Notes under the pieces: model-generated
The model's input: the letters and a program-made list of their open reading frames with translations, nothing else
What the model was told of the DNA's origin: nothing
The model's database searches: none
DNA from: Pyrinomonadaceae bacterium
GTDB lineage: Bacteria > Acidobacteriota > Blastocatellia > Pyrinomonadales > Pyrinomonadaceae
NCBI GenBank assembly: GCA_021228405.1
Contig: JAJQRF010000004.1
Coordinates: 1-64,000, forward strand
Length of the DNA stretch: 64,000 nucleotides
Direction of reading: 5' to 3'
Program-made: the position numbers and the translations under genes
Shown: piece by piece, positions 1 to 64,000 of the stretch
Layout of the letters: the number at the start of each line of letters is the position of its first letter
Numbering within the stretch: the first letter of the stretch is position 1

Positions 1-107
1 TTTAATGCTCCACTGTTGGGGAAAACTGGCAGTTGCTTTCTTTCTACTCGTTTTCAACTACTGATTCGCATTTAAGAAAATAGAAACCAAAATAGAAACC
101 AAAACAA

Positions 108-135
108 AAAAGACGGCTAAAATTTGCCGTCTTTT
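108..135 (-). terminator. Rho-independent terminator left of attL
   Basis: A 10-bp stem (aaaagacggc at 108-117 with gccgtctttt at 126-135) is followed on the minus strand by a T-rich run. It lies just beyond the truncated tRNA-Lys copy, so it is probably the original terminator of the tRNA-Lys transcript, separated from the gene when the element inserted. Confidence 0.7.
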
Positions 136-146
136 CCTTATAAACT

Positions 147-195
147 AATGGTGATCCGAGAAGGACTCGAACCTTCGACCCAATGGTTAAAAGCC
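147..195. repeat. attL: 3' part of tRNA-Lys
   Basis: This 49-bp copy of the tRNA-Lys 3' half (anticodon loop to CCA, minus-strand sense) is identical to 6604-6652. The match stops inside the anticodon stem, where 195 continues into unrelated sequence. It is the left boundary of the element and cannot encode a tRNA. Confidence 0.92.
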
Positions 196-273
196 GCCCA
201 ATTTGCAATTTCGTAAGTTCTTTGTTTTCTTCTAAATCGTTCAACCTCATAGGTTTCTGCGTTTTTGTATAAG

Positions 274-301
274 TTGCATATTTCTCATTTTTTGCTAGAA
301 T
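274..301 (+). promoter_or_regulatory. Putative promoter of the integrase gene
   Basis: TTGCAT (274-279) and TAGAAT (296-301) are separated by 16 bp. Transcription would start near 308, at the edge of the short repeats at 310-332. Proteins bound to those repeats could therefore repress the integrase. This is a consensus match only. Confidence 0.45.
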
Positions 302-309
302 TGCACAAC

Positions 310-332
310 AAGGTGTGAATAGAAGTGTGAAT
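310..332. repeat. Candidate integrase or excisionase arm sites, left end
   Basis: Two direct copies of a GTGTGAAT core (312-320 and 324-332) start 12 bp apart. The same pair with the same spacing recurs near the right end at 6518-6538. Being found only near the two ends of the element fits arm-type binding sites. Confidence 0.55.
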
Positions 333-346
333 TTTCGGAGTAAAAA

Positions 347-1663
347 ATGATGTCAAATGAAGTTCAAAAAGCGCGTAACGAAACTAAAACAATCGGTGTG
401 ATTATCCGAACCCGTCCTATCAAAGACGAAAACGGAAAAATCGTTTTGGATAAGGACGGAAAGCCTAAAACCGAAAAAGTTTTTTACGGTAGAATCGTGC
501 GGGTTGAAAACGGAAAGAAAAAGCAATACACCAAAATCGCTAAGAATGCTACCGACGCTCGAAAAGTTGCGCGTGACCTTGCCAACAAATTCGATGATCG
601 CGGAAGTTTGGGTTTTGAAGGTGACAAAATCAATTTTCAAAAGTTGGCGGCAATTTACAAGGAAAAGGAATTGCACGCGGCAAAGTTTCACGGTGAAGGT
701 GAAAGCCGCCGTAAGATTTCGGGTATCAAACATCATCAGCACGCGCATAGATGCTTGGACGTTTTGAGCAATTATTTCATCAATCGAAAAATTACCACGC
801 TCAATGCAAATGACATAAACGAGTTTAAAGCTCATAGGCTTTCGACTCCGAAAGAAAACGACAAACCGCGTTCTATTGCGTCTGTAAATCGTGAGCTTGA
901 AGTTTTTCGTTCGTGTTTGAATTTTGCCGTTCGTCAGCAATGGCTTAAACAAAATCCTTTCCGTTTGGTAAAAAACGCAGTCAACAAAGCTGATGAAGTT
1001 AAACGTGATCGAATTTTATCTTTTGAAGAAGAAATGCGGCTTTTTGCGGCTTGCGGAAAACGTGAAATAACTTACACTCGCGGCGGTCGTTTCGGAAACC
1101 GTGAAACGACTTACAAAGAAGATGATGAGCAAGCCAATAAGCGAAAACATCTGAAACCGCTTTTGATTACCGCTTTAGATACAGCGATGCGACGCGGTGA
1201 ACTGTTTGAATTGAAATGGAGTGACATTCATTTTGCCGATGGAATTATCAAAGTCAGACAAACGACAACAAAAACGGGAAAAAGTCGAACCGTTCCGATT
1301 TCTCCGAGAATGAAACAGGAATTATCAAAACTATCCGAGCAAAAACAAAATGACGATGATCTTGTTTTCGGCGTAAATGACACGATTAAGAAAAGTTGGA
1401 AAAGTTTAATAAAAACGGCACGAATTGACGGTTTAAGATTTCACGATCTTCGACACACGGGAATAACTCGTTTGATTCGCGCCGGTGTGCCGCACGCCGA
1501 AGTTATGAAAATTTCGGGTCATACACAAATGACAACTTTTTTGCGGTATCTTTCGATTACACCCGAAACTTTGAATAGTGCCGCAACGATGTTGGCGAAC
1601 TATCAAGCTCAATTTTTAAAGCCGCAAATTGAATCTGTCGAAATTTCAAACGCAGTGAATTAA
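347..1663 (+). CDS. int: Tyrosine-type site-specific integrase
   Basis: This 438-residue tyrosine recombinase probably inserts and excises the element at the tRNA-Lys 3' end. The catalytic residues are visible: Arg282 in AMRRGE, His366-x-x-Arg369 in FHDLRHTG, His392 in SGHTQ and the nucleophile Tyr401 in FLRYLS. An N-terminal SAM-like core-binding domain covers roughly residues 90-210, and an arm-binding region precedes it. The start ATG at 347 follows GGAG (337-340) at good spacing. The gene is transcribed into the element from attL, with a predicted promoter at 274-301. The family assignment is secure and the role as the element's own integrase follows from position. Confidence 0.95.
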   Translation: MMSNEVQKARNETKTIGVIIRTRPIKDENGKIVLDKDGKPKTEKVFYGRIVRVENGKKKQYTKIAKNATDARKVARDLANKFDDRGSLGFEGDKINFQKLAAIYKEKELHAAKFHGEGESRRKISGIKHHQHAHRCLDVLSNYFINRKITTLNANDINEFKAHRLSTPKENDKPRSIASVNRELEVFRSCLNFAVRQQWLKQNPFRLVKNAVNKADEVKRDRILSFEEEMRLFAACGKREITYTRGGRFGNRETTYKEDDEQANKRKHLKPLLITALDTAMRRGELFELKWSDIHFADGIIKVRQTTTKTGKSRTVPISPRMKQELSKLSEQKQNDDDLVFGVNDTIKKSWKSLIKTARIDGLRFHDLRHTGITRLIRAGVPHAEVMKISGHTQMTTFLRYLSITPETLNSAATMLANYQAQFLKPQIESVEISNAVN

Positions 1664-1666
1664 CCA

Positions 1667-1915
1667 ATGATAAAAGCAATTATTGATGATGTTACGGTAA
1701 CTTTCGAGAATGGAGTTTGGACAAGTTCAAATAGCAAATTACTTGAATATTTGAATTTGGCAACTGCAAACGAAATGCTTTCCCCAAGTCAAACTTATTC
1801 CCCAAACCTCACAAAAGAAGAATTAGCGGCATTTTGTGTGATTCGTTTCTTAGATGGTGAAATTTTAGAAATGCCTGACAATTCCGACGAGTATGTAGAA
1901 AACCGAGTTTATTAA
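1667..1915 (+). CDS. Hypothetical protein, 82 aa
   Basis: I do not recognise this protein. It starts three bases after the integrase stop, so it is probably co-transcribed and translationally coupled. It is acidic, with no signal peptide or membrane segment, and rich in Asn, Glu and Leu. Base composition matches the AT-rich element. Its position suggests an accessory factor of integration or an unknown small cargo gene, but nothing in the sequence decides this. Confidence 0.6.
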   Translation: MIKAIIDDVTVTFENGVWTSSNSKLLEYLNLATANEMLSPSQTYSPNLTKEELAAFCVIRFLDGEILEMPDNSDEYVENRVY

Positions 1916-2104
1916 AATTCAATGGCATCGTTTTGCCGCTAAATTCCCCGTTTAAACAGGTAGCATATTCTGACGCGACAATTATCATTCGTAACCTACT
2001 AAAAACGCGTCAAAATGCCGATAAACCTTAATGATGCAGAATGCAATACGCAAAACTCATTATCTTTGTATAATACATTCTAAATAAATCAAAAATCTAA
2101 AATT

Positions 2105-3499
2105 ATGGGAAGTTGGGCAACAATTTATATAGGTGATTATTCGATTGATACTGAAAAAAACACGTTAAATTCTTATTACCTAAGTATTTTTCAAGAATCC
2201 GATTTACAAATTACAAAATTTGATACCAGTAAAACCGAAGAGTTTTCTAAACATTTTATAATTGAAGAGATTGAAGAAGATGAACTATCTTCTTTGGAAA
2301 TCGTTAAACTTGTATGTCCAATCAGCATAGTCCGAGATCGTCTTAATCTTTTAGGTTTTACAAAAACTGTTTCAGAATTATGTTTTCAAGCTGGCTTAAA
2401 AATTGCGACACATTCAAAACAGGAGGATATAAAGCTTAATTCTCAATATACTTTACACGCAAATTCTGAGTTCATCCTTAATCGCCTATCAAACGAATAC
2501 GAGGTTTTGAAGTCACTCACACTTGAAAGTTGGACAAATGCCTTACCCATTGTTATGGAACTAAAACGTCAATCACGTTCAAATTATCAACACAATTATG
2601 AAGAGCATTCAGCATTAGTCAACTATATGTTTGATGATATGTTTTTTGGATTACCTTTGGGGGATTATGGTGACTACCGCCATTTGTTGCGATTGATCAT
2701 TGATGCTTTTAGTGAAAGTGACGAACTTATTTATGATTTAACTGACCTTGTTTTTGGTGGTTGGCTCGATATTGAATATCTATTTGATAACTCTGACGAA
2801 TATATCAGTCCAATTCACGATGTGTCACATAGAATAATCGTAATAACCGAAGGAAGCACCGATGCCATAATACTGGAACGATCATTAAAACTATTATTTC
2901 CTCATTTAGCTAATTACTTTCGGTTTTTAGACTTTAAAGGAACAAATATCGCGGGTGGTGCAAGTGCGCTTGCACATACAGTAAAGGCATTTGCCGGAGT
3001 TGGAATTGTAAACCGAATTATTGCCCTTTTTGATAACGATACAGGTGCTGAAGATGCCCTTAGAACTTTGAAAGGTATAAATTTGCCACTTAATATTCTA
3101 GTTTTACGTTATCCAGAAATTGAACTCGCCAAAAATTATCCAACAATTGGTCCAACTGGAATTGCACAAATGGATGTGAACGGCTTGGCTGGAAGTATAG
3201 AACTTTATTTAGGGGATGATGTCTTAAGGAAATCAGATGGAAGTTTAATACCTGTTCAATGGAAAGGTTATGTTCAGTCATTACAAAAATATCAAGGTGA
3301 AATTATTTCTAAAACAGACGTTCAAAATACATTTTGGGATAAAATAAAGAAATGTGAAGACGACCCATCTTTAATTAATAATTACGACTGGAGCGGTATA
3401 AAAGACATATTAAATCAAATGTTCACTGCATTTCATAAAATTGATGAAGATAATATTTTAAGAGCAATTTCAGAAACAGTTCAAAGTAGATTCGATTGA
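2105..3499 (+). CDS. HEPN/Toprim-associated domain protein (putative defence cargo)
   Basis: This 464-residue soluble protein starts MGSWATIYIGDYSID, typical of the N-terminal module that precedes HEPN or Toprim domains in bacterial conflict proteins. A Toprim domain follows from about residue 240. It has the conserved Glu249 in VITEGSTDA and Asp310-x-Asp312 in ALFDNDTG, the acidic residues that bind metal in Toprim nucleases. The C-terminal 120 residues are unassigned. The gene stands alone, is more AT-rich than the chromosome, and lies between the integrase unit and a bidirectional terminator, as expected of cargo. Proteins of this class are suspected of cutting or nicking nucleic acid during phage infection. 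The precise activity here is inferred. Confidence 0.75.
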   Translation: MGSWATIYIGDYSIDTEKNTLNSYYLSIFQESDLQITKFDTSKTEEFSKHFIIEEIEEDELSSLEIVKLVCPISIVRDRLNLLGFTKTVSELCFQAGLKIATHSKQEDIKLNSQYTLHANSEFILNRLSNEYEVLKSLTLESWTNALPIVMELKRQSRSNYQHNYEEHSALVNYMFDDMFFGLPLGDYGDYRHLLRLIIDAFSESDELIYDLTDLVFGGWLDIEYLFDNSDEYISPIHDVSHRIIVITEGSTDAIILERSLKLLFPHLANYFRFLDFKGTNIAGGASALAHTVKAFAGVGIVNRIIALFDNDTGAEDALRTLKGINLPLNILVLRYPEIELAKNYPTIGPTGIAQMDVNGLAGSIELYLGDDVLRKSDGSLIPVQWKGYVQSLQKYQGEIISKTDVQNTFWDKIKKCEDDPSLINNYDWSGIKDILNQMFTAFHKIDEDNILRAISETVQSRFD

Positions 3500-3614
3500 A
3501 TCATTATGCGGTTTTCGTATATTTGTTTAAGTGTGATTTAAGTTTTGATAAACTTAAACATCAGCGAATTTTTATAATAATTCACTGATGGGTTGACCCA
3601 AAAATGAAAGCCAA

Positions 3615-3643
3615 AAAAAACCGACTTGAAAAGTCGGTTTTTT
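3615..3643. terminator. Bidirectional terminator
   Basis: A 13-bp stem (aaaaaaccgactt at 3615-3627 with aagtcggtttttt at 3631-3643) has A and T runs on either side. It lies between the convergent Toprim gene and the leftward operon of the element and can serve both. Confidence 0.85.
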
Positions 3644-3646
3644 TAT

Positions 3647-3928
3647 TTACTCGTCGTTTTTTAGAAATGGTTTCGCACGAGTTTTTAGACCGAAAAGCGC
3701 ATTGTCCAGCACAGGTGTTTGCCGCTCAGAAACGGGGCGCAAACCGTAACTTTGGGCAATCGCAATCGCATCCGACGCAAAACGTCCGATGTCAGAATTA
3801 AGTTCGATTGCTGAAATTTTTGTCAAATTTTCGATGGCATTTTCCGCTGCGATTTGACCGCCGCGAATGGCATCCAATATTTGAATGACGCTTTCAATTT
3901 TTTGTTTTGGAGTTTGTTGATTGCTCAT
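3647..3928 (-). CDS. Hypothetical protein, 93 aa (last gene of element operon)
   Basis: This is a small helical soluble protein of no family I recognise. The ATG at 3928 is preceded by GAGG at suitable spacing. It closes the leftward operon that begins with the excisionase-like gene, about 45 bp after the HGG-motif gene, and ends just before the bidirectional terminator. No signal peptide or catalytic motif is visible. A role in replication control or packaging would be guesswork. Confidence 0.6.
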   Translation of the reverse strand: MSNQQTPKQKIESVIQILDAIRGGQIAAENAIENLTKISAIELNSDIGRFASDAIAIAQSYGLRPVSERQTPVLDNALFGLKTRAKPFLKNDE

Positions 3929-3973
3929 TTTTTGACCTCAAATTGTATGGAACTAAAAGACTGTTTATGCCGA

Positions 3974-4516
3974 TTAATCTATTTTAGCAAGTTGTTCTGA
4001 ATTGAAATGATGCCGCAAAGCACGATCGAAACTTGCCAATATTTCCTTATCAGCTATTTCACTGCGAACGACAAAAGTTAGCCGTTGTATCATTGCAAAA
4101 ACTTGCTGAATTGGAATGAATTTATGATGTGAAACCAAACATTCGACTTCAGCTTTCACAAATCGTGCGCGACGATCCAAAAGCGGATTTATTTCCTTCC
4201 AAATTTTTACCGATTCCTTGACACCTGACGTTTGTAACTGTTGCAGAAAACCAATAATTTGCAGATCGACCAAAGAAATTGATTCACGCAAATCAATTAA
4301 ATTTCCATCTGTCATAATTTCAGCGAAAAGCCCTACCAAACGAGTTGGTAAATGCCTTGAAAACAATCCCGATTTAAAATTTGGATGTGCAATGCCGCGC
4401 AAAGATTTACCGCCGTGAAAACGGCATTTTGACGAACCAGAAACCGCGATATTTCGGCATTTTTGGCGCGTTCGTTTCGATTGTGCATTGCATTTTCGAT
4501 TATTTTTAAAACTCAT
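3974..4516 (-). CDS. HGG-motif protein, possible small-terminase-like protein
   Basis: This 180-residue protein has an N-terminal cluster of Cys and basic residues (CNAQSKRTRQKCRN) leading to CRFHGGKSLRG and HPNFKSG. This matches the HGGxS-type module common in phage and mobile-element proteins, some of which sit where a small terminase is expected. The Cys and His residues may hold one metal ion. The remainder is predicted helical. The start ATG at 4516 follows AAGGA at 6-bp spacing. If it is a terminase small subunit, the element could be packaged by a helper phage, since no large terminase is present. The domain is fairly clear and the function is not. Confidence 0.6.
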   Translation of the reverse strand: MSFKNNRKCNAQSKRTRQKCRNIAVSGSSKCRFHGGKSLRGIAHPNFKSGLFSRHLPTRLVGLFAEIMTDGNLIDLRESISLVDLQIIGFLQQLQTSGVKESVKIWKEINPLLDRRARFVKAEVECLVSHHKFIPIQQVFAMIQRLTFVVRSEIADKEILASFDRALRHHFNSEQLAKID

Positions 4517-4557
4517 AATTTTCCTTCAAGAACAAACCGAACGTTTGAAAGGTTGAT

Positions 4558-5016
4558 TCAGTTCGGTAATGTGTTTCGTGTTTCAAGCTCGCTTTTTTTG
4601 GCTTGTGCGTCAGCGATTTGCCGTTCAAATGATGCGAGCGAATTTTGCAGTTTTGCGATTTGCGCTTCTTGAGATTTGATCGCCGTTTCAGCTTGGGCAA
4701 AGGCGTTCAGTAAATCCGCCATTCGTTCGACAGCCGTTTCCCAATCCGCACGAGCTTCGGCGTGTAAAGCTGAAAACTTCTCCTCGATTATTGCAAATAA
4801 TCGAATCTCTGCACGACGAGAAAGCAAAATTTTTTGCCGTTTTTCACGATTTAGAGTTTCAATTTGCGCGAACTTAGAATCAATCTCGTTTTCGTGATCT
4901 GTGGTCAAAATTTCGCGTTCAAGACCCGAAATTTCACGTGAAATTTCTTCAATCCGTTCGTTCATCAAATTGACCGAGTTTTGAATTTCACGGATTAGTT
5001 TATCAAAATTTTTCAT
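4558..5016 (-). CDS. Coiled-coil hypothetical protein, about 152 aa
   Basis: This is an almost fully charged, helical protein with heptad-like spacing throughout (Glu, Arg, Ile, Leu and Ala rich), indicating a long coiled coil. I chose ATG 5016 because AAGGA lies about 8 bp upstream. An upstream ATG at 5022 would put that site only two bases away. The start overlaps the end of the preceding gene by 14 bp, consistent with coupling in the operon. No enzymatic motif is seen. It might be a structural or partner protein of the element. Confidence 0.65.
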   Translation of the reverse strand: MKNFDKLIREIQNSVNLMNERIEEISREISGLEREILTTDHENEIDSKFAQIETLNREKRQKILLSRRAEIRLFAIIEEKFSALHAEARADWETAVERMADLLNAFAQAETAIKSQEAQIAKLQNSLASFERQIADAQAKKSELETRNTLPN

Positions 5017-5308
5017 TTGCATTTTCCTTAATTTTTGGAACAAAAGACGATGTTTGCGAAACCGCGTTTTCGATCTGCTTCAAACTATCAAAAAGTTGGA
5101 TTCTCGCACGTTTGACATCTCGATAATTTGAATCAGATTCTCGAAAACCGTAAGCAATTAAGCTGTTTTCGAGATTTTGCAATGCCGCAACTACCTGTGC
5201 AAACATTTCAGTTCCGCCCCAAAAGCCGTTCTCGATAACGGTTCGCGCTGTTCGATTTTTTGTGCAATCTGCGTAAATTGTGCCGATTTGTTTTGAAAGT
5301 TCAGTCAT
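5003..5308 (-). CDS. Hypothetical protein, 101 aa
   Basis: This small soluble helical protein overlaps the stop of the replication gene by 4 bp (ATGA) and is itself overlapped by the following coiled-coil gene, so it belongs to a tightly packed operon. No known motif or membrane segment is visible. It is possibly an accessory protein of replication, judged only from its position directly behind the initiator-like gene. Confidence 0.6.
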   Translation of the reverse strand: MTELSKQIGTIYADCTKNRTARTVIENGFWGGTEMFAQVVAALQNLENSLIAYGFRESDSNYRDVKRARIQLFDSLKQIENAVSQTSSFVPKIKENANEKF

Positions 5309-6015
5309 AGCTTTTCTTCAAGCTTTTTTCGAATTGCCGCGTAATCACGCCGCCCAAAGATTCCCGTTGAATGTTGACCCGTCGGAATATCGCCGACTTC
5401 GTTTGGTTGATTTTGTTTGCTAACAGGTCTTGCCTTTTTTAGCCAAGAGAGCAAATCTTGGCGCAAAGGCGATTCGTTAATTCCTTGCGCTTCTCGCCAC
5501 AATTTTAACCGTTGGAATTCTAAGGCAATATCAATATTTGGGTAAGCGGTCGTGATTTCACTCATCCATTTTTCAGAAATATCCTCGCGCGCGCTCGTCG
5601 TGTGTGTATTTTCTATTTCTTTAAAACATTCCTTTGCTTTTCTTTTAATGGGGTCAAAATTTGACCCCTCAAAATTTGACCCCTCAAAATTTGACCCCTT
5701 CCCCTCTATATCTTCTTTATTTTCAATAGTTAAACTGTCTTTTGAGCTAATCAGAATACAATATTCAAATGAATTGCCGTTTTTTCGCCGCGAAAGCAAT
5801 TTTTTTGAAATCAATGATTTGATCGCAGAGCGCACACTCGTTTCTGACAAACCGCAATTTTTTGCAAGTTGGCTGTTTGCGAGCCACACCCATTTTTTGT
5901 TCCAGCCGATGGTATATCGTGCAATCAAAAGATAGATTTTTAGCTCAGATTCGCTTAATTTTGTTAAATACACATCAAAAACGGAATTTGGAATTTTCGT
6001 GTGTTTGAAAGCCAT
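5305..6015 (-). CDS. Replication initiator-like winged-helix protein
   Basis: The N-terminal 95 residues read as a winged-helix domain of the phage replication-protein-O type (KIPNSVFDVYLTKLSESELK, then LAKNCGLSETSVRSAIKSL). A variable linker has three tandem GSNF repeats, encoded by three exact 15-bp DNA repeats. A C-terminal helical part (about residues 145-236) follows. In lambda-type O proteins the N-terminal domain binds iterons located inside the gene and the C-terminal part loads helicase. The same layout is visible here, so the repeats may be the origin of the element. It follows the excisionase-like gene and overlaps the next gene by 4 bp. Confidence 0.7.
   Translation of the reverse strand: MAFKHTKIPNSVFDVYLTKLSESELKIYLLIARYTIGWNKKWVWLANSQLAKNCGLSETSVRSAIKSLISKKLLSRRKNGNSFEYCILISSKDSLTIENKEDIEGKGSNFEGSNFEGSNFDPIKRKAKECFKEIENTHTTSAREDISEKWMSEITTAYPNIDIALEFQRLKLWREAQGINESPLRQDLLSWLKKARPVSKQNQPNEVGDIPTGQHSTGIFGRRDYAAIRKKLEEKL
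5650..5698. repeat. Iteron-like triple repeat inside the replication gene (candidate origin)
   Basis: Three perfect 15-bp direct repeats (5654-5668, 5669-5683, 5684-5698, unit tcaaaatttgacccc) occur, and the first forms a palindrome, ggggtcaaaatttgacccc, with the preceding bases. An AT-rich stretch follows at 5707-5745. Iterons inside an O-like gene next to AT-rich DNA are the classic phage origin layout. Confidence 0.6.
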
Positions 6016-6072
6016 TTTTTACGCCCCTTGCTTTGGGTCGTGTGTCGCCGCGCCAAGCTAAATTCTGATAAA

Positions 6073-6279
6073 TCAAACTTCGTTTTCTGCCAACAAAATT
6101 GCGACGCTCGAACGCCGAATCAATAGACGCGTGCCGAGTTTGTAACCACGCAGTTTGTCTTGTTGAATCCAGCGTGTGATGCACGATCTGTGGACGCGCA
6201 GAAATTCAGCGGCTTCGGTAGCGGTCATCAATTCATCTTTTGGCGGCAGTTCAACAGCAACAGTTTTTTGTTTTTTCAT
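6073..6279 (-). CDS. Excisionase/AlpA-like HTH protein
   Basis: This 68-residue DNA-binding protein contains a MerR/AlpA-type helix-turn-helix (MTATEAAEFLRVHRSCIT, then RWIQQDKLRGYKLGTRLLIR), the usual form of excisionases and small activators in integrated elements. ATG 6279 is used because the codon nine bases upstream is TTG and gives no better ribosome site. It is the first gene of the leftward operon and lies close to the right attachment site. It likely steers excision or activates the operon. Confidence 0.8.
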   Translation of the reverse strand: MKKQKTVAVELPPKDELMTATEAAEFLRVHRSCITRWIQQDKLRGYKLGTRLLIRRSSVAILLAENEV

Positions 6280-6322
6280 AATTTTCAAAGTTTGGCTCTT
6301 AATTCACTCCGCGCCGCCAAAC

Positions 6323-6372
6323 AAAAAACGACGGAGTAACTCACTTCAAAAAAAGTTACTCCGTCGTTTTTT
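6323..6372. other. Long perfect hairpin upstream of the excisionase gene
   Basis: A 19-bp perfect inverted repeat (6323-6341 with 6354-6372) has a 12-base loop and A/T runs on both sides. It can act as a bidirectional terminator that insulates the element operon from tRNA-Lys, or as a protein-binding site upstream of the operon. The rest of the gap up to the tRNA holds the short arm repeats and a second terminator. Confidence 0.75.
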
Positions 6373-6515
6373 CTAAAATTTGTGTCGCCGAAAAAACAAT
6401 TCAAGCGTAACAAATCATTCACGGTTGTGTCAACCCTTGAATCTCGCTAAACCCTTACAAAATAAGAGCTTCCTCATAGGAAGTCAGAATGCAATATGAA
6501 TCGTTAAATTTTTGG

Positions 6516-6538
6516 AAGGTGTGAATGCAGGTGTGAAT
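6516..6538. repeat. Candidate arm sites, right end
   Basis: Two copies of GGTGTGAAT (6518-6526 and 6530-6538) have the same 12-bp phase and orientation as the pair at 312-332 near the left end. They lie between the excisionase gene and attR. Confidence 0.55.
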
Positions 6539-6556
6539 TAGGAAATTAAACAGAAA

Positions 6557-6588
6557 AAAGGCTTTTCAGTCATAACCGAAAAGCCTTT
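6557..6588 (-). terminator. Terminator of tRNA-Lys, supplied by the element
   Basis: An 11-bp stem (aaaggcttttc with gaaaagccttt) lies 18 bp beyond the tRNA-Lys 3' end with a T-rich tail on the minus strand. Because it lies inside the element, it replaces the terminator displaced to 108-135. Confidence 0.75.
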
Positions 6589-6603
6589 GTTTTCTTAATG
6601 TTA

Positions 6604-6652
6604 AATGGTGATCCGAGAAGGACTCGAACCTTCGACCCAATGGTTAAAAGCC
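6604..6652. repeat. attR: 3' part of the intact tRNA-Lys
   Basis: This second copy of the 49-bp direct repeat coincides with the 3' half of the functional tRNA-Lys. It marks the right boundary of the element. Confidence 0.92.
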
Positions 6653-6681
6653 ATTTGCTCTACCGACTGAGCTATCGGACC
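6606..6681 (-). tRNA. tRNA-Lys (anticodon TTT)
   Basis: The 76 nt fold as a full cloverleaf: acceptor GGTCCGA/TCGGATC, D arm GCTCAGTCGGTAGAGC, anticodon stem AATGG/CCATT around CTTTTAA, and T arm GAAGGTTCGAGTCCTTC, with encoded CCA. Its 3' half is the integration site of the element to the left. The gene stays complete because the element brings an identical 3' part. Confidence 0.97.
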
Positions 6682-6786
6682 ACGTTGTCAAAGCTGAAAT
6701 TTATTTTCAACCTCAAACCGAATTTTTGATTTTACATATCGAAATTTAATTTTGCAAGTGCAAAGTGAAATTTTTCTCAAATTAAT

Positions 6787-8100
6787 TTATTTTTTGAACC
6801 AGCCTTCCATTATTGAATCCTGCAAAATAATAGTTTGCTCACGTTCGGGACCGGTTGAAATCAAACCGATTTCGACACCGATCGAGTTTGAGAGAAAATC
6901 GACATATTTTCGTGCTTTTTCGGGTAAATCTTCGATATTTGTCACACCGAGCGTTTCGCTTCGCCAGCCTTCGAGCGTTTCGTAGATCGGTTTGATCTTT
7001 GCCAAATCCATCGAAACGGCGGGAAATGTGTCGATTCTTTTTCCGTCGATTTCGTAACCGACACAGACTTTTATTTCTTCGAGCGCGTCCAGAACGTCCA
7101 GTTTTGTGAGCGCGACCGAATCGAAACCGTTTAATTCGGCGGCGTATTTCGTCGCCACGGCATCGAACCAACCGCAACGGCGCGGGCGTTTTGTGACTGA
7201 ACCGTATTCGTTGCCGCGTTGACGGATAAGATTTGCCGTCGTTTCTTCGTCATCGAGCATTTCGGTCGGAAACGGACCTTCGCCGACGCGCGTGGCGTAG
7301 GTTCGGACGATTCCGAGAACGCCTGAAATGTGATGCGGCGGGATTCCCGCGCCGACTGCCGCACCGCCCGCAGTCGGATTTGACGACGTAACATACGGAT
7401 AAGTTCCGTGATCGACATCGAGCAGCGTTGCCTGTGCGCCTTCTAAAAGTATCTTTTTATTTTCTTTTTTCGCTTCCGACAAATAGTGCGAAGTTTCCGA
7501 AACGAACGGGCGCAATCTTTCGACCAGCGGCGAGATTTCGGCGAGAATTTCCTCGGCGCGGAGCGGTTCGCGTCCGTATAAAACGATGATTCGGTTCGCT
7601 TCTTCGAGATTTCGTTCGATTCTCAATTTCAAAAGTTCGGGAACGAGCGCGTCGGAAACGCGGATTCCGCGCCGTCCGGCTTTGTCTTCATACGCGGGAC
7701 CGATTCCGCGCAAGGTCGTGCCGATCTTTTCATTCCCCAGACGCTCTTCCGAAGTGTGATCGAGCGCGCGATGATACGGCATAATCAAATGCGCGCGGCT
7801 CGAAACCTTTAATCTTTCGGGCGTGATCGAAATTCCCTGCGAAGTCATCTGATCGACTTCTTCAAAAAACGCCTTCGGATCGATGACCATTCCATTTCCG
7901 AGCACACACGCTTTATCTTCGTGAATGATTCCCGACGGCAGAAGGCGCAAAACGAACGCTTTGTCGCCCACATAAACCGAATGTCCGGCGTTGTGTCCGC
8001 CCTGATAACGCGCGACAATATCGAATCTGTCGGCTAAAAGATCAACGACTTTTCCTTTTCCCTCGTCGCCCCATTGTGCGCCGATGATGACAATAATCAT
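6787..8100 (-). CDS. purA: Adenylosuccinate synthetase
   Basis: This enzyme joins IMP and aspartate using GTP to give adenylosuccinate, the first committed step to AMP. The 437-residue length is normal. The N-terminal GAQWGDEGKGKVVDLLA loop and QGGHNAGHSV are diagnostic, and GIGPAYEDKAGR and TKRPRRCGWFDAV are further family signatures. It ends a leftward run after a glycosyltransferase and a methyltransferase, 28 bp behind the latter. No clear Shine-Dalgarno site precedes the ATG at 8100. Confidence 0.97.
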   Translation of the reverse strand: MIIVIIGAQWGDEGKGKVVDLLADRFDIVARYQGGHNAGHSVYVGDKAFVLRLLPSGIIHEDKACVLGNGMVIDPKAFFEEVDQMTSQGISITPERLKVSSRAHLIMPYHRALDHTSEERLGNEKIGTTLRGIGPAYEDKAGRRGIRVSDALVPELLKLRIERNLEEANRIIVLYGREPLRAEEILAEISPLVERLRPFVSETSHYLSEAKKENKKILLEGAQATLLDVDHGTYPYVTSSNPTAGGAAVGAGIPPHHISGVLGIVRTYATRVGEGPFPTEMLDDEETTANLIRQRGNEYGSVTKRPRRCGWFDAVATKYAAELNGFDSVALTKLDVLDALEEIKVCVGYEIDGKRIDTFPAVSMDLAKIKPIYETLEGWRSETLGVTNIEDLPEKARKYVDFLSNSIGVEIGLISTGPEREQTIILQDSIMEGWFKK

Positions 8101-8128
8101 ATTTTTATCAACTAATTTAAGATTTCTT

Positions 8129-8848
8129 TCACTGTTCGATCACAAAACTTTTTATCCGCGTTCCTTCTTCGGCTTCGACATTGAGAAGCGTCGAAACATT
8201 CTGTAAATTGAATGGCGGTTGATCGACAAACACCGCCGAATCGAAATGCAAACGCACATCGGGACCGTGCGGAATGTCGAGATTCGGCACGATTTCGCGT
8301 TTCGGATTCGGAAATTGTTCGGTCACGATCAGATATTTGTATTTTTTGACGTTTTGCAGAATCTTGACGATCTCCGCGTTTGAAAGATGCTGTAAAACCT
8401 GCCGGATTAAACAAAGCTCGCCTTCGGGCAATTCGTCTTCGATGATGTTTTTGCAGTAAAAACGCACCTTTTCATTGCCGAACATCTGATTGTGATGCTC
8501 GATCATCGCGGGCACAATGTCGATGCCGACATATTCCACATCGTTCGTGACGAACTGCGAAGCAACGCGAAAATCGCCGCAACCGAGATCGACAACCTTG
8601 CCGATCTTCTTTTCCGCAATAAATTTACGAATCGTTTCGGCATAGATCACGGCGTATTCTTCGTTTGAACCGTTTCCCGAAAAAAATTCGCCTTCCTTAC
8701 CGCCCCAGATATTTTTTTCGTAGATTTCGTTAAAGGTTTCGGCGACCGATTTTTCGGCAAAACGGCTCTGCTCACGTTGCGCGATACGCTGTCGGCGTTT
8801 CAACAAAACGCTTTCGGGAATGATCGATTTTATTATTTGTTTCAGCAT
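8129..8848 (-). CDS. SAM-dependent class I methyltransferase
   Basis: This 239-residue cytosolic enzyme has the Rossmann motif I VVDLGCGDFRVASQF and an acidic end of strand 2 (VGIDIVPAM). A basic N-terminal helix of about 45 residues precedes the fold. The substrate is not evident. The gene lies between a heptosyltransferase-like gene and purA on the same strand, and a role in modifying a surface sugar or lipid is possible but only contextual. ATG 8848 begins MLKQIIKSII. Confidence 0.8.
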   Translation of the reverse strand: MLKQIIKSIIPESVLLKRRQRIAQREQSRFAEKSVAETFNEIYEKNIWGGKEGEFFSGNGSNEEYAVIYAETIRKFIAEKKIGKVVDLGCGDFRVASQFVTNDVEYVGIDIVPAMIEHHNQMFGNEKVRFYCKNIIEDELPEGELCLIRQVLQHLSNAEIVKILQNVKKYKYLIVTEQFPNPKREIVPNLDIPHGPDVRLHFDSAVFVDQPPFNLQNVSTLLNVEAEEGTRIKSFVIEQ

Positions 8849-8851
8849 TTA

Positions 8852-8956
8852 TTTTTAATCCACAGATGGACACAGATAAACACAGATAAAGACCGGATTT
8901 ATTTTTATCAAATTATTTTTTATATCTGCGTTTATCTGTATTCATCTGCGGTTAAA
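8852..8956. repeat. Dispersed inverted repeat overlapping the GT9 gene end
   Basis: The left arm (8852-8890) is built of cacagat-type units and is answered by the imperfect complementary right arm (8921-8956, atctgcgtttatctgtattc). The arms enclose about 30 AT-rich bases. The right arm encodes the last residues and stop of the GT9 gene. Repeats of this cacagat type occur between genes in many bacteria. Confidence 0.7.
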
Positions 8957-10041
8957 TTCTCTTCAATTATCTTCTCACAAGCTTCAAAAACCCGTTCGGG
9001 CGAGATCGCCGTCAGACATTTGTTTTCAAACGGGCAAACTTCCAGATAGCAAGCTTCGCATTCGACTTTTTCGCGGAATATTATATGCTTTTCGCCGAAA
9101 GGTCGCCAACGTCCGCCGTAATCTATCGCCGCAAACACGGCGACACAAGGCGTTTCGACCGCTGCCGCAAGGTGCATCGTGCCCGTGTCGTTGCCGAGAT
9201 AAAGCGTGCAATGCGCGAGTCCTGCCGAAGCTTGTCTGATATTCAATTCTCCGGCGGCATTTGCGCCGCGATTCCATTTCTGAATTAGTCGATTCCCCTT
9301 TTCGCGGTCTTCTTCGCCGCCGAAAATGACGGGAAAAACGTCGTATTTTTCGATCAATCCGGCAACGACCGCTTCAAATCTTTCTTCCGCCCAGATTTTC
9401 GATTCCCACTTGCTTCCGGGCGCGACCGCAATCAATTTTCTTTCGCGAAAATCCGCACCGCAATTTTGTTTCAGCCAATTTTCCGCGAAACTTTTTTCTT
9501 CCGCCGTCAATTTCAGATCGGGCTTTGCCTTCAAATCGAAATCGAATTCGCCGAGCGGCAAGCAATTCATCAAAAACAAGTTTTCCGCTTCGACATCGGG
9601 CAGAGGTCGCGGCGCGTTTTCGTCCAAACGGTTTTCGGCGACGTAGCTTGTGCCGTAAATATTTTTGATTCCGCTCCAGCGGAAAAATTCTTCATCGCGC
9701 CGCGCCGAAGCCGCCGCACGGTTGCGCGTCATCAGATAAAAAACCGCGTCGTAGCCTTTCAAACGCAACCCGACCAACAATTTCAAACGGACGACCGCCG
9801 TTTCAAAACGCGAAAGATCGTTCGGATATAAAAGCCATTTATCGATCAGACCTTTTTCAGGCAAAACGCTTTTCGCCATCACGAATTTTGAATTTTTGGA
9901 GTTAATATTCGTCAAAAGCGTAATTTCCGCGTCGGGAAACGCCTTCCGGATCGCCCAAAACGCAGGCAGTGAAACGATCGTGTCCCCGATGTGACCGATG
10001 CGGTAAATTAATATTTTTTTGAAATCTGCTGTTTTGCTCAA
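8932..10041 (-). CDS. Glycosyltransferase family 9 (heptosyltransferase-like)
   Basis: This 369-residue GT-B enzyme of the ADP-heptose:LPS heptosyltransferase family has the N-terminal IGHIGDTIVSLPAFWAIRKA, the mid-protein VAPGSKWESKIW, and the C-terminal YLGNDTGTMHLAAAVETP, where the donor nucleotide is bound. It probably adds a sugar to a surface glycolipid at the cytoplasmic side of the inner membrane. The last six or so residues and the TAA lie inside a dispersed inverted repeat, so the native C-terminus may have been replaced by repeat-derived residues (LTADEYR). It heads the run with the methyltransferase and purA. Confidence 0.88.
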   Translation of the reverse strand: MSKTADFKKILIYRIGHIGDTIVSLPAFWAIRKAFPDAEITLLTNINSKNSKFVMAKSVLPEKGLIDKWLLYPNDLSRFETAVVRLKLLVGLRLKGYDAVFYLMTRNRAAASARRDEEFFRWSGIKNIYGTSYVAENRLDENAPRPLPDVEAENLFLMNCLPLGEFDFDLKAKPDLKLTAEEKSFAENWLKQNCGADFRERKLIAVAPGSKWESKIWAEERFEAVVAGLIEKYDVFPVIFGGEEDREKGNRLIQKWNRGANAAGELNIRQASAGLAHCTLYLGNDTGTMHLAAAVETPCVAVFAAIDYGGRWRPFGEKHIIFREKVECEACYLEVCPFENKCLTAISPERVFEACEKIIEENLTADEYR

Positions 10042-10090
10042 ACGTAGAGTTTACAAGATTCCGGCTTAGATTTGAAAAACTGAAAGTAAG

Positions 10091-10300
10091 ATTTTTCCCC
10101 ACGAAAGACACGAAAAAAACGAAAAAATGTAAATCATTGATTCAATTTTTAATTCTGCGTTTTTTAGTAAAATCAGCATTTATCAAGAGAACCTATCTGT
10201 AATTCTACTTTTCTTCTTTTCGTTTCTTTCGTTTTTTTCGCAGGCAAATTGCTTATTCTTTCTTCTTTTTTTGTGTCCTATCGTGTCTTTCGTGGGCAAA
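10091..10300. repeat. Inverted repeat of cacgaaagac type between glgA and GT9
   Basis: The left arm (10091-10126, ccacgaaagacacgaaaaaa) is complementary to the right arm (10268-10300, cgtgtctttcgtggg). A third related copy (10216-10248) also carries the ttcg..caggcaaa end. The repeat fills most of the 264-bp gap. No gene is seen there. Confidence 0.65.
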
Positions 10301-10305
10301 TCTTT

Positions 10306-11730
10306 CTATTTTCCCGTAATCATCCGATACAACCCGACGTATTTCCGCGCGGCGTTTTCCCACGAATTATCGACCGTCATTCCGTTCCATTGCATTTTCC
10401 GCCAAGCGTCCTTGTCGTAGTATGCAAAAAGGGCTTCGTAGATTTTTTCCAAGAACTTATCGGGCGAATAATCGCGGAATTTAAAGCCGTTGCCCGTGCC
10501 GCTGACGGCATCGAAATTCTGCACCGTATCATCCAGACCGCCGACCGCGCGGACGATCGGAATCGTGCCGTATCTGAGCGAATACATCTGGTTCAAACCG
10601 CACGGCTCAAATTTCGACGGCATCATAAACATATCCGCGCCGGCTTCGATCTTGTGCGCCAAATCTTCGTTGTAACCGCGGAAAACGCCGACCTGATTCG
10701 GCGCGTAATCGCGCAATCTTTGCCAGAAATCTTCATATTTCTGTTCGCCCGAACCGAGCGAAACGATATACGAACCCGTCGCCAGAATCTCGCCCGCAAC
10801 CGCCATCATCAGGTCGATTCCCTTCTGCGCCGTCAAACGCGTGATGTTCGCAAAGATCGGTCGTTCCAAATCGACAGGCAATGAAAACTGTTCCAAAAGC
10901 TGACGCTTGCATTCGCGTTTTCCCTCGATGTTCCAGGCGTTATAATGCGCGCCGAGATAAGAATCCTTTTCAGGATTCCAAACGTCGTAATCGACACCGT
11001 TCGTCACGCCGATCAATCTGTCGGCACGCTCACGCAATAGCCAATCCAGCCCGTAACCTTCCTGCGCGGTCTGAATCTCGAACGCATAACGGTTTGAAAC
11101 GGTCGAAAGCAGATCGGACGCGCTAAGTCCCGCCTTTAACGCCGACGCGTGACCGTTAAACGCGAACGCGTTTCTTTCAAAGTCAGAAGAAAACCCGAAT
11201 TTCCAAAGCTCGCCCGCATCGAACGCGCCCTGATACGCGAGATTGTGAATCGAGAAAAACGTCCGCGTATTGCGCCAATAACTTTCCCAAAATCTTAAAT
11301 GCGCGATCTCGACCGCCGCAAAACCGCAGTGCCAGTCGTTCAGATGCACGACATCCGGCGCGGCACCCAAACGCCGTATCAATTCGAGCGCGGCGTGATT
11401 GAAAAACGCAAAACGCTCGTAATCTTCCCTGTATCCATATATCGAATCGCGGTGAAAATATTCGGGCGCATCGATCAAAAACGTCGGCGAACCGTTCGCT
11501 TCCGAATAAAAAACCTTCGCGCGAAACCGCTGCCCGCGCCAATCGACCCACAGATCGTCGATCGCCGTATGCCACAGATATTCGCCTTTCGTCTGTAAAT
11601 AACAAGGCGTAATCAAAAAAGCATCAACGCCGACCGACCGCAAAGCCTTCGGCAAAGCTCCCGCTACATCACCGAGCCCGCCCGTTTTAGAATATGGAAC
11701 CGCTTCCGCAGAAATAACCGCTACACGCAT
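10306..11730 (-). CDS. glgA: Glycogen synthase (ADP-glucose type, GT5)
   Basis: This enzyme transfers glucose from ADP-glucose to growing alpha-1,4-glucan. About 474 residues start MRVAVISAEAVPYSKTGGLG, whose KTGGLGDV loop binds the donor. FANITRLTAQKGIDLM and EPCGLNQMYSLRYGT are the C-terminal GT5 signatures. I chose ATG 11730 because the family starts at this motif. The in-frame TTG 21 bases upstream has no ribosome site. No other glycogen gene is adjacent. Confidence 0.95.
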   Translation of the reverse strand: MRVAVISAEAVPYSKTGGLGDVAGALPKALRSVGVDAFLITPCYLQTKGEYLWHTAIDDLWVDWRGQRFRAKVFYSEANGSPTFLIDAPEYFHRDSIYGYREDYERFAFFNHAALELIRRLGAAPDVVHLNDWHCGFAAVEIAHLRFWESYWRNTRTFFSIHNLAYQGAFDAGELWKFGFSSDFERNAFAFNGHASALKAGLSASDLLSTVSNRYAFEIQTAQEGYGLDWLLRERADRLIGVTNGVDYDVWNPEKDSYLGAHYNAWNIEGKRECKRQLLEQFSLPVDLERPIFANITRLTAQKGIDLMMAVAGEILATGSYIVSLGSGEQKYEDFWQRLRDYAPNQVGVFRGYNEDLAHKIEAGADMFMMPSKFEPCGLNQMYSLRYGTIPIVRAVGGLDDTVQNFDAVSGTGNGFKFRDYSPDKFLEKIYEALFAYYDKDAWRKMQWNGMTVDNSWENAARKYVGLYRMITGK

Positions 11731-11744
11731 TTTTATTTTTATTT

Positions 11745-11814
11745 TGTCCAACGAACTTTAGTTGGTTCAGACCTTTTTTATTTTACAAGCGGAACAAACT
11801 AAGGTTTGTTCGAC
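11745..11814. repeat. Short palindromic repeats upstream of glgA
   Basis: Two small dyads, ccaacgaactttagttgg (about 11749-11766) and gaacaaactaaggtttgttc (11792-11811), lie in the 230-bp divergent gap between glgA and the kinase gene. Sequences of this form are common dispersed repeats. A regulatory role is not shown. Confidence 0.45.
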
Positions 11815-11961
11815 TCTTTAATTCAGTTAAGTTATAGATTTCTTTCCGATAATCAATCTGACCTTTTGCGGGCGTTTTGTCAAGATACTGAATTCTCTGC
11901 CTCAATTCTTTGCTTTGTAAAACGCTTTTACCTATAATGAAAAAAAAATCTATATAAAAAT

Positions 11962-13557
11962 ATGTTTAAGGTCGGTCAACAAATAGGCATTTACACGCTT
12001 CTTCGCAAACTCGGTCAGGGCGGGTTCGGAGAAGTTTGGCTGGCAGAGAAAACATCGGAAAGTTTTCGCACGTTTTCAAAGAAGGTCGCGCTCAAATTGC
12101 CGCACAGCGAACAGGTCGATTTCAGTTCGATCGAAAAGGAAGCGAACCTGTGGGAACAGGCGAGCGGTCATCCGAACGTTTTGCCGATCATCGATGCCGA
12201 CGTGATCGACGGGCAGATCGTGATCGTCAGCGAATTTGCGGATGGCGGTTCGCTTGCCGACAAACTTTCCGCTGTTGGCAAAATTCCGACCGAAAAAGCG
12301 GTCGAATATATGCGCGGGATTTTGAGCGGCTTGCAGTTTCTCCATTCCAAGGGCATCATTCACCGCGACATCAAACCGCAGAACATTTTATTGCAGGGCG
12401 ACATTCCGCGCCTTGCCGATTTCGGCATTTCGCGGATGATGAACACAAATACCCTGAGCGCGACGATCGTCGGCACGGATGCCTATATGTCGCCCGAAGC
12501 ACTCGACGGCGAACGCAGTGTGCAGACCGACATCTGGTCGGTCGGGGTCGTGCTTTATCAAATGATCCAGGGCAGACTTCCCTTTTCGCAAACGCACCGC
12601 TCGGAACGGATGTTTGCCATTTTAACCAAAGAATTTACGCCGCTTTCGGCAGAGGTTCCGCAGAGGCTCAAGGAGATAATTGCCCGCACGCTCGCAAAAA
12701 ATCCCGCGCAACGTTTTGAATCCGCGGCGGCGATGAACAGCGAATTGCAAAAATTCAATACCGAACTTTCGCGGCTGACGAATTTTCCGACCGAAGTAAT
12801 CCTGAATTTCGAGATCAAACCCGAAAAACCTGCCGTCGACGTTTCGCTTCCTGCCGCTGATTCTCCGCTTTTATTAAAGGAAAATGCGCAGATCGTCACC
12901 GAAAAACTGCAAACGGCTGAACCTGTCCGCTTTGCCCCGGCACAGTTCGATTCGGTCGCAGTTTCCGATTCTTCGCTAAGTTTTGCACCGACCGTCGATA
13001 CGGTTATTTCAAGTGATCGAAAAGTCAACACTCCGCCGCCGATAGACGCGGTACAGCCGCCGCCCGCCAAAACCTTCCCGATCAGCCGCCATTTTATTTT
13101 CGGCGGTGCAATCGTTCTGCTTTTAATGTTTTCGGGCATTTTGCTCGGGGCGCGTTGGCTGATGAACCCCCAACAAAAACCCGCCGCAACCGAATCCGGC
13201 ATTTCCGACGGTAGTGAATCGAAGATCGAGAACAGCATCGAAAAAAACTCCGTAACCGTCGAACCCGGACAAAACGAAACACAAAACAACCCGTCAACCG
13301 TTACCCCGGCAAACTCCGCCGCGCAACCAGTCACCGACGAAAACCCGACTAAGCAAACGACTGCCGCCGAACGCGAATCTCAAAAAGCAAAACCCGTTTA
13401 CAATAAATCCGGCGAACCGGTCGAACCGCCGGCTCCAAAAGTTCAAAATGAAAAGCCGCCGCCGCGAAACAAACGCCGAACAACTGCAACGGGCACTAAA
13501 AAACCCGACACCAAACTCGGAAAAGACCGCCTGTTCGACCCCGATGCACCAAATTAA
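11962..13557 (+). CDS. Transmembrane Ser/Thr protein kinase
   Basis: This is a 531-residue eukaryote-like (PknB-type) kinase. The glycine loop GQGGFGEVW lies at 19-27, Lys45 in the ATP site, catalytic Asp136 in HRDIKPQN, Asp153 in DFGIS, and the activation segment SATIVGTDAYMSPEAL follows. The kinase domain ends near residue 270. A Pro- and Ala-rich linker of about 100 residues leads to one membrane span (FIFGGAIVLLLMFSGILLGA, about 374-396). The outside tail is low in complexity (Asn, Thr, Pro, Lys) with no sensor domain. It is divergent from glgA and convergent with the Roc-COR-TIR gene. Confidence 0.93.
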   Translation: MFKVGQQIGIYTLLRKLGQGGFGEVWLAEKTSESFRTFSKKVALKLPHSEQVDFSSIEKEANLWEQASGHPNVLPIIDADVIDGQIVIVSEFADGGSLADKLSAVGKIPTEKAVEYMRGILSGLQFLHSKGIIHRDIKPQNILLQGDIPRLADFGISRMMNTNTLSATIVGTDAYMSPEALDGERSVQTDIWSVGVVLYQMIQGRLPFSQTHRSERMFAILTKEFTPLSAEVPQRLKEIIARTLAKNPAQRFESAAAMNSELQKFNTELSRLTNFPTEVILNFEIKPEKPAVDVSLPAADSPLLLKENAQIVTEKLQTAEPVRFAPAQFDSVAVSDSSLSFAPTVDTVISSDRKVNTPPPIDAVQPPPAKTFPISRHFIFGGAIVLLLMFSGILLGARWLMNPQQKPAATESGISDGSESKIENSIEKNSVTVEPGQNETQNNPSTVTPANSAAQPVTDENPTKQTTAAERESQKAKPVYNKSGEPVEPPAPKVQNEKPPPRNKRRTTATGTKKPDTKLGKDRLFDPDAPN

Positions 13558-13648
13558 AGAAACCTGCACATAAGGTCGAAAAAGCGGGCATCGATCTAAA
13601 TTCATTTCCGCAGTTTCTGTGAAGTGGTTTCAGTGAAAAGACTTTTAT

Positions 13649-16165
13649 CTAACGCCTTCCCAGTTTTCTGATAATTTTATCTGCAAAAGATTCGGGCGTT
13701 TCACGGCGTAAATCTATGAAACCGACTGACGGCAAAAGTCCGGGCAATTGCGTTTCGTCAAATTTTGCCGGCAGAATATATTCTCTTTTTTCATTTAAAG
13801 CCGTTACCAGTGCGCTTCGTTTTTCGAGTTTTGTCCAAACTTTTTCCGCGTAATTTTCGGAAACGAACATTACCACATATTTTGAGCTTTGGCGGTAAAC
13901 CGCATCCAACTCTTCGATCAAATCCTTACCCCAGAGATACACCGTTATATCGGCATCGGCATCGTAAAATACGGAAATATTTTCCCGGCGCAGAATTTCA
14001 TAAACCTTTTCGACAAATTCTCTGTCTTCGCCCGCAAAACTAAATGCGGCATCATACTTCATTTCAAGTAATTCGCGGGCAAAGTTTTTCAATCCGGCTC
14101 TTCCTGAAGAGAATTTATAACCGGCTTTACCCGCTTCTCTCCACAGCCTTTCAATTTTATCTTCAAAACCATTCAGCATCTCATTTACATCGATTTCCTC
14201 GTCCAATTCGGGAAAGTAATGTTTTTTTATGCGTTTTTCTTCCAATTTCAAAAGTGAATCATATGGGATCAGTCCTTTTTCGTGCTGAACATATCCTTTT
14301 ACTTGCAGGTTCTTCATAGTTTCGTGGATTTTATCGAATTGCCGCCGGATCATTGAGAAAAAACCGCGCCGGGTTTCCATTTTCCCGTCTATCCGGATCG
14401 AAATTATCTTGTCTTCCAGATCGGCTTTTACGAGTGCGCGGTTGTCCTTTCCGTTGGTCAGCACAACGCCTTTTCGCCAATACGTTTCATTATCGACATA
14501 TTCGTTCATATTGACGATAAATCTCGTGATAAAGCTCGCGGGTTCGATCTCGTAATGATACTGAAATCCCAAGCCTGTTTTATCGGATTCCCATTCGCTC
14601 AAATCGGGTTGTTGTTTCGGCAGGAGATCAGGGACGAGAAACAGTTCTTCATCTTTCAAAGGAAAGCAACGCTGAAACCTGTGCATCATTTGAACGATGA
14701 AACGATGTTTATGCCTCGGGTAACGGCGATTGTCCAGTATCTTTTCAACCATCTCCAGACTCAAAACACCGTGTTTATCGTCCAACATTTTCGAGGTCAA
14801 AATCTTGTAAACGCCTTCGGTGATCCATTCGGGTTTAAGAACGTTCGTATCGTTCAAACGTCTGTCGTCACGAAAGTTTAAGACCACGCCCAGATCGTGC
14901 AGAAACTTTATCAGGGTTTCGCGGTCTAAATCATTAATCACGCCTTCTTTTTTACAGATTTTCAGATAATCTTCAAAAGGTATGTAATTTTCCCTGAGAT
15001 TTTCGAGTCTTTCTTTGACTGCAAACCATTTCTTTGAGAAAGGGTCGAAAACGTGCGGTATGTTTCTGATCGCTTTCAGAATCAACTGTTTCAACCTTTT
15101 AATATTTGTCCCGCGTTTGCACGAAACCTTAACGATCTCGTAGATATTCGGATATTTTTCGCGTAAAGCGCGTTCGTCCAGGCTCATTTGATGTTCGTCC
15201 GATTTATTGCAGACGATTATCACGGGCGAATCGCCGCCGAGATTCTGAATGACTTTCAGCCATTCTTCCAAACGGTTGCTTTTTTCATCGCCGCGCGAAG
15301 CCAGAACCAGCAGATACAAACTCCGTTTCGTGAGAAAAAACTGATGTGTCGCGTGCGTGATCTCCTGACCTGCAAAATCCCAGATATTGACCTGAATTTC
15401 ACAATTCTTTTTGACCTCGACATTCCATTTGTGAATATCGATGCCCTCGGTTTTCCCTTTCGTGATAAATTCATTATTTATCAGCCGGTGCACGAGCGCA
15501 GTTTTCCCGACCTCGCCTTCACCGAGCAAAAGCATTTTTATCTCATTTAGCGGACGATCTTTCCCGGCTACATTTTCAAAATAATAATTAAGTATAATCT
15601 GCGGCTCAATAACATTTTGTATTATTTCAGGTGGGATATTTAACTTCACATTGCCCTGAAGAGAAAGCACTCGCAAATCTTTCAACCAGATGATCTCTTT
15701 CGGCAATTCGCTCAATTGATTGTTTCCAAGAGAAAGCACTCGCAAATCTTTCAACCCGATGATCTCTTTCGGCAATTCGCTCAATTGATTGTTTCCAAGA
15801 GAAAGCACTCGCAAATCTTTCAACCCGATGATCTCTTTCGGCAATTCGCTCAATTGATTGTTTTCAAGAGAAAGCTCTTGCAAATCTTTCAACTTGATGA
15901 TCTCTTTCGGCAATTCGCTCAATTGATTGTTTTCAAGAGAAAGCTCTTGCAAATCTTTCAACTCGCTGATCTCTTTCGGCAATTCGCGCAGTTGATTGTT
16001 TGCAAGATAAAGCAGTCGCAAATCTTTCAACTCGATGATCTCTTTCGGCAATTCGGTTAGTTGCAAATCTGATAAATTAAGTTCTTTAGCAACATCTCCT
16101 GATGTTTTCCATTCAGTTATTCTTCTAACTGCCTCTTGATAGCCTGTTGAATTGTTTTCAGCCAT
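13649..16165 (-). CDS. Roco protein: LRR-Roc-COR-TIR
   Basis: This 838-residue multidomain protein begins with leucine-rich repeats of 23 residues (residues 26-182, consensus LKDLxxLSLxNNQLSELPKEII). A Ras-like Roc GTPase follows with P-loop GEGEVGKT at 215-222, DFAGQE and NKSD, then a COR dimerisation region (about 385-650) and a C-terminal TIR domain (about 700-838, starting KYDAAFSFAGEDREF). The TIR motif SENYAEKVWTKLE keeps the Glu that is catalytic in NAD-cleaving TIRs. Ligand sensing by LRR, a GTP switch and a TIR effector suggest an immune-like cell-death or signalling protein. No partner gene is adjacent. The domain calls are strong and the function is inferred. Confidence 0.9.
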   Translation of the reverse strand: MAENNSTGYQEAVRRITEWKTSGDVAKELNLSDLQLTELPKEIIELKDLRLLYLANNQLRELPKEISELKDLQELSLENNQLSELPKEIIKLKDLQELSLENNQLSELPKEIIGLKDLRVLSLGNNQLSELPKEIIGLKDLRVLSLGNNQLSELPKEIIWLKDLRVLSLQGNVKLNIPPEIIQNVIEPQIILNYYFENVAGKDRPLNEIKMLLLGEGEVGKTALVHRLINNEFITKGKTEGIDIHKWNVEVKKNCEIQVNIWDFAGQEITHATHQFFLTKRSLYLLVLASRGDEKSNRLEEWLKVIQNLGGDSPVIIVCNKSDEHQMSLDERALREKYPNIYEIVKVSCKRGTNIKRLKQLILKAIRNIPHVFDPFSKKWFAVKERLENLRENYIPFEDYLKICKKEGVINDLDRETLIKFLHDLGVVLNFRDDRRLNDTNVLKPEWITEGVYKILTSKMLDDKHGVLSLEMVEKILDNRRYPRHKHRFIVQMMHRFQRCFPLKDEELFLVPDLLPKQQPDLSEWESDKTGLGFQYHYEIEPASFITRFIVNMNEYVDNETYWRKGVVLTNGKDNRALVKADLEDKIISIRIDGKMETRRGFFSMIRRQFDKIHETMKNLQVKGYVQHEKGLIPYDSLLKLEEKRIKKHYFPELDEEIDVNEMLNGFEDKIERLWREAGKAGYKFSSGRAGLKNFARELLEMKYDAAFSFAGEDREFVEKVYEILRRENISVFYDADADITVYLWGKDLIEELDAVYRQSSKYVVMFVSENYAEKVWTKLEKRSALVTALNEKREYILPAKFDETQLPGLLPSVGFIDLRRETPESFADKIIRKLGRR
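15691..16060. repeat. 69-bp tandem DNA repeats encoding the LRRs
   Basis: Five to six consecutive 69-bp units lie inside the Roco gene. Neighbouring units at about 15691-15828 are nearly identical base for base, including silent positions. Such identity points to recent expansion or gene conversion, and the copy number may vary between strains. Confidence 0.85.
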
Positions 16166-16537
16166 TGTGATCTTTCCTTTTTTTGTTGAAATCGGGTAAA
16201 GCTTTGTTTGTGTGGGATGATTTTATATCGGGTTGGCGGGGTTTGTAAATGAATATCTGTTTAACAATTCGGTGTTTTTGTGTAATGTAAAATTTTTATT
16301 AAAAAAACTCTTGCTTTTTTTGGCGAAATATTTTAAATTGCTCGTGAAATTTGCAATCCGCAGATCGAATATTTAGGCGCAGGTTCCCGCGTGTGCGAAT
16401 CGGTTTCGACGGCTTTACGGATATTTCTTCCGCAACTGCAAAAACCCCTTTTCCCGCTCCGGCAACGACGCGTTTCTTCTGCGTTTTACTTTTTCATTAA
16501 ACAATCGGTTTCTTCGAGTTTTCATTGTGATTTAACT

Positions 16538-16718
16538 TTGAAATCCGTCAATTTAACGTGAAATGTAACGATTTGGCGTGAAATATGACAATTCGGGGTG
16601 AAATATGACGATTTTATCGTGGAATTTCAGGATTTAGTATGAAAATCCACAATTTAGTATGAAAATTCAGGATTTAGTATGAAAATCCATAATTTAGGAT
16701 AAAAACCGAGAAATCCGA
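16538..16718. repeat. Array A: about 9 degenerate 20-nt tandem repeats
   Basis: The 637-bp gap between the Roco gene and the next gene contains units beginning at about 16538, 16558, 16578, 16598, 16619, 16639, 16659, 16679 and 16699. The consensus is gtgaaatatgacnatttagt and degenerates to tatgaaaatccacaatttag. The frame is not preserved (20-nt period), so it is not coding. The array ends about 85 bp before the 222-aa gene. The rest of the gap (16166-16537) shows no gene. Confidence 0.8.
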
Positions 16719-16802
16719 AAATTTGGATAAGAAAATTACTTTGAAAAACTCTTAATTAACCGAATTACCCGAAAAAACCATAAAAATAAGGAGAAAAATC
16801 AA

Positions 16803-17471
16803 ATGAACGATGCACAACGAAGAAAGATAGACAAAGTTGATCGTGAAGAAGTTTTTTTCACGGAAAATGCCGCCGACTTTTCGGGAAATGCGCTGGTTGA
16901 TAAATATACGCCGCTCATCAATACCGAAAAAGCCAAGATTCTCGCGTTTGATGCACTTCAAACGTCGGGTTATGACGACCGCCGACAGGCTCAGGAAATT
17001 TACGAGAACCGCCGTGACGAGCTGATCGATATTATCGACCAATACGTGCTTGCCGCCGATATTGTTGACGACGAGATCGAAGGAACGGCGGCAAAGTTCA
17101 GAAAGCCGTATCCGCGCACCGATCAGAATCTAATTGCAAAAGCAACCTCGTTTGCCGCCGATGCTTTGCCGATTCGCGCGGAACTCATCGAAGCAGGTTT
17201 ACCTGCCGAATTATTTACGGAGATCACCGCCGTCCGCGACGCTTTTCAGCAAGCCGCGCTTGTTCACGACGCGGCGGAAGAAAAACACGCCGAAGGCACG
17301 GGCGGAATGTCGGCTTCGTTTCGTTTGATAATGGATTATTCAAGAAAACGCGCCAAAGCCGTGAAAATGAAATACCGCAATAATCTTGCAAAAATGGCTT
17401 CGTGGCAGGTCGCTTCGCATCTTGACCGCGCCCCGAAACGCCAGCCGAATCCGCCTGCCGGACAAGGTTGA
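16803..17471 (+). CDS. Array-associated helical protein, 222 aa
   Basis: I do not recognise this protein. It is soluble, highly helical and Ala/Asp/Arg rich, without signal peptide or catalytic motif. The ATG at 16803 follows AAGGAG. Near the C-terminus NNLAKMASWQVASHLDRAPK closely resembles NPEKLAAWLIASHQRAAD of the 224-aa protein at 45577, and both lengths match, so they are probably paralogues. Both genes have a phased 20-21-nt repeat array upstream. The C-terminus is Pro-rich. The function is unknown; the recurring gene-plus-array pairing suggests one system. Confidence 0.8.
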   Translation: MNDAQRRKIDKVDREEVFFTENAADFSGNALVDKYTPLINTEKAKILAFDALQTSGYDDRRQAQEIYENRRDELIDIIDQYVLAADIVDDEIEGTAAKFRKPYPRTDQNLIAKATSFAADALPIRAELIEAGLPAELFTEITAVRDAFQQAALVHDAAEEKHAEGTGGMSASFRLIMDYSRKRAKAVKMKYRNNLAKMASWQVASHLDRAPKRQPNPPAGQG

Positions 17472-17476
17472 ACAGC

Positions 17477-17541
17477 GTTCGGAGCCGCTTCTTCAGAAGG
17501 CTTTTCGCTAACCAAAGCCGCCTCAGGGCGGAACTTTGAAC
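17477..17541. repeat. Double-hairpin dispersed repeat, copy 1
   Basis: About 65 bp contain two short palindromic arms (gcttcttcagaaggc and gccgcctcagggcgg) joined by cttttcgctaacc. A second copy, in reverse orientation, is at 31977-32043. The 345-bp gap up to the FG-GAP protein holds no other clear signal. Confidence 0.65.
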
Positions 17542-17816
17542 TGAATTTCGCTTCGGAAAAAACCTCGCTTTTTAGGGATAAGCTGAAGTTTTTTCCGGGG
17601 CTTCGGGACGTTGATACATTTCGCGTCCCGAATTTTTTTCCGGGTCAAAAACCGAAACGCCGATAAATTTCGGATTTGCCGTTTGCTGAACATCCGATCT
17701 GCAATCGCTTCACTCACCCGTTATCGCAGAGGGTTCCCGGATATGAAAAAAAATATTTACTTTTTCAGCTTCTTCGGTTATGTTTTTATCAAACAATCTC
17801 TATTCCTTTTATTTAT

Positions 17817-19724
17817 ATGAAAAAAATTATCCGTTTCGCCGTTTCCGGTAAAATCCTGCGTAAAATGTCGCTTTTGTTTTTGATGTTCGCTTTTTGCTTC
17901 TGCTTTTTCGGGGCGGAAAATGTGAGGGCGCAGAGCGTGCCGCCGTCAAGGGAAGAAGTGCTCGCACGGCTCGGCGTAAAGAGTTTCGACGAACTGCTCG
18001 GCGGTTGCCCGGCACAGCCGATCAGCTTCGGGCAAACCGTCGCGGGAGCTTTGACGACGGGCGACTGCACCGACGACCAGACGGGACAGCTTTCCGACGT
18101 TTATATTTTTACGGGCGCGCAGGGGCAAACCTTTTCGAGCACTTTTGCTTCGGGCGAATTCGATACTCTGCTCTTTGTCTTCGATCTGACCGGCAATCTG
18201 GTCGGGTTTAATGACAATATCGGCAACGGTTCGACCAACTCGAAGGTTCCGACATCGGGCACGATCACGCTTCCCGCCACCAATCAATACCTGCTTTTCG
18301 CCACGTCTTCACTGCCGACGGGACGCGGAAATTATTTTATCGATCTGCAAACGGGAACGCAGGCGGCGTGCGATTATACGCTCGTTTCGACTTTTTTCAA
18401 CTTCGAGGCAAACGGCGGCACGAGCAGTTTTACGGTCTCGCCGAATAATCCCGCGTGTTCGTGGCAAGCCCGCACGCATTCGCCGTGGATCACGACGACG
18501 GCAAGCGGAACGGGAACGGGAACAGCCGGTTTTTCGGTCGGCGTGCTGAACGAACCGCAAGGCAGGGACGGCGTGATTCTGATCGGCGCGCGGGTCGTGC
18601 AGATTCATCAAAACCCGCTGAGTTGTAATTATTCGCGGTCGCCGGTGGACATCGAGCTTCCCGCTTTTGCAGGTCAATACAGCTTTACGCTGAACGCCTC
18701 GAACCCGCTCTGTTCGACGAACGTGACGACTGCGACCCCCTGGATCACGGTCCTGAACCCGAACGGAACGGGCACCCGCACGATCAATTACACGGTCGCG
18801 CCGAACACCGTTCCCGTCGCGCGAAACGGCACTTTCACGGTCGGTTCGAGCCAGTTCGGGATTCTGCAATGGTGGCGCAGAACGCCGATCTCGTTCGATA
18901 CGGGCGGACAGGCGAACATCTCGCTTTACCGTCCGAACGGCGGACTCTGGATCGTCAAAAGAAACAACGCGACCACGGGCGAACCGTCCAATACGGATAC
19001 GATCTACGCGTGGGGACTCGCGACCGATAAACCCGTTCCCGCCGATTTCGACGGCGACGCGCGCACCGATTATGCCGTCTTCCGCGACGGAAACTGGTAT
19101 ATCATCGAAAGCCGCAATTTTACCTTCCGTTCCGCTTCGTTCGGTCAGGCGGGCGATCTGCCGCGACCTGCCGATTTCGACGGCGACGAAAAAGCCGACA
19201 TCAACGTTTTCCGTCCCGCAAGCGGCAGTTGGTTCAGATTGAACTCGACCAATAATCAATTCGTCGGCGTAAACTTCGGCGCAAGCGGGGACAAGCCTCT
19301 GATTACCGATTTCAACGCCGACGGCAAAGCCGAGATCGCCGTCTATCGTCCGTCGAGCGGCGCGTGGTATTGGCTCGACAGCGTGACGGGCGCGTTCAAC
19401 GCCGTCAATTTCGGCATCGCTTCCGACATTCCCGTTCCGGCGGATTATGACGGCGATTATAAAACCGATGTCGCCGTTTACCGTCCGTCGAGCGGCGCGT
19501 GGTATCGCTTTAATTCTTCAAACGGTCAGTTCGTCGCCGTTAATTGGGGTACGAACGGCGATATTCCCGTTCCCGCCGAATACGATCAGGACGGCAAAGC
19601 CGACATCGCCGTTTTCCGCCCGTCGAACGGAACCTGGTATCGGCTCAGAAGCGCAAACGGTTCGTTCGACATCTGGACATTCGGCACGGCAGGCGACATT
19701 CCGCTTCCGGCGGCGTTCCAATAA
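17817..19724 (+). CDS. Secreted protein with PPC-like, BACON-like and FG-GAP repeats
   Basis: This is a 635-residue exported protein. I start it at ATG 17817 because MKKIIRF begins a clear signal peptide (basic residues, hydrophobic LLFLMFAFCFCFF, cleavage after VRAQ). About residues 60-160 resemble a pre-peptidase C-terminal domain. Two Ig-like modules with paired Cys (ACDYTL..., NPACSWQ and LSCNYS...) look like BACON domains. The C-terminal half has five FG-GAP/VCBS blades with DFDGDxxxDxAV calcium-type loops. It is probably a surface adhesin or structural protein. It converges on rho with a shared terminator. Confidence 0.85.
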   Translation: MKKIIRFAVSGKILRKMSLLFLMFAFCFCFFGAENVRAQSVPPSREEVLARLGVKSFDELLGGCPAQPISFGQTVAGALTTGDCTDDQTGQLSDVYIFTGAQGQTFSSTFASGEFDTLLFVFDLTGNLVGFNDNIGNGSTNSKVPTSGTITLPATNQYLLFATSSLPTGRGNYFIDLQTGTQAACDYTLVSTFFNFEANGGTSSFTVSPNNPACSWQARTHSPWITTTASGTGTGTAGFSVGVLNEPQGRDGVILIGARVVQIHQNPLSCNYSRSPVDIELPAFAGQYSFTLNASNPLCSTNVTTATPWITVLNPNGTGTRTINYTVAPNTVPVARNGTFTVGSSQFGILQWWRRTPISFDTGGQANISLYRPNGGLWIVKRNNATTGEPSNTDTIYAWGLATDKPVPADFDGDARTDYAVFRDGNWYIIESRNFTFRSASFGQAGDLPRPADFDGDEKADINVFRPASGSWFRLNSTNNQFVGVNFGASGDKPLITDFNADGKAEIAVYRPSSGAWYWLDSVTGAFNAVNFGIASDIPVPADYDGDYKTDVAVYRPSSGAWYRFNSSNGQFVAVNWGTNGDIPVPAEYDQDGKADIAVFRPSNGTWYRLRSANGSFDIWTFGTAGDIPLPAAFQ

Positions 19725-19747
19725 GTCAGTTATCAATTACCAACTCA

Positions 19748-19787
19748 AAAAAGGCAAACCAGAGAAATCTCTCAGGTTTGCCTTTTT
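19748..19787. terminator. Bidirectional terminator between the FG-GAP gene and rho
   Basis: A 13-bp stem (aaaaaggcaaacc with ggtttgccttttt) has an inner agaga/tctct extension and A/T runs on both sides, between two convergent genes. Confidence 0.85.
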
Positions 19788-19814
19788 ACTATCTACTTTC
19801 TACTAACTACTCTC

Positions 19815-21275
19815 TTACGTCTGCATCGAAGCAAGGAAATCAGCGTTGGTCTTGGTCTTGGACAAACGTTCAAGCACGACTTCCATCTGCTCGACGGGCG
19901 AAAGCGGATTCAGAACGCGGCGCATCACCCAGATGCGGTTCAAATCTTCCTTGCCGATCAGCAATTCTTCCTTGCGCGTTCCCGAACGTTGCAGATCGAT
20001 CGCCGGGAAAAGACGTTTGTCGCTCAAACGGCGGTCGAGATGGATTTCCGAGTTACCCGTTCCCTTGAATTCCTCAAAGATAACGTCGTCCATTCGCGAA
20101 CCCGTATCGATAAGCGCGGTTGCAATGATCGTCAGGCTTCCGCCTTCTTCGATGTTGCGCGCCGCACCGAAAAATCGTTTCGGTCTTTGCAGTGCGTTCG
20201 AGTCGATACCGCCCGACAGAATCTTGCCCGACGGCGGCACGACCGCGTTATGCGCTCTGGCAAGACGCGTGATCGAATCGAGCAGAATCACGACATCGCG
20301 TTTGTGTTCAACGAGGCGTTTCGCTTTTTCGATGACCATATCCGCGACCTGCACGTGGCGCGTCGGCGGTTCGTCGAAGGTCGAGGAAATAACTTCGCCT
20401 TTGACCGAACGCTGCATATCCGTAACTTCTTCGGGGCGTTCGTCGATCAGCAGAACGATCAGCGTGACTTCGGGATGATTTTCCGTGATCGAATTGGCGA
20501 TCGTCTGAAGGAGCATCGTTTTACCCGTGCGCGGCGGCGCGACGATCAATGCGCGTTGCCCTTTGCCGATCGGGGTCACGAGATCGATGACGCGAGCCGA
20601 GATATGGTCTGAATTGACTTCCATCTTGAGCTGTTCATCGGGATAGAGCGGTGTCAGATTGTCGAAGAAAACTTTTTCACGCGCCTGTTCGGGTGCTTCA
20701 AAGTTGATCGCTTCGACCTTGATGAGCGCGAAATATCTTTCGCCTTCCTTCGGCGGACGAATCTGACCGCTGACGGTGTCGCCCGTGCGGAGATCGAATT
20801 TACGAATCTGCGACGGGCTGACGTAAATATCGTCGGGTCCGGGCAGGTAATTGTATTCGGGCGCACGCAGGAAACCGAAGCCGTCGGGCAGAGTTTCCAA
20901 AACGCCTTCCGAAAAGATCAATCCGCTTTTTTCGGTCTGCGCCGCGAGAACTTTAAAGATCAATTCCTGCTTGCGCAATCCGGTCGCGCCCTCGATGCCC
21001 ATATCTTTGGCGATGTGCGTCAATTCACTGATCGACTTATCTTTCAACTCCGCCAAATCGAGAGTGCCTTCCGGCTTGATATTTCCGTTATGGCGGTTGT
21101 CGTTCCGCTTTTCACGTCCTTCATTTTTTGTCGGTTCTTCTTTTTTAACTTCTGTTTTAACTTCTGTTTTTTCCTCTGTTTTTTCCGGCATTTCTTCCGG
21201 TTCGGGCGTGAAGTTCTCTTCTTCGGACTTCACCGCCTTTACTTTTTTAACAGTTCTTGTAGTTTTGGTTGCCAT
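19815..21275 (-). CDS. rho: Transcription termination factor Rho
   Basis: This hexameric RNA helicase ends untranslated transcripts. It is 486 residues long. The N-terminal 75 residues are a charged Lys/Glu extension, followed by the Rho N and RNA-binding domains ([21 protein letters not shown]) and an ATPase core with Walker [29 protein letters not shown] and the Q-loop region [13 protein letters not shown]. The charged N-terminal extension, variable in many phyla, accounts for the extra length over the E. coli protein. It stands alone, convergent with the FG-GAP gene. Confidence 0.97.
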
Positions 21276-21510
21276 GTTTTTTTCCGTTTGTATAAATGAT
21301 CCAGGGATTAAGTAGTTCTTGACCCTTCAGAGTTTCAAAACGACGCAAATTCAAGTTCATAAATGATTTGAAATTCTAAAGTGGAGAAATTCGTATGGAA
21401 AGTTCGTAGTAATGCCAATGACTAAGCCCTAGAGCTTTCTCTAAAACCCTCTGAGTTTTTAGGGATGTTTATTTATTACTACATTTAGAGAATTAAATCA
21501 ACTATTATTA

Positions 21511-22092
21511 TCAAAAACTTTGCAAAGATGCGCCTATTTCAGCCCAAAGCGCGTCTTTTCCTTTTCCCGTGACCGCCGAATAACTGATGATCTTGCTGTC
21601 CGGCAATTTTTTTTCAATCTCCTTAATTGTTTTGTTAAGTTGGTTAGAAGAAAGTTTATCCGCTTTCGTTGCTACCACAATGAAATTTTTATGATGAAAT
21701 TTCAACCATTCGTTCAGTTGAATGTCGAGTTCGGTCGGGGCGTGACGAGAATCTACTAATTGTATAGATAGCACAAGTTCTTCACGGTTGGCAAGATAAT
21801 TTTCCGCCATCTTGCCCCAATCCTTGCGCATCGCCTTGGAAACCTTTGCATAACCGTAACCCGGCAGATCGACAAAATAAAAGCTCTCATTTATCTCGAA
21901 AAAATTGATGCACTGCGTTCTGCCCGGCGTATTCGAGGTGCGCGCCAGCCCCTTTCTTTGCAGTAAGGAATTTATCAAACTCGATTTGCCGACGTTCGAC
22001 CGCCCCAGAAAGGAGATTTCGGGCAAACCGTCGTCCGTATAGTGCGTTTCGTTAAACGCACTCTTGATAAACTCCGCCGAAGTTATCTTCAT
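21511..22092 (-). CDS. engB: Ribosome biogenesis GTPase EngB/YsxC family
   Basis: This 193-residue small GTPase of the YihA/EngB group is needed for assembly of the large ribosomal subunit. The motifs are G1 GRSNVGKSSLIN, G2 TPGRTQ, G3 DLPGYG and G4 ATKADK. Length and start (MKITSAEFIKSAF) are typical. It lies alone downstream of a small secreted-protein gene and upstream of rho on the same strand, with about 215 bp to the rho start. Confidence 0.95.
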   Translation of the reverse strand: MKITSAEFIKSAFNETHYTDDGLPEISFLGRSNVGKSSLINSLLQRKGLARTSNTPGRTQCINFFEINESFYFVDLPGYGYAKVSKAMRKDWGKMAENYLANREELVLSIQLVDSRHAPTELDIQLNEWLKFHHKNFIVVATKADKLSSNQLNKTIKEIEKKLPDSKIISYSAVTGKGKDALWAEIGASLQSF

Positions 22093-22212
22093 AACTTTAA
22101 GTTTCCGATTTCGGATTTAAACTTTCAAGTTGCGGGAACGTTTTATCTTTTAATTTGCCCCGCCCATTGAACCGCACACGAAAACTTTTGATTAGAAAGC
22201 GTTCATTTTTTC

Positions 22213-22250
22213 AAAAAAGACCGAAACTTTCGGATTCCGGTCTTTTTTTT
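22213..22250 (-). terminator. Terminator behind the small Cys-rich gene
   Basis: The dyad aaaaaagaccg...cggtctttttttt, with a T run on the minus strand, lies about 30 bp beyond the stop of the 103-aa gene. Confidence 0.75.
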
Positions 22251-22280
22251 CACTATATTTTTTATCTTTTAACCCTCGAC

Positions 22281-22592
22281 CTACTCTGATTTTTCTACCC
22301 CGCCTTCGGGATCGCACTCACAATATGCCGTCGTGTAATACGGTGTCGGCGTTCCCGCCTGACCGACCTCGCCGTCACAAAACCAAATTCTGACTCCTGT
22401 CGAAGTGGTCAATGTCGCATCGGTATAATACCGACGCGATTGATACCACAGGCAGTAACTGTTTTGTTTTTCCGTTTCATTCGTTTTCGCGTATGAAACC
22501 GCCCCGAAATAAACAAAACAACCGACCGCCAAAACCGAAAACAATGCCGCAACGATCTTTGCGGACGACAAATACCCTCTTAATTTTTTCAT
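22281..22592 (-). CDS. Small secreted Cys-containing protein, DUF6289-like
   Basis: This 103-residue precursor has a signal or anchor segment (KIVAALFSVLAVGCFVYFGA) and a short mature part with four Cys (SYCLWYQ, WFCDG, YCECDPE) and a YYTDATLTT stretch. The sequence resembles DUF6289-type peptides, though I am not certain of that family. A strong GGGAGG site precedes the ATG at 22592, so it is likely translated well. The function is unknown. It could be a secreted structural peptide or bacteriocin-like product. Confidence 0.6.
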   Translation of the reverse strand: MKKLRGYLSSAKIVAALFSVLAVGCFVYFGAVSYAKTNETEKQNSYCLWYQSRRYYTDATLTTSTGVRIWFCDGEVGQAGTPTPYYTTAYCECDPEGGVEKSE

Positions 22593-23004
22593 AGAATCCT
22601 CCCTTTTCTCGTAGTTGAATGGAAATGGAAATATTTACCCCGAACCGCCGGATAAACACAGTTGAATGTTGCGATATTTTAATTAAATGCTCTTTATATA
22701 ATTTTTGTCAACATTTTTTTCTTTAGATCGTGACATTTTTTATATTCCTCATAAAAATATTAAAAAAGCAGATACTTTTAATATTCATTGCACAGTAAGT
22801 ATTAAATTAATATTGACAATAAAAATAAATGAGCGCATTATATTGCCATTCACTGAATCGGCATTTTTATTTCGGAATTATTCTTTGCATAGAATTATTC
22901 GTTTTCAACCATCTTCCGAAGCCCTGAACTCAAAAAGTTCTCCGCTTCTCAATTTTAGCCAAACCGGACTTGCAGTTTAGGTTCGCAAAATTAGGAGCAA
23001 AATA
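22593..23004. other. AT-rich intergenic gap, 412 bp
   Basis: The gap is divergent between the small Cys-rich gene and the 159-aa gene. On the minus strand ttgacaaaaattatataaag (complement of about 22690-22712) resembles a promoter for the 103-aa gene. No coding sequence is convincing. AGGAG just before 23005 is the ribosome site of the next gene. Confidence 0.4.
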
Positions 23005-23484
23005 ATGCAAAACAAAATTGATGCAACACTTTCCGCCGCCGACCGCGACAGAATTCTTGAACTTATCGATCAAATACGCGATATACTGCCATTTCTGGTC
23101 GATCTATCGATCGAAGACCGCCAGTCACTCGTTAAAATGGGTGATAGCGGTCGCCCATTTGTGGAAGAAGCTTTGAACCTTGTCGAACAGGAAGATTCTT
23201 TTATGCCGCGTTCGTTCGACAAAACGCAGATGCGGCAAGACAACGATTTCTATGAAATGATGATACCTGTTCTCGTTCAGTTGACACAGCTTTACGAAGC
23301 CGTCAATGACACGATGATGCTTACGGGAAGCGACCTGATAATGGCAGGGCTCGACGTATATCGTAATGCCAAAAATAACGGTAGAGGCGCAAATCTCGAT
23401 AATCTCGTTCCGCTTCTCGGCAAACGATTCAAAAGCAACCGGAAAAAGGACGACGGCACGGGCAGTAACAGTCCGCCCACTTAA
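23005..23484 (+). CDS. Array-associated helical protein, 159 aa
   Basis: This is an all-helical soluble protein with no signal peptide or known active site. It belongs to a type I have seen as a conserved hypothetical protein (pattern ILPFLVDLSIEDRQSLVKMG followed by FVEEAL), but it has no function I can name. AGGAG lies just upstream of ATG 23005. A 21-nt tandem array starts immediately after its stop. It differs in sequence from the 222/224-aa pair but shares their size class, helicity and array neighbour. Confidence 0.75.
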   Translation: MQNKIDATLSAADRDRILELIDQIRDILPFLVDLSIEDRQSLVKMGDSGRPFVEEALNLVEQEDSFMPRSFDKTQMRQDNDFYEMMIPVLVQLTQLYEAVNDTMMLTGSDLIMAGLDVYRNAKNNGRGANLDNLVPLLGKRFKSNRKKDDGTGSNSPPT

Positions 23485-23485
23485 A

Positions 23486-23756
23486 TTTTTGGAGCAAAAA
23501 GCTCCATATTTGCGGTTCCGAACTCCGATGATGCAGCTTTTTGCTCCGATTGTGCAGTCTTAGGCTTCAAAGTTGGTGCTTTTTGCCCCGAAAGTGCAGT
23601 TCTTAGCCACGTTAGTGCGGCTTTTAACGCCAATATCGCAGTTCTCAGCCCCGATTTCGGTGCTTTTTGCTCCATCTTTACAGTTCTCAGCCCCGATTTC
23701 GGTGCTTTTAACGCCGCCTTTGGAGTTAAAAGCACCAAAGCTGGAGCTTTAGAGTA
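23486..23756. repeat. Array B: about 13 tandem 21-nt repeats
   Basis: Units begin every 21 nt (for example 23528, 23549, 23570, 23591) and alternate between gcagttctcagccccg and ggtgctttttgctcc forms separated by five to six variable bases. Several units are dyad-symmetric, such as ggagcaaaaagctcc. The minus strand happens to be open through the array as a seven-residue repeat, but this follows from the period being a multiple of three. Confidence 0.85.
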
Positions 23757-23768
23757 GTAAAACTTAAC

Positions 23769-23891
23769 GGCTTTGCCCAAAAAGTGCTTGATCGGAGATG
23801 TTCTTTCAGCCGCGTGAGCGGCGGAAATCTTGATCTTAAGCACTTTTGGGCAAAGCCTCCGAACGCCGACCTTGCGATCAGAGCGGGAGGC
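23769..23891. other. Nested inverted repeats upstream of the GH25 gene
   Basis: The arms ggctttgcccaaaaagtgctt (23769-23789) and aagcacttttgggcaaagcc (23838-23857) enclose a small gccgc/gcggc hairpin. A second dyad, gcctcc/ggaggc, ends near 23891. The region would fold strongly in RNA or as a cruciform. The role is unknown; it may be a terminator-like or leader structure. Confidence 0.6.
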
Positions 23892-23960
23892 TCTTAACAG
23901 GAAATTTCTGAAAGCGATATTAAAAACAAAATCATAAATAAAAGAAGGAGAATATTAAAA

Positions 23961-24608
23961 ATGGTAAAAATAGCGGATATGCCGAAAGGAATCGATGTTT
24001 CCAAACATCAGGGAAATGTTGACTGGAATCGTGTCAAAAACTCGGGCTTTTCATTCGGTTTTGCGCGGGCGATCGATGACAAAACGGGAACGACCGCCGA
24101 CCCGTTCTTTAAACGGAACTGGGACGGAATGAAAGCCGCCGGACTTTTTCGCGGTGCATATTATTTTCTTCGCCCGAAAAGAAATGCGGTCAACTCGGCA
24201 AATTTATTCGTTTCGATCGTCGGCTCGCTCCAACCGGGCGATCTTCCCCCGGTGATCGATGTCGAGGTCGATGACGGGGTCGGGTCGCAAGCGATTCTCG
24301 ACCGCGTCGCGCAGTGGATAGATATTGTCGAAAATGCCCTACAGCGTCAGGTTCTGATCTACACGTTCACTTCATTCTGGCGCGATACTTTGAAGAATTC
24401 GACCCGTTTCAGCGACCATCCTCTCTGGGTAGCGCATTTTACGAGTGCCCCTCAACCGAACTTTCCCGATGCCTTTAACACCTTTTCCTTCTGGCAACAC
24501 AGCGAGAGCGGCACGGTCAGCGGAGTAAACGGGAAGGTCGATCTCGACAGGTTCAACGGGTCAATGAACGGATTGCGCGCCTTTGCCGGAATTAAAGACA
24601 CGAATTAA
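23961..24608 (+). CDS. GH25 lysozyme-like protein
   Basis: This 215-residue glycoside hydrolase family 25 (muramidase) domain covers almost the whole protein. It starts with PKGIDVSKHQGNVDWN and has the catalytic acidic motif VIDVEVDD, GAYYFLRP, and the closing FWQHSESGTVSG..VDLDRF. No signal peptide is visible, so export would need another route or the enzyme acts after lysis. The ATG at 23961 follows AGAAGGAGA. It lies behind a repeat array and nested inverted repeats, and shares a terminator with lon. Confidence 0.88.
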   Translation: MVKIADMPKGIDVSKHQGNVDWNRVKNSGFSFGFARAIDDKTGTTADPFFKRNWDGMKAAGLFRGAYYFLRPKRNAVNSANLFVSIVGSLQPGDLPPVIDVEVDDGVGSQAILDRVAQWIDIVENALQRQVLIYTFTSFWRDTLKNSTRFSDHPLWVAHFTSAPQPNFPDAFNTFSFWQHSESGTVSGVNGKVDLDRFNGSMNGLRAFAGIKDTN

Positions 24609-24719
24609 TGAGCGAGGCGTGAGATGGTAAGATCGAATGATTGATTTGAAGAGAATCTGAAAACTTCCGATAAATAAATTTCAGGTCTGAAATGCAATAT
24701 CGAATCGATACCGGATTAT

Positions 24720-24754
24720 AAAAGCGGTTAGTTGTAAATCAACTAACCGCTTTT
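24720..24754. terminator. Bidirectional terminator between GH25 and lon
   Basis: A 15-bp stem (aaaagcggttagttg with caactaaccgctttt) has a 5-base loop and lies between convergent genes. Confidence 0.85.
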
Positions 24755-24760
24755 GTTTCG

Positions 24761-27184
24761 TTACTCAAGGTTTGCCGAAATTTCCGGCGGTGTCTGGTTG
24801 CCAGCCCAGATCGGCGGCGGTTCGATGATCGTTTCGGTCTTTTGCGGTTCAAGGGCGAATTTTAAAACTTCGTCAATCGAATCGACCGTGTGAATCGTCA
24901 AATCTTCGCGGACTTCTTCGGGGATGTCGGCTAAATCCTTTTCGTTTTCCTTCGACATTATGATCGTTTTCAGCCCGAACCGATGCGCCGCGAGGAGTTT
25001 TTCCTTCACGCCGCCGATCGGCAGGACTTTGCCGCGCAGGGTGATTTCGCCCGTCATCGCCACGTCGTGGCGGGCGGGTTTGCCCGTCAAAATCGAAACC
25101 ATCGCGGTTGCGAGCGTGATGCCCGCGCTCGGTCCGTCCTTCGGGATCGCGCCTTCGGGAACGTGGATGTGCAAATCTTTTTCGTTGAAGTTTTCGTGGT
25201 CGATGCCCAATTGTTCGGCGCGGGTTTTGACGCAGGTCAACGCGGCGTGTGCCGATTCCTGCATCACTTCGCCGAGTTTTCCGGTCAAACGAACGTTTCC
25301 TTTGCCTTTGACGAGCGTGGCTTCGACCTGTAAAACGTCGCCGCCGACTTCCGTCCAGGCTAAACCATTTACCAAACCGATCTCCGATTTACGCGCAATG
25401 TCCTGTTTGCGGAAACGAATCGTGCCGAGCAGTTCGCGAACCTTTTCCGCATCGATGACGGCGCGGAAATCGTCCTTCAGATCGGAAACGACGAATTTTC
25501 GCGCGATCTTTCGCAGACACGAACCGATCTCTCTTTCGAGATTGCGAACGCCCGCTTCACGCGTGTAGTGACGAATGATTTCGAGCACGCCGTCGTCGGT
25601 AAAGCGGACTTTTTCGGGGTCTAAGCCGCAGCTTTCCGCCTGTTTGTCGATCAAATGGCGTTTCGCAATTTCCAGTTTTTCGCGTTCCGTGTAACCCGAC
25701 AGATTCAAAATTTCGAGACGGTCGAGAAGCGGCGCGGGAATCGTGTGCAGAACGTTGACCGTCGCAATAAAGAAAACGTTTGAAAGATCGTAGTCAACGT
25801 CGAGATAATGGTCGCGGAAGGTCGAATTCTGTTCGGGGTCGAGCACTTCCAGAAGTGCCGCCGACGGGTCGCCGCGAAAATCGCGTCCGAGTTTATCGAC
25901 TTCGTCCAGTAAGATCACGGGATTCGTCGTTCCGGCGCGTTTCATCAACTGCACGATCTGTCCGGGCAATGCGCCGATGTATGTGCGGCGATGTCCGCGA
26001 ATTTCGGCTTCGTCGTGAACGCCGCCCAAAGCGAGGCGCATAAATTTTCTGCCCGTCGCTTTTGCGATCGATTTTCCGAGCGACGTTTTACCGACCCCCG
26101 GCGCGCCCGCGAAACACAAAATCGTGCCTTTCGGATTTTTGACCAATTGACGCACCGCCAGAAATTCGAGAATTCTTTCCTTGATCTTCGCCAGACCGTA
26201 ATGATCTTCGTTCAAAACGCGTTCGGCTTCGCCCAAATCTTCGATCTCTTCCGAGCGCGTCTGCCAGGGAACGTTGATGAGCCAATCGAGATAGGTGCGC
26301 GAAACGGTCGATTCGGCGGACATCGGCGGCATCGATTCGAGCCGCGCAAATTCCTGCAAAGCCTTTTCCTTCGCTTCTTCGGTCATTCCCGCTTCTTCGA
26401 TTTTCTTCTTCAGTTCGTCAAGTTCGGCTTTGTCGTCCTTGCGACCCAATTCCTTATGAATCGCCTTGATCTGTTCGTTCAGGTAATATTCGCGCTGATG
26501 TTTGTCCATCTGCTTTTTCGTGCGTGCGTGAATGGTGCGGTCGAGCTGGCGTTTTTCGATCTCCTGTTCGAGAATTTCGCAGAGTTTCTGCAAGCGTTCC
26601 TGCACCGAGAACGTTTCTAAAAGTTGCTGTTTTTCGTCCACGCCGATACGCAGGTGCGAACTCATCGAATCGGCGATCTGCGCCGCCGAAATTCCGCGCA
26701 AACTCGCGTGCAGGGCATCCGTGTAGGCATCGGGCGATACGCGCAGAAATTGTTCGACGAGATTATGAATTTTCTGCAAAAGACCGTCGGTTCTGTAACC
26801 CGATTCGTCGATCGACTGAACTTTGCGGACGTGCGCGTAAAACATTCCGTCGCCGTCCTGTTCGATGCGCACCGATTGACCGCGTTCGCGTCCTTCGACC
26901 ACGACCTTGATCTGTCCGTTGTCCTGCCGTTGGGCTTGTAAGATTCTGCCGATCGTGCCGGTCGTGTAAATCTGATCGGCGTTCGGCTCGTCGATCGTCG
27001 CGTCATGCTGGGTCGCCAGAAAGATATTTCTTTCGCCCGTCATTGCCTGCTCCAAAGCACGCACCGAGCTCGGTCGTCCGATCTTAAAAGCAACCTTCGT
27101 ATATGGAAAAATGACTACATCGCGGATAGGAACCATCGGATAACGCTTGATGTCCGACGGCATTTGATCTGAAAATTCTTGCAT
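24761..27184 (-). CDS. lon: ATP-dependent protease Lon
   Basis: This cytosolic AAA+ serine protease degrades damaged and regulatory proteins. It is 807 residues long, the normal size. The N-terminal substrate domain ([20 protein letters not shown]) is followed by a coiled middle, Walker [16 protein letters not shown], Walker [10 protein letters not shown], and a protease domain with catalytic Ser686 in [12 protein letters not shown] and a Lys downstream in [12 protein letters not shown]. It is the last of the tig, clpP, clpX, lon block. A terminator separates it from clpX, so it likely has its own promoter in the 258-bp gap. Confidence 0.97.
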
Positions 27185-27385
27185 ATTTTTAGGAAATTAA
27201 ATCGTGAAACAAAATTTAGAATCAGGGCTTAACTTAATTTACTCAAAAATCGCCGGCAATTGCAATCCGAACGCGTTTGAATATCTTACTTTTCACCTTT
27301 GTTCGCATTTTATATATGACTATTAAGTCTGAGATTTTAATTTTTAAAATACATTTCGTGAAATTTTCCGTTTTTTTTCGACAAA

Positions 27386-27413
27386 AAAGGCGGAAAGTTT
27401 TCCTTCCGCCGTG
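27386..27413 (-). terminator. Terminator behind clpX
   Basis: The hairpin ggcggaaag/ctttccgcc has a short loop and a T run on the minus strand, about 30 bp past the clpX stop. The rest of the gap to lon shows no gene. Confidence 0.75.
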
Positions 27414-27443
27414 TCAATATTGAATTGTGAATTAATTTTCGGT

Positions 27444-28688
27444 TTATGCCGCTTCGTCCAAACGACCGATGACATCGAAAACGGGCGTTTTGCGTTCGAT
27501 CATTTCCTTTGTTACGACGATTTCCTTGATCTTTTTCTCCGACGGCAGATGATACATCGATTCGAGCAGAATTTCTTCCATAATCATCATCAAACCGCGC
27601 GCGCCGACCTTGCGTTTGTGCGCTTCTCTGGCAATCGCCTTTAACGCGCCGTCGGTAAATTTCAAGCCGACGTTATCAAACTCGAATTTGCGCTGATATT
27701 GTTTGACCAGCGCGTTTTTCGGTTCGGTCAAAATCTTGATAAGTGCCGCTTCGTCAAGTTCGCTCAAGGCTCCGAGCACGGGCAGACGACCGACAAATTC
27801 GGGAATCAAGCCGTAATGGATCAAATCTTCGGGTTCGAGTTTGTTAACGGCTTCGTTGTGCCGTTCTTTACTGGATTTGATGTCGGCGGAAAATCCGAGC
27901 GATTTGTTTCGGTAACGTTTTTCGACGACCTTGTCCAACCCGATGAACGCGCCGCCGCAGATGAACAAGATATTCGTCGTGTCGATCTGAATAAAATCCT
28001 GTTGCGGATGTTTGCGCCCGCCGTTGACGGGAATGTTCGCGATCGTGCCTTCGAGAATTTTCAAAAGTGCCTGCTGAACGCCTTCGCCCGAAACGTCGCG
28101 GGTGATCGAAGGATTGTCGTCCTTGCGGCAAATCTTATCGATCTCGTCGATGTAGATAATTCCCTGCTGGGCTTTTTCGACATCGTTCCCGGCGGATTGA
28201 AGCAGACGAAGCAGAATGTTTTCCACGTCTTCGCCGACATATCCGGCTTCGGTCAGGCTCGTCGCATCGACAATGCAGAACGGAACGCTCAGGATTCTCG
28301 CGAGCGTTTGCGCAAGCAGAGTTTTTCCCGTTCCCGTCGGTCCGATGAGCAGAATGTTTGATTTTTGAAGTTCGATGTCCGTCCGGCGTTTCGCCATTTC
28401 CAGACGTTTGTAATGTTGATAAACAGCAACCGAAAGACGTTTTTTCGGTTCGTCCTGCCCGATCACGTATTCATCCAGAAATGCTTTGATCTCCTGCGGT
28501 TTCGGCAGTGCACTGCGGACGGTCGCCGTTTCGGTCTGCTCGTCGTCATTGATGATCTCGTTACAAATATCAATGCACTCGTTGCAAATGTAAACGCCCG
28601 GTCCGGCAATCAGCTTGCGAACGTCGTTTTGAGATTTGCCGCAAAATGAACAGCAAAGAAGTTCTTCCGGTCTTCTGAATTGTGGCAT
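27444..28688 (-). CDS. clpX: ClpX, ATPase subunit of ClpXP
   Basis: This 414-residue AAA+ unfoldase feeds substrates to ClpP. The N-terminal zinc finger has two Cys pairs (CCSFCGKSQ and [10 protein letters not shown]). Walker A is [16 protein letters not shown] and Walker B is IIYIDEIDK, and the ClpP-binding IGF-type loop is in the region [13 protein letters not shown]. The tail is normal. It follows clpP across a 113-bp gap filled by a repeat of 11-bp units, so ClpX could be read from the clpP transcript. Confidence 0.97.
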
Positions 28689-28689
28689 A

Positions 28690-28797
28690 AAAAAGTTTGC
28701 AGAAAGTTTGCAGAAAGTTCGCAGAAAGTTTGCAGAAAGTTGAAGTTTTTTTGTTTTTAACTAGTGCAACTTCCGTTAACTTTCTGCAAACTTTCTA
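28690..28797. repeat. 11-bp tandem repeats forming an inverted repeat between clpX and clpP
   Basis: About five gtttgcagaaa units (28693-28745) are answered by the complementary aactttctgcaaactttct (about 28779-28797), with a spacer at 28746-28766. It fills nearly the whole clpP-clpX gap and can fold as a long hairpin in the transcript. Confidence 0.7.
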
Positions 28798-28801
28798 TCA
28801 A

Positions 28802-29389
28802 CTATTTATCTCTGTGTTCGATAACTTCGTCGATCAAGCCGTATTCCTTGGCTTGGATCGGCGAAAGAATTCTGTCGCGCTCAACGTCTTTTTCGACTTG
28901 CTCGAAAGGCATTCCCGAATGATGCGACAAAATTCTCGAAGTCATTTCGCGCATCCGCAGAATTTCTTCCGCCATAATGCGCACGTCGGTCGCTTGTCCC
29001 TGCGCACCGCCCGACGGCTGGTGAATCAGGATGCGCGAATGCGGCAGAGCGAAACGTTTTCCTTTCGCGCCCGCCGTCAAAAGCAACGCGCCCATCGAAG
29101 CGCATTGACCGATACAGATGGTCGTTACGTCGTTTTTGATGAACTGCATCGTGTCATAGATCGCCATTCCCGCCGTGATCGAACCGCCCGGACTGTTGAT
29201 ATACAGGTTAATATCGCGTTCGGGGTCTTCCGCTTCGAGAAACAAAAGTTGCGCGACGATCAGATTAGCGATCGTGTCATCGATCGGCGTTCCGATAAAA
29301 ATGATGCTGTCTTTTAATAATCTGGAATAAATGTCGAAAGCACGTTCGCCGCGCGAAGTCTGTTCGACAACCATTGGAACTAAAGCCAT
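28802..29389 (-). CDS. clpP: ClpP protease subunit
   Basis: This 195-residue serine protease forms the ClpXP chamber. Catalytic Ser98 lies in [11 protein letters not shown] and His123 in [10 protein letters not shown], with the acidic partner in the [13 protein letters not shown] region. The start ATG at 29389 follows GAGGAG at 5-bp spacing. It lies between tig and clpX in the widely conserved order. No pro-peptide longer than a few residues is evident. Confidence 0.97.
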
Positions 29390-29552
29390 ATTTCTCCTCT
29401 CTATGATTCCTAATCGGGTAAAAGTGAAATTAGTTTATGAATTTGTTCAATTGAGCGATGTTAAGTTGTTGATAAAACGGTATGAACTCCGTTTCGGTTT
29501 TCGATTTTACAACTTCCCGCTCAAAATGCAAGTTCAAAACATCTGAAATAAA

Positions 29553-31055
29553 TTATTCTTCCTTCGCCGCTTTCTTTTTATTTTCCTTATCGTCCGATTT
29601 TTTCGCGGCAGATTTTTTCGGTTTTGCTTCGGCTTCATCGTCGGATTTAGCTTTCTTTTTCGCGGGCTTTTTCTCCACTTTTTCTTCCGGTGCCGCCGCT
29701 TCTTCCGACTGTGAATCAGCGATCTGTCCGACGCTTTCGTCAACCCATTCGCCTTCGGTCACTTTTGCGTGCGAAACGAGGGCTTCGATCGCTTTGCGGG
29801 TGCGCAGATTGTTTTTGACGTTATCCGTTCCGCCCTGCTGATTAATTAATGAATTGCGGACTTCGTCGGGCGTGACGCGGTAATAATTTGCCATCTTCTG
29901 AATTTCTTCTTCGACTTCCGCATCCGAAACCTCGACGTTTTCGAGATCGGCGACCTTTTCAAGAAGCATCGCGCCGCGCACGTCGCGTTCGGCTTGGGTT
30001 CTCATCTGGCTGTAAGCCATTTCGATAAACTCTTTCTGAACCGTGTTCAGATCAACGCCGCGCTGTGCCATATCCTGCGCGAAATTATTCAAAAGATTTT
30101 TCGCCTGCGAATCGATCAAAACGTTCGGTATCTCGAACGGGTGCTTTTCGATGAATTTTGCAATTGCGTTATTTCGCAAACGCGCGTCGGCATCTTCTTC
30201 GGCGAATTTCTGCAAATCTTTGCGCATTTTCTTACGCAAATCTTCGAGCGATTCGTAACCTTCATCAAGACTCTGCGCCCATTCGTCGTTCATTTCGGGC
30301 GTTTCCATCGTGCCGACCGATTTAACTTTCGCTTTGTAATTAACGGTTTTGCCCGCGAGTTGCGGCGAAGAAAAATTTGCTTCATATGCAACCGTGAATA
30401 TCTTTTCCTCGTCTTCCGACAAACCGACCAGATTTTCCGAGAAGGATTTTTCGATGGTTTCGTCGCCGATCGGGATTTCAATGTCGTTCGCGATGATCGG
30501 TTCGGCATCGGGTTCGCCCTCGAAGGTTCCTTCGAGATCAACGATCACGGTGTCGCCTTCCTGCGAAGGACGATCTTCGACGGGAATCAAAGCCGCCTGT
30601 TCGTTCAAACGGTTGGCGAGCAAATCTTCCAACTGCGAATCTTCGACCGGACGCACGCGGCGCGTCAGTTCCAAACCTTTATATTCGGGTGTCGGGATTT
30701 CCGGCATCACTTCGACGTGGACGTGAATCGAAACGGCTTCCGTGCCGTTGAGTTTGACCGTATCGGGGTTTTCGAGATGCAAATGCGGTTCGGTCAACGG
30801 GTGCAGGTCGTTTTCTTCGATTGCCGCCGTTACTGCGTTCGGCACGATTTCCTGCAAAACCTCATTGCGGATTTCTTCCTTGAAACGCATCCGCACCACG
30901 TCGAGCGGTGCAAAGCCTTTGCGAAATCCGGGAACGTTTGCCGCTTTAGCATATTTTTGGCTGACTTTATTGTAAGCTGCCTTTACGGTTTGTGCGTCGA
31001 TCTCGACGGTCAATTCTTTCTGGGTTGAAGATACTTCTTTTACTTGTGCTTTCAT
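29553..31055 (-). CDS. tig: Trigger factor
   Basis: This ribosome-bound chaperone and prolyl isomerase catches nascent chains. The N-terminal domain carries the ribosome-docking signature GFRKGFAPLDVVRMRF. An FKBP-like domain covers about 160-245 (EGDTVIVDLEGTFEGEP), followed by the long-armed C-terminal domain. At 500 residues it is about 70 longer than usual. The extra part is a Lys/Glu/Ala tail (residues about 430-500, for example KKPAKKKAKSDDEAEAKPKK), probably disordered. It is the first gene of the tig-clpP-clpX series. Confidence 0.96.
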   Translation of the reverse strand: MKAQVKEVSSTQKELTVEIDAQTVKAAYNKVSQKYAKAANVPGFRKGFAPLDVVRMRFKEEIRNEVLQEIVPNAVTAAIEENDLHPLTEPHLHLENPDTVKLNGTEAVSIHVHVEVMPEIPTPEYKGLELTRRVRPVEDSQLEDLLANRLNEQAALIPVEDRPSQEGDTVIVDLEGTFEGEPDAEPIIANDIEIPIGDETIEKSFSENLVGLSEDEEKIFTVAYEANFSSPQLAGKTVNYKAKVKSVGTMETPEMNDEWAQSLDEGYESLEDLRKKMRKDLQKFAEEDADARLRNNAIAKFIEKHPFEIPNVLIDSQAKNLLNNFAQDMAQRGVDLNTVQKEFIEMAYSQMRTQAERDVRGAMLLEKVADLENVEVSDAEVEEEIQKMANYYRVTPDEVRNSLINQQGGTDNVKNNLRTRKAIEALVSHAKVTEGEWVDESVGQIADSQSEEAAAPEEKVEKKPAKKKAKSDDEAEAKPKKSAAKKSDDKENKKKAAKEE

Positions 31056-31295
31056 TTATTAAAATTAATAGTCATTACCTGCAATTTCGAGGTAATGACT
31101 AAGGTTCACGTCTCCACTTTTATTTTCAAAACGTCTTAAAAGTAATATTTTATAACTGCAATCAGATAAACAAAATAGTCGTTGTAATAAACTCTTGAAT
31201 AACTAAACAATCATCAGCAGAATATCGAAATTAAAAGCAATTGTCGAGTTTGGATTTTTTTCACGAACGCGCTTTTAATTTCCTTACGAAAATAA

Positions 31296-31331
31296 AAAAA
31301 CGGATTTCGCAACCTTCGGAAATCCGTTTTT
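31296..31331 (-). terminator. Terminator of the 126-aa secreted protein gene
   Basis: The stem aaaaacggatttc/gaaatccgttttt has a T run on the minus strand, just past the stop at 31342. Confidence 0.8.
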
Positions 31332-31341
31332 CAGATAAATT

Positions 31342-31722
31342 TTAATCCCAGTAAACTGTAAACCGATACCTGTCGGGACCGCCTTTAGTATCGCTGATCT
31401 GGATGACGGTCGTCCAGTTGTTGCGGCGGTTCGGCTGTTGAATGACCTGAACTCTGCCGCGTCCGTCCCTTTTATCGACTCTTGCCTGTGAGCCTTGCCG
31501 TCCGGCGCGACCGTTAAAATTATAATTGGAATCGAAATATTCCCTGCCCGAAATGTGCTGAATCCGTGCATTCCGGTTGCGAATCCTGATCTGGATGACA
31601 TCATCCACCGTTCCGCGCCAATCCATCGAACTGTCCTGGGCTTTGACATTTTCCAAACTGCCGAAAAAGAAAAATGCCGCCGTCACAGCAGTCAAATAGA
31701 AAAACTTTCTTAGTAATTTCAT
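31342..31722 (-). CDS. Small secreted protein, 126 aa
   Basis: A signal peptide (KFFYLTAVTAAFFFFGSLENVKAQ) is followed by about 100 residues rich in Arg, Asn and Gln, starting MDWRGTVDDVIQIRIRNR and ending in a beta-rich TTVIQISDTKGGPDRYRFTVYW. The pattern suggests a small beta-sandwich in the periplasm or at the surface. I cannot assign a family. It is monocistronic, with its own terminator, and its start is about 100 bp from the tRNA-Leu gene. Confidence 0.75.
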   Translation of the reverse strand: MKLLRKFFYLTAVTAAFFFFGSLENVKAQDSSMDWRGTVDDVIQIRIRNRNARIQHISGREYFDSNYNFNGRAGRQGSQARVDKRDGRGRVQVIQQPNRRNNWTTVIQISDTKGGPDRYRFTVYWD

Positions 31723-31825
31723 ACGAATCCTATCTCCTTGTTCACTTAAATAAAAAAAACTTCCTACCCAGATAAAATTTGCCGTAAATTTGAATTACAA
31801 CAATTTTAGAAAGAACTATTATTTT

Positions 31826-31910
31826 TGGTGCTGAGAGCGAGACTCGAACTCGCACGCCTTACGGCACTGGCTCCTAAGACCAGCGCGGCTACCAATTACG
31901 CCATCTCAGC
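31826..31910 (-). tRNA. tRNA-Leu (anticodon TAG)
   Basis: This 85-nt class II tRNA has acceptor GCTGAGA/TCTCAGC, anticodon loop CTTAGGA between CTGGT and GCCAG, a long variable arm TGCCGTAAGGCGT, T arm GCGAGTTCGAGTCTCGC, and encoded CCA. No integration signs flank it. Confidence 0.97.
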
Positions 31911-31976
31911 CTTTGCAAATTTGCAAAAAACTCGCAGATTTGAATTTATCTAATTTACAAACGATTGTCTAGCAAA

Positions 31977-32043
31977 GTTCAGAGTCCCGCCTTAAGGCGG
32001 CTTTTCGCTAAAGAAAAAGCCTTCTCAAGAAGGGACTCTAAGC
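31977..32043. repeat. Double-hairpin dispersed repeat, copy 2
   Basis: The outer stem agagtccc/gggactct encloses two palindromic arms, ccgccttaaggcgg and ccttctcaagaagg, joined by cttttcgctaaag. It is the reverse-orientation relative of 17477-17541. It lies at the 3' end of the 91-aa gene and may serve as its terminator (t-run after agc). Confidence 0.7.
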
Positions 32044-32050
32044 TTTTTTA

Positions 32051-32326
32051 TTATTTCTTTTCGTTCAAGAGTTTGCGTCGATACTCTTCCAGCGCGCGGT
32101 CGGTGTCTTGCAGATCGGCGATTGCAATGGGCGTTTTATCTTCCAGTTGACGGCTCGGTTTTTCCTTTTCAAAGAATAATTTATAACCGCCGTAGCCGAT
32201 GCCCGCGATGACCGCGACCCAGAGCAGAAGCCACAAGATCGCCGAAATTATCCCGAACAGCCAGAAACCGATGATAACGACCGCGATAACTCCGATAATT
32301 GCCAGAATTGTTTTGATAATGTCCAT
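32051..32326 (-). CDS. Small membrane protein, 91 aa
   Basis: Two adjacent hydrophobic segments (IIKTILAIIGVIAVVIIGFW and FGIISAILWLLLWVAVIAGIG) with a short break form a hairpin in the membrane. A charged cytosolic tail of about 40 residues follows (EKEKPSRQLEDK...EEYRRKLL). The family is not recognised. The gene is divergent from murE, and 21-nt array D lies in the shared upstream region. Confidence 0.75.
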   Translation of the reverse strand: MDIIKTILAIIGVIAVVIIGFWLFGIISAILWLLLWVAVIAGIGYGGYKLFFEKEKPSRQLEDKTPIAIADLQDTDRALEEYRRKLLNEKK

Positions 32327-32381
32327 ATAAATCCTTAGCTATTTTATCACAGGCTACTTTAAAATCTGTTCTTTACCGATT

Positions 32382-32591
32382 AGGTCAACATTAACGAGAG
32401 TTAGGTATTTAAAACCTAGACTTAGGTGAAGAAAACCTACACTTAGGTGAAGAAAACCTACACTTAGGTTCTTTAAACCTAGACTTAGGTTTTAAATACC
32501 TGGACTTAGGTTCTTTAAACCTAGAGCTAGGTTTTAAATACCTAAAGTTAGGTTCTTTAAACCTACACTTAGGTTTTGAATGTCTAAATCG
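32382..32591. repeat. Array D: about 10 tandem 21-nt palindromic repeats
   Basis: Units begin at 32382, 32403, 32424, 32445, 32466, 32487, 32508, 32529, 32550 and 32571, exactly 21 nt apart. Each contains AGGT-N7/8-ACCT, for example aggttctttaaacctagact. The half-site is constant while the spacer and the last five bases vary. Stop codons recur, so it is not coding. It lies between the divergent 91-aa gene and murE. Confidence 0.9.
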
Positions 32592-32726
32592 AGAATTTGA
32601 ATCTCGATTACTATATTTCAGATGATTCCTTTCGATTTATCAAATATTCAATTGCCTCTATGTCGAGTTTGGGCTTTTGTCGTATAATCCGATTTTACTA
32701 TTTTCGATATTTTGAGGAATAAATAC

Positions 32727-34220
32727 TTGAGTTTGCAAAATGTAACCATCGGCGCGGTTGCCGAAGCATTAAATGCCGAATTTTCGGGCGATAAAGACAA
32801 GACCGTTTCGGATGTGACGCACGATTCGCGTCAGGCGCAGACAGGAACCTTGTTTGCCGCGATTCGCGGTTTGACGATGGACGGGCATCGTTTTATTGAC
32901 GACGTGATGCGGCGCGGCGCGGTCGGCGTGATCTCCGAATCGGACGCGCCCGAAGATTTTGAAGGCGCGTGGCTGAAGGTCGCCGATGCCCGCGAATCGC
33001 TCGCCAAAGCCGCCGCCGTCATTAACGGAAATCCTTCGCACGAACTAAAACTCGTCGGCATCACGGGCACGAACGGCAAAACGACGACGACGTATCTCTG
33101 TTTCGCGCTTGCCGAAGCGAACAATGAAAAAGCCGCGATGCTCACGACGGTCGAATACCGTATCGGCGAAAAAAGCGTGCCCGCGATCCGCACCACGCCC
33201 GAAGCCTCGGACACGAACCGCTTTCTGCGCGAAGCCGTCGACGATGGATGCAAAACTGCCGTCATGGAAACTTCGTCGCAAGCCATCGACCTGCACCGTT
33301 GCGACTGGCTTCGCTTCAAAGTCGGGATTTTTACTAATCTGACCCGCGACCATCTCGATTATCATTTGACGATGGAAAATTATTACGCCGCGAAAAAGAA
33401 ACTTTTCGACGGAAGTTTGGGCGAAAAACCTGCCGCGAGCGTGGTCAATATCGATGATGCGTGGGGCGCAAAATTGGCGCAGGAATTAAAGGAAACGGGT
33501 CAAAAGGTCGTCACCTTCGCGCAAAACAATGAGGCTGATCTGACGGCGGAAAACATTGAAATATCGCTCGTCAGCGGCACTTCGTTCTTATTGAAAACTC
33601 CGCAAGGCGAACGCCAGGTAACTTCCCCGCTCGTCGGGAAACCGCACGTTTACAACATTCTCTCGGCAACCGCCGCCGCGCTCGAACTCGGTTTCGATTT
33701 GGATTTATGCGTGAAAGGTTTGGAAAAATGTATCGGCGCGCCGGGACGCTTCGAGCGCGTCGAACACGACGGAAATTTCGCTGTTGTGGTTGATTACGCG
33801 CACTCGGATGACGCTTTATTGAATACTTTGAAAACCGCGAAGGAATTGACAAAAGGCAGGATCATCACCGTTTTCGGCTGCGGCGGCGACCGCGACAAAA
33901 CGAAACGCGTCCCGATGGGCGAAGTCGCGGGCAGAAACAGCGACCTCGTTATCGCCACGTCCGACAATCCGCGCACCGAAGACCCGTTGAAGATTTTGGA
34001 AGAGATCGAAGTCGGGCTGAAAAATACGAATTGCCCGTATCAGGTAATTTCAGACCGGCGCGAAGCGATTCATCAGGCGATCTTCAAAGCCAAGGAAAAC
34101 GATGTCGTCATCATCGCCGGAAAAGGTCACGAAACTTATCAGATCGTCGGCAACGAAAAATACCACTTCGACGACCGCGAAATAGCAATCGAAGCGTTAG
34201 ATAAGATAAAAGAGGAATAG
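32727..34220 (+). CDS. murE: UDP-MurNAc-tripeptide synthetase (MurE)
   Basis: This cytosolic Mur ligase adds the third stem-peptide residue to UDP-MurNAc-Ala-Glu. ATP loop GITGTNGKTTTTYL, the carbamylated-Lys region and ATSDNPRTEDP are visible. The DNPR motif indicates meso-diaminopimelate as substrate. I start at TTG 32727, giving MSLQNVTIGAV, because GAGGA lies 8 bases upstream. The TTG at 32712 contains that site inside the gene. The product is about 497 residues. No other mur gene is adjacent, so it lies outside a division cluster. Confidence 0.94.
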   Translation: MSLQNVTIGAVAEALNAEFSGDKDKTVSDVTHDSRQAQTGTLFAAIRGLTMDGHRFIDDVMRRGAVGVISESDAPEDFEGAWLKVADARESLAKAAAVINGNPSHELKLVGITGTNGKTTTTYLCFALAEANNEKAAMLTTVEYRIGEKSVPAIRTTPEASDTNRFLREAVDDGCKTAVMETSSQAIDLHRCDWLRFKVGIFTNLTRDHLDYHLTMENYYAAKKKLFDGSLGEKPAASVVNIDDAWGAKLAQELKETGQKVVTFAQNNEADLTAENIEISLVSGTSFLLKTPQGERQVTSPLVGKPHVYNILSATAAALELGFDLDLCVKGLEKCIGAPGRFERVEHDGNFAVVVDYAHSDDALLNTLKTAKELTKGRIITVFGCGGDRDKTKRVPMGEVAGRNSDLVIATSDNPRTEDPLKILEEIEVGLKNTNCPYQVISDRREAIHQAIFKAKENDVVIIAGKGHETYQIVGNEKYHFDDREIAIEALDKIKEE

Positions 34221-34357
34221 CCGCGAAAAGGCACAAAAGACGCAAAAAAGAAAAACAAAAAAGGTTACTGAATTATTCAATCTTGAAATTAGTAACCTTT
34301 TACTTTTTAACTTTGATTTCTTTTCTGTGCTTTCTGTGCCTTTTCGCGGCTATTCTT
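34221..34357. repeat. Inverted repeat with internal terminator between murE and the OmpA gene
   Basis: The left arm gccgcgaaaaggcacaaaag (from 34221) is complementary to the right arm ctttctgtgccttttcgcgg (to about 34352). Between them lies a terminator, aaaaaggttact/agtaacctttt (34258-34301). The arms begin directly at the ends of both convergent genes. Confidence 0.75.
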
Positions 34358-34359
34358 TC

Positions 34360-35913
34360 TTATTCAACCGCCGGTGTCAAAACCAATAAAACGCGTCGGT
34401 TTTTGGCGCGGTTGGCATTCGTGTTGTTTGCCGCGATCGGGAGATTTGCGCCCATTCCTTTGGCTTCAAAACGATTTTCGGCAATTCCGTAGGTCGTCAT
34501 TTTTCCGACGATCGCCTGTGCGCGTTCCTGCGTTAGAGTGTTTAATTCTTCGGGCGTTCCCTTGTCGTCCGTGTGCGATTCGACCGTGATCTTATAATCC
34601 GGATTGCCCGATAAAATCTGTCCGATTGCCTGTAATTTCACATCTGCCGTCGGCGCAAAACCGCTTTCACGGATTCCTGACCAGATATTTTCGGGCAAGG
34701 TCAGAATAATGCCGTTTCCGTTCGTTCCGACCGAGCCGTATTTTTTCAGCGATGCCATCAAAACAGGCTGATTTGCCAGAATCGCATTGATTCTTTCTTC
34801 CTTGCGGCGTTGTTCCTGCTCGGCTTGGCTTTGCGCTTCGATCTGGTTGATGCGGTTTTTGTAGCCTTCCGATTCGACCTTTGTTTTGCCGAGTTCTTCA
34901 CGCGCTTTGCCGAGTTCGGCGCGTAGGTCTTTGATCTGATTTGAATAATTCAAAGCATCGCGTTCGGCAAGCTCGCGGTTGCGGATTTCTCTTGCCAGTT
35001 CAGCTTTCAGATCGTCGATCTGCTGTTGCGCGTCGGCATAGCGTTCTTCGGCTTGTCTTACTTCCGCGTCCTGACGAGTTTTTTCGTTGCGCTGATCGCG
35101 GGCTTGTTTGCGCGTGTAAGCCGTATTTTCGGCTTTTACCGCCGCCGAAATCGCCTGCCGCGCCGTGATGTCAACCTGTTCCTCGGGACGGTCGGCTTTC
35201 CACGCATTCTCGGCATTTTGCTCTAAAGTGACGGCTTGCTGATATTCTTCCGACGCATCGCGTTCGGCTCCGGCAAATTTCGCCAGCGCGATCGCTTGTT
35301 TCGCCTGTAAAATGGTCGAAGGCGTTTTTGAATAATCCAATTCGGCGATCTCAGGCGTGCGCGCATCGCGGAAAAAGTCGGACGAATTGCCGAAATACTG
35401 AATCGCCCGCGTCGTCGCGAGAGTTCTGCCGCTCGGCGCATACGGGCTTAAATTTTCGAGCATAATCGCCTGTGACGGGCGCGAAACGAGAAAGTGCGGT
35501 TCGGCGGTGATAATCAAAGCAAACGTTTGAAGCGGCGTTGTGACCGAAATCTTTGAATCGAATTCAAAAAATCCGCGGCGTTTGATCTCGCCGAGATTGT
35601 TTATCTGACCGTCGGGCGAAACCGCCCATAAAACATAAGTCGCGTAACCCGCGCCGAGCTCGAACGGGCGCGGCATTTTTGAAACCGAAAGTTCGATCTC
35701 GGTTCCGTTGCGGCTCGTGCGTTTGATCTTGGCTTCGCCCTTCATCCGCGGAAAGCGCGTCGTGCCGCGAAACTGCGTGTAAACGACTTCGTCCAACGGA
35801 TATGTAATTGCCGTCGTCTGCCGTGCAACGTCAACCTGTCCGAAAGAAAATACTGCAAATGATAAAATGAATGCGAAAATGAATATAAATTTGATTGGCT
35901 TTGAATTTTGCAT
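34360..35913 (-). CDS. OmpA-family outer-membrane/peptidoglycan-binding lipoprotein-like protein
   Basis: This is a 517-residue exported protein with signal peptide IKFIFIFAFILSFAVFSFGQ. Residues 40-190 are beta-rich. A long Ala/Glu/Arg coiled coil follows (about 225-385, QAEERYADAQQQIDDLKAEL). The C-terminal OmpA domain (about 395-510) carries VESHTDDKGTPEELNTLTQERA and NRRVLL, the peptidoglycan-binding signature. It probably tethers the envelope to the cell wall. The start ATG at 35913 is preceded by AGGAGA. It is divergent from the ABC exporter gene. Confidence 0.9.
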   Translation of the reverse strand: MQNSKPIKFIFIFAFILSFAVFSFGQVDVARQTTAITYPLDEVVYTQFRGTTRFPRMKGEAKIKRTSRNGTEIELSVSKMPRPFELGAGYATYVLWAVSPDGQINNLGEIKRRGFFEFDSKISVTTPLQTFALIITAEPHFLVSRPSQAIMLENLSPYAPSGRTLATTRAIQYFGNSSDFFRDARTPEIAELDYSKTPSTILQAKQAIALAKFAGAERDASEEYQQAVTLEQNAENAWKADRPEEQVDITARQAISAAVKAENTAYTRKQARDQRNEKTRQDAEVRQAEERYADAQQQIDDLKAELAREIRNRELAERDALNYSNQIKDLRAELGKAREELGKTKVESEGYKNRINQIEAQSQAEQEQRRKEERINAILANQPVLMASLKKYGSVGTNGNGIILTLPENIWSGIRESGFAPTADVKLQAIGQILSGNPDYKITVESHTDDKGTPEELNTLTQERAQAIVGKMTTYGIAENRFEAKGMGANLPIAANNTNANRAKNRRVLLVLTPAVE

Positions 35914-36031
35914 AGTTCTCCTGAATCAGCGGTGCTTTTGAAAAGATGCCATATTTTATTTTCGAGTTGCAAACGTAAGTGTTTTGGACTTTGTTTCAGT
36001 AATTAAAGTATATTCTATCATTTATTGTCCG

Positions 36032-37831
36032 ATGAACGATTTTAAAAGACTGCTCAAATATCTGCGTCCGCACTGGACGACTTTCGCAATTGCATTGATC
36101 GCAATGGTCTTCGTTGCCGTTTTTGAAACGGCGATCGCGGGTTTGCTCGTGCCGATCCTCGAACAATTCACACCGAATTCGGTGAAAGGCGCATCGACGG
36201 TTTTCGATCTGCAAAAATTTGTTCCGAAGGACAGTTGGCAAAAACAATGGATCGCCATTTCGATAATGCTCATCCTGTTCACCGCCGGAAAAGCCGTCGC
36301 CGAATATTTTTCGTCTTACCTGATGGCAAAGATCGGACAAACCGCCGTTTTACAACTTCGGCAGGAACTTTACAATCATCTGCTCAAACAATCAGCGAAT
36401 TTCTTTGAAAAACAGCGCACGAATTATCTCGTTTCCAGATTGGTAAACAGTTGTTCGGCGATCGAATATGCGGTTTCCGCCAATATGCGCGACGTTTTGC
36501 GCGAAAGTTTTATGCTGATCTTTTTCATCAGTTCGGCGTTTTATTTCAATTGGCGTTTGATGCTCGGCGCGTTGATAATCGCCCCGATCATCGGCGGCTT
36601 GACCTCGAAATTCAGTAAAGCCTTACGCAAGCTCGCCGAAGAATCTTACGAAGGCAACAAACTTTTGACCGACACGGCGCAGGAAACGCTGGCGAATCAG
36701 ACGATTGTGAAAGCATACATCGCGGAAGAACGCGAAAAATCGAGATTTGCGAAAGTTGCGAACATCATCGCCCGCGCCAATCTGCGTTCCGGACAGATTG
36801 CCGCAACTTCGCCACCGACCATCGATATTATCGGAACTTCGGCGATCATCGTTCTGTTTTATTTCGGTCTGCGCGAGATAAATAACGGTGTGATGGACGC
36901 GCCGCAATTTTTCACTTTCCTGTTTTTCCTTTTCAGAAGCTACGACCCGATGCGGAAAATTTCGCGTCAGCATAATGAAATCTCGAAGGCATTTGCGGCG
37001 GCAAAGGACGTTTGGAATATCTTGGACGAAAACGAGATTTTGCCAGAAAAACCGAACGCCGTCGAGCTCAAGCCTTTGCAGGAAAAGATCGAACTTAAAA
37101 ACGTTTCGTTCAATTACCAAAACGACGAAAAGCAGATTTTGAAAAACGTCGATCTCGAAATCCCGAGAGGCTCGGTCGTCGCGCTCGTCGGCGAAAGCGG
37201 CGGCGGAAAATCGACATTAATCAAACTTTTACAGAGGCTTTACGACCCGACGAACGGCGAAATTCGCTGGGACGAAACCGATCTGCGCGATGCGAAAATC
37301 CTGTCTTTGAAAAAGCAGATCGCGCTTGTCACGCAGGAAACCGTGCTTTTCAACGACACGATCCGCTACAACATTTCCTACGGAAAACCCGACGCGACCG
37401 AAGCGGAAATCGCCGAAGCCGCCCGCATCGCTTTTGCAGACGATTTCATCGAAGAATTGCCGAACAAATATGAAACCATCGTCGGCGAACGCGGGATTTT
37501 CCTTTCCGGCGGTCAGCGTCAGCGCATCGCGATTGCCCGCGCCGTGTTGATAAACGCGCCCGTTCTGATTCTGGACGAAGCGACTTCCGCGCTCGATGCC
37601 GAAAGCGAAAGATTGGTGCAAAAAGCATTGGCAAATCTGATGAAAAATAAAACGTCCGTCGTCATCGCGCACCGTCTTTCGACCATTCGCAAAGCAGATA
37701 AGATCGTCGTGATGGAAAAAGGCAGAATAATCCAAGCGGGAACGCATCACGAATTGCTCGAAAAAGGCGGAACTTATAAAAAATTATACGAACTGCAATT
37801 TGCAGAAGACGAAGTTTTAGAGAATATTTAA
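36032..37831 (+). CDS. ABC exporter, MsbA/lipid-A-flippase-like half transporter
   Basis: This 599-residue fusion of a six-helix type IV ABC membrane domain (residues about 15-310) and an ATPase domain has Walker A GESGGGKSTLIK, the Q-loop in VTQETVLFND, signature LSGGQRQRIAIARA, Walker B VLILDEATSALDAES and H-loop AHRLSTIRKADK. It is a homodimer in the inner membrane and probably flips lipids or lipooligosaccharide. ATG 36032 is chosen because the upstream start adds 16 residues that do not fit the family. yicC follows after three bases, forming one operon with gmk and rpoZ. Confidence 0.92.
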   Translation: MNDFKRLLKYLRPHWTTFAIALIAMVFVAVFETAIAGLLVPILEQFTPNSVKGASTVFDLQKFVPKDSWQKQWIAISIMLILFTAGKAVAEYFSSYLMAKIGQTAVLQLRQELYNHLLKQSANFFEKQRTNYLVSRLVNSCSAIEYAVSANMRDVLRESFMLIFFISSAFYFNWRLMLGALIIAPIIGGLTSKFSKALRKLAEESYEGNKLLTDTAQETLANQTIVKAYIAEEREKSRFAKVANIIARANLRSGQIAATSPPTIDIIGTSAIIVLFYFGLREINNGVMDAPQFFTFLFFLFRSYDPMRKISRQHNEISKAFAAAKDVWNILDENEILPEKPNAVELKPLQEKIELKNVSFNYQNDEKQILKNVDLEIPRGSVVALVGESGGGKSTLIKLLQRLYDPTNGEIRWDETDLRDAKILSLKKQIALVTQETVLFNDTIRYNISYGKPDATEAEIAEAARIAFADDFIEELPNKYETIVGERGIFLSGGQRQRIAIARAVLINAPVLILDEATSALDAESERLVQKALANLMKNKTSVVIAHRLSTIRKADKIVVMEKGRIIQAGTHHELLEKGGTYKKLYELQFAEDEVLENI

Positions 37832-37834
37832 CTT

Positions 37835-38713
37835 ATGAAATCAATGACCGGATTCGGACGCGGCGCGGTAAACAGCGAAAATTTTGCCGTCAGCGTCGAA
37901 TTAAAAACAGTAAACAATCGCTTTTTAGATATAAATCTGCGGCTTTCGGGCGAGCTTCAACAGCTTGAAACGAACATCAAACGCCAGATTACCAATCGCC
38001 TTTCACGCGGTCGCGTCGAAGTGAATCTGACCTACGAACGCACGAACGAGATCGTTTACGAACTCAATCGTCCGATGATCGCGGGTTATCTGGCGGCGAT
38101 GAAACAGATGCAGGACGAATTTTCATTGGCGGGCGAACCCGATCTGAACGTCATTGCGCGTCTGCCGAACGTTTTACTGCCGAAAAAAGACGATCTCGAA
38201 GAAGATTTCGTCAAAGGTTTTGAAGATGCGGTCAATATCGCGCTCGACGACCTCGAAAAAATGCGCGAAAACGAAGGCGAGATTTTGAAAACCGAACTCG
38301 AATTCCGCCTTTCCGAGATCGAAAACCGAATCCCGACGATCAAAGCCGAGTCCGACAAGGTTTCCGACGAATATCTCGTTCGTTTGCAGAAAAAGGTTAA
38401 TGATTTTCTCGCAAAATCAGATTCGCAAATCGAACTGGATCAGGGAAGGTTGGCGCAGGAAGTCGCGTATTTAGCCGACCGAAGCGATATTTCCGAAGAA
38501 ATTCAGCGGTTAAAAAGTCACATCGAACAATTTCGCGCAATTATGAGCGAAACGAACGATGTCGGGAAACGTTTGGACTTTTTAACGCAGGAATTAAACC
38601 GCGAAGCAAACACGATCGCGTCCAAAACCAACAATTTAGTGGTCAAAGAAAATGCGCTTGCCATCAAAAGCGAGATCGAAAAGATTCGCGAACAAGTGCA
38701 GAACGTCGAATAA
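37835..38713 (+). CDS. yicC: YicC family endoribonuclease
   Basis: This 292-residue protein has the typical start MKSMTGFGRGA, an N-terminal YicC domain, and a C-terminal DUF1732 domain with LDQGRLAQEVAYLADRSDISEEIQRLKSHIEQF and DFLTQELNREANTIASK. Members degrade RNA and are usually encoded just upstream of gmk, as here. It starts three bases after the ABC exporter stop, with 113 bp (a repeat) to gmk. Confidence 0.95.
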   Translation: MKSMTGFGRGAVNSENFAVSVELKTVNNRFLDINLRLSGELQQLETNIKRQITNRLSRGRVEVNLTYERTNEIVYELNRPMIAGYLAAMKQMQDEFSLAGEPDLNVIARLPNVLLPKKDDLEEDFVKGFEDAVNIALDDLEKMRENEGEILKTELEFRLSEIENRIPTIKAESDKVSDEYLVRLQKKVNDFLAKSDSQIELDQGRLAQEVAYLADRSDISEEIQRLKSHIEQFRAIMSETNDVGKRLDFLTQELNREANTIASKTNNLVVKENALAIKSEIEKIREQVQNVE

Positions 38714-38825
<112 letters not shown>

Positions 38826-38826
38826 T

Positions 38827-39447
38827 ATGAAGGGTAATTTAATCATCATCAGTTCACCGTCGGGCGGCGGGAAAGGGACTTTGATACGGGAGATTTTGAA
38901 AATCGTTCCGAATATCGGTTATTCGGTTTCGATGACGACGCGCCAGATACGCGACGGTGAAGTTGACGGCAAAGATTATTTTTTCGTCACTAAGGACGAA
39001 TTTCTCGATGCGATCGGGCGCGATGAATTTATCGAATTTGCCGAAGTTCACGGAAATTTCTACGGCACATCCGTCAAACAGGTCGAAGCCGAAATTCTGA
39101 AAGGCAACGACGTAATTCTGGAAATCGACGTGCAGGGCGCGGCAATTGTCCGTAAGAAAATGCCCGCAAGCGTCGCGATTTTCATTTTGCCGCCGTCGTT
39201 TGAAGTTTTAAAGGCGCGTTTGACGGCTCGCAATACTGAAACGGCGGAAAATCTGGCGTTACGTCTGCGAAATTCGTATGATGAGGTAAATCAGTTTGAA
39301 CATTTCGATTATGTCGTTATTAACAACGAGATCGAACCTGCCGTCAACGACCTGAAAAGCGTGATTTTTGCAGAAAGATTAAAGAGAGATAGACAAACCG
39401 ATACGATTCAAGGTATTTTAGATAGTTTCGATGTGTCGAAATTTTAG
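38827..39447 (+). CDS. gmk: Guanylate kinase
   Basis: This enzyme phosphorylates GMP to GDP with ATP. It has 206 residues. The P-loop is SSPSGGGKGTLIRE, the GMP-binding region is SMTTRQIRDGEVDGKDYFFV and EFAEVHGNFYGTS, and the lid is ARNTETAENLALRL. The Ser-Pro-Ser-Gly-Gly-Gly-Lys-Gly loop is slightly unusual (GKGT in place of GKST) but Lys is kept. It lies in the yicC-gmk-rpoZ order. A low-complexity repeat sits directly upstream, so translation may start without a Shine-Dalgarno site. Confidence 0.95.
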   Translation: MKGNLIIISSPSGGGKGTLIREILKIVPNIGYSVSMTTRQIRDGEVDGKDYFFVTKDEFLDAIGRDEFIEFAEVHGNFYGTSVKQVEAEILKGNDVILEIDVQGAAIVRKKMPASVAIFILPPSFEVLKARLTARNTETAENLALRLRNSYDEVNQFEHFDYVVINNEIEPAVNDLKSVIFAERLKRDRQTDTIQGILDSFDVSKF

Positions 39448-39477
39448 ATATATTAGAGATTGGAGAAAATAGGAAAT

Positions 39478-39711
39478 ATGGTTGAAGAAACCGGAGAAAT
39501 TTTAGAAGAAAACGAAGAAGTTGAAGAACAAGCGATTCCCGACATTGATTCAAAATATCGAATGATCATTCTCGCGGCACAGCGTAGTAAGCAACTGCAA
39601 CGCGGCGCGATTCCGCGCGTTGACGCAGACATCCGCAAAAACAAACCGACCCGCGTTGCAATGCGCGAGATCAAAGAACAGAAAGTCAATTTTGAAATTT
39701 TAGACAACTAA
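39478..39711 (+). CDS. rpoZ: RNA polymerase omega subunit
   Basis: This 77-residue subunit aids assembly of beta'. The core motif is DSKYRMIILAAQRSKQLQRG followed by KPTRVAMREI, and the N-terminal part is an acidic stretch. I use ATG 39478, with AGGA just upstream. The in-frame TTG at 39460 would add six residues. It lies 30 bp behind gmk, as in many bacteria, and is followed by a terminator. Confidence 0.92.
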   Translation: MVEETGEILEENEEVEEQAIPDIDSKYRMIILAAQRSKQLQRGAIPRVDADIRKNKPTRVAMREIKEQKVNFEILDN

Positions 39712-39731
39712 ATTTTGCTGAAAAATTTTGT

Positions 39732-39766
39732 AAAATTGCCGTTTGTATTTTGCTGACGGCAATTTT
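39732..39766. terminator. Terminator of the ABC-yicC-gmk-rpoZ operon
   Basis: The stem aaaattgccgt/acggcaatttt has a 13-base loop and lies between convergent rpoZ and the HExxH gene. Confidence 0.8.
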
Positions 39767-39772
39767 CTGTTT

Positions 39773-40207
39773 TTAAATTTCGTTCCGCTTGCAGAAACTT
39801 TCCGCTACTTCCCTCGCTTCGATCTCGAACGGGATGTTCAGATAAGCACGGTGACGGCTTGCAAAATCGAGTTTGGTTTCTTTTTTCAGGTTGTTGCGGT
39901 AATCGCGCAGATATTTATATAGAAACTTAAAAAAACCTTCGCGTTTGTATTGCAGAACGTGTGCGATCTCGTGCGCGACGAGATTTTCGGGCAAGCGCGG
40001 CTTATCTTTTGAATTGAACGAAACGAGTTCGGGCAAAATGAAAATCCGTGCGCCGATGGTGATTCCCTGAATTTTCATGGTATGAGTGATTAATTTTGAA
40101 AATCTACCTGTATAAAAACAGATCGGCGGCAAGACAAATTTTTCATCATTTAAATATTCCCTGAAAAATTTTTCGAGTTTTCGCGCCGAGCTTTCCGCAA
40201 GTTTCAT
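39773..40207 (-). CDS. Putative metallopeptidase-like HExxH protein
   Basis: This 144-residue protein has HEIAHVLQY in LVAHEIAHVLQYKREG, the zinc-binding HExxH pattern, and a later acidic region (FEIEAREVA) that could give a third ligand. The layout resembles DUF4157-type domains, which are often attached to larger secreted proteins but stand alone here. No signal peptide is present. It lies downstream of the CsbD gene but behind that gene's terminator. Protease activity is unproven. Confidence 0.7.
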   Translation of the reverse strand: MKLAESSARKLEKFFREYLNDEKFVLPPICFYTGRFSKLITHTMKIQGITIGARIFILPELVSFNSKDKPRLPENLVAHEIAHVLQYKREGFFKFLYKYLRDYRNNLKKETKLDFASRHRAYLNIPFEIEAREVAESFCKRNEI

Positions 40208-40210
40208 AAG

Positions 40211-40246
40211 AAAATAAGAGCCGCTTTTGCAAACGGCTCTTATTTT
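40211..40246 (-). terminator. Terminator behind the CsbD gene
   Basis: The stem aaaataagagccg/cggctcttatttt, with a T tail on the minus strand, lies between the CsbD stop and the start of the HExxH gene. Confidence 0.8.
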
Positions 40247-40255
40247 AACATTAAA

Positions 40256-40492
40256 CTAACTGCGGTTGATATTCTTTCCGGCATTGCTGATCGCGTCGCC
40301 GACGGCATCGACCGTTTCGGAAACTCCGCGCTTAAATTTGCCCCAGGTTTCCTGTGTTTCACCTTCGGCTCGCTGAACCTCGCCCTCGGCTTCCAGATCG
40401 CGGTCGTTCGTCGCTTCGCCGACCTTGTCCTTTACCGCACCTTTGACCTGTTCCCACGTCCCTTTGATTTCGTCTTTATTTGGAATTGCCAT
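40256..40492 (-). CDS. CsbD family stress-response protein
   Basis: This 78-residue hydrophilic protein has the CsbD start (KDEIKGTWEQVKGAVKDKVGEATNDRDLEAEGEVQRAEG). Family members are abundant under general stress, and their biochemical role is not known. AGGGAG precedes the ATG at 40492. It is probably a single-gene unit, with its own terminator downstream. Confidence 0.9.
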   Translation of the reverse strand: MAIPNKDEIKGTWEQVKGAVKDKVGEATNDRDLEAEGEVQRAEGETQETWGKFKRGVSETVDAVGDAISNAGKNINRS

Positions 40493-40636
40493 AAATTTTC
40501 TCCCTTGTTCGTTTTATATATTGAATTAATTTAATACAAACCAATTCATACAAAAAGAATCTGTGCAATTCTCAAGCCAAATCCGAAATCTGAAAAATTT
40601 GAAAGTAATTTCCCGGAAATTATCATTCGCTAATTT

Positions 40637-41467
40637 TCATTTTTCCATTTTTTCCAAATCCGCCTTGATCGTTATTTCGCTCCCGGTGTTGAGCATCATC
40701 GTTCGATCCCACGTGATGAATCCTCTTTTCTTGATTGAGATTTTGTGTTCTCCGCTCTTCAGTTTTATGGTCGAAGGAGTATTTCCGACAAACATCCCGT
40801 CGATCATAATCTCCGCGCCTTCCGGGTCGGATTTTACTGCAACATTAATTTCGGTGCCTTCATTTCCTGCCGAACCTGCCGAATTAAATGTCTGTGAAAT
40901 CGTTTGAGTTGAAACGCCGAGTTTCTTCAGATCGAATGAAATATCGCCCGCAACATAAGCGGTAATTTCAGTTCCTTTCGGAATGGTGATGTCCTTACCT
41001 TTCATAAATAGGAAAAGAGGTGCCGCAATCGGGAAAAAGATTGCCGTGGCGACAATGGCTCCCGTCATCGTTCCCGTACTGCCTTTCCCTTTTCCTTCCC
41101 TTGTTGCCCGGAGCGGTATCTTATCGCCGGAAACCAGCCGGATCGAATCCAGCACGATGTCCAGTTTTCCGGCTTTGCCCATTCTTCCTTTCGGCTTCGC
41201 ATTTGTAACGGAGCCCATCGCCGTCGAACCTCTCGGAATTATGGTAATATCACCGACTTTGACATCTTCCATCACATCGAAATCTACGGATTCGCCGATT
41301 TTTGCATCGGCGGAAGACATCGTTCTGTTTAATCTTAATTTGACTGGAGTAGCATCCGTTAGAGTGACTACGTTAGTTTGCGCCTGCGCAGATCGGGGAA
41401 ATAACAAAAAGCAAATGCCATTTTGCAAAATAGCAATTGCAAGCAAAATTGAAAGAGATTTTTTCAT
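40637..41467 (-). CDS. Secreted PEGA-domain protein
   Basis: This is a 276-residue exported protein with a signal peptide (SILLAIAILQNGICFLL...AQAQ). The first half (about 35-190) resembles outer-surface beta modules (VTLTDATPVKLRLNRTMSSA, GKGKGSTG), with a hydrophobic stretch AIVATAIFFPIAAPLFLFM that may be membrane-associated. Residues about 205-272 are a PEGA domain (SDPEGAEIMIDGMFVGNTP, GEHKISIKKRGF), a surface-layer-type fold. The role is probably structural in the envelope. Confidence 0.85.
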   Translation of the reverse strand: MKKSLSILLAIAILQNGICFLLFPRSAQAQTNVVTLTDATPVKLRLNRTMSSADAKIGESVDFDVMEDVKVGDITIIPRGSTAMGSVTNAKPKGRMGKAGKLDIVLDSIRLVSGDKIPLRATREGKGKGSTGTMTGAIVATAIFFPIAAPLFLFMKGKDITIPKGTEITAYVAGDISFDLKKLGVSTQTISQTFNSAGSAGNEGTEINVAVKSDPEGAEIMIDGMFVGNTPSTIKLKSGEHKISIKKRGFITWDRTMMLNTGSEITIKADLEKMEK

Positions 41468-41826
41468 TTTATTGTCCTCTGATTTTTAATTTAATTTTTA
41501 AGAAATTGTCACAAAAGGCGTTTGACAAAAATTTATAAGTTTGACGGGGATCAAATACAATTGTCGAAATTTTGCTTTAATTTGTTTTATTCTCAGGGTT
41601 TACCGACTCGATTGAGATTCGGTGCGCAAAGTTCCGCCAAGCATTTTTCACCTCATACATATATATGAGAAAGTTCGGCGAAACATTACATCATTAATTC
41701 GGATAAGATAGATCAATGGTTGAGAGTTTCGTTTTAGGAGGACTTTTTATTCATGAAACCGGAGATTTTTATTGTGCGCAGATTGTGTTAATGCCACAAA
41801 TTATTTGGAAAATATTTGGAAAACAA
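41468..41826. other. Intergenic gap with a possible 12-codon ORF
   Basis: The gap contains the dyad ctcatacatatatatgag (about 41653-41670) and, at 41736-41742, a perfect AGGAGGA site ten bases before an ATG that opens a 12-codon frame, MKPEIFIVRRLC (41753-41791). It could be a leader-type or microprotein ORF or chance. No other gene is convincing. Confidence 0.3.
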
Positions 41827-41856
41827 AAAAGGCAGAGCGTTTTCGCTCTGCCTTTT
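41827..41856 (-). terminator. Terminator of the ETF-QO gene
   Basis: A 13-bp stem (aaaaggcagagcg with cgctctgcctttt) has a 4-base loop and a T run on the minus strand, ten bases past the ETF-QO stop. Confidence 0.85.
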
Positions 41857-41865
41857 CATTTTGCA

Positions 41866-43578
41866 TCACATTCCCTTGTAATTGGGACCGCCGCCGCCTT
41901 CGGGCGTGACCCAGTTGATGATCTGATACGGGTCGGCGATGTCGCAGGTTTTGCAGTGGACGCAGTTTGAAAAATTAACCTTCAATTCCCTGCGTTCGGT
42001 TTTCGGATTGACTTCCATTTCGTAAACCGCCGCCGGACAGAATCGCTGGCACGGATTGCCGTATTCTTCGGCACAGCGCGTCGCGCAGATTTCCGTGTCG
42101 AGAACGTGCAGATGCGAAGGCTGATCTTCGTCGTGCGCCACGCCCGCGTGATAAACGTCGGTCACTTTGTCGAAAGTCAGTTTCTTGTCGAATTTGACGT
42201 TCGTATAACGGTCGGCAAATTTCTCGTTGTTGAAATCTTCGAGCTTCGCCATTCTTTCGTGTCCGGCAACGTGATGTTCCATCGGCATAAAGCCCCACGC
42301 GTAACCGCCCGTGATGAACTGCAATCCGCCGTTGACGAGAGCCATCCAGCGACCCGATTGAAACGACGCGTGAAAATTGCGGACGGGATAAAGCTCATCG
42401 TAAATCCAGCTCGTGTTTACTTTTCGCTCGAATTCCTTGAGCGTCTTTGAAGTAAAATCGCCCTGCTCGAACGCCGAAACGATTGTTTCAGCCGCGAGCA
42501 TTCCCGATTTCATCGCCGTGTGAATTCCTTTGATGCGCTGACCGTTCAAAAACGAAGCGCAATCGCCGACGAGCAGAACGCCGTCCGCGTAAAGTTGCGG
42601 CATCGTCCACCAACCGCCCGCGTTGATGGTTTTCGCGCCGTATTTAATCATTTTGCCGCCTTCGAGAATTTCCGCGATGGCGGGATGCGTCTTGAATTTC
42701 TGAAATTCGGCGTGCGGGTCGATGTTCGGATCGACATAATCCAAGCCCGTCACGTAACCGATGCTCAGAATGTTGTTCTTCATCCCGTAAAGCCAGCCGC
42801 CGCCGTAGGTCTGCGTGTCGGACGGAAAACCGAGCGTATGAATGACCTTGCCTTCCTCGAATTTTCCTGCCGGAAGTTCCCACAGTTCCTTTACGCCGAG
42901 CGAAAAAACCTGCGGTTCTTTGCCTTCGTTCAAACCCAATCTCTGCGTCAACTGCTTTGCCAGACTTCCGCGCGAACCTTCGCCGAGCACGGTAACTTTC
43001 GCCAGCAGATCAACGCCCGGCTCGAAATTTCCCTTCGGATGTCCTTCCTTGTCGATTCCCTTGTCGCCCGTGCGGATGCCGATCACGCGGTCGTTTTCGT
43101 CATAGAGAACTTCGGACGCGGGAAATTCGGGAAAGATGTTGATTCCGGCTTCCTCGCATTTTTCCGCGAGCCATTCGCACATTTTGCTCAAACTGATGAT
43201 GTATTTGCCTTTATTTTTGAGCGGCGGCGGCACTATCGGCGCGTTGAGCAGCTTGTTTTCGGTCAGATACCAGAAAGCATCTTCGGTCACGGCGGCATCG
43301 ACGGGACAACCTTGTTCGAGAAAATCGGGCATCAATTCGCGGAGCGCGATCGGGTCCATCACCGCGCCCGACAGGATGTGCGCACCGACGAACGAGCCTT
43401 TTTCGACGATGCCGATCTCAAGCTCGTCGATCTTTTTCACGCCTCGCTTGATTCCCTTTTCGACGAGTTCGTTATGTTCGGCGACGGCTTTTTTCAAGTA
43501 AAGAGCCGCCGCTAAGTTTGCCGGACCCGCGCCGACAAACACCACGTCCATTTCAAGTTGTTCACGTTCGATATTCAT
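41866..43578 (-). CDS. Electron transfer flavoprotein-ubiquinone oxidoreductase
   Basis: This membrane-associated enzyme passes electrons from reduced ETF (fatty-acid and amino-acid oxidation) to the quinone pool. It is 570 residues long. The N-terminal FAD loop is VVFVGAGPANLAAALYL, GSFVGAHILSGAVMDP is typical of the family, and the C-terminal ferredoxin-like part holds the 4Fe-4S ligands in FSNCVHCKTCDIADPYQIINW plus an upstream Cys group (CATRCAEEYGNPCQRFCP). It ends GGGGPNYKGM as the family does. No etfAB genes lie nearby. Confidence 0.95.
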   Translation of the reverse strand: MNIEREQLEMDVVFVGAGPANLAAALYLKKAVAEHNELVEKGIKRGVKKIDELEIGIVEKGSFVGAHILSGAVMDPIALRELMPDFLEQGCPVDAAVTEDAFWYLTENKLLNAPIVPPPLKNKGKYIISLSKMCEWLAEKCEEAGINIFPEFPASEVLYDENDRVIGIRTGDKGIDKEGHPKGNFEPGVDLLAKVTVLGEGSRGSLAKQLTQRLGLNEGKEPQVFSLGVKELWELPAGKFEEGKVIHTLGFPSDTQTYGGGWLYGMKNNILSIGYVTGLDYVDPNIDPHAEFQKFKTHPAIAEILEGGKMIKYGAKTINAGGWWTMPQLYADGVLLVGDCASFLNGQRIKGIHTAMKSGMLAAETIVSAFEQGDFTSKTLKEFERKVNTSWIYDELYPVRNFHASFQSGRWMALVNGGLQFITGGYAWGFMPMEHHVAGHERMAKLEDFNNEKFADRYTNVKFDKKLTFDKVTDVYHAGVAHDEDQPSHLHVLDTEICATRCAEEYGNPCQRFCPAAVYEMEVNPKTERRELKVNFSNCVHCKTCDIADPYQIINWVTPEGGGGPNYKGM

Positions 43579-43723
43579 ATTTTTATATTTTGCAGTTTGC
43601 GGTCAAGAAAAATGAATGACCATTCAGTTTTATCAAAAGTATAACAGATTGTTTATTGAAAACTTAACTAATTGAATGATTTTGTTAGAATCATTATGAC
43701 AAAATCTTAAAAGCGTCACAAAA

Positions 43724-44485
43724 TTGCCCGTGAGAAAAATAATTTTCATCAGCTTGAGCCTTTGCCTTTTACTGTTCGGATGCCGTTCGGCAAATCAGGT
43801 CAACCCGCGTTTAGCGAGCGAAATGCCGCCGAAATTTTTGTGGGCGTGGGAACGCGCCGAAGATTTGCGTTTTCTCGACGCGAAAACTTACGGTGTCGCG
43901 TTCTACGCGCAGAGGCTTTATCTGCAAAACGACGAAGTGATTTTCAACCCGCGCCGTCAACCGCTTCAAGTCAACGCGGACGTTTACCTGATCGCCGTGA
44001 CGCGCATCGAAACCAACAAACAGGGCGGCAAACGTCCTTCGTTCTCGGAAAATCAGCTTAATAATCTGGTCGATCTCGTCAAAAGAACGCTCGAACGCCC
44101 GAACGTCCGCGCCGTCCAGATCGACTTCGATGCCGTCGCGTCCGAACGCAAATTTTACCGCCGCTTTATCAACGCGCTCAAACAGACGCTTCCCGAAAAC
44201 ACGCCCCTGACGATGACCTCGCTCGCGTCGTGGTGCGTCGGCGACGCGTGGTTTAACGATTTCCCCGTCGATGAAGCCGTCCCGATGGCGTTCGATATGG
44301 GCGCGGACGACGAAACCATCAAAACCTTTCTCCGCAACGGCAACGACTGGAACGAACCTTTATGCCGGGGCAGTTACGGCTTCTCGCTCGAAGACGCGTT
44401 CGATTTCACCCGCCGACCGAACCGCCGCACATACTATTTCAAATCGAGCGCGTGGACGAAAGCGGACATAGAAAAGCTGAAATAG
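43724..44485 (+). CDS. Lipoprotein of the DUF3142 type
   Basis: This is a 253-residue protein with a lipoprotein signal (SLSLCLLLFGC, Cys20) followed by a TIM-barrel-like domain (FLWAWERAEDLRFL, VRAVQIDFDAVASERKFYR, LTMTSLASWCVGDAW, AVPMAFDMG) similar to DUF3142. The DFDA and aromatic motifs recall glycoside-hydrolase-like barrels, but activity is unknown. The start is uncertain: TTG 43724 or GTG 43730, neither with a clear ribosome site. It is likely anchored in the outer or inner membrane. Confidence 0.75.
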   Translation: MPVRKIIFISLSLCLLLFGCRSANQVNPRLASEMPPKFLWAWERAEDLRFLDAKTYGVAFYAQRLYLQNDEVIFNPRRQPLQVNADVYLIAVTRIETNKQGGKRPSFSENQLNNLVDLVKRTLERPNVRAVQIDFDAVASERKFYRRFINALKQTLPENTPLTMTSLASWCVGDAWFNDFPVDEAVPMAFDMGADDETIKTFLRNGNDWNEPLCRGSYGFSLEDAFDFTRRPNRRTYYFKSSAWTKADIEKLK

Positions 44486-44596
44486 TGGTAAGCGGTAAGT
44501 GTTCAGCTGACAGAAAAAATAAAAATCCCCGGTTTTTTTTTGCTATAAATAAATACCACTTACCACTTAAGCACTCACACAAAATTAAATGAAACC

Positions 44597-44745
44597 AAAA
44601 ACTCCCCTCCTTAAAAAAGGAGGGGTGGACGCGCTTCGCGGACGGGGTGGTTTTATCTCAAGCCTAAACTGTCGAATTGCCAAACTTGCACCAACCACCC
44701 CGCCGCTTCGCGTCACCCCTCCTTTTTTAAGGAGGGGAGTTTTTA
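44597..44745. repeat. Large palindromic repeat, copy 1
   Basis: The left arm (44597-44654) contains cctcc...ggagg with ctcccctccttaaaaaagga and ggacggggtggtttt. The right arm (44694-44745) is its near-complement. It fills the 322-bp gap between the lipoprotein and HTH genes. A relative lies at 51006-51134. The outer cctcctt..aaggagg parts are themselves small hairpins. Confidence 0.85.
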
Positions 44746-44807
44746 TTCAATCTAACTTAATTTTGTTGCAGTGCTTACCACTTACCACCGCCCACTGCCC
44801 ACTGCTC

Positions 44808-45155
44808 TTAACTCTTCAATTCCGCGAGCAGGTTTTCGATGAGCTTGAGCTTTTCGGCGGGAATATCCTTGACCAACTGCTGTAAATTTTTGTTTTCTCC
44901 CGTATTCAATAACGCGTTGAGCGCGTGCGAATCAGGCAGGACGGTGTTCGCGTCGGGTTTCCATTCAAAAAGATCGTTCGGCGTACAGTTGAGCTTGATG
45001 CAGAGCCTTTCGATGTCCTTTATCTGCACAAAACGGCTCTTCGACTCTAAAAAACTGCTCGCTTTCGGATAACTAAACCCCAAACGCACGAGAAAGTTGG
45101 TCGCTTTCTCGATCCCACGCATTGCAAATACCTTTTTCGGATTGAATTTCAGCAT
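44808..45155 (-). CDS. Cro/C1-type HTH protein
   Basis: This 115-residue DNA-binding protein has a helix-turn-helix of the XRE class at about residues 18-66 (ATNFLVRLGFSYPKASSFLE, IKDIERLCIKLNCTPNDLFEW) and a C-terminal helical extension that may dimerise. It starts 11 bp from array C and is divergent from the 224-aa gene, so it is a candidate reader of that array. This is inference from position only. Confidence 0.85.
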   Translation of the reverse strand: MLKFNPKKVFAMRGIEKATNFLVRLGFSYPKASSFLESKSRFVQIKDIERLCIKLNCTPNDLFEWKPDANTVLPDSHALNALLNTGENKNLQQLVKDIPAEKLKLIENLLAELKS

Positions 45156-45166
45156 ATTTTTAATGT

Positions 45167-45355
45167 CAGACTTAAATATTTATACATTATACTGAAATAT
45201 TTTAATAACAGACTGAAATATTTGAAAGACAGACTGAAATATTTAAATAGTAGACTGAAATATTTGAAAGACAGATTGAAATAATTGAATAACAGACTGA
45301 AATTTTTGTGACTCAGACTGAAATTTTTATAACGCAAACTGAAATTAATCCGTTT
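45167..45355. repeat. Array C: nine tandem 21-nt repeats
   Basis: Units begin at 45167 and every 21 nt to 45335, with consensus cagactgaaatatttgaaaga. The first 15 bases are conserved and the last six vary. It fills the divergent region between the HTH gene and the promoter of the 224-aa gene. Confidence 0.9.
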
Positions 45356-45420
45356 ACTGTGAAAAGCTTTGCCCGATCACTTAAATATTTTTTTTAATGT
45401 CCGCTTTCATCGAAATTTTC

Positions 45421-45448
45421 TTGACATATCGGGCTATCTATTTATAAT
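45421..45448 (+). promoter_or_regulatory. Promoter of the 224-aa gene (sigma70 type)
   Basis: Perfect TTGACA (45421-45426) and TATAAT (45443-45448) are separated by 16 bp. It is the strongest promoter match seen in the window. A start near 45455 would put the hairpin at 45463-45531 at the very 5' end of the transcript. Confidence 0.75.
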
Positions 45449-45462
45449 TTTATTTAACTTTA

Positions 45463-45537
45463 ACCGACTAAGCAGCAGACAATTTTTTTAACTTTTTATT
45501 TGTTAGGAAAGAGGTCTGTTTTTTAGTCGGTTTTTTT
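45463..45537 (+). terminator. Leader terminator/attenuator or small RNA before the 224-aa gene
   Basis: The stem accgacta/tagtcggt, with an inner cagac/gtctg and a T7 run, lies between the strong promoter and the gene. It would end an RNA of about 80 nt or act as an attenuator. Confidence 0.65.
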
Positions 45538-45576
45538 ATTTAAATCTATCGAATCCTAATAAATGCGAGGTAAATA

Positions 45577-46251
45577 ATGAATAAATTACAGATCAGGCAA
45601 CTGAACAAATTTCAGGCGGTCGAGGCATTTATGACTGCCAACGAAGCGGATTTTCCGAAGGAATCGTCCGCCGGTCGGACGGCAACGGCATTGACCGCCG
45701 TCATTTCCAATATCGAAACACACGCGGCGCGCAAAGATTCGGGCGAAATTTCTTCAAACGTCGAGATCAAAGCCGAAAACTTTGAAAAACTCGACCGTCT
45801 GATGCGCCTGATAACCAAAGCGGCACGCGCCAATGCGGACGAGATTACCGGCATCGAAGAGCTTTACAGGCTCGACGGTGGTCGCTCCGAAGAAGCCAGG
45901 CTCGCCCGCGCACGGCATTTTTACACCCAATCGGCGGAACATAACGACATATTTATCGAAAGCGGTCTGGAAACAACCTTCCGCGCCGATCTGAACGCGC
46001 TGATAACCGCCGTTTCCGCCTCGACCGACGAAACCGACACCGCCAAATCCGAACGCGGCGGCGCAGTCGGCGCATTGATCGAAGAATTCCGCAAAGGCAA
46101 CCGCCACTGCAACAAACTCGACAATCTCGTCAAAATAAAATACGCCGAAAACCCCGAAAAACTAGCCGCCTGGCTCATCGCCTCGCACCAACGCGCCGCC
46201 GACAGCGAAGACGAAGAAGAAACCCCGCCGACCGAAGGCAGAACGCCTTAA
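45577..46251 (+). CDS. Array-associated helical protein, 224 aa
   Basis: This all-helical soluble protein has an acidic Pro/Glu tail. It is a likely paralogue of the 222-aa protein at 16803 (C-terminal NPEKLAAWLIASHQRA against NLAKMASWQVASHLDR, similar length and composition). No signal peptide, membrane segment or catalytic motif is seen. GAGG lies about 8 bases before ATG 45577. A strong promoter, a leader hairpin and the 21-nt array C lie upstream, and an HTH gene is divergent. The function is unknown. Confidence 0.8.
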   Translation: MNKLQIRQLNKFQAVEAFMTANEADFPKESSAGRTATALTAVISNIETHAARKDSGEISSNVEIKAENFEKLDRLMRLITKAARANADEITGIEELYRLDGGRSEEARLARARHFYTQSAEHNDIFIESGLETTFRADLNALITAVSASTDETDTAKSERGGAVGALIEEFRKGNRHCNKLDNLVKIKYAENPEKLAAWLIASHQRAADSEDEEETPPTEGRTP

Positions 46252-46285
46252 ATACAATTCAATTTAAGTAATTCTCGAAACAAAA

Positions 46286-46311
46286 AGAGCGTGTTTGATC
46301 AGACACGCTCT
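46286..46311. terminator. Hairpin behind the 224-aa gene
   Basis: The stem agagcgtgt/acacgctct has a T run on the minus-strand side only. It lies 35 bp past the stop and may end transcription or insulate the restriction locus. Confidence 0.45.
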
Positions 46312-46363
46312 AGCAAAATCCACATTTTCAACTTTCTCACCTCAAACAATCTAGGTGAAACGA

Positions 46364-46391
46364 TTGAACTTGGCTAAAATCTACTTGTAAT
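46364..46391 (+). promoter_or_regulatory. Putative promoter of the DpnI locus
   Basis: TTGAAC (46364-46369) and TGTAAT (46386-46391) are separated by 16 bp. It lies upstream of the Dam fragment and would drive dpnI and dpnD. This is a consensus match only. Confidence 0.4.
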
Positions 46392-46441
46392 AGCATTAAG
46401 AGTTTTGGCAAAATTCACTTTTTAGAATATCTTAATAAGCA

Positions 46442-46744
46442 GTGTCAGAATTAATAAATACATCACAAAATCAATTTCAATTCAGGATTTTGAAAGGTCA
46501 AAATTCGTTTGATGGTTTCAAAAGTCAAAAACCTTTTTTAAAGTGGGCTGGCGGCAAATCGCAACTTATTTCATCATTATTTCCGCTTGTTCCGATCAAT
46601 TTTTCAAAATATATCGAGCCTTTCATCGGCGGCGGCGCATTATTTTTTGCGATTAATCATCATCGTTCAATTATTTCAGACTCAAATGAGGAATTAATAA
46701 TTACATATAAAATGGTGCGAGATAATGTAAGTAATCTAAATTGA
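46442..46744 (+). pseudogene. 5' fragment of a D12-class (Dam/DpnM-like) adenine methylase
   Basis: The 100 codons from GTG 46442 match the start of GATC-type N6-adenine methylases: FLKWAGGKSQLI (motif X), YIEPFIGGGALFFAI (motif I, SAM binding) and SDSNEELIITYK. The frame then ends, about 170 residues early, so the catalytic DPPY motif and target recognition part are absent. It cannot methylate. An active Dam-type enzyme would be lethal next to DpnI, so loss of the rest fits the neighbour. No rest of the gene is seen within the window. Confidence 0.85.
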
Positions 46745-46755
46745 TTCAACTTAGT

Positions 46756-47529
46756 ATGAACTTAAAATTCAACGTCCAACTTGCTTCAAATTATACAAAT
46801 AACTCACAAATCGCTCGAATATTGACTGAAAATTGGGTTAAGGAAAATTCTTATTGTCCGAATTGCGGTGAAATTAAAATTCATAATTATCCAAATAATC
46901 AGCCCGTTGCTGATTTTTTTTGTGCAGTTTGCAAAGAAGATTTTGAATTAAAAAGTAAGACAGGTAAATTAGGTAAAAAAATCGTTGACGGAGCTTATTC
47001 CACAATGATTCAAAGAATCACGTTAGACGGAAATCCAAATTTCTTTTTTTTGACATATTCAAAAAACGATTTGAAAGTTAATAATTTTCTGATAATTCCG
47101 AAACACTTTTTTCAACCTGAAATTATCGAAGAAAGAAAACCTTTATCACCAACCGCACGCCGAGCCGGTTGGATTGGATGTAACATTGATTTAGAAAAAA
47201 TTCCGAATCTTGGAAGGATTTTTTTAGTAAAAAACTCCGTCATCACAAATAAAAATGATGTTTTAGAAAATTGGCACAAGACTATTTCTTTACGCAAAAA
47301 ATCTATTGACGCAAAAGGATGGACACTTGATGTCTTAAAGTGTTTAGATCAAATTAAAACAGCCGATTTCACACTTGATGATGTTTACAAATTTGAGCAG
47401 GTTTTAAGATTAAAATATCCTGAAAATAATTTCATTAAAGACAAAATCCGTCAGCAACTTCAAGTTTTGCGCGATATGAATATAATCGAATTTACAACAA
47501 GAGGTAAATATCGGAAATTATTAAAATGA
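46756..47529 (+). CDS. DpnI-type restriction endonuclease (cuts G-methylA-TC)
   Basis: This homologue of DpnI is about 257 residues long. I start at ATG 46756 because MNLKFNVQLASNYT aligns with the DpnI start. Zinc-binding Cys pairs (YCPNCG and CAVC) and the PD-(D/E)XK site VADFFCAVCKEDFELKSKTG are conserved, as are NPNFFFLTYSKN and ARRAGWIGCNIDL. A C-terminal winged helix (about 185-257) reads methylated GATC. The enzyme attacks phage or foreign DNA made in Dam-positive hosts. It is overlapped by dpnD by 4 bp. Confidence 0.95.
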   Translation: MNLKFNVQLASNYTNNSQIARILTENWVKENSYCPNCGEIKIHNYPNNQPVADFFCAVCKEDFELKSKTGKLGKKIVDGAYSTMIQRITLDGNPNFFFLTYSKNDLKVNNFLIIPKHFFQPEIIEERKPLSPTARRAGWIGCNIDLEKIPNLGRIFLVKNSVITNKNDVLENWHKTISLRKKSIDAKGWTLDVLKCLDQIKTADFTLDDVYKFEQVLRLKYPENNFIKDKIRQQLQVLRDMNIIEFTTRGKYRKLLK

Positions 47530-47828
47530 AAACATTTGAAATTCAAATTACTGAAAAACTGGTTAAGTCTGTTAAAGTAACGGCAGATTCGTTGGAAGAT
47601 GCTGTGATTACAGTTAAATCAAAGTATAAAAATGACGAAATCACACTTGATTACTCTAATTTCCAAGATGTTACCTTTGAGTCAGTAGACTTTGAATCGA
47701 AATTTAAAAGTCTTGTTAATGAATTGATCGAATTCGTCTTTAAAGCTGAAAAAAATAACTTAACTTCCAATAATTCCAATCAAATTTTACTCAAACTTGA
47801 AATACTAAGAGAGTTGAATTCTCACTAA
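47526..47828 (+). CDS. DpnD-like protein
   Basis: This 100-residue protein begins MKTFEIQITEKLVKSVKVTA with a YKNDEITLDYSNF stretch, the DpnD/PcfM pattern. It overlaps the DpnI gene by 4 bp (ATGA), the same pairing as dpnC-dpnD in Streptococcus. The role of DpnD is not established. The stop lies directly before the nuclease fragment. Confidence 0.85.
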   Translation: MKTFEIQITEKLVKSVKVTADSLEDAVITVKSKYKNDEITLDYSNFQDVTFESVDFESKFKSLVNELIEFVFKAEKNNLTSNNSNQILLKLEILRELNSH

Positions 47829-48552
47829 TTTTGAATTAAACGAAGAAAAAGGTGTAACGAGAGATGAAATAATTAAGTTCATTTTACAAGTTTCTGAAAT
47901 AACTGCTGATTCAATGGCTCCGAGAAGATTGAGTTCGGTTGTTGCTTGGCTTGAAAAACTCGAAATCATTGTTAAATCCAACAACAAATACTTTTTATCG
48001 CTTGAAAGAGTCAATCAAGACGTTAAAATTTTAGAATTTACAGATATTAGTGAGCCGATTTTACCAAGATCAAATGATTTGCGTGAATATGAAACCGTTA
48101 ATATGAGAATGGTAAAAGCGCGTGAAGATATAATTATCTATCAAAATTCGGCGGCAGTTGATAGGGCAGATAATGCACATCGAAAACTCGTCAACTTAGT
48201 TGCTAACCGAATAAAAAGCGCGGGTTCAATTCCCAGATTCAATAAACTTATTGATTTAGCAACGAAAAATAAAGATGACGATTACATTTTTGAAATGAAG
48301 TCATTGACTGAGGCAAATGCCAAAACCCAAATCAGATCAGGTTTGAGTCAACTTTACGAATACAGATATTTGCAGAACTTACCAGATGCTAAATTGGTTT
48401 TGGTAATCGAAAAATCTCTTCCCGATAAAAATAATTGGATGATTGAATATTTGGAAAAAGATCGGGATGTATTTTTGCTTTGGGACGGCAATGACAATCT
48501 TTTCGGAACTAATCATGCAAAAGAGAATTTGAAATTTCTTAATATTGCTTAA
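47818..48552 (+). pseudogene. 5'-truncated PD-(D/E)XK nuclease gene
   Basis: The frame is open from 47818, after an in-frame stop at 47815, with no ATG/GTG/TTG until 47914. From there, conserved-looking residues are lost: upstream codons encode a winged-helix-like segment (GVTRDEIIKFILQVSEIT). The middle has KLVNLVANRI and DDDYIFEMKS (Asp113...Glu117-x-Lys119 from ATG 47914), a nuclease core with SQLYEYRYL behind it. I read it as the 3' part of a restriction-type enzyme whose 5' part was replaced. An intact 212-aa protein from 47914 is the alternative. Confidence 0.65.
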
Positions 48553-48758
48553 CTCCGTATTAAATAACTTCATTTTGCTGTAAAGACTTTTCTGAATCTA
48601 TATGTTATCGAATTATGTCAGTCTAAAAGTCTTTGATTTCGATATAAAACAAATCATCGAACAATCACGCGAAAGCGCGGTGCGGTTGTATGATTTGGTG
48701 CGGGTGCAGATGTATAGGCAAAAATCTGCGAATTTGCGGGAAACTTTGAAAATTCAAA

Positions 48759-49142
48759 TCATAACAAATTGTCAAGTGAAGAAACCAACCCGCGTTTGAC
48801 GGCTTCGGCGATTCCGTCAGCCTTTCGTAAATTGGCGTTATTATATATTTCCAGATACATTTCCAATTCACTTTTTTCGACTGCGTTTATCAATCCGCGT
48901 TGTTTGAGGTCAGACAATTCGCTCATTCGATTGGCTTGTTCTTTAGGCAATTTCAATTTTGCCAATGCCAAAACATCCTCATCCGACCAACTTGCCACCG
49001 TTTTCGCATAATCAGATGTTTCCGCCAAAAAATCATCCCGCAATTTATCCGCGATCACTTCTTCAACGCGCCGATGCTTTTTCTCCGCCAATTCGGAAAT
49101 GTTTCGATAGATATTTTCAGGTAAATTTAGCGTTACTTCCAT
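48759..49142 (-). CDS. Ribbon-helix-helix-type antitoxin-like protein, orphan
   Basis: About 127 residues start MEVTLNLPENIYRNISELAE, a short beta strand followed by helices as in RHH or VapB/ParD-like proteins, and continue with a helical part. I use ATG 49142. An upstream ATG adds 12 residues without benefit. Related proteins are often followed by an HNH or toxin gene, but no partner is seen within 200 bp on either side here. The function as an antitoxin is inferred. Confidence 0.55.
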   Translation of the reverse strand: MEVTLNLPENIYRNISELAEKKHRRVEEVIADKLRDDFLAETSDYAKTVASWSDEDVLALAKLKLPKEQANRMSELSDLKQRGLINAVEKSELEMYLEIYNNANLRKADGIAEAVKRGLVSSLDNLL

Positions 49143-49343
49143 AATCGGCAATTTTAACACAAAAATTGTTCCTGACATTATTTCGGTTGGCGGATTTTAA
49201 GGGCAGTTAAATTCCCGGCTTTTCGAGCGTTTGCTGATAACCAAGGATGTCGAGAGCGTTTTGGCGACGGCGCGGCGCGAGAAAATTCCTTCCGCGGCTA
49301 AAGACATCAAAGATTCATCTTATTTTGGAAACATACTTGGTAT

Positions 49344-50162
49344 TTATTCATTTTCTTCCGTTTCGGTTTTCTTGTGTTCGAGGTTGTCTTTGGCGATGGC
49401 GTAGAGGGCGGATTTTACCTCGAACGGGGTCAGGGTCGGGTATTTTTCGAGCAGAAGCGCGATGATGCCGACGATGTGCGGGCAGGCGAAGCTGTTGCCC
49501 GTCAGGTTGCGGTATGCGCCGTTGAGCCACGCGGTGCGGATGTTGACACCCGGCGCGGTCAGTTCGATGACTTCGCCGTAGTGAAAGCCGAATTTGAACG
49601 GGTCGGTTTCTGCGGATTTGATGACCGAGATGAGCGACGACGAAAAGACCGACGGGAACGACGGGTGCGGCAGGTTGTTTGCCGCCGCGACGACGATACA
49701 GCCCGCCTGATAAGCGCGGTCGAGCAGATCGTGGAGCGGAGCGAAAAATTGCGGTTTGGTCGTGCCTAAGCTTAGATTGATAACGCGGTAACGCTGTTTG
49801 ATGGCGTATTCGAGTCCTGCGAGAAAGGCTTGACCGTCGCCTAAGCCGCCCGCGCCGAGCACTTTGATGCTGTAAAATTCGGCATCGGGCGCGATTTTAT
49901 TGATGATGCCCGCGCAAGCCGTGCCGTGTCCGGCGGAATCGCCCGTTTCCGAAGGGTCGAAGACGATGCGCTTGTTATCAGGACGCGCTTCGACCGAAAG
50001 TTTGACCTTGCCCGCCAGGTCAGGGTGTGCGATGTCGATTCCGCTGTCGATCACCGCTACACTGACCCCTTTGCCGGTTCCTTCTTTCCAATTTTCGTCA
50101 ATCTGAAAATAGGTTGACATTGTTGTATGAGCGTTCGATTCGTAACCCGATACCGTTATCAT
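49344..50162 (-). CDS. Small subtilisin-like serine protease (S8)
   Basis: This is a 272-residue S8 peptidase. Catalytic Asp39 (AVIDSGID), His79 (AGHGTACAGI) and Ser224 (GNSFACPHIVG) are present, with oxyanion Asn162. There is no signal peptide and no inhibitory pro-domain, so it may act inside the cell or need another control. It lies 6 bp behind the GAF protein gene, suggesting linked expression. Short cytosolic subtilases of this type also occur in peptide-maturation clusters, but no precursor is seen. Confidence 0.85.
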   Translation of the reverse strand: MITVSGYESNAHTTMSTYFQIDENWKEGTGKGVSVAVIDSGIDIAHPDLAGKVKLSVEARPDNKRIVFDPSETGDSAGHGTACAGIINKIAPDAEFYSIKVLGAGGLGDGQAFLAGLEYAIKQRYRVINLSLGTTKPQFFAPLHDLLDRAYQAGCIVVAAANNLPHPSFPSVFSSSLISVIKSAETDPFKFGFHYGEVIELTAPGVNIRTAWLNGAYRNLTGNSFACPHIVGIIALLLEKYPTLTPFEVKSALYAIAKDNLEHKKTETEENE

Positions 50163-50168
50163 AAAAAA

Positions 50169-50954
50169 TTAATAACCCAAAAAGCTCGTTTCGTGTTTGT
50201 TTTCGGAAAAGCGTAAGACCGCTTCTAAAATCTCGCGGCACATCCGGCGTTCGGCATCGCCGCGGCTCGCAAGCTCGCGGACGAGAATCGCCAAATCCAT
50301 CATTTCCTTGTGTTCTTCGGATTCGCGCAGGTTCAAAAGCCATTTCCTGATCTCGGAAACATCCGAATTCTGCTGGTCTGTCATCATCTTTTCGCCCAAC
50401 TCACGAAATAATTTGGCGGATTCGTAAGCATTGATGAGCGGCGAGATCGATTCCGCAAAAAGCGCGGCTTTGTCCATTTCCTGCGGTGTAAAAGGTTCAA
50501 AGGGCGGTTCGCCGCAACGGTTGACATATTCCAGAACGCCGATCACGTCGCCTTTATGACGCAAAGGCGTGGCGAGAATGGTCTGCGTCGAATAACCCGT
50601 CGTTTTATCGACTTCGGCGTAAAAACTCTCTTCGCCGCCGACATCCGCGACCGCCATCGGCTGTCCCGACGACATCACGAAGCCCGCGATTCCCTTGCCT
50701 GCCGGAATCTTGATGCCGATCAGTTGGTCGGCAACCGAACCGATCGCGATCAGAAACCGCAGATCGCCCTCGTTGCCGTCGCGGATCAGTACGCTCGCTT
50801 CGTCGGAACACATCTCGGCGGCGGAAATCTGCAAAATATTTTCGATGGATTGCGTCAAAGGCTCGGTCAGGATATTGGCGACATCGACCGTTTCAACTAA
50901 TCTGCGTAATTTTTCGGCAGAAATTAAATTTTCAGTTTCCGGCATATCCGACAT
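50169..50954 (-). CDS. GAF-domain protein
   Basis: About 261 residues. A GAF sensory domain covers about residues 15-170 (LIRDGNEGDLRFLIAIGSVADQLIG, PAGKGIAGFVMSSGQPMAV, ATPLRHKGDVIGVLEYVNR), followed by a helical C-terminal part. It has no kinase or output domain, so it may sense a small ligand or redox state and act on a partner. ATG 50954 is preferred to the upstream TTG. It is the first gene of a two-gene unit with the subtilase. Confidence 0.8.
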   Translation of the reverse strand: MSDMPETENLISAEKLRRLVETVDVANILTEPLTQSIENILQISAAEMCSDEASVLIRDGNEGDLRFLIAIGSVADQLIGIKIPAGKGIAGFVMSSGQPMAVADVGGEESFYAEVDKTTGYSTQTILATPLRHKGDVIGVLEYVNRCGEPPFEPFTPQEMDKAALFAESISPLINAYESAKLFRELGEKMMTDQQNSDVSEIRKWLLNLRESEEHKEMMDLAILVRELASRGDAERRMCREILEAVLRFSENKHETSFLGY

Positions 50955-51005
50955 TTTCGCTGAAAAATTCGTCTTTATCAAACACGCACCTTAGAAATAA
51001 ATCAA

Positions 51006-51134
51006 CAAAAACTCCCCTCCTTTTCTAAGGAGGGGAAGCATCCGTTTTTTGGATGCGGGGTGGTTGGCGCACGTGAAACCACCCCGTCCGCGAAGCGCGT
51101 CCTCCCCTCCTTAGAAAAGGAGGGGAGCTTTTTT
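51006..51134. repeat. Large palindromic repeat, copy 2
   Basis: The left arm begins aaaactcccctccttttcta (near 51006) and the right arm ends gaaaaggaggggagcttttt (near 51134). The interior has gcatccgttttttggatgc and ccgcgaagcg. It is related to 44597-44745 in its outer and ggggtggtt parts. It lies upstream of the MITE-like repeat in the 690-bp gap. Confidence 0.85.
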
Positions 51135-51393
51135 ATTTTTTATTTGCAACCGCGATTTTTAGATGAAATTACCGAAAAAATCAAAATTACATTTTTGTTA
51201 AACATTTGTGTGGAATCATTCCGCGATTAAACGTTTCCTGTTGGCATATTAATTTGGATTTGACCGGTGGAACGCTCGTGATGCTTGCGCTTGAGGTGTG
51301 TTTTTTTGTAACATTCGCTCAAACAATTTAGTTCATCAGTTCGGAGTTTACGCGGTTGCGTGAAAAAAGCTCTCTTTTTTCGGACTAAAGTTC

Positions 51394-51582
51394 TTTGAAA
51401 AATAGATACCGCAAAATACGGCTTTGCCGCCCGATGTGCGGAAAGGCTTTGCCTTTCCGTTATGCCTGTCATAGATTTCGTGGCTATGCCTCAGAAGAAA
51501 ACGATAAAGCCTGTGGATAGCCTTTCCACACATCAATGGGCTAAACTCCGAAGTAATTTTTTTAAGGTATCTATTTTTCAAA
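51394..51582. repeat. MITE-like 189-bp element with 17-bp terminal inverted repeats
   Basis: The ends tttgaaaaatagatacc (51394-51410) and ggtatctatttttcaaa (51566-51582) are perfect complements. Inside, gatgtgcggaaaggc and gcctttccacacatc form a nested dyad with smaller hairpins. No transposase gene is present. It may be a non-autonomous element or a structured RNA. Confidence 0.65.
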
Positions 51583-51642
51583 AACGAATGTTTGAACTTC
51601 CGAACGGAGGCGTTGGCTGAGGCTTTGAGGAGATTTTCGTTT

Positions 51643-53385
51643 ATGAATAAAGGATTGGTTCTGTTTTTATGTTTGTTTTTGGCGATGCCTTCTGCTGTTT
51701 TTGCGCAGGTAAAACAGGAAAAGCCCGAAAAACAGAAGTCCGTTTCTCAAATTCCGAGAACCGACCCGTTCCAGATCGGTAAGGGCAAATTTTTCTCGGC
51801 TTCGACCAAATCCGCGCCGCCGCAAAGCAGTTTTGAGCCGGCACAAACGAGTTCCGACGAAATCTCCGAAGACTTTGCCGAAGCTCTCGATATTATCCGC
51901 AAAAATCACGTCAGCGGGAAAAAACTCGATTTTAACGAAGTCACGAAATCTTCCGTGACCGCGATGCTCCGCACGCTCGACCCGCATTCAAATTATTTCG
52001 ACACGCGCGAATACGAAGAACTGCTGACCGATCAGCAAAGCGAATATTACGGCATCGGCGCGACCATCGTAAATTACGAACGCGGCGGCGAGGTGGAAAC
52101 CTACGTCGTTTCCACTTTTCCCGAATCAGCCGCGAGCCGCGCAAACCTGCGCTACGGCGACAAGATCGTTGCCGTCAACGGCGAAAAAATGACCGACAAG
52201 GATTCGGAATATGTCCGCGATAAGGTGCGCGGCAAGCTCGGTTCGACCGTCCGCATCCAGTTTGAACGCGCCGATACGAAACGGCTCGAAACCATCGAAC
52301 TCAAACGCACACGCGTTCCGCAACCGTCGATTCCCGACGCTTATCTTCTGCGCCGCGATGTCGGCTATGTCGATATGACCGAAGGTTTTAATTACACGAC
52401 CGCCGAAGAATTGACCGTCGCGCTCAGGGAACTGCGCGAGCAGGGGATGAAAACGCTGATCCTCGATCTGCGCAACAATCCGGGCGGAATCCTCGAACAA
52501 GCCGTCAAGGTCGCCGAAAGATTTCTGCCCGAGGGAAGCACCGTCGTCACCCAACGCGGACGTTTCCGCATCGACAACCGCACCTGGAAATCGACCAACC
52601 GCAACGCCGAAACGATGCCGATGGTCGTGCTCGTCGATGGCGGCAGTGCGTCGGCTTCGGAAATCGTCGCGGGTGCTTTGCAGGATTTCGACCGCGCTTT
52701 TATTATCGGCGAAAAAACGTTCGGCAAAGGTTTGGTGCAGAGTATTTTCAATTTGCCCTACAGTTCGGGCTTGACGCTCACGACGGCGAAATATTACACG
52801 CCGTCGGGACGTTCGATCCAGCGCGATTATTCAAAGGGAAATCTTTACGATTATTTCAATCACAAGGAAGATGCGACCGCGCAGACCGGGCAAAATCATC
52901 CCGTTTCATACACGATGATCGGCAGAAAGGTCTACGGCGGCGACGGGATTATGCCCGATGAAGTCGTCAAGGAAAAAAATCTCTCGCAACTTGAAGCCAA
53001 TCTGCTCGACCCGCTTTTCTTTTTCAGCCGCGAACTCGTTCACGGACGCGTCAAGGGTTTTGAAAATTACAAAATGTCGGGACAAGTGCGTTACGGCGAA
53101 CGGATTCAGCCGAGCGATTCGCCCGTTACGGACGAACTGATTTCCGCCTTTAAAGCATTCGCGGTCAAGGAAAAATTAGTGACCGCCGAAAAACTCGATA
53201 ACGAAAATTCATTCATCAAGACCCGTCTGCGTTTTAATTTGATTATGGCGGCTTTCGGCAGTGTTTCGGCAAATCAGGTCTTGATCGAAGACGATCCGCA
53301 GGTCAGCAAAGCCGTCGAAGCCCTTCCGCGTGCCGAACAGCTCGCGCTTTCCGCGAAAAAGGCGAACCGCAAACAATATCACTAA
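51643..53385 (+). CDS. S41 family C-terminal processing protease
   Basis: This is a 580-residue periplasmic serine protease. I start at ATG 51643 because it begins a signal peptide (KGLVLFLCLFLAMPSAVFAQ) and follows GAGGAGA. A PDZ domain covers about 115-200 (YYGIGATIVNYERGG, YGDKIVAVNGEKMTD). The S41 core has Ser337 in GGSASASEIVAGAL and Lys362 in TFGKGLVQ. It probably trims tails of envelope proteins. It is monocistronic, with a hairpin just downstream. Confidence 0.93.
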   Translation: MNKGLVLFLCLFLAMPSAVFAQVKQEKPEKQKSVSQIPRTDPFQIGKGKFFSASTKSAPPQSSFEPAQTSSDEISEDFAEALDIIRKNHVSGKKLDFNEVTKSSVTAMLRTLDPHSNYFDTREYEELLTDQQSEYYGIGATIVNYERGGEVETYVVSTFPESAASRANLRYGDKIVAVNGEKMTDKDSEYVRDKVRGKLGSTVRIQFERADTKRLETIELKRTRVPQPSIPDAYLLRRDVGYVDMTEGFNYTTAEELTVALRELREQGMKTLILDLRNNPGGILEQAVKVAERFLPEGSTVVTQRGRFRIDNRTWKSTNRNAETMPMVVLVDGGSASASEIVAGALQDFDRAFIIGEKTFGKGLVQSIFNLPYSSGLTLTTAKYYTPSGRSIQRDYSKGNLYDYFNHKEDATAQTGQNHPVSYTMIGRKVYGGDGIMPDEVVKEKNLSQLEANLLDPLFFFSRELVHGRVKGFENYKMSGQVRYGERIQPSDSPVTDELISAFKAFAVKEKLVTAEKLDNENSFIKTRLRFNLIMAAFGSVSANQVLIEDDPQVSKAVEALPRAEQLALSAKKANRKQYH

Positions 53386-53402
53386 AGGAAACAAAGAAAA
53401 AA

Positions 53403-53425
53403 CCGCCGGGTCGCATACCCGGCGG
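53403..53425. other. GC-rich hairpin behind the S41 gene
   Basis: The 9-bp perfect stem ccgccgggt/acccggcgg has a 5-base loop but no T run, so it is not a standard terminator. The rest of the gap (53386-53711) shows an AGGAGG without a start codon and one good terminator. Confidence 0.5.
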
Positions 53426-53656
53426 AAAAGAAACAGGAGGATTTAGAAAGCTAAAAGCCGAAACGCAAACGTCGCAAATCTTAACGGCTCGACTGACAGC
53501 CTATTTAGAATGATGCCGCCCGCCTAAGGTCGGTTGCTCACACGCAAAATATTTTTTTAACTTCTTCGCTCAAACGGGTAAATTTCAGATTAATTTGAAA
53601 AACTGCGCCTTGCATAACGATGCTAAATATCGGGATCATAAATTTTCAAGGCTTAC

Positions 53657-53693
53657 AAAAAAGCCTGCCTGAAGTTTTCAGGCAGGCTTTTTT
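53657..53693. terminator. Bidirectional terminator between the S41 and TonB receptor genes
   Basis: A 16-bp stem (aaaaaagcctgcctga with tcaggcaggctttttt) has a short loop and T runs in both directions. Confidence 0.9.
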
Positions 53694-53711
53694 CAATTAG
53701 ATTCGGACAAT

Positions 53712-56700
53712 TTAGAAAAGCAATCTGAATCCGAATCTGACCGTTCGCGGGTTTTGATACAGGAACGGTAATTTGTAGCGAACGTCGCTCCGGTCGGGTT
53801 GCGAGGCAACGCGTGCTTGAATGGCGGTCAACAAACTTCCGTCGGTGTAACCGTTAGCATACTGAACCTGTGACAAACCGAGTGCCGTCGCGTTTACGGG
53901 TGCGGTGCTCGGATTGACCGTCGTGTAAATGCCCGTTACCGTATCCTGATCGAAAAGATTCGTAAAGTTCAGATCGACCGCCATCGTGAAACGATTATCG
54001 CGTCCGAATCTGTAACGATGCGTTACGTTCAGGTCTGTTTGCGAAAATACGGGACTGCGTCCGAGATCGCCGCGCGCGAGGAAAATCTGCGGGGTAACGG
54101 TCGAAGCACCGTAGATCGTGGTCGTTTGCGGAGTTCCCGACGTGACCGTTTGGAACGCCGCAAATTCGGTCGAATTTGTTTTATTTCCCATCCAATCGAA
54201 AATATACGCCCCGTAAATATTGAAAACGTGCGGTCTGTCCGTCTGCAAACGACCGTTATCGGGTTCGCCTTTGGCGGTAAATCCGATGAACGGCAAGTCG
54301 AAAGCGCGGCTCACGCCCGGCGAAGTACGACCGTTGACGAGATGCGGTTCGTCCGAGCTTGCCAGTCCCGAATAGTTTCCATACAAACGGCTGTAAGTGT
54401 AATTCGCATTGAAATACCAATTATCCGACAAACGCTTTTCGAGCACGAATTCGAGTCCGTCGTAGCGTCTTTGCGGTCTGGTCGATTTGTTGTATCCGAG
54501 TGCCTGCAAAGTTTGCAGATGCAAACCACTGCCCGGATTTCCGATAATATACGCTTCGCTTCCCGCCGCGTTGACGATACCCGCGTCCTCGACCGCTTCG
54601 TCAACGTTTTTGTAGGTGTAACGGGTGCGGAAAACGTAATTCTGGCTCAGTTGATGCTCGATGCCGACCGTAAATTCGGTTTGCTGGAACGGTTTCAAAT
54701 TCGGATCGACCGCACCGCCGTTCAATGCCGAAGCGTTCGGATCGTTCGCGTTGACGCGAAGATTTTTCTGGCAACGACTGCGGGCACCGGAAGTAATGAA
54801 TCCCGAAGCCGGGCAAACGCTCGGTCCGGTGTAACCGTTCAGGATGTTGAGAATATTGAAGCTGTTCGCGGTGTCGCCCGGAAACAGTTCAAAATAATCT
54901 TCAAGGAAAACGTCGCCGCCGAACAAACCGCGCGGAAGCTCGAATTTAACACGGTCGAAAAAGCGTCCGTAACTTGCGAAAAGTTTGGTTTTGCCGTCGC
55001 CGAAAAAGTCGTAAGCAAAGCCTAAGCGTGGTGCGACCTTGTCATTCCAACTGAAATTGATGGCACTCGGAAATTGGTTATACGAAGGAAGATTTTCCTT
55101 TTCGATACGAACGCCGAGATTTAAGGTCAAACGACTGAACGGCTGATATTTGTCCTGAATGTAAATACCCTGACTCAAATTCGACGCTTTGCCGTTCGTT
55201 CCCGTTCTTCTGAACGAAGCCGAACCGACCGCGCCGGGCGTATCAGTGACCGCGCCGCCGAGCAAGGTCGAAATAGGCGTTCCATAGTTAAAGGAAATGC
55301 GCCCGATCGCGTTGTTTCCCGACTGAACGTCATTGAAAATCTTATAGCGTTGATAACCGCCTTTGAATTCGTGCCGTCCGCCGAAATTGGCGATATACGA
55401 ACCCGAAAATTCGTAGGAATCACGAACCGAAACGTCCTTCACGGTAATCGTATTCGCGCCCGTTGTCGAACACGGGAAATTCACGTTCGGAGTTCCGCAA
55501 CTGAAAATCTGCGTCGTGCTCGGCACGAAATAGTTACCGTTCTTTTCATTCAAAAATCCGCGGCTGTAGCGACCGTCGATCACCAAATTGCTCGTCGGCG
55601 TGTAAACACCCGAAAACGTCACGACGTTTGAATTCTGCCGTCCGCCCTGTTTGCTGGTAAACTGATTGCCCGTCAAAACGCCGATGGTGCCGCCGTAGTT
55701 TGCGGTCGGAACGTTGTTGAAGCCGATCGCCGGCGAAGCCACGTTCGTGAACGAAGTCGTCGGAAGGCTTCCACGGTCGACGACCGGGTTCCAGAGATAA
55801 GTTCCCGTAAACCTCAAATTGTTGAACGGATTTGCATCAAGGCGCGTGAAAGCATATTCATAAGTTCTCTTTCTCGAATATGTTTCCGTCGTAATCAGGG
55901 TTCTGGTCGAAGCAGGCAGATTTGTGTAATACGGAACCGTCACATCGGTTTGAAAAACCTGCGGTGAATAGCTCGAATAAAACCAGAGCCGATCCCTAAA
56001 AATCGGACCGCTCACGTTGGCGGTCGGAAAAACGTTCGTTCCGCCGCTTTTCGCGGGGTTAAAATATTCCGCCGTTTGCACGAAATTGTTTGCCGCTACT
56101 GTTCCGGTCGTGAATCGGTTAAGCAACGGTCGCGGGGTTCCCGCAAATTTGGCAGGTTCAAACTGGAGTCCGACCTCGCCGTGAAATTCGTTTCCGCCGC
56201 CGCGCGTGACGACGCTCACCACGCCGCCCGTCGCTCCGCCGTAAGCCGCTTCAAATCCCGATGATTTGACTTGAACTTCCTGCACGAGCTGGGTCGGAAT
56301 ATTAAATGTTTCGTTCAGAGTTCCGGTTCTGTAATTTGTTACTTCCTGTCCGTCGATCACGAAAACGTTTTCTCCGCCTGATGCGCCGTCAACCGAAAAT
56401 CCACCCGAACGGCTTTCCGGGCGCGTTCCCGGAACGGTTTTCAAAAGACTCGTAAAGCCCGTTCCCTTCGGAAGAAGTTCGATCTTTTGCGCGTTGATCG
56501 TGGTTTGAATCGCGTTGTTGGTCGTATCGACCGGCGGCGCGTCCGAAACCGAAACGTCGACCGTATTGACGCTTCCGCCCGGATTGACGGTAATTTCGAG
56601 TTGTGTTGTCTGACCGATCGCAACCGTCACGTTTTCATAACGCGCTTCGCCGAATCCGCCTGATGCCGTTGTCACGACATCGTAAGTTCCCGGCGGAACC

Positions 56701-56951
56701 TGAATAACTCGGAAAAAACCGTCGCCGTTCGACGTGATCGTGCGTTTGAAGCCGGCTCCGGTTCCGGTCGTGGTCGTTCCCGTCGCCACGGCTTTCGCAC
56801 TGGTGATCGTAATCGAAACATTAGGCACAAAAGCACCTGCCGAATCTTTTACTGTCCCCTCGATATTTCCGGTTGTTTCTTGTCCGAACACTGTGGCAGA
56901 CAGACAAAATACCAACACAAACAAAAACTTAATAAAAATTAAATTTTTCAT
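53712..56951 (-). CDS. TonB-dependent receptor, Oar-like
   Basis: This is a 1079-residue outer-membrane transporter. Signal peptide (FIKFLFVLVFCLSATVFG) is followed by a carboxypeptidase-regulatory-like domain (about 25-115, IEGTVKDSAGAFVPNVSITI). The plug (about 130-260) has the TonB-type GFEAAYGGATGGVVSVVTRGG. The barrel ends in the aromatic KTVRFGFRLLF-type terminus (NPRTVRFGFRLLF). AGGAG precedes the ATG at 56951. Receptors with this N-terminal domain are expanded in Acidobacteriota and take up glycans, peptides or metal complexes. The ligand cannot be told. Confidence 0.92.
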   Translation of the reverse strand: MKNLIFIKFLFVLVFCLSATVFGQETTGNIEGTVKDSAGAFVPNVSITITSAKAVATGTTTTGTGAGFKRTITSNGDGFFRVIQVPPGTYDVVTTASGGFGEARYENVTVAIGQTTQLEITVNPGGSVNTVDVSVSDAPPVDTTNNAIQTTINAQKIELLPKGTGFTSLLKTVPGTRPESRSGGFSVDGASGGENVFVIDGQEVTNYRTGTLNETFNIPTQLVQEVQVKSSGFEAAYGGATGGVVSVVTRGGGNEFHGEVGLQFEPAKFAGTPRPLLNRFTTGTVAANNFVQTAEYFNPAKSGGTNVFPTANVSGPIFRDRLWFYSSYSPQVFQTDVTVPYYTNLPASTRTLITTETYSRKRTYEYAFTRLDANPFNNLRFTGTYLWNPVVDRGSLPTTSFTNVASPAIGFNNVPTANYGGTIGVLTGNQFTSKQGGRQNSNVVTFSGVYTPTSNLVIDGRYSRGFLNEKNGNYFVPSTTQIFSCGTPNVNFPCSTTGANTITVKDVSVRDSYEFSGSYIANFGGRHEFKGGYQRYKIFNDVQSGNNAIGRISFNYGTPISTLLGGAVTDTPGAVGSASFRRTGTNGKASNLSQGIYIQDKYQPFSRLTLNLGVRIEKENLPSYNQFPSAINFSWNDKVAPRLGFAYDFFGDGKTKLFASYGRFFDRVKFELPRGLFGGDVFLEDYFELFPGDTANSFNILNILNGYTGPSVCPASGFITSGARSRCQKNLRVNANDPNASALNGGAVDPNLKPFQQTEFTVGIEHQLSQNYVFRTRYTYKNVDEAVEDAGIVNAAGSEAYIIGNPGSGLHLQTLQALGYNKSTRPQRRYDGLEFVLEKRLSDNWYFNANYTYSRLYGNYSGLASSDEPHLVNGRTSPGVSRAFDLPFIGFTAKGEPDNGRLQTDRPHVFNIYGAYIFDWMGNKTNSTEFAAFQTVTSGTPQTTTIYGASTVTPQIFLARGDLGRSPVFSQTDLNVTHRYRFGRDNRFTMAVDLNFTNLFDQDTVTGIYTTVNPSTAPVNATALGLSQVQYANGYTDGSLLTAIQARVASQPDRSDVRYKLPFLYQNPRTVRFGFRLLF

Positions 56952-57240
56952 CTTTTGCTCCTAATTAAAGTTTTTCTCTTTTGTAGTGTAAAAATAAGTT
57001 GTTCGCTCACTTCTACGGACACAACCGAAAATTAGTTTCCAAACCAATTAATTTCTTTTATACCAATAAAAAGAAGATTGCCTTTGAATATTTTGACCAA
57101 CGGGCAACTGATTTTGTCGATAATGATGTGTTATGCCGAACTAATGAACAACAAAAATTTCTGATGTAACATAACACAGAAGTTACATTTTTGTTAAGCA
57201 AAATCGGGAAATTCTTGAAATTTGTGCGGAAAAAGTTTTT

Positions 57241-58215
57241 TTATTTTTGATATTGCAGAATTACGCCGTTGCCACCGACTGCGTAACCGTATTTTTTGGT
57301 CATATAAAGCCCGTAAAGACGATCAACCGTGCGGCTTTCCTGCTTGACCCAGCTTTTGCCTTTGTCGTTCGAGCGCAGGATCGTGCCGTCGTATCCGACG
57401 ATCCAACCGTTTTTGTCGTCGGCGAAATCGACGCGCATAAAAGTCGAAGCGAATGAAGTGCGGACACTTCGCCAGAAGTTTCCGCCGTCTTCGGTTCTCA
57501 GGATCGTACCTTTACTGCCGACGGCATAGCCTTCTTTTTCATCGCGGAAATCGACATTGTAGAGGTCTTTGTCGGTTCCCGATTTTTGTTTCACAAAGCT
57601 CGCACCGCCGTCGGTCGAGGCAAGAATCAAACCGCCGTCGCCGACGATCCAGCAATAATTATCGCCGACAAAATCGAGGTGATAAAGCTCGGTCTTGGAC
57701 GGAACCGTGACTCTGACCCACGATTCGCCGCCGTCCTCGGTGCGCATCACGAGCGAATCGACAACGTTTTCGCCTTTTCTATCGAGGATTGAACCGATCA
57801 CGATACCGCGTTTTTTATTGGCAAAACGGATGCTCAAAAATTCGGGTGAACCGTTCGGAAAATCGTTCAAACGATAGATTCTGGTTTCACGCCAGTTTTC
57901 ACCGCCGTCTTTCGTGATGAACATTTTTTTTCCCGCGACGAGATAGCCGTTGTCATCGTTGCGAAAATAGATTTCGTTAATGCTTTCGGTCGTTCCGATG
58001 TCTTTTTTCTTCCAATTTCTGCCGCCGTCGATTGTCGAAGCCAGATAGCCGTCGTCGCCTGCGATCCAGCCTTTGTCGGACGAAGTGAAATAAACCGTGA
58101 TCAGATCGCCGCTGGCTTTGACCTTGTTGGGAACCCAGGAAGTTTGTGAAAAGGCGGAAGAGGCAAAAATTGAAACTATGATAAATATGAAAATTACTCT
58201 TTGAAAAAATGACAT
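57241..58215 (-). CDS. Secreted YCF48/BNR-repeat beta-propeller protein
   Basis: This is a 324-residue exported protein with a signal peptide (VIFIFIIVSIFASSAFSQ) and about six repeats of the type GWIAGDDGYLASTIDGGRNW, KGTILRTEDGGNFWRS and GWIVGYDGTILRSNDKGKSW, the YCF48/BNR (photosystem II assembly factor-like) pattern forming a propeller. No enzyme residues are evident; it probably binds protein or glycan at the cell surface. A terminator of the upstream VIT-VWA gene separates the two. Confidence 0.85.
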   Translation of the reverse strand: MSFFQRVIFIFIIVSIFASSAFSQTSWVPNKVKASGDLITVYFTSSDKGWIAGDDGYLASTIDGGRNWKKKDIGTTESINEIYFRNDDNGYLVAGKKMFITKDGGENWRETRIYRLNDFPNGSPEFLSIRFANKKRGIVIGSILDRKGENVVDSLVMRTEDGGESWVRVTVPSKTELYHLDFVGDNYCWIVGDGGLILASTDGGASFVKQKSGTDKDLYNVDFRDEKEGYAVGSKGTILRTEDGGNFWRSVRTSFASTFMRVDFADDKNGWIVGYDGTILRSNDKGKSWVKQESRTVDRLYGLYMTKKYGYAVGGNGVILQYQK

Positions 58216-58244
58216 CTTTTCTCCTTATGACGATTAAAAATAAA

Positions 58245-58294
58245 AAAGGTGAATTTGACCTAAAATACAATTTTTTAGGTCAAATGTCACCTTT
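58245..58294 (-). terminator. Terminator behind the VIT-VWA gene
   Basis: The imperfect stem aaaggtgaatttgacct/aggtcaaatgtcaccttt has A/T flanks and lies between the VIT-VWA stop and the YCF48 gene start. Confidence 0.7.
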
Positions 58295-58331
58295 CTGATG
58301 TCGAAAAGAGGCTTTCGGTTTTATCCGAAAT

Positions 58332-60572
58332 CTATTTCGTGATGCGGTAAACCCTGCTGTTCCAAACGACGACGACTTCTTCGCCGATGGCAAGATATTG
58401 CGCAAGTTCAGTATTGCTTGCGGCGAGTTTGTAATACTCTTCGCTCGCAAATTTGATATTTACTTCGGGTAATTTCGCCTCGGTTTTGAAATCCGAATCG
58501 ACCCAGACATTGCTTTGATTAATGAAATTTTTGTTTGCGACAAACTGGTTCGCGTTTGAATTTCTAATCAATATTTGCTCATCCGCTTCCTGTCCTTCGA
58601 CTGAAACCGTTGCGTTCGATTGCATAGCGTTTTGCTGAACGCTCATTTGCACTGCCCCGGCACCGCTCTTTGCGACGACTCTTTTCCCGCCTTCGCGCAT
58701 CATCAAATCAGCCGCTGGCGCGCTTCGGGCAACGTTTTGAAGCGTTCCGTCTGTGGCAAGATAGGAAGTGTAAGGCGTTACGAGTCCGTATTTCGTGCCG
58801 AGTTCGACGACTTCATCGCGTGTTTCCTTCGTTTCACCGTTGTTTCTGATCTGTTCGAGCAACCAACCGACTCGGCGCGAAGCCCACAAACGCGGTAAAA
58901 AATCGTTCTTTTCGGCGCGAAGCGGAAAATCGAGATCATCATAGCTGAAAGTCCGCGTTTGATTGTTCGACTTTCCCTTCAGATGAACCGTGATATTTTG
59001 CAGATCAGCCGAATTTTTATATCTGCCGATGATCGAAATCTGCATTCCTTTAAAAATATCGCTCAATTTTCGCGGATACATATAATCAACCTGTGCACCG
59101 CCGAAGTCGATTTCGAGGTCGGACAAAACGGGCGAACTAACTTTCGCAAAAAAGTTGGAAACTTTTATCTCCAAATCTTCCTTGGGCTGAACGTAATCGG
59201 AAATTCCCGCGTTTTCCGAACCGAGTTTGTCCAAAAGCGTCGTATTGACATCGTAACCGAAGCCGAACGGAAACATTCTGACTTCGACATTTTTCACTTT
59301 TTTGAAATTTTCGATGATCTTATCGGCGTTTGCCTCGCCGACGGTCGGCAAACCGTCCGTCATAAAAACGATCATTTTCGGACGCTCGTTCTTTTCAAAC
59401 TGTTTGACCGCCGCGATCAGCGAATCGTTAATATTCGTTCCGCCGGTCGGTTTCAGATTTTCGACAAATTCTTCGCCGCGTTTCCTGCCCGAATCGTTCG
59501 CCGCAATCGGTTTCGCTTCCATTAAATGTTCCTCGCCCGCAAAATTTATGATGTTGAAACGGTCGCCTTCGCGAAGCGTCCGAACACCGAAAAGCAAAGC
59601 CTTGCGCGCTTTTTCCATTTTGCCTTCGTCCGCCATCGAACCCGATGTGTCGAGCACGAAAACGATGTCTTTATTAACCAGTTCCCTTTCGCTCAGATCG
59701 TCTTTCGGTGAAAGCTGAAGCAGAAAAAATCCGTCCTTGCCGGGTTCGCGATACGTCAAAAGCGACATTCCGAAATCGTTGTTCGAGAGTCCGTAGAAAA
59801 GCTGAAAATCATTCTCGTTCGAGTTTGTTTCAAACGAAACGACCGCCGAAACCTCGCCTTTCCGGGAAACTTCGACCTGATGCGACGGCGAATAAATATT
59901 TCGCAACGCTTCCTTTCCGACGATCTCGATCCTTCCCGAAACCGTTCCGAACTTTTGCGGCGGCATATTTCTTCTAACCTCGTCGCTCGTTTGCCGCGCC
60001 CAGAGATTTCTGCCCGTTCCGAGCGGATAACGATAAGCGACCGTGCCCGATTCGGCTTTCAGAACCTGTGAATAAGTGATTTCGAGTTTCTTGTCGGAAT
60101 TGGGCGGAATCGGGAAGATCGATGCCTGAAACAAATCCTTTCCGGCATATTCCAACAATCCCGGATCGCGTTGGCGGCGCACGATCTCGTCGTAAATCCG
60201 CCGCGCTTCTTCACGACTGCGCACTTCGCCGACGAGCTTTTTACCGTTTTCCCAGATGGAAAACTCGACGATCGAAGCCGTTTCGGGAATCGGGAAAAAA
60301 TATGTTCCTTCTAAAGTGTATTGCGTGTCGTTGCGGAAAATCTGCTCGACGTGCGTGGTCGCAACCTGTCCGTTTATTTTCGTATCGAGTTTGATGGATT
60401 TGACGGTAAGAACGTTCGGTAACGGAATCGGTTGCGGAATCGGGCGCGGCGGTCGGCAAGGTCTAACGTCGCAAATTATTGGAACAATTACACCTTGTGC
60501 GTGCGCCGAGAGAGTAAAAAACAAACCGACGAACAACAAACCGAGAGAGTTTGCGAAAAACTTCAACTTCAT
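58332..60572 (-). CDS. VIT and von Willebrand A domain protein
   Basis: This is a 746-residue exported protein with a signal peptide (FANSLGLLFVGLFFTLSAHAQ). A VIT domain covers about 45-170 (VEQIFRNDTQYTLEGTYFFP, REEARRIYDEIVRRQRDPGL). A VWA domain from about residue 300 holds the metal site DTSGSM (Asp308), with a Thr loop (GGTNINDSL) and MTDGLPTV. A C-terminal helical and beta part of about 200 residues follows. The layout matches inter-alpha-trypsin-inhibitor heavy-chain-like bacterial proteins, thought to bind surface ligands. Confidence 0.9.
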   Translation of the reverse strand: MKLKFFANSLGLLFVGLFFTLSAHAQGVIVPIICDVRPCRPPRPIPQPIPLPNVLTVKSIKLDTKINGQVATTHVEQIFRNDTQYTLEGTYFFPIPETASIVEFSIWENGKKLVGEVRSREEARRIYDEIVRRQRDPGLLEYAGKDLFQASIFPIPPNSDKKLEITYSQVLKAESGTVAYRYPLGTGRNLWARQTSDEVRRNMPPQKFGTVSGRIEIVGKEALRNIYSPSHQVEVSRKGEVSAVVSFETNSNENDFQLFYGLSNNDFGMSLLTYREPGKDGFFLLQLSPKDDLSERELVNKDIVFVLDTSGSMADEGKMEKARKALLFGVRTLREGDRFNIINFAGEEHLMEAKPIAANDSGRKRGEEFVENLKPTGGTNINDSLIAAVKQFEKNERPKMIVFMTDGLPTVGEANADKIIENFKKVKNVEVRMFPFGFGYDVNTTLLDKLGSENAGISDYVQPKEDLEIKVSNFFAKVSSPVLSDLEIDFGGAQVDYMYPRKLSDIFKGMQISIIGRYKNSADLQNITVHLKGKSNNQTRTFSYDDLDFPLRAEKNDFLPRLWASRRVGWLLEQIRNNGETKETRDEVVELGTKYGLVTPYTSYLATDGTLQNVARSAPAADLMMREGGKRVVAKSGAGAVQMSVQQNAMQSNATVSVEGQEADEQILIRNSNANQFVANKNFINQSNVWVDSDFKTEAKLPEVNIKFASEEYYKLAASNTELAQYLAIGEEVVVVWNSRVYRITK

Positions 60573-60692
60573 AAATTTTCTCCTAAAACATGTTTCAAGC
60601 GTGGAATTTGGTTACTTTACGCTTCTATGACGTTTTAAGGAACGTTTGAAGTTGCTTTGGCTTGCACGATTTTTCCGGATTATTCCAGCTAT

Positions 60693-61421
60693 CTATTGAT
60701 TCGCTTCATCGGCTAAAGCGTCGTCGATGTCCTTTTCGAGTTTAAGACGAAGTTTTTCGACCAACTGATCGGCTTTTTGGACGTTCGCCTCAAGATTTGC
60801 CCTGGTGTTCTGGATTTCGGTCAAAAGATTTTGCAAATTTGCCTTTTCCGATTCGAGATTTTTCTTCCGCATTTCACGCAACTGCTCGGGACGAAGCGAA
60901 CCGGCAAAGGCAACCTGACGTTCGATCACTTCAGGGCGAATGTCATTTTCGATGTTGTCCAGACGATTTTTGATCGCGCTTTCCTTTTCGATCATTTCAA
61001 ACATTTGCTTGCGAATGGTTTCGGCGCGCTGTTCGGCGCGGGTGAGAATGTCGAGATTCAGTAAAAGGCGTTTTTGTTTTTCTTCGTAGGGGTCTTTTTT
61101 GGCAGATTCCAGATTTTTCATCCGGGCGTTCAATTCCTTGACGCGGGCGTTCGTTTTATCGAGTCCGTCATTCGCGGCTTCGTTCGTTTGAGTTTGATCT
61201 TGCGGAATCTGAACGACCTGATTTTCATTCGGATAATCGTCGGCGCGGCTGATTATTTCGGGAATCGTTTCAGCAGGAGTCGGGAAAGGTTGAGCCTTGA
61301 CCGTTCCTTTTTTGTTTTTTCGGGTAGTTTGCGCCGCGCTTTCAGAAAGAAAAACGGTCACAAAACCGATTGCCAACAAGTTTGCGGTGATGAATAATTT
61401 GATCTTTGAAGTATTTCTCAT
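60693..61421 (-). CDS. Secreted coiled-coil protein
   Basis: This is a 242-residue protein with a signal peptide (FITANLLAIGFVTVFLSESAAQ). A Thr/Pro/Asn-rich linker leads into a long charged helix region (about 85-235, ARVKELNARMKNLESAKKDP, EIQNTRANLEANVQKADQL). It overlaps the upstream 103-aa gene by 4 bp (ATGA at 61418-61421), so the two are translationally coupled. The function is unknown; it may be a periplasmic scaffold. Confidence 0.8.
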   Translation of the reverse strand: MRNTSKIKLFITANLLAIGFVTVFLSESAAQTTRKNKKGTVKAQPFPTPAETIPEIISRADDYPNENQVVQIPQDQTQTNEAANDGLDKTNARVKELNARMKNLESAKKDPYEEKQKRLLLNLDILTRAEQRAETIRKQMFEMIEKESAIKNRLDNIENDIRPEVIERQVAFAGSLRPEQLREMRKKNLESEKANLQNLLTEIQNTRANLEANVQKADQLVEKLRLKLEKDIDDALADEANQ

Positions 61422-61729
61422 TTCTCTTCCTGTTTCCCGTCTGTTTTTTCGACCTTGATTCTTTTTTTCGCAGGTTTGTCGGGAATCAGGTCGCCCGTGA
61501 AAAATTCGACGACATTTTTTGCCAACCCGACGACCGGAATCGCGTCAAGTCCCGAATTTATCACGCCCTTGACCACGCCTTTTTTCTTAATGTCGTAGCC
61601 GACAAAACCGATCGCCATTGCCGTTCCGACGTATGGAACCGACTTTCCGATTCTTCTGGCTAATTTCCAGCCGCCAGCCTCTGCCAATTTACGCTTTAAA
61701 CTTTTCTTATTTTCAGCCATAGTCAACAT
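61418..61729 (-). CDS. Small basic protein with a hydrophobic middle, 103 aa
   Basis: The Lys/Arg-rich ends flank a weakly hydrophobic middle with Gly (VPYVGTAMAIGFVGYD and GLDAIPVVGLAKNVVEFF), which may dip into the membrane. The layout recalls small colicin-like or toxin-type hydrophobic domains, without certainty. The start is ATG 61729 or ATG 61720, with no ribosome site to decide. It is coupled to the coiled-coil gene by a 4-bp overlap. No known family. Confidence 0.65.
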   Translation of the reverse strand: MLTMAENKKSLKRKLAEAGGWKLARRIGKSVPYVGTAMAIGFVGYDIKKKGVVKGVINSGLDAIPVVGLAKNVVEFFTGDLIPDKPAKKRIKVEKTDGKQEEK

Positions 61730-61812
61730 TATAACTTGCTTTAATCTGATGACAACAGCATACTTTTGTTTGCACGAACAATTGCGGCAAAAGTTCCAAT
61801 TTCAAAGAAAAT

Positions 61813-62787
61813 ATGTCCTTAACAATTTCAAATCTTGTCAAAAGATATGACGATCACTGGGTTTTAAGAGATGTTTCGTTTCAGGTTGAAAGAGGCGAAG
61901 TTTTCGGCATTTTCGGTTCGACTGCCGCCGGGAAATCCACTCTGATCCGTCTGTTGTCAGGTGCTGAAAGATGCAGTGGCGGAAACATCACATACGATAC
62001 GAAAGATGTCACGACGCTTTCCTGCAACGAGCGAAATTTTCATTTTCCAAGACTTACCAATACATCGATCTGGGAAAAACTCTTCAAATCGGACAAAAGA
62101 CCCCAGATCGCGGACGGTGAAGGACAGGTCGTGGCTCTCGATCAGGCTTTGGAAAATGCCGACAGCGTGTTGCTTCTCGACGATTCTTTCTGCTATATGG
62201 ACAGGCTTTTGCGGCACGAAAATTACCAAAAATTGCGGCGGCGCGTGAAAGAAAAAAATCTTATTGTGGTCATTGCCTCAAACGATTTCGAGGAAGTTAT
62301 GCTTCTGTGCGACCGCATCGCCGTTCTAGCCGAAGGAACCGTCAAACAGATCGGTACGCCGCGCGAAATTTATGAAAATCCCAATTCTTATGCGGTTGCG
62401 CGAATTTGCGGCAGAAATAATATTTTTCAGGCTCGCAGACTGACTTCGACCAAAGCCGAACATCCCGAATTTCAAACCCTGATCGGCGAACATCGTCTTT
62501 CAACCCAAAGAACCGAAAAAGTCCACCTCGGTGCGATCAATCAGAACGTTTGCCTAATGATTCGCCCCGAACATATTTCGATCTCGTTCGGCGCGTCGTT
62601 TCCCGAAGATAATCTTCTAAAAGCCCGGATCGTCGAAATCCGCTTTCACGGCGCGACGACCTTGATCGTTCTGGATTCCAACGGGTTATTGCTCGAAGCG
62701 TTGGTTTTAAGATTGGTCGGCTTAAAGATCGGCGACGAATGTATGGTCGGACTTCCGCCCGACAGAATTTCGGTCTTAAAAGATTAA
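61813..62787 (+). CDS. ABC transporter ATPase with degenerate catalytic motifs and TOBE domain
   Basis: This is a 324-residue protein of the sugar/polyamine/molybdate importer ATPase type. Walker A is FGSTAAGKSTLIRLL (intact). Signature LSGGQ is replaced by ADGEGQVVALDQAL, Walker B ends LLLDDS so the catalytic Glu is Asp, and the switch His is Asn in IVVIASNDFEEVM. The Q-loop is not recognisable. About 90 C-terminal residues are a TOBE-type domain (MIRPEHISISFG, GATTLIVLDSNGLLL). No permease gene is adjacent. It may bind nucleotide without normal turnover and serve regulation. Confidence 0.8.
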   Translation: MSLTISNLVKRYDDHWVLRDVSFQVERGEVFGIFGSTAAGKSTLIRLLSGAERCSGGNITYDTKDVTTLSCNERNFHFPRLTNTSIWEKLFKSDKRPQIADGEGQVVALDQALENADSVLLLDDSFCYMDRLLRHENYQKLRRRVKEKNLIVVIASNDFEEVMLLCDRIAVLAEGTVKQIGTPREIYENPNSYAVARICGRNNIFQARRLTSTKAEHPEFQTLIGEHRLSTQRTEKVHLGAINQNVCLMIRPEHISISFGASFPEDNLLKARIVEIRFHGATTLIVLDSNGLLLEALVLRLVGLKIGDECMVGLPPDRISVLKD

Positions 62788-62799
62788 ACTTTATCAAGT

Positions 62800-62829
62800 A
62801 GAAAAGGCGTGAAAATTCACGCCTTTTCT
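62800..62829. terminator. Bidirectional terminator
   Basis: A 12-bp stem (agaaaaggcgtg with cacgccttttct) has a 6-base loop and lies between the convergent ABC ATPase and delta-60 protein genes. Confidence 0.8.
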
Positions 62830-62830
62830 G

Positions 62831-64000
62831 CTAGTTGTTTGTATTTAATCGAACAATTCCATATTTGGGAACACCATTCACACCTTTAATAAAACCGTAA
62901 ACCAGAATTTTCCCATCCGGCTGAGTTACAATCCCGGAAAAATTCGGAAAATAATATAAAACGTAATTGGCTTGAATATTATAGTTTAAGCTTGGATCAA
63001 TAGTTCCGTTGCTGAAATAACGTTTAATTTCCGCATTTTGAACGCCTGCAATAAGAGTGATAATTTTACCGTCCGGTTGCGGATATATTTTATTTACACT
63101 ACCGATATTACCCTCGAATTTAGTTAAAACTGCGCCATTTTTATCCAGTCTGGTGATTCCTTTTACCGATTTATTAAAGTTATTATTAATATTGGAAAGT
63201 TCTCCGCTGATTAAAATATTGCCGTCTTTCTCTATTACGACATCGTAAAGATCACTTGGTCCGATGCCGCTGGTGCAAGCGTTGAAATTTTGGCTGAAAA
63301 CAAAAGTTATGTCCGCTGTCCCATCCGGATTTATTCTTGGAAATAATCCGTTTTCATCACTGCAGGGGGAAGGTCCCAAAGCGGCGTAAATCTGTCCGTC
63401 ATCCGTTATAACCGACTTTCTGACCATATTGTTTCCCCAGGCTTTGCGGAATGTCGAATCAAAACTTCCGTCAGGATTAAGTCTGATAATTTTCTCCAAA
63501 TTATAATAATCGAAATAAGAAAATTGCCCGGATAATAAAATTTTCCCGTCTTCATAGAGTTGAATGTCATAGATCGTGCTAATACCCCTTGAGGTAAATC
63601 CACTATCCCAGCTTCCGTCAACATTCAATCTGATCAAATAATCGGTATAAGCGACTAAAATTTTCCCGTCGGGCTGCACTTTTACGACCGTTATCGGGAC
63701 ATTTACGTTAGGGTAGTTAAAAACTTTAAATGTTTTATCTACCGTTCCATCCGAGTTTAATCGTGCGACTCGCATTTTTATATTACCTTCAATTTCGTGA
63801 GGCAAACTAAATACTCCCGCGATGATGATCTTCCCGTCTTTTTGAATGTCTGCCGCAATTATCTCCGCATTTTCGCCTCTAAAAGCCGGAGAAAAAGTTT
63901 CATCGATTCCCGTGTCCTTCAGTTCATCATTTTGTTTTATTTTCTGATTCTGTTTTGTAGCCTGAAGGCTTCTTCCTTCATTTTGAGCGAATATATTTAA
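62831..64000 (-). CDS. Secreted delta-60 repeat protein, 5' end outside the window
   Basis: The reading frame runs without a stop from 62831 to the right edge, giving 389 residues of a protein whose start lies beyond 64000. The first visible residues, LNIFAQNEGRSLQATKQ, look like the end of a signal peptide (cleavage after FAQ). The body is built of repeats like ADIQKDGKIIIAGVF, VQPDGKILVAYTDYLIRLN and LYEDGKILLSGQF, the delta-60 pattern that folds as a beta propeller. It is probably a surface or secreted protein of unknown ligand. A TTG at 63805 is not the true start, because repeat sequence continues upstream of it. Confidence 0.85.
   Translation of the reverse strand, partial: LNIFAQNEGRSLQATKQNQKIKQNDELKDTGIDETFSPAFRGENAEIIAADIQKDGKIIIAGVFSLPHEIEGNIKMRVARLNSDGTVDKTFKVFNYPNVNVPITVVKVQPDGKILVAYTDYLIRLNVDGSWDSGFTSRGISTIYDIQLYEDGKILLSGQFSYFDYYNLEKIIRLNPDGSFDSTFRKAWGNNMVRKSVITDDGQIYAALGPSPCSDENGLFPRINPDGTADITFVFSQNFNACTSGIGPSDLYDVVIEKDGNILISGELSNINNNFNKSVKGITRLDKNGAVLTKFEGNIGSVNKIYPQPDGKIITLIAGVQNAEIKRYFSNGTIDPSLNYNIQANYVLYYFPNFSGIVTQPDGKILVYGFIKGVNGVPKYGIVRLNTNN

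Follow-up and report, generated by a model that had tools for sequence, protein, structure and literature searches.

A DpnI–DpnD gene pair between two fragments of a putative two-methylase restriction–modification operon in a Pyrinomonadaceae bacterium

Genes and fragments at the dpnI locus

The locus described here lies in the window (the whole stretch of 64,000 nucleotides that was analysed), taken from a genome assembled in 20 contigs. It comprises a dpnI–dpnD pair flanked by the beginning of a methylase gene (M1) and by the end of a nuclease gene (R), with narrow junctions on both sides:

46442–46744, plus strand: M1 stub, a 100-codon 5′ piece of a Dam/DpnM-family D12 adenine methylase gene, running from the start through motif I and slightly beyond
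46735–46755, plus strand: left junction, where methylase homology yields to dpnI just 5′ of its ATG
46756–47529, plus strand: dpnI (dpnC) homologue, 257 amino acids, a GmATC-dependent endonuclease by family
47526–47828, plus strand: dpnD, 100 amino acids (PF14207, 5.7e-12), with a 4-bp overlap with the end of dpnI
47826–47840, plus strand: right junction, with the onset of nuclease homology no more than ~10 bp from the dpnD stop
47829–48552, plus strand: R 3′ fragment, residues ~104–344 of 344, covering most of the second winged helix and the entire PD-(D/E)XK domain

Both domains of the DpnI homologue are present at full length (PF06044, 1e-83, positions 1–182 of 183; PF17726, 9.6e-33, positions 1–70 of 70), and the protein aligns along its whole length with the solved DpnI 4esj (E = 1.6e-96) and matches the PADLOC profile mREase_II at 2e-115. 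Specifically, the alignment shows that it retains residues matching D53, E64 and K66 together with the four zinc cysteines of 4esj, which are the catalytic and zinc-binding residues in the numbering of the DpnI structure. By analogy with characterized members of the family, it would cut incoming GmATC DNA, with the host's own GATC sites staying unmethylated.

The M1 stub matches TIGR00571 (82 bits, positions 2–70) and PF02086 (MethyltransfD12, positions 1–68 of 253) in profile searches and is 56% identical to residues 5–100 of its full-length relative at locus L011 and 67% identical to that at L012. Comparison of the DNA at the junction indicates that its frame is lost through an apparent 1-base frameshift near 46735–46741, with methylase homology reaching ~46750. 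Its stop lies 11 bp before the DpnI ATG (46756), a spacing that makes translational coupling possible. On the other side of the gene pair, the R fragment lies in a frame that opens immediately after 47815, ends at 48552 and contains its first start codon at ATG 47914. This fragment is 62% identical to a 344-residue nuclease across residues ~100–342, and in the alignment to intact R it keeps the catalytic D, E and K columns as well as all otherwise invariant columns. A preliminary description made from the sequence alone had recognized a 100-codon methylase fragment stopping 11 bp short of the DpnI ATG, a DpnI–DpnD pair and a nuclease frame that opens in mid-protein, all of which these matches bear out.

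Just upstream of the methylase stub, at 46286–46311, there is a 9-pair hairpin with a minus-strand T run and a GATC within the loop; it is likely a terminator for leftward transcription. A promoter scan at the locus returned no more matches than did shuffled sequences.

GC content is uniformly low along the segment (stub, 32.0%; DpnI, 30.5%; DpnD, 28.7%; R fragment, 33.1%), against 52–55% in the neighbouring host genes. The segment therefore probably arrived as a single unit, perhaps later than the exchange that produced it, and that exchange may predate arrival in the window lineage.

The M1-M2-R operon and its breakpoints

A scan of one genome per bacterial or archaeal species with the window R fragment yielded 14 loci (L011–L024); the scan being seeded from the window's own fragment, the family is unevenly sampled. 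The operon is complete in 11 of these loci, L014 and L021 keep M2-R and reach the contig end within M1, and L018 is broken. Complete operons often start with a small HTH regulator (C), followed on the same strand and in tight packing by M1 (~290 amino acids), M2 (~350 amino acids) and R (~345 amino acids), and intact C-M1-M2-R or M1-M2-R arrangements occur in Bacteroidota, Acidobacteriota, Chloroflexota, Planctomycetota and other phyla. M1 is a Dam-family D12 methylase whose closest counterparts in the PDB are DpnM of the DpnII system (1.8e-56) and Dam, and the NGLYRVN signature, common with DpnM, is found in all intact M1 proteins. M2 also belongs to the D12 methylases but is diverged; M1 and M2 each correspond to one half of a fused type II methylase profile (PADLOC MTase_II PDLC03261). 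R carries Pfam DUF7226 at its N-terminal side and a PD-(D/E)XK nuclease at its C-terminal side; its predicted model (mean pLDDT 84) consists of winged helices at residues 1–79 and 85–159, a loose linker and a nuclease domain with D245, E258 and K260. The best PDB fold matches of this model are to the type IIS nickase N.BspD6I (E = 2e-5, but a TM-score of only ~0.3), and full-length R found no relative among PDB sequences.

Judged by its sequence, M1-M2-R is a type II restriction–modification operon, and no characterized member was identified. It likely recognizes a GATC-containing site, because M1 resembles DpnM and Dam and because AlwI-type nuclease genes lie beside M1-type genes at L017 and L065; the specificity of AlwI is GGATC. 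The two methylases, together with the tentatively BspD6I-like fold, suggest an asymmetric target. The genomes hosting the family were also searched for DpnI, which was found in 0 of the 14. As to the surroundings of intact operons, an AlwI-type nuclease gene lies directly 3′ of M1-M2-R at L017:4689–7490, and DndB-like (PF14072) proteins are encoded 3′ of it in two phyla (L020:6354–7736 and L012:6284–7435).

The two fragments in the window are the two ends of one such operon, in the same order and on the same strand. Compared with the closest intact operon, L011, M1 is retained up to residue ~102 (of 294) and R only from residue ~104 (of 344), which leaves the window without M2, the larger part of M1 and R's first domain. 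In L011 coordinates, 1,936 bp (the rest of M1, all of M2 and the start of R) are replaced by 1,073 bp, which correspond almost exactly to the interval from the dpnI ATG to the dpnD stop. The adjacency of these fragments to dpnI–dpnD is not due to chance, because D12 methylases (six matches in the 5.7-Mb window genome) and the R nuclease family (four of 60 relatives) are rare and yet the order and strand of the operon are kept. The preliminary description had postulated an ancestral operon with a methylase first, a PD-(D/E)XK nuclease last and a middle that was replaced; intact relatives have this layout with both genes at full length, and none of the intact operons checked starts its nuclease at the window's 47914. 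Our results thus strongly suggest that the locus is a (regulator)-M1-M2-R operon, the middle of which was replaced by dpnI–dpnD.

A comparable break is found in Candidatus Scalindua (L018), where M1-M2-R is also interrupted mid-operon, by a different insert (L018:3406–5708) that contains weak HARE-HTH-like and type II nuclease-like frames. M2 is gone, the frameshifted M1 runs to FNGLYRVNKK with its stop overlapping the start of the inserted gene (ATGA), and R resumes from about residue 95, approximately the same breakpoint as in the window.

In a tree of R proteins, the window fragment groups with those of L011 and L012 (97/97) on a branch of ordinary length; no otherwise invariant column is broken and no decay was seen, and the piece must therefore either have been broken off recently or remain under constraint. 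The R fragment may retain leftover function. A stronger version of this idea is that the locus is a functional chimera, with a leader or regulatory role for the M1 stub and with the R fragment (212 amino acids from ATG 47914) serving as a small nuclease subunit alongside DpnI. Such a role would account for the full set of catalytic and otherwise invariant residues and for the normal branch length, and L018 keeps a part of R with nearly the same limits and with its first ATG at a nearly equivalent place; in addition, R resembles, at a TM-score of ~0.3, N.BspD6I, the family of which uses separate catalytic subunits. However, the retained fold comes without a start codon, a product begun at the first ATG would lack part of the second winged helix, no other DpnI locus has this combination of pieces and the breakpoints vary freely. 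We therefore regard a chimera of this kind as improbable.

Operon debris at DpnI loci in several phyla

We searched for DpnI in 396 genomes of the window's phylum, 396 genomes of Bacteroidota (the phylum of Leeuwenhoekiella) and 301 genomes of Chloroflexota (the phylum of an Anaerolineales genome). Flanks were read at 21 of the loci found, which together with the window and one Neisseria record make 23. Pieces of dam, DpnII-type or M1-M2-R operons lie beside DpnI in 8 of the 23:

Window: M1 stub and R fragment beside DpnI
L040: dam stub of ~45 matched codons, its stop overlapping the DpnI ATG; DpnA 3′ piece after the insert
L063: dam without its C-terminal end, DpnI directly after it, then DpnD, a RhuM gene and a DpnA-type methylase
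L065: M1-type dam without its C-terminal end, followed by DpnI and an AlwI-type nuclease
L109: dam truncated at about residue 231
L048: gonococcal drg, followed by pieces of dam and DpnA
L062: DpnA without its start
L041: 3′ piece of R, in opposite orientation

A further locus, L110, has a distant M2-like match 1.3 kb away, which is not included among the scars. A restricted count, with queries taken only from intact operons and E. coli Dam and with the window and the L110 match left out, gives 6 of 22 DpnI loci versus 0 of 30 loci of Mrr, the sole control family (Fisher p ~0.004). In the DpnI tree, the window and L040 are sisters (94/92), yet the methylase operons in which they reside differ, as do their companions, and this topology requires a minimum of four scar-state changes. 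The differing breakpoints and the placement of sister DpnIs in different operons therefore point to repeated independent events. At the five loci where a dam piece lies upstream (window, L040, L063, L065 and L109), DpnI follows on the same strand, at a distance ranging from a short overlap to less than ~100 bp.

These data also bear on whether dpnI–dpnD merely landed in a defence island, between unrelated pieces of dam and nuclease pseudogenes. DpnI, methylases and nucleases do cluster in defence regions, and the R fragment at L041 is on the opposite strand, as would be expected in random islands. However, the pieces in the window represent the two ends of a single rare operon, collinear and on the same strand, each junction falls within ~10 bp of the dpnI start or the dpnD stop, and the Mrr control loci are devoid of such pieces, which makes a coincidence very unlikely. 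Least credible is an assembly or binning artefact joining unrelated DNA, as the drop to 28–33% GC from 52–55% in neighbouring host genes might suggest, but the stub, DpnI, DpnD and the R fragment share a uniform composition, the segment has host genes on either side and the closest DpnI (L040) has the same anatomy in another genome.

No notable direct repeats bracketing dpnI–dpnD were found in the window, and no conserved sequence was detected 5′ of the DpnI start across 22 loci; these results lend no support to a site-specific mobile element. Viral spread was likewise rejected, since scans of viral contigs with DpnI and the R fragment gave no match and R was absent from phage records. A plasmid search with DpnI matched two Neisseria records only, which at 2.17 Mb are probably chromosomes filed as plasmids.

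Another recurrent neighbour was noted at four DpnI loci (L040:6109–6786, L060:1218–1898, L061:7439–8119 and L062:5540–6211), where a 67-residue protein occupies the position of dpnD and is followed by a convergent PF05869-type methylase. Copies of this methylase from Acidobacteriota and Bacteroidota are 79–81% identical; it is an unusual companion for a methyl-dependent nuclease and may protect the host or mark a target other than GmATC.

Precedents and a possible route for the replacement

Family searches detected no other Dam/DpnM-type D12 methylase in the window genome, as a host of DpnI would require, the best remaining 'dam' match being the partner methylase of an adjoining EcoRV nuclease (PF09233, 5.6e-108). 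The EcoRV site, GATATC, is no DpnI target. Because the genome also contains 15 N6_N4_Mtase matches with unassigned targets, the GATC methylation state of the host stays a prediction. Among the DpnI-bearing genomes checked, the only Dam proteins with an NGLYRVN- or NGLFRVN-type signature are the truncated ones next to DpnI, and other Dam-family proteins in these genomes are without it. Clean mutual exclusion between DpnI and any Dam-family gene does not hold: TIGR00571 also catches EcoRV-type and other D12 methylases, and only the Dam/DpnM-type subset fits.

The kind of event is known, Neisseria drg being a published precedent. At the leuS/dam locus, drg ('dam-replacing gene', NmeBII/Drg) interrupts dam, the two genes exclude each other and the drg region is AT-richer than the host (PMC4269198, PMC516771). 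Pfam names the DpnI family 'Dam-replacing', and in the gonococcal copy that we examined, the region after drg contains a 3′ part of dam, a DpnA-like fragment and a nuclease fragment. As in Neisseria, the window DpnI homologue lies within a truncated dam-family gene on the same strand. Unlike the Neisseria dam/DpnII-like locus, the window involves an operon that has two methylases and an unrelated nuclease and that is preserved at its two ends, and dpnD is present.

In pneumococcus, DpnI and DpnII are alternative cassettes at one locus (PMC12707154), and the complementary GATC systems of S. pneumoniae, with DpnI, DpnII and DpnIII cassettes, share that single position (PMC3573125, PMC12707154). 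The window agrees with S. pneumoniae in its dpnC–dpnD order and in the match of the proteins. Pneumococcal cassettes swap whole between shared flanks; in the window, by contrast, remnants of the operon that was displaced are still there, and its nuclease differs from DpnII. A search for DpnA-type and DpnII matches among M1, M2 and R found none, so the displaced operon is not a dpnM-dpnA-dpnB set. The replacement proposed in the preliminary description, which drew the comparison with the DpnI/DpnII exchange of Streptococcus, is largely borne out; the ancestral operon, with its pair of methylases and a nuclease that does not resemble DpnII, is nevertheless not DpnII-like. The novel elements are which operon was displaced, the fact that it survives at its two ends, and the evidence for recurrence across phyla.

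If dpnI–dpnD did replace the middle of M1-M2-R, one event or a short series of events would have removed the end of M1, all of M2 and the first DNA-binding domain of R, a loss that would abolish modification and cognate cutting alike. DpnI would probably be read from the old methylase promoter, perhaps with coupling to translation of the M1 stub, as suggested because it starts soon after the upstream dam piece, on the same strand, in the five loci mentioned above. DpnI would kill a GATC-methylating cell, so that breakage of the methylase would be a condition for retaining it; in a full restriction–modification operon, the nuclease would have to fail in the same step, or else the unprotected genome would be cut. 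Arrivals that break the methylase would survive, with selection acting by survival rather than through a site-specific element. Scar sites may thus recur because GATC-methylating cells tolerate DpnI only once the methylase is lost. Old methyl marks would presumably persist for some generations, and DpnD is a candidate for helping the cell to survive this passage. The anatomy, the intact relatives, the recurrence of debris beside DpnI and the lack of another recognizable Dam/DpnM-type gene are observed; in this scheme we infer that the genes are expressed and active, that the lost system was specific for GATC and in which order the events took place.

In one tight operon at L065 (L065:4422–7747), DpnI is accompanied by an M1-type methylase with a clipped C terminus and by an AlwI-type nuclease that is apparently complete. 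If the methylase is broken, AlwI should be harmful; if it is active, DpnI should be. A logic of self-protection does not fully account for this arrangement.

More broadly, DpnI in many phyla might take hold by breaking a resident GATC-methylating operon, with the same event destroying the methylase (and the nuclease, in a full restriction–modification operon) and leaving debris at about one third of DpnI loci; the window would then be the double-scar case, in a type of operon not previously linked to DpnI. We give this general model an even chance. Switching from methylating GATC and cutting the bare site to cutting the methylated site should be suicidal halfway, and the junctions in the window show what appears to be a successful switch, in which the two methylases were lost along with the nuclease's recognition half and DpnI–DpnD fills the gap from start to stop. 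Should the pattern hold across phyla, it would explain why the DpnI family keeps appearing at dam loci and, if true, would provide several natural breakpoints for studying how cells survive such a change.
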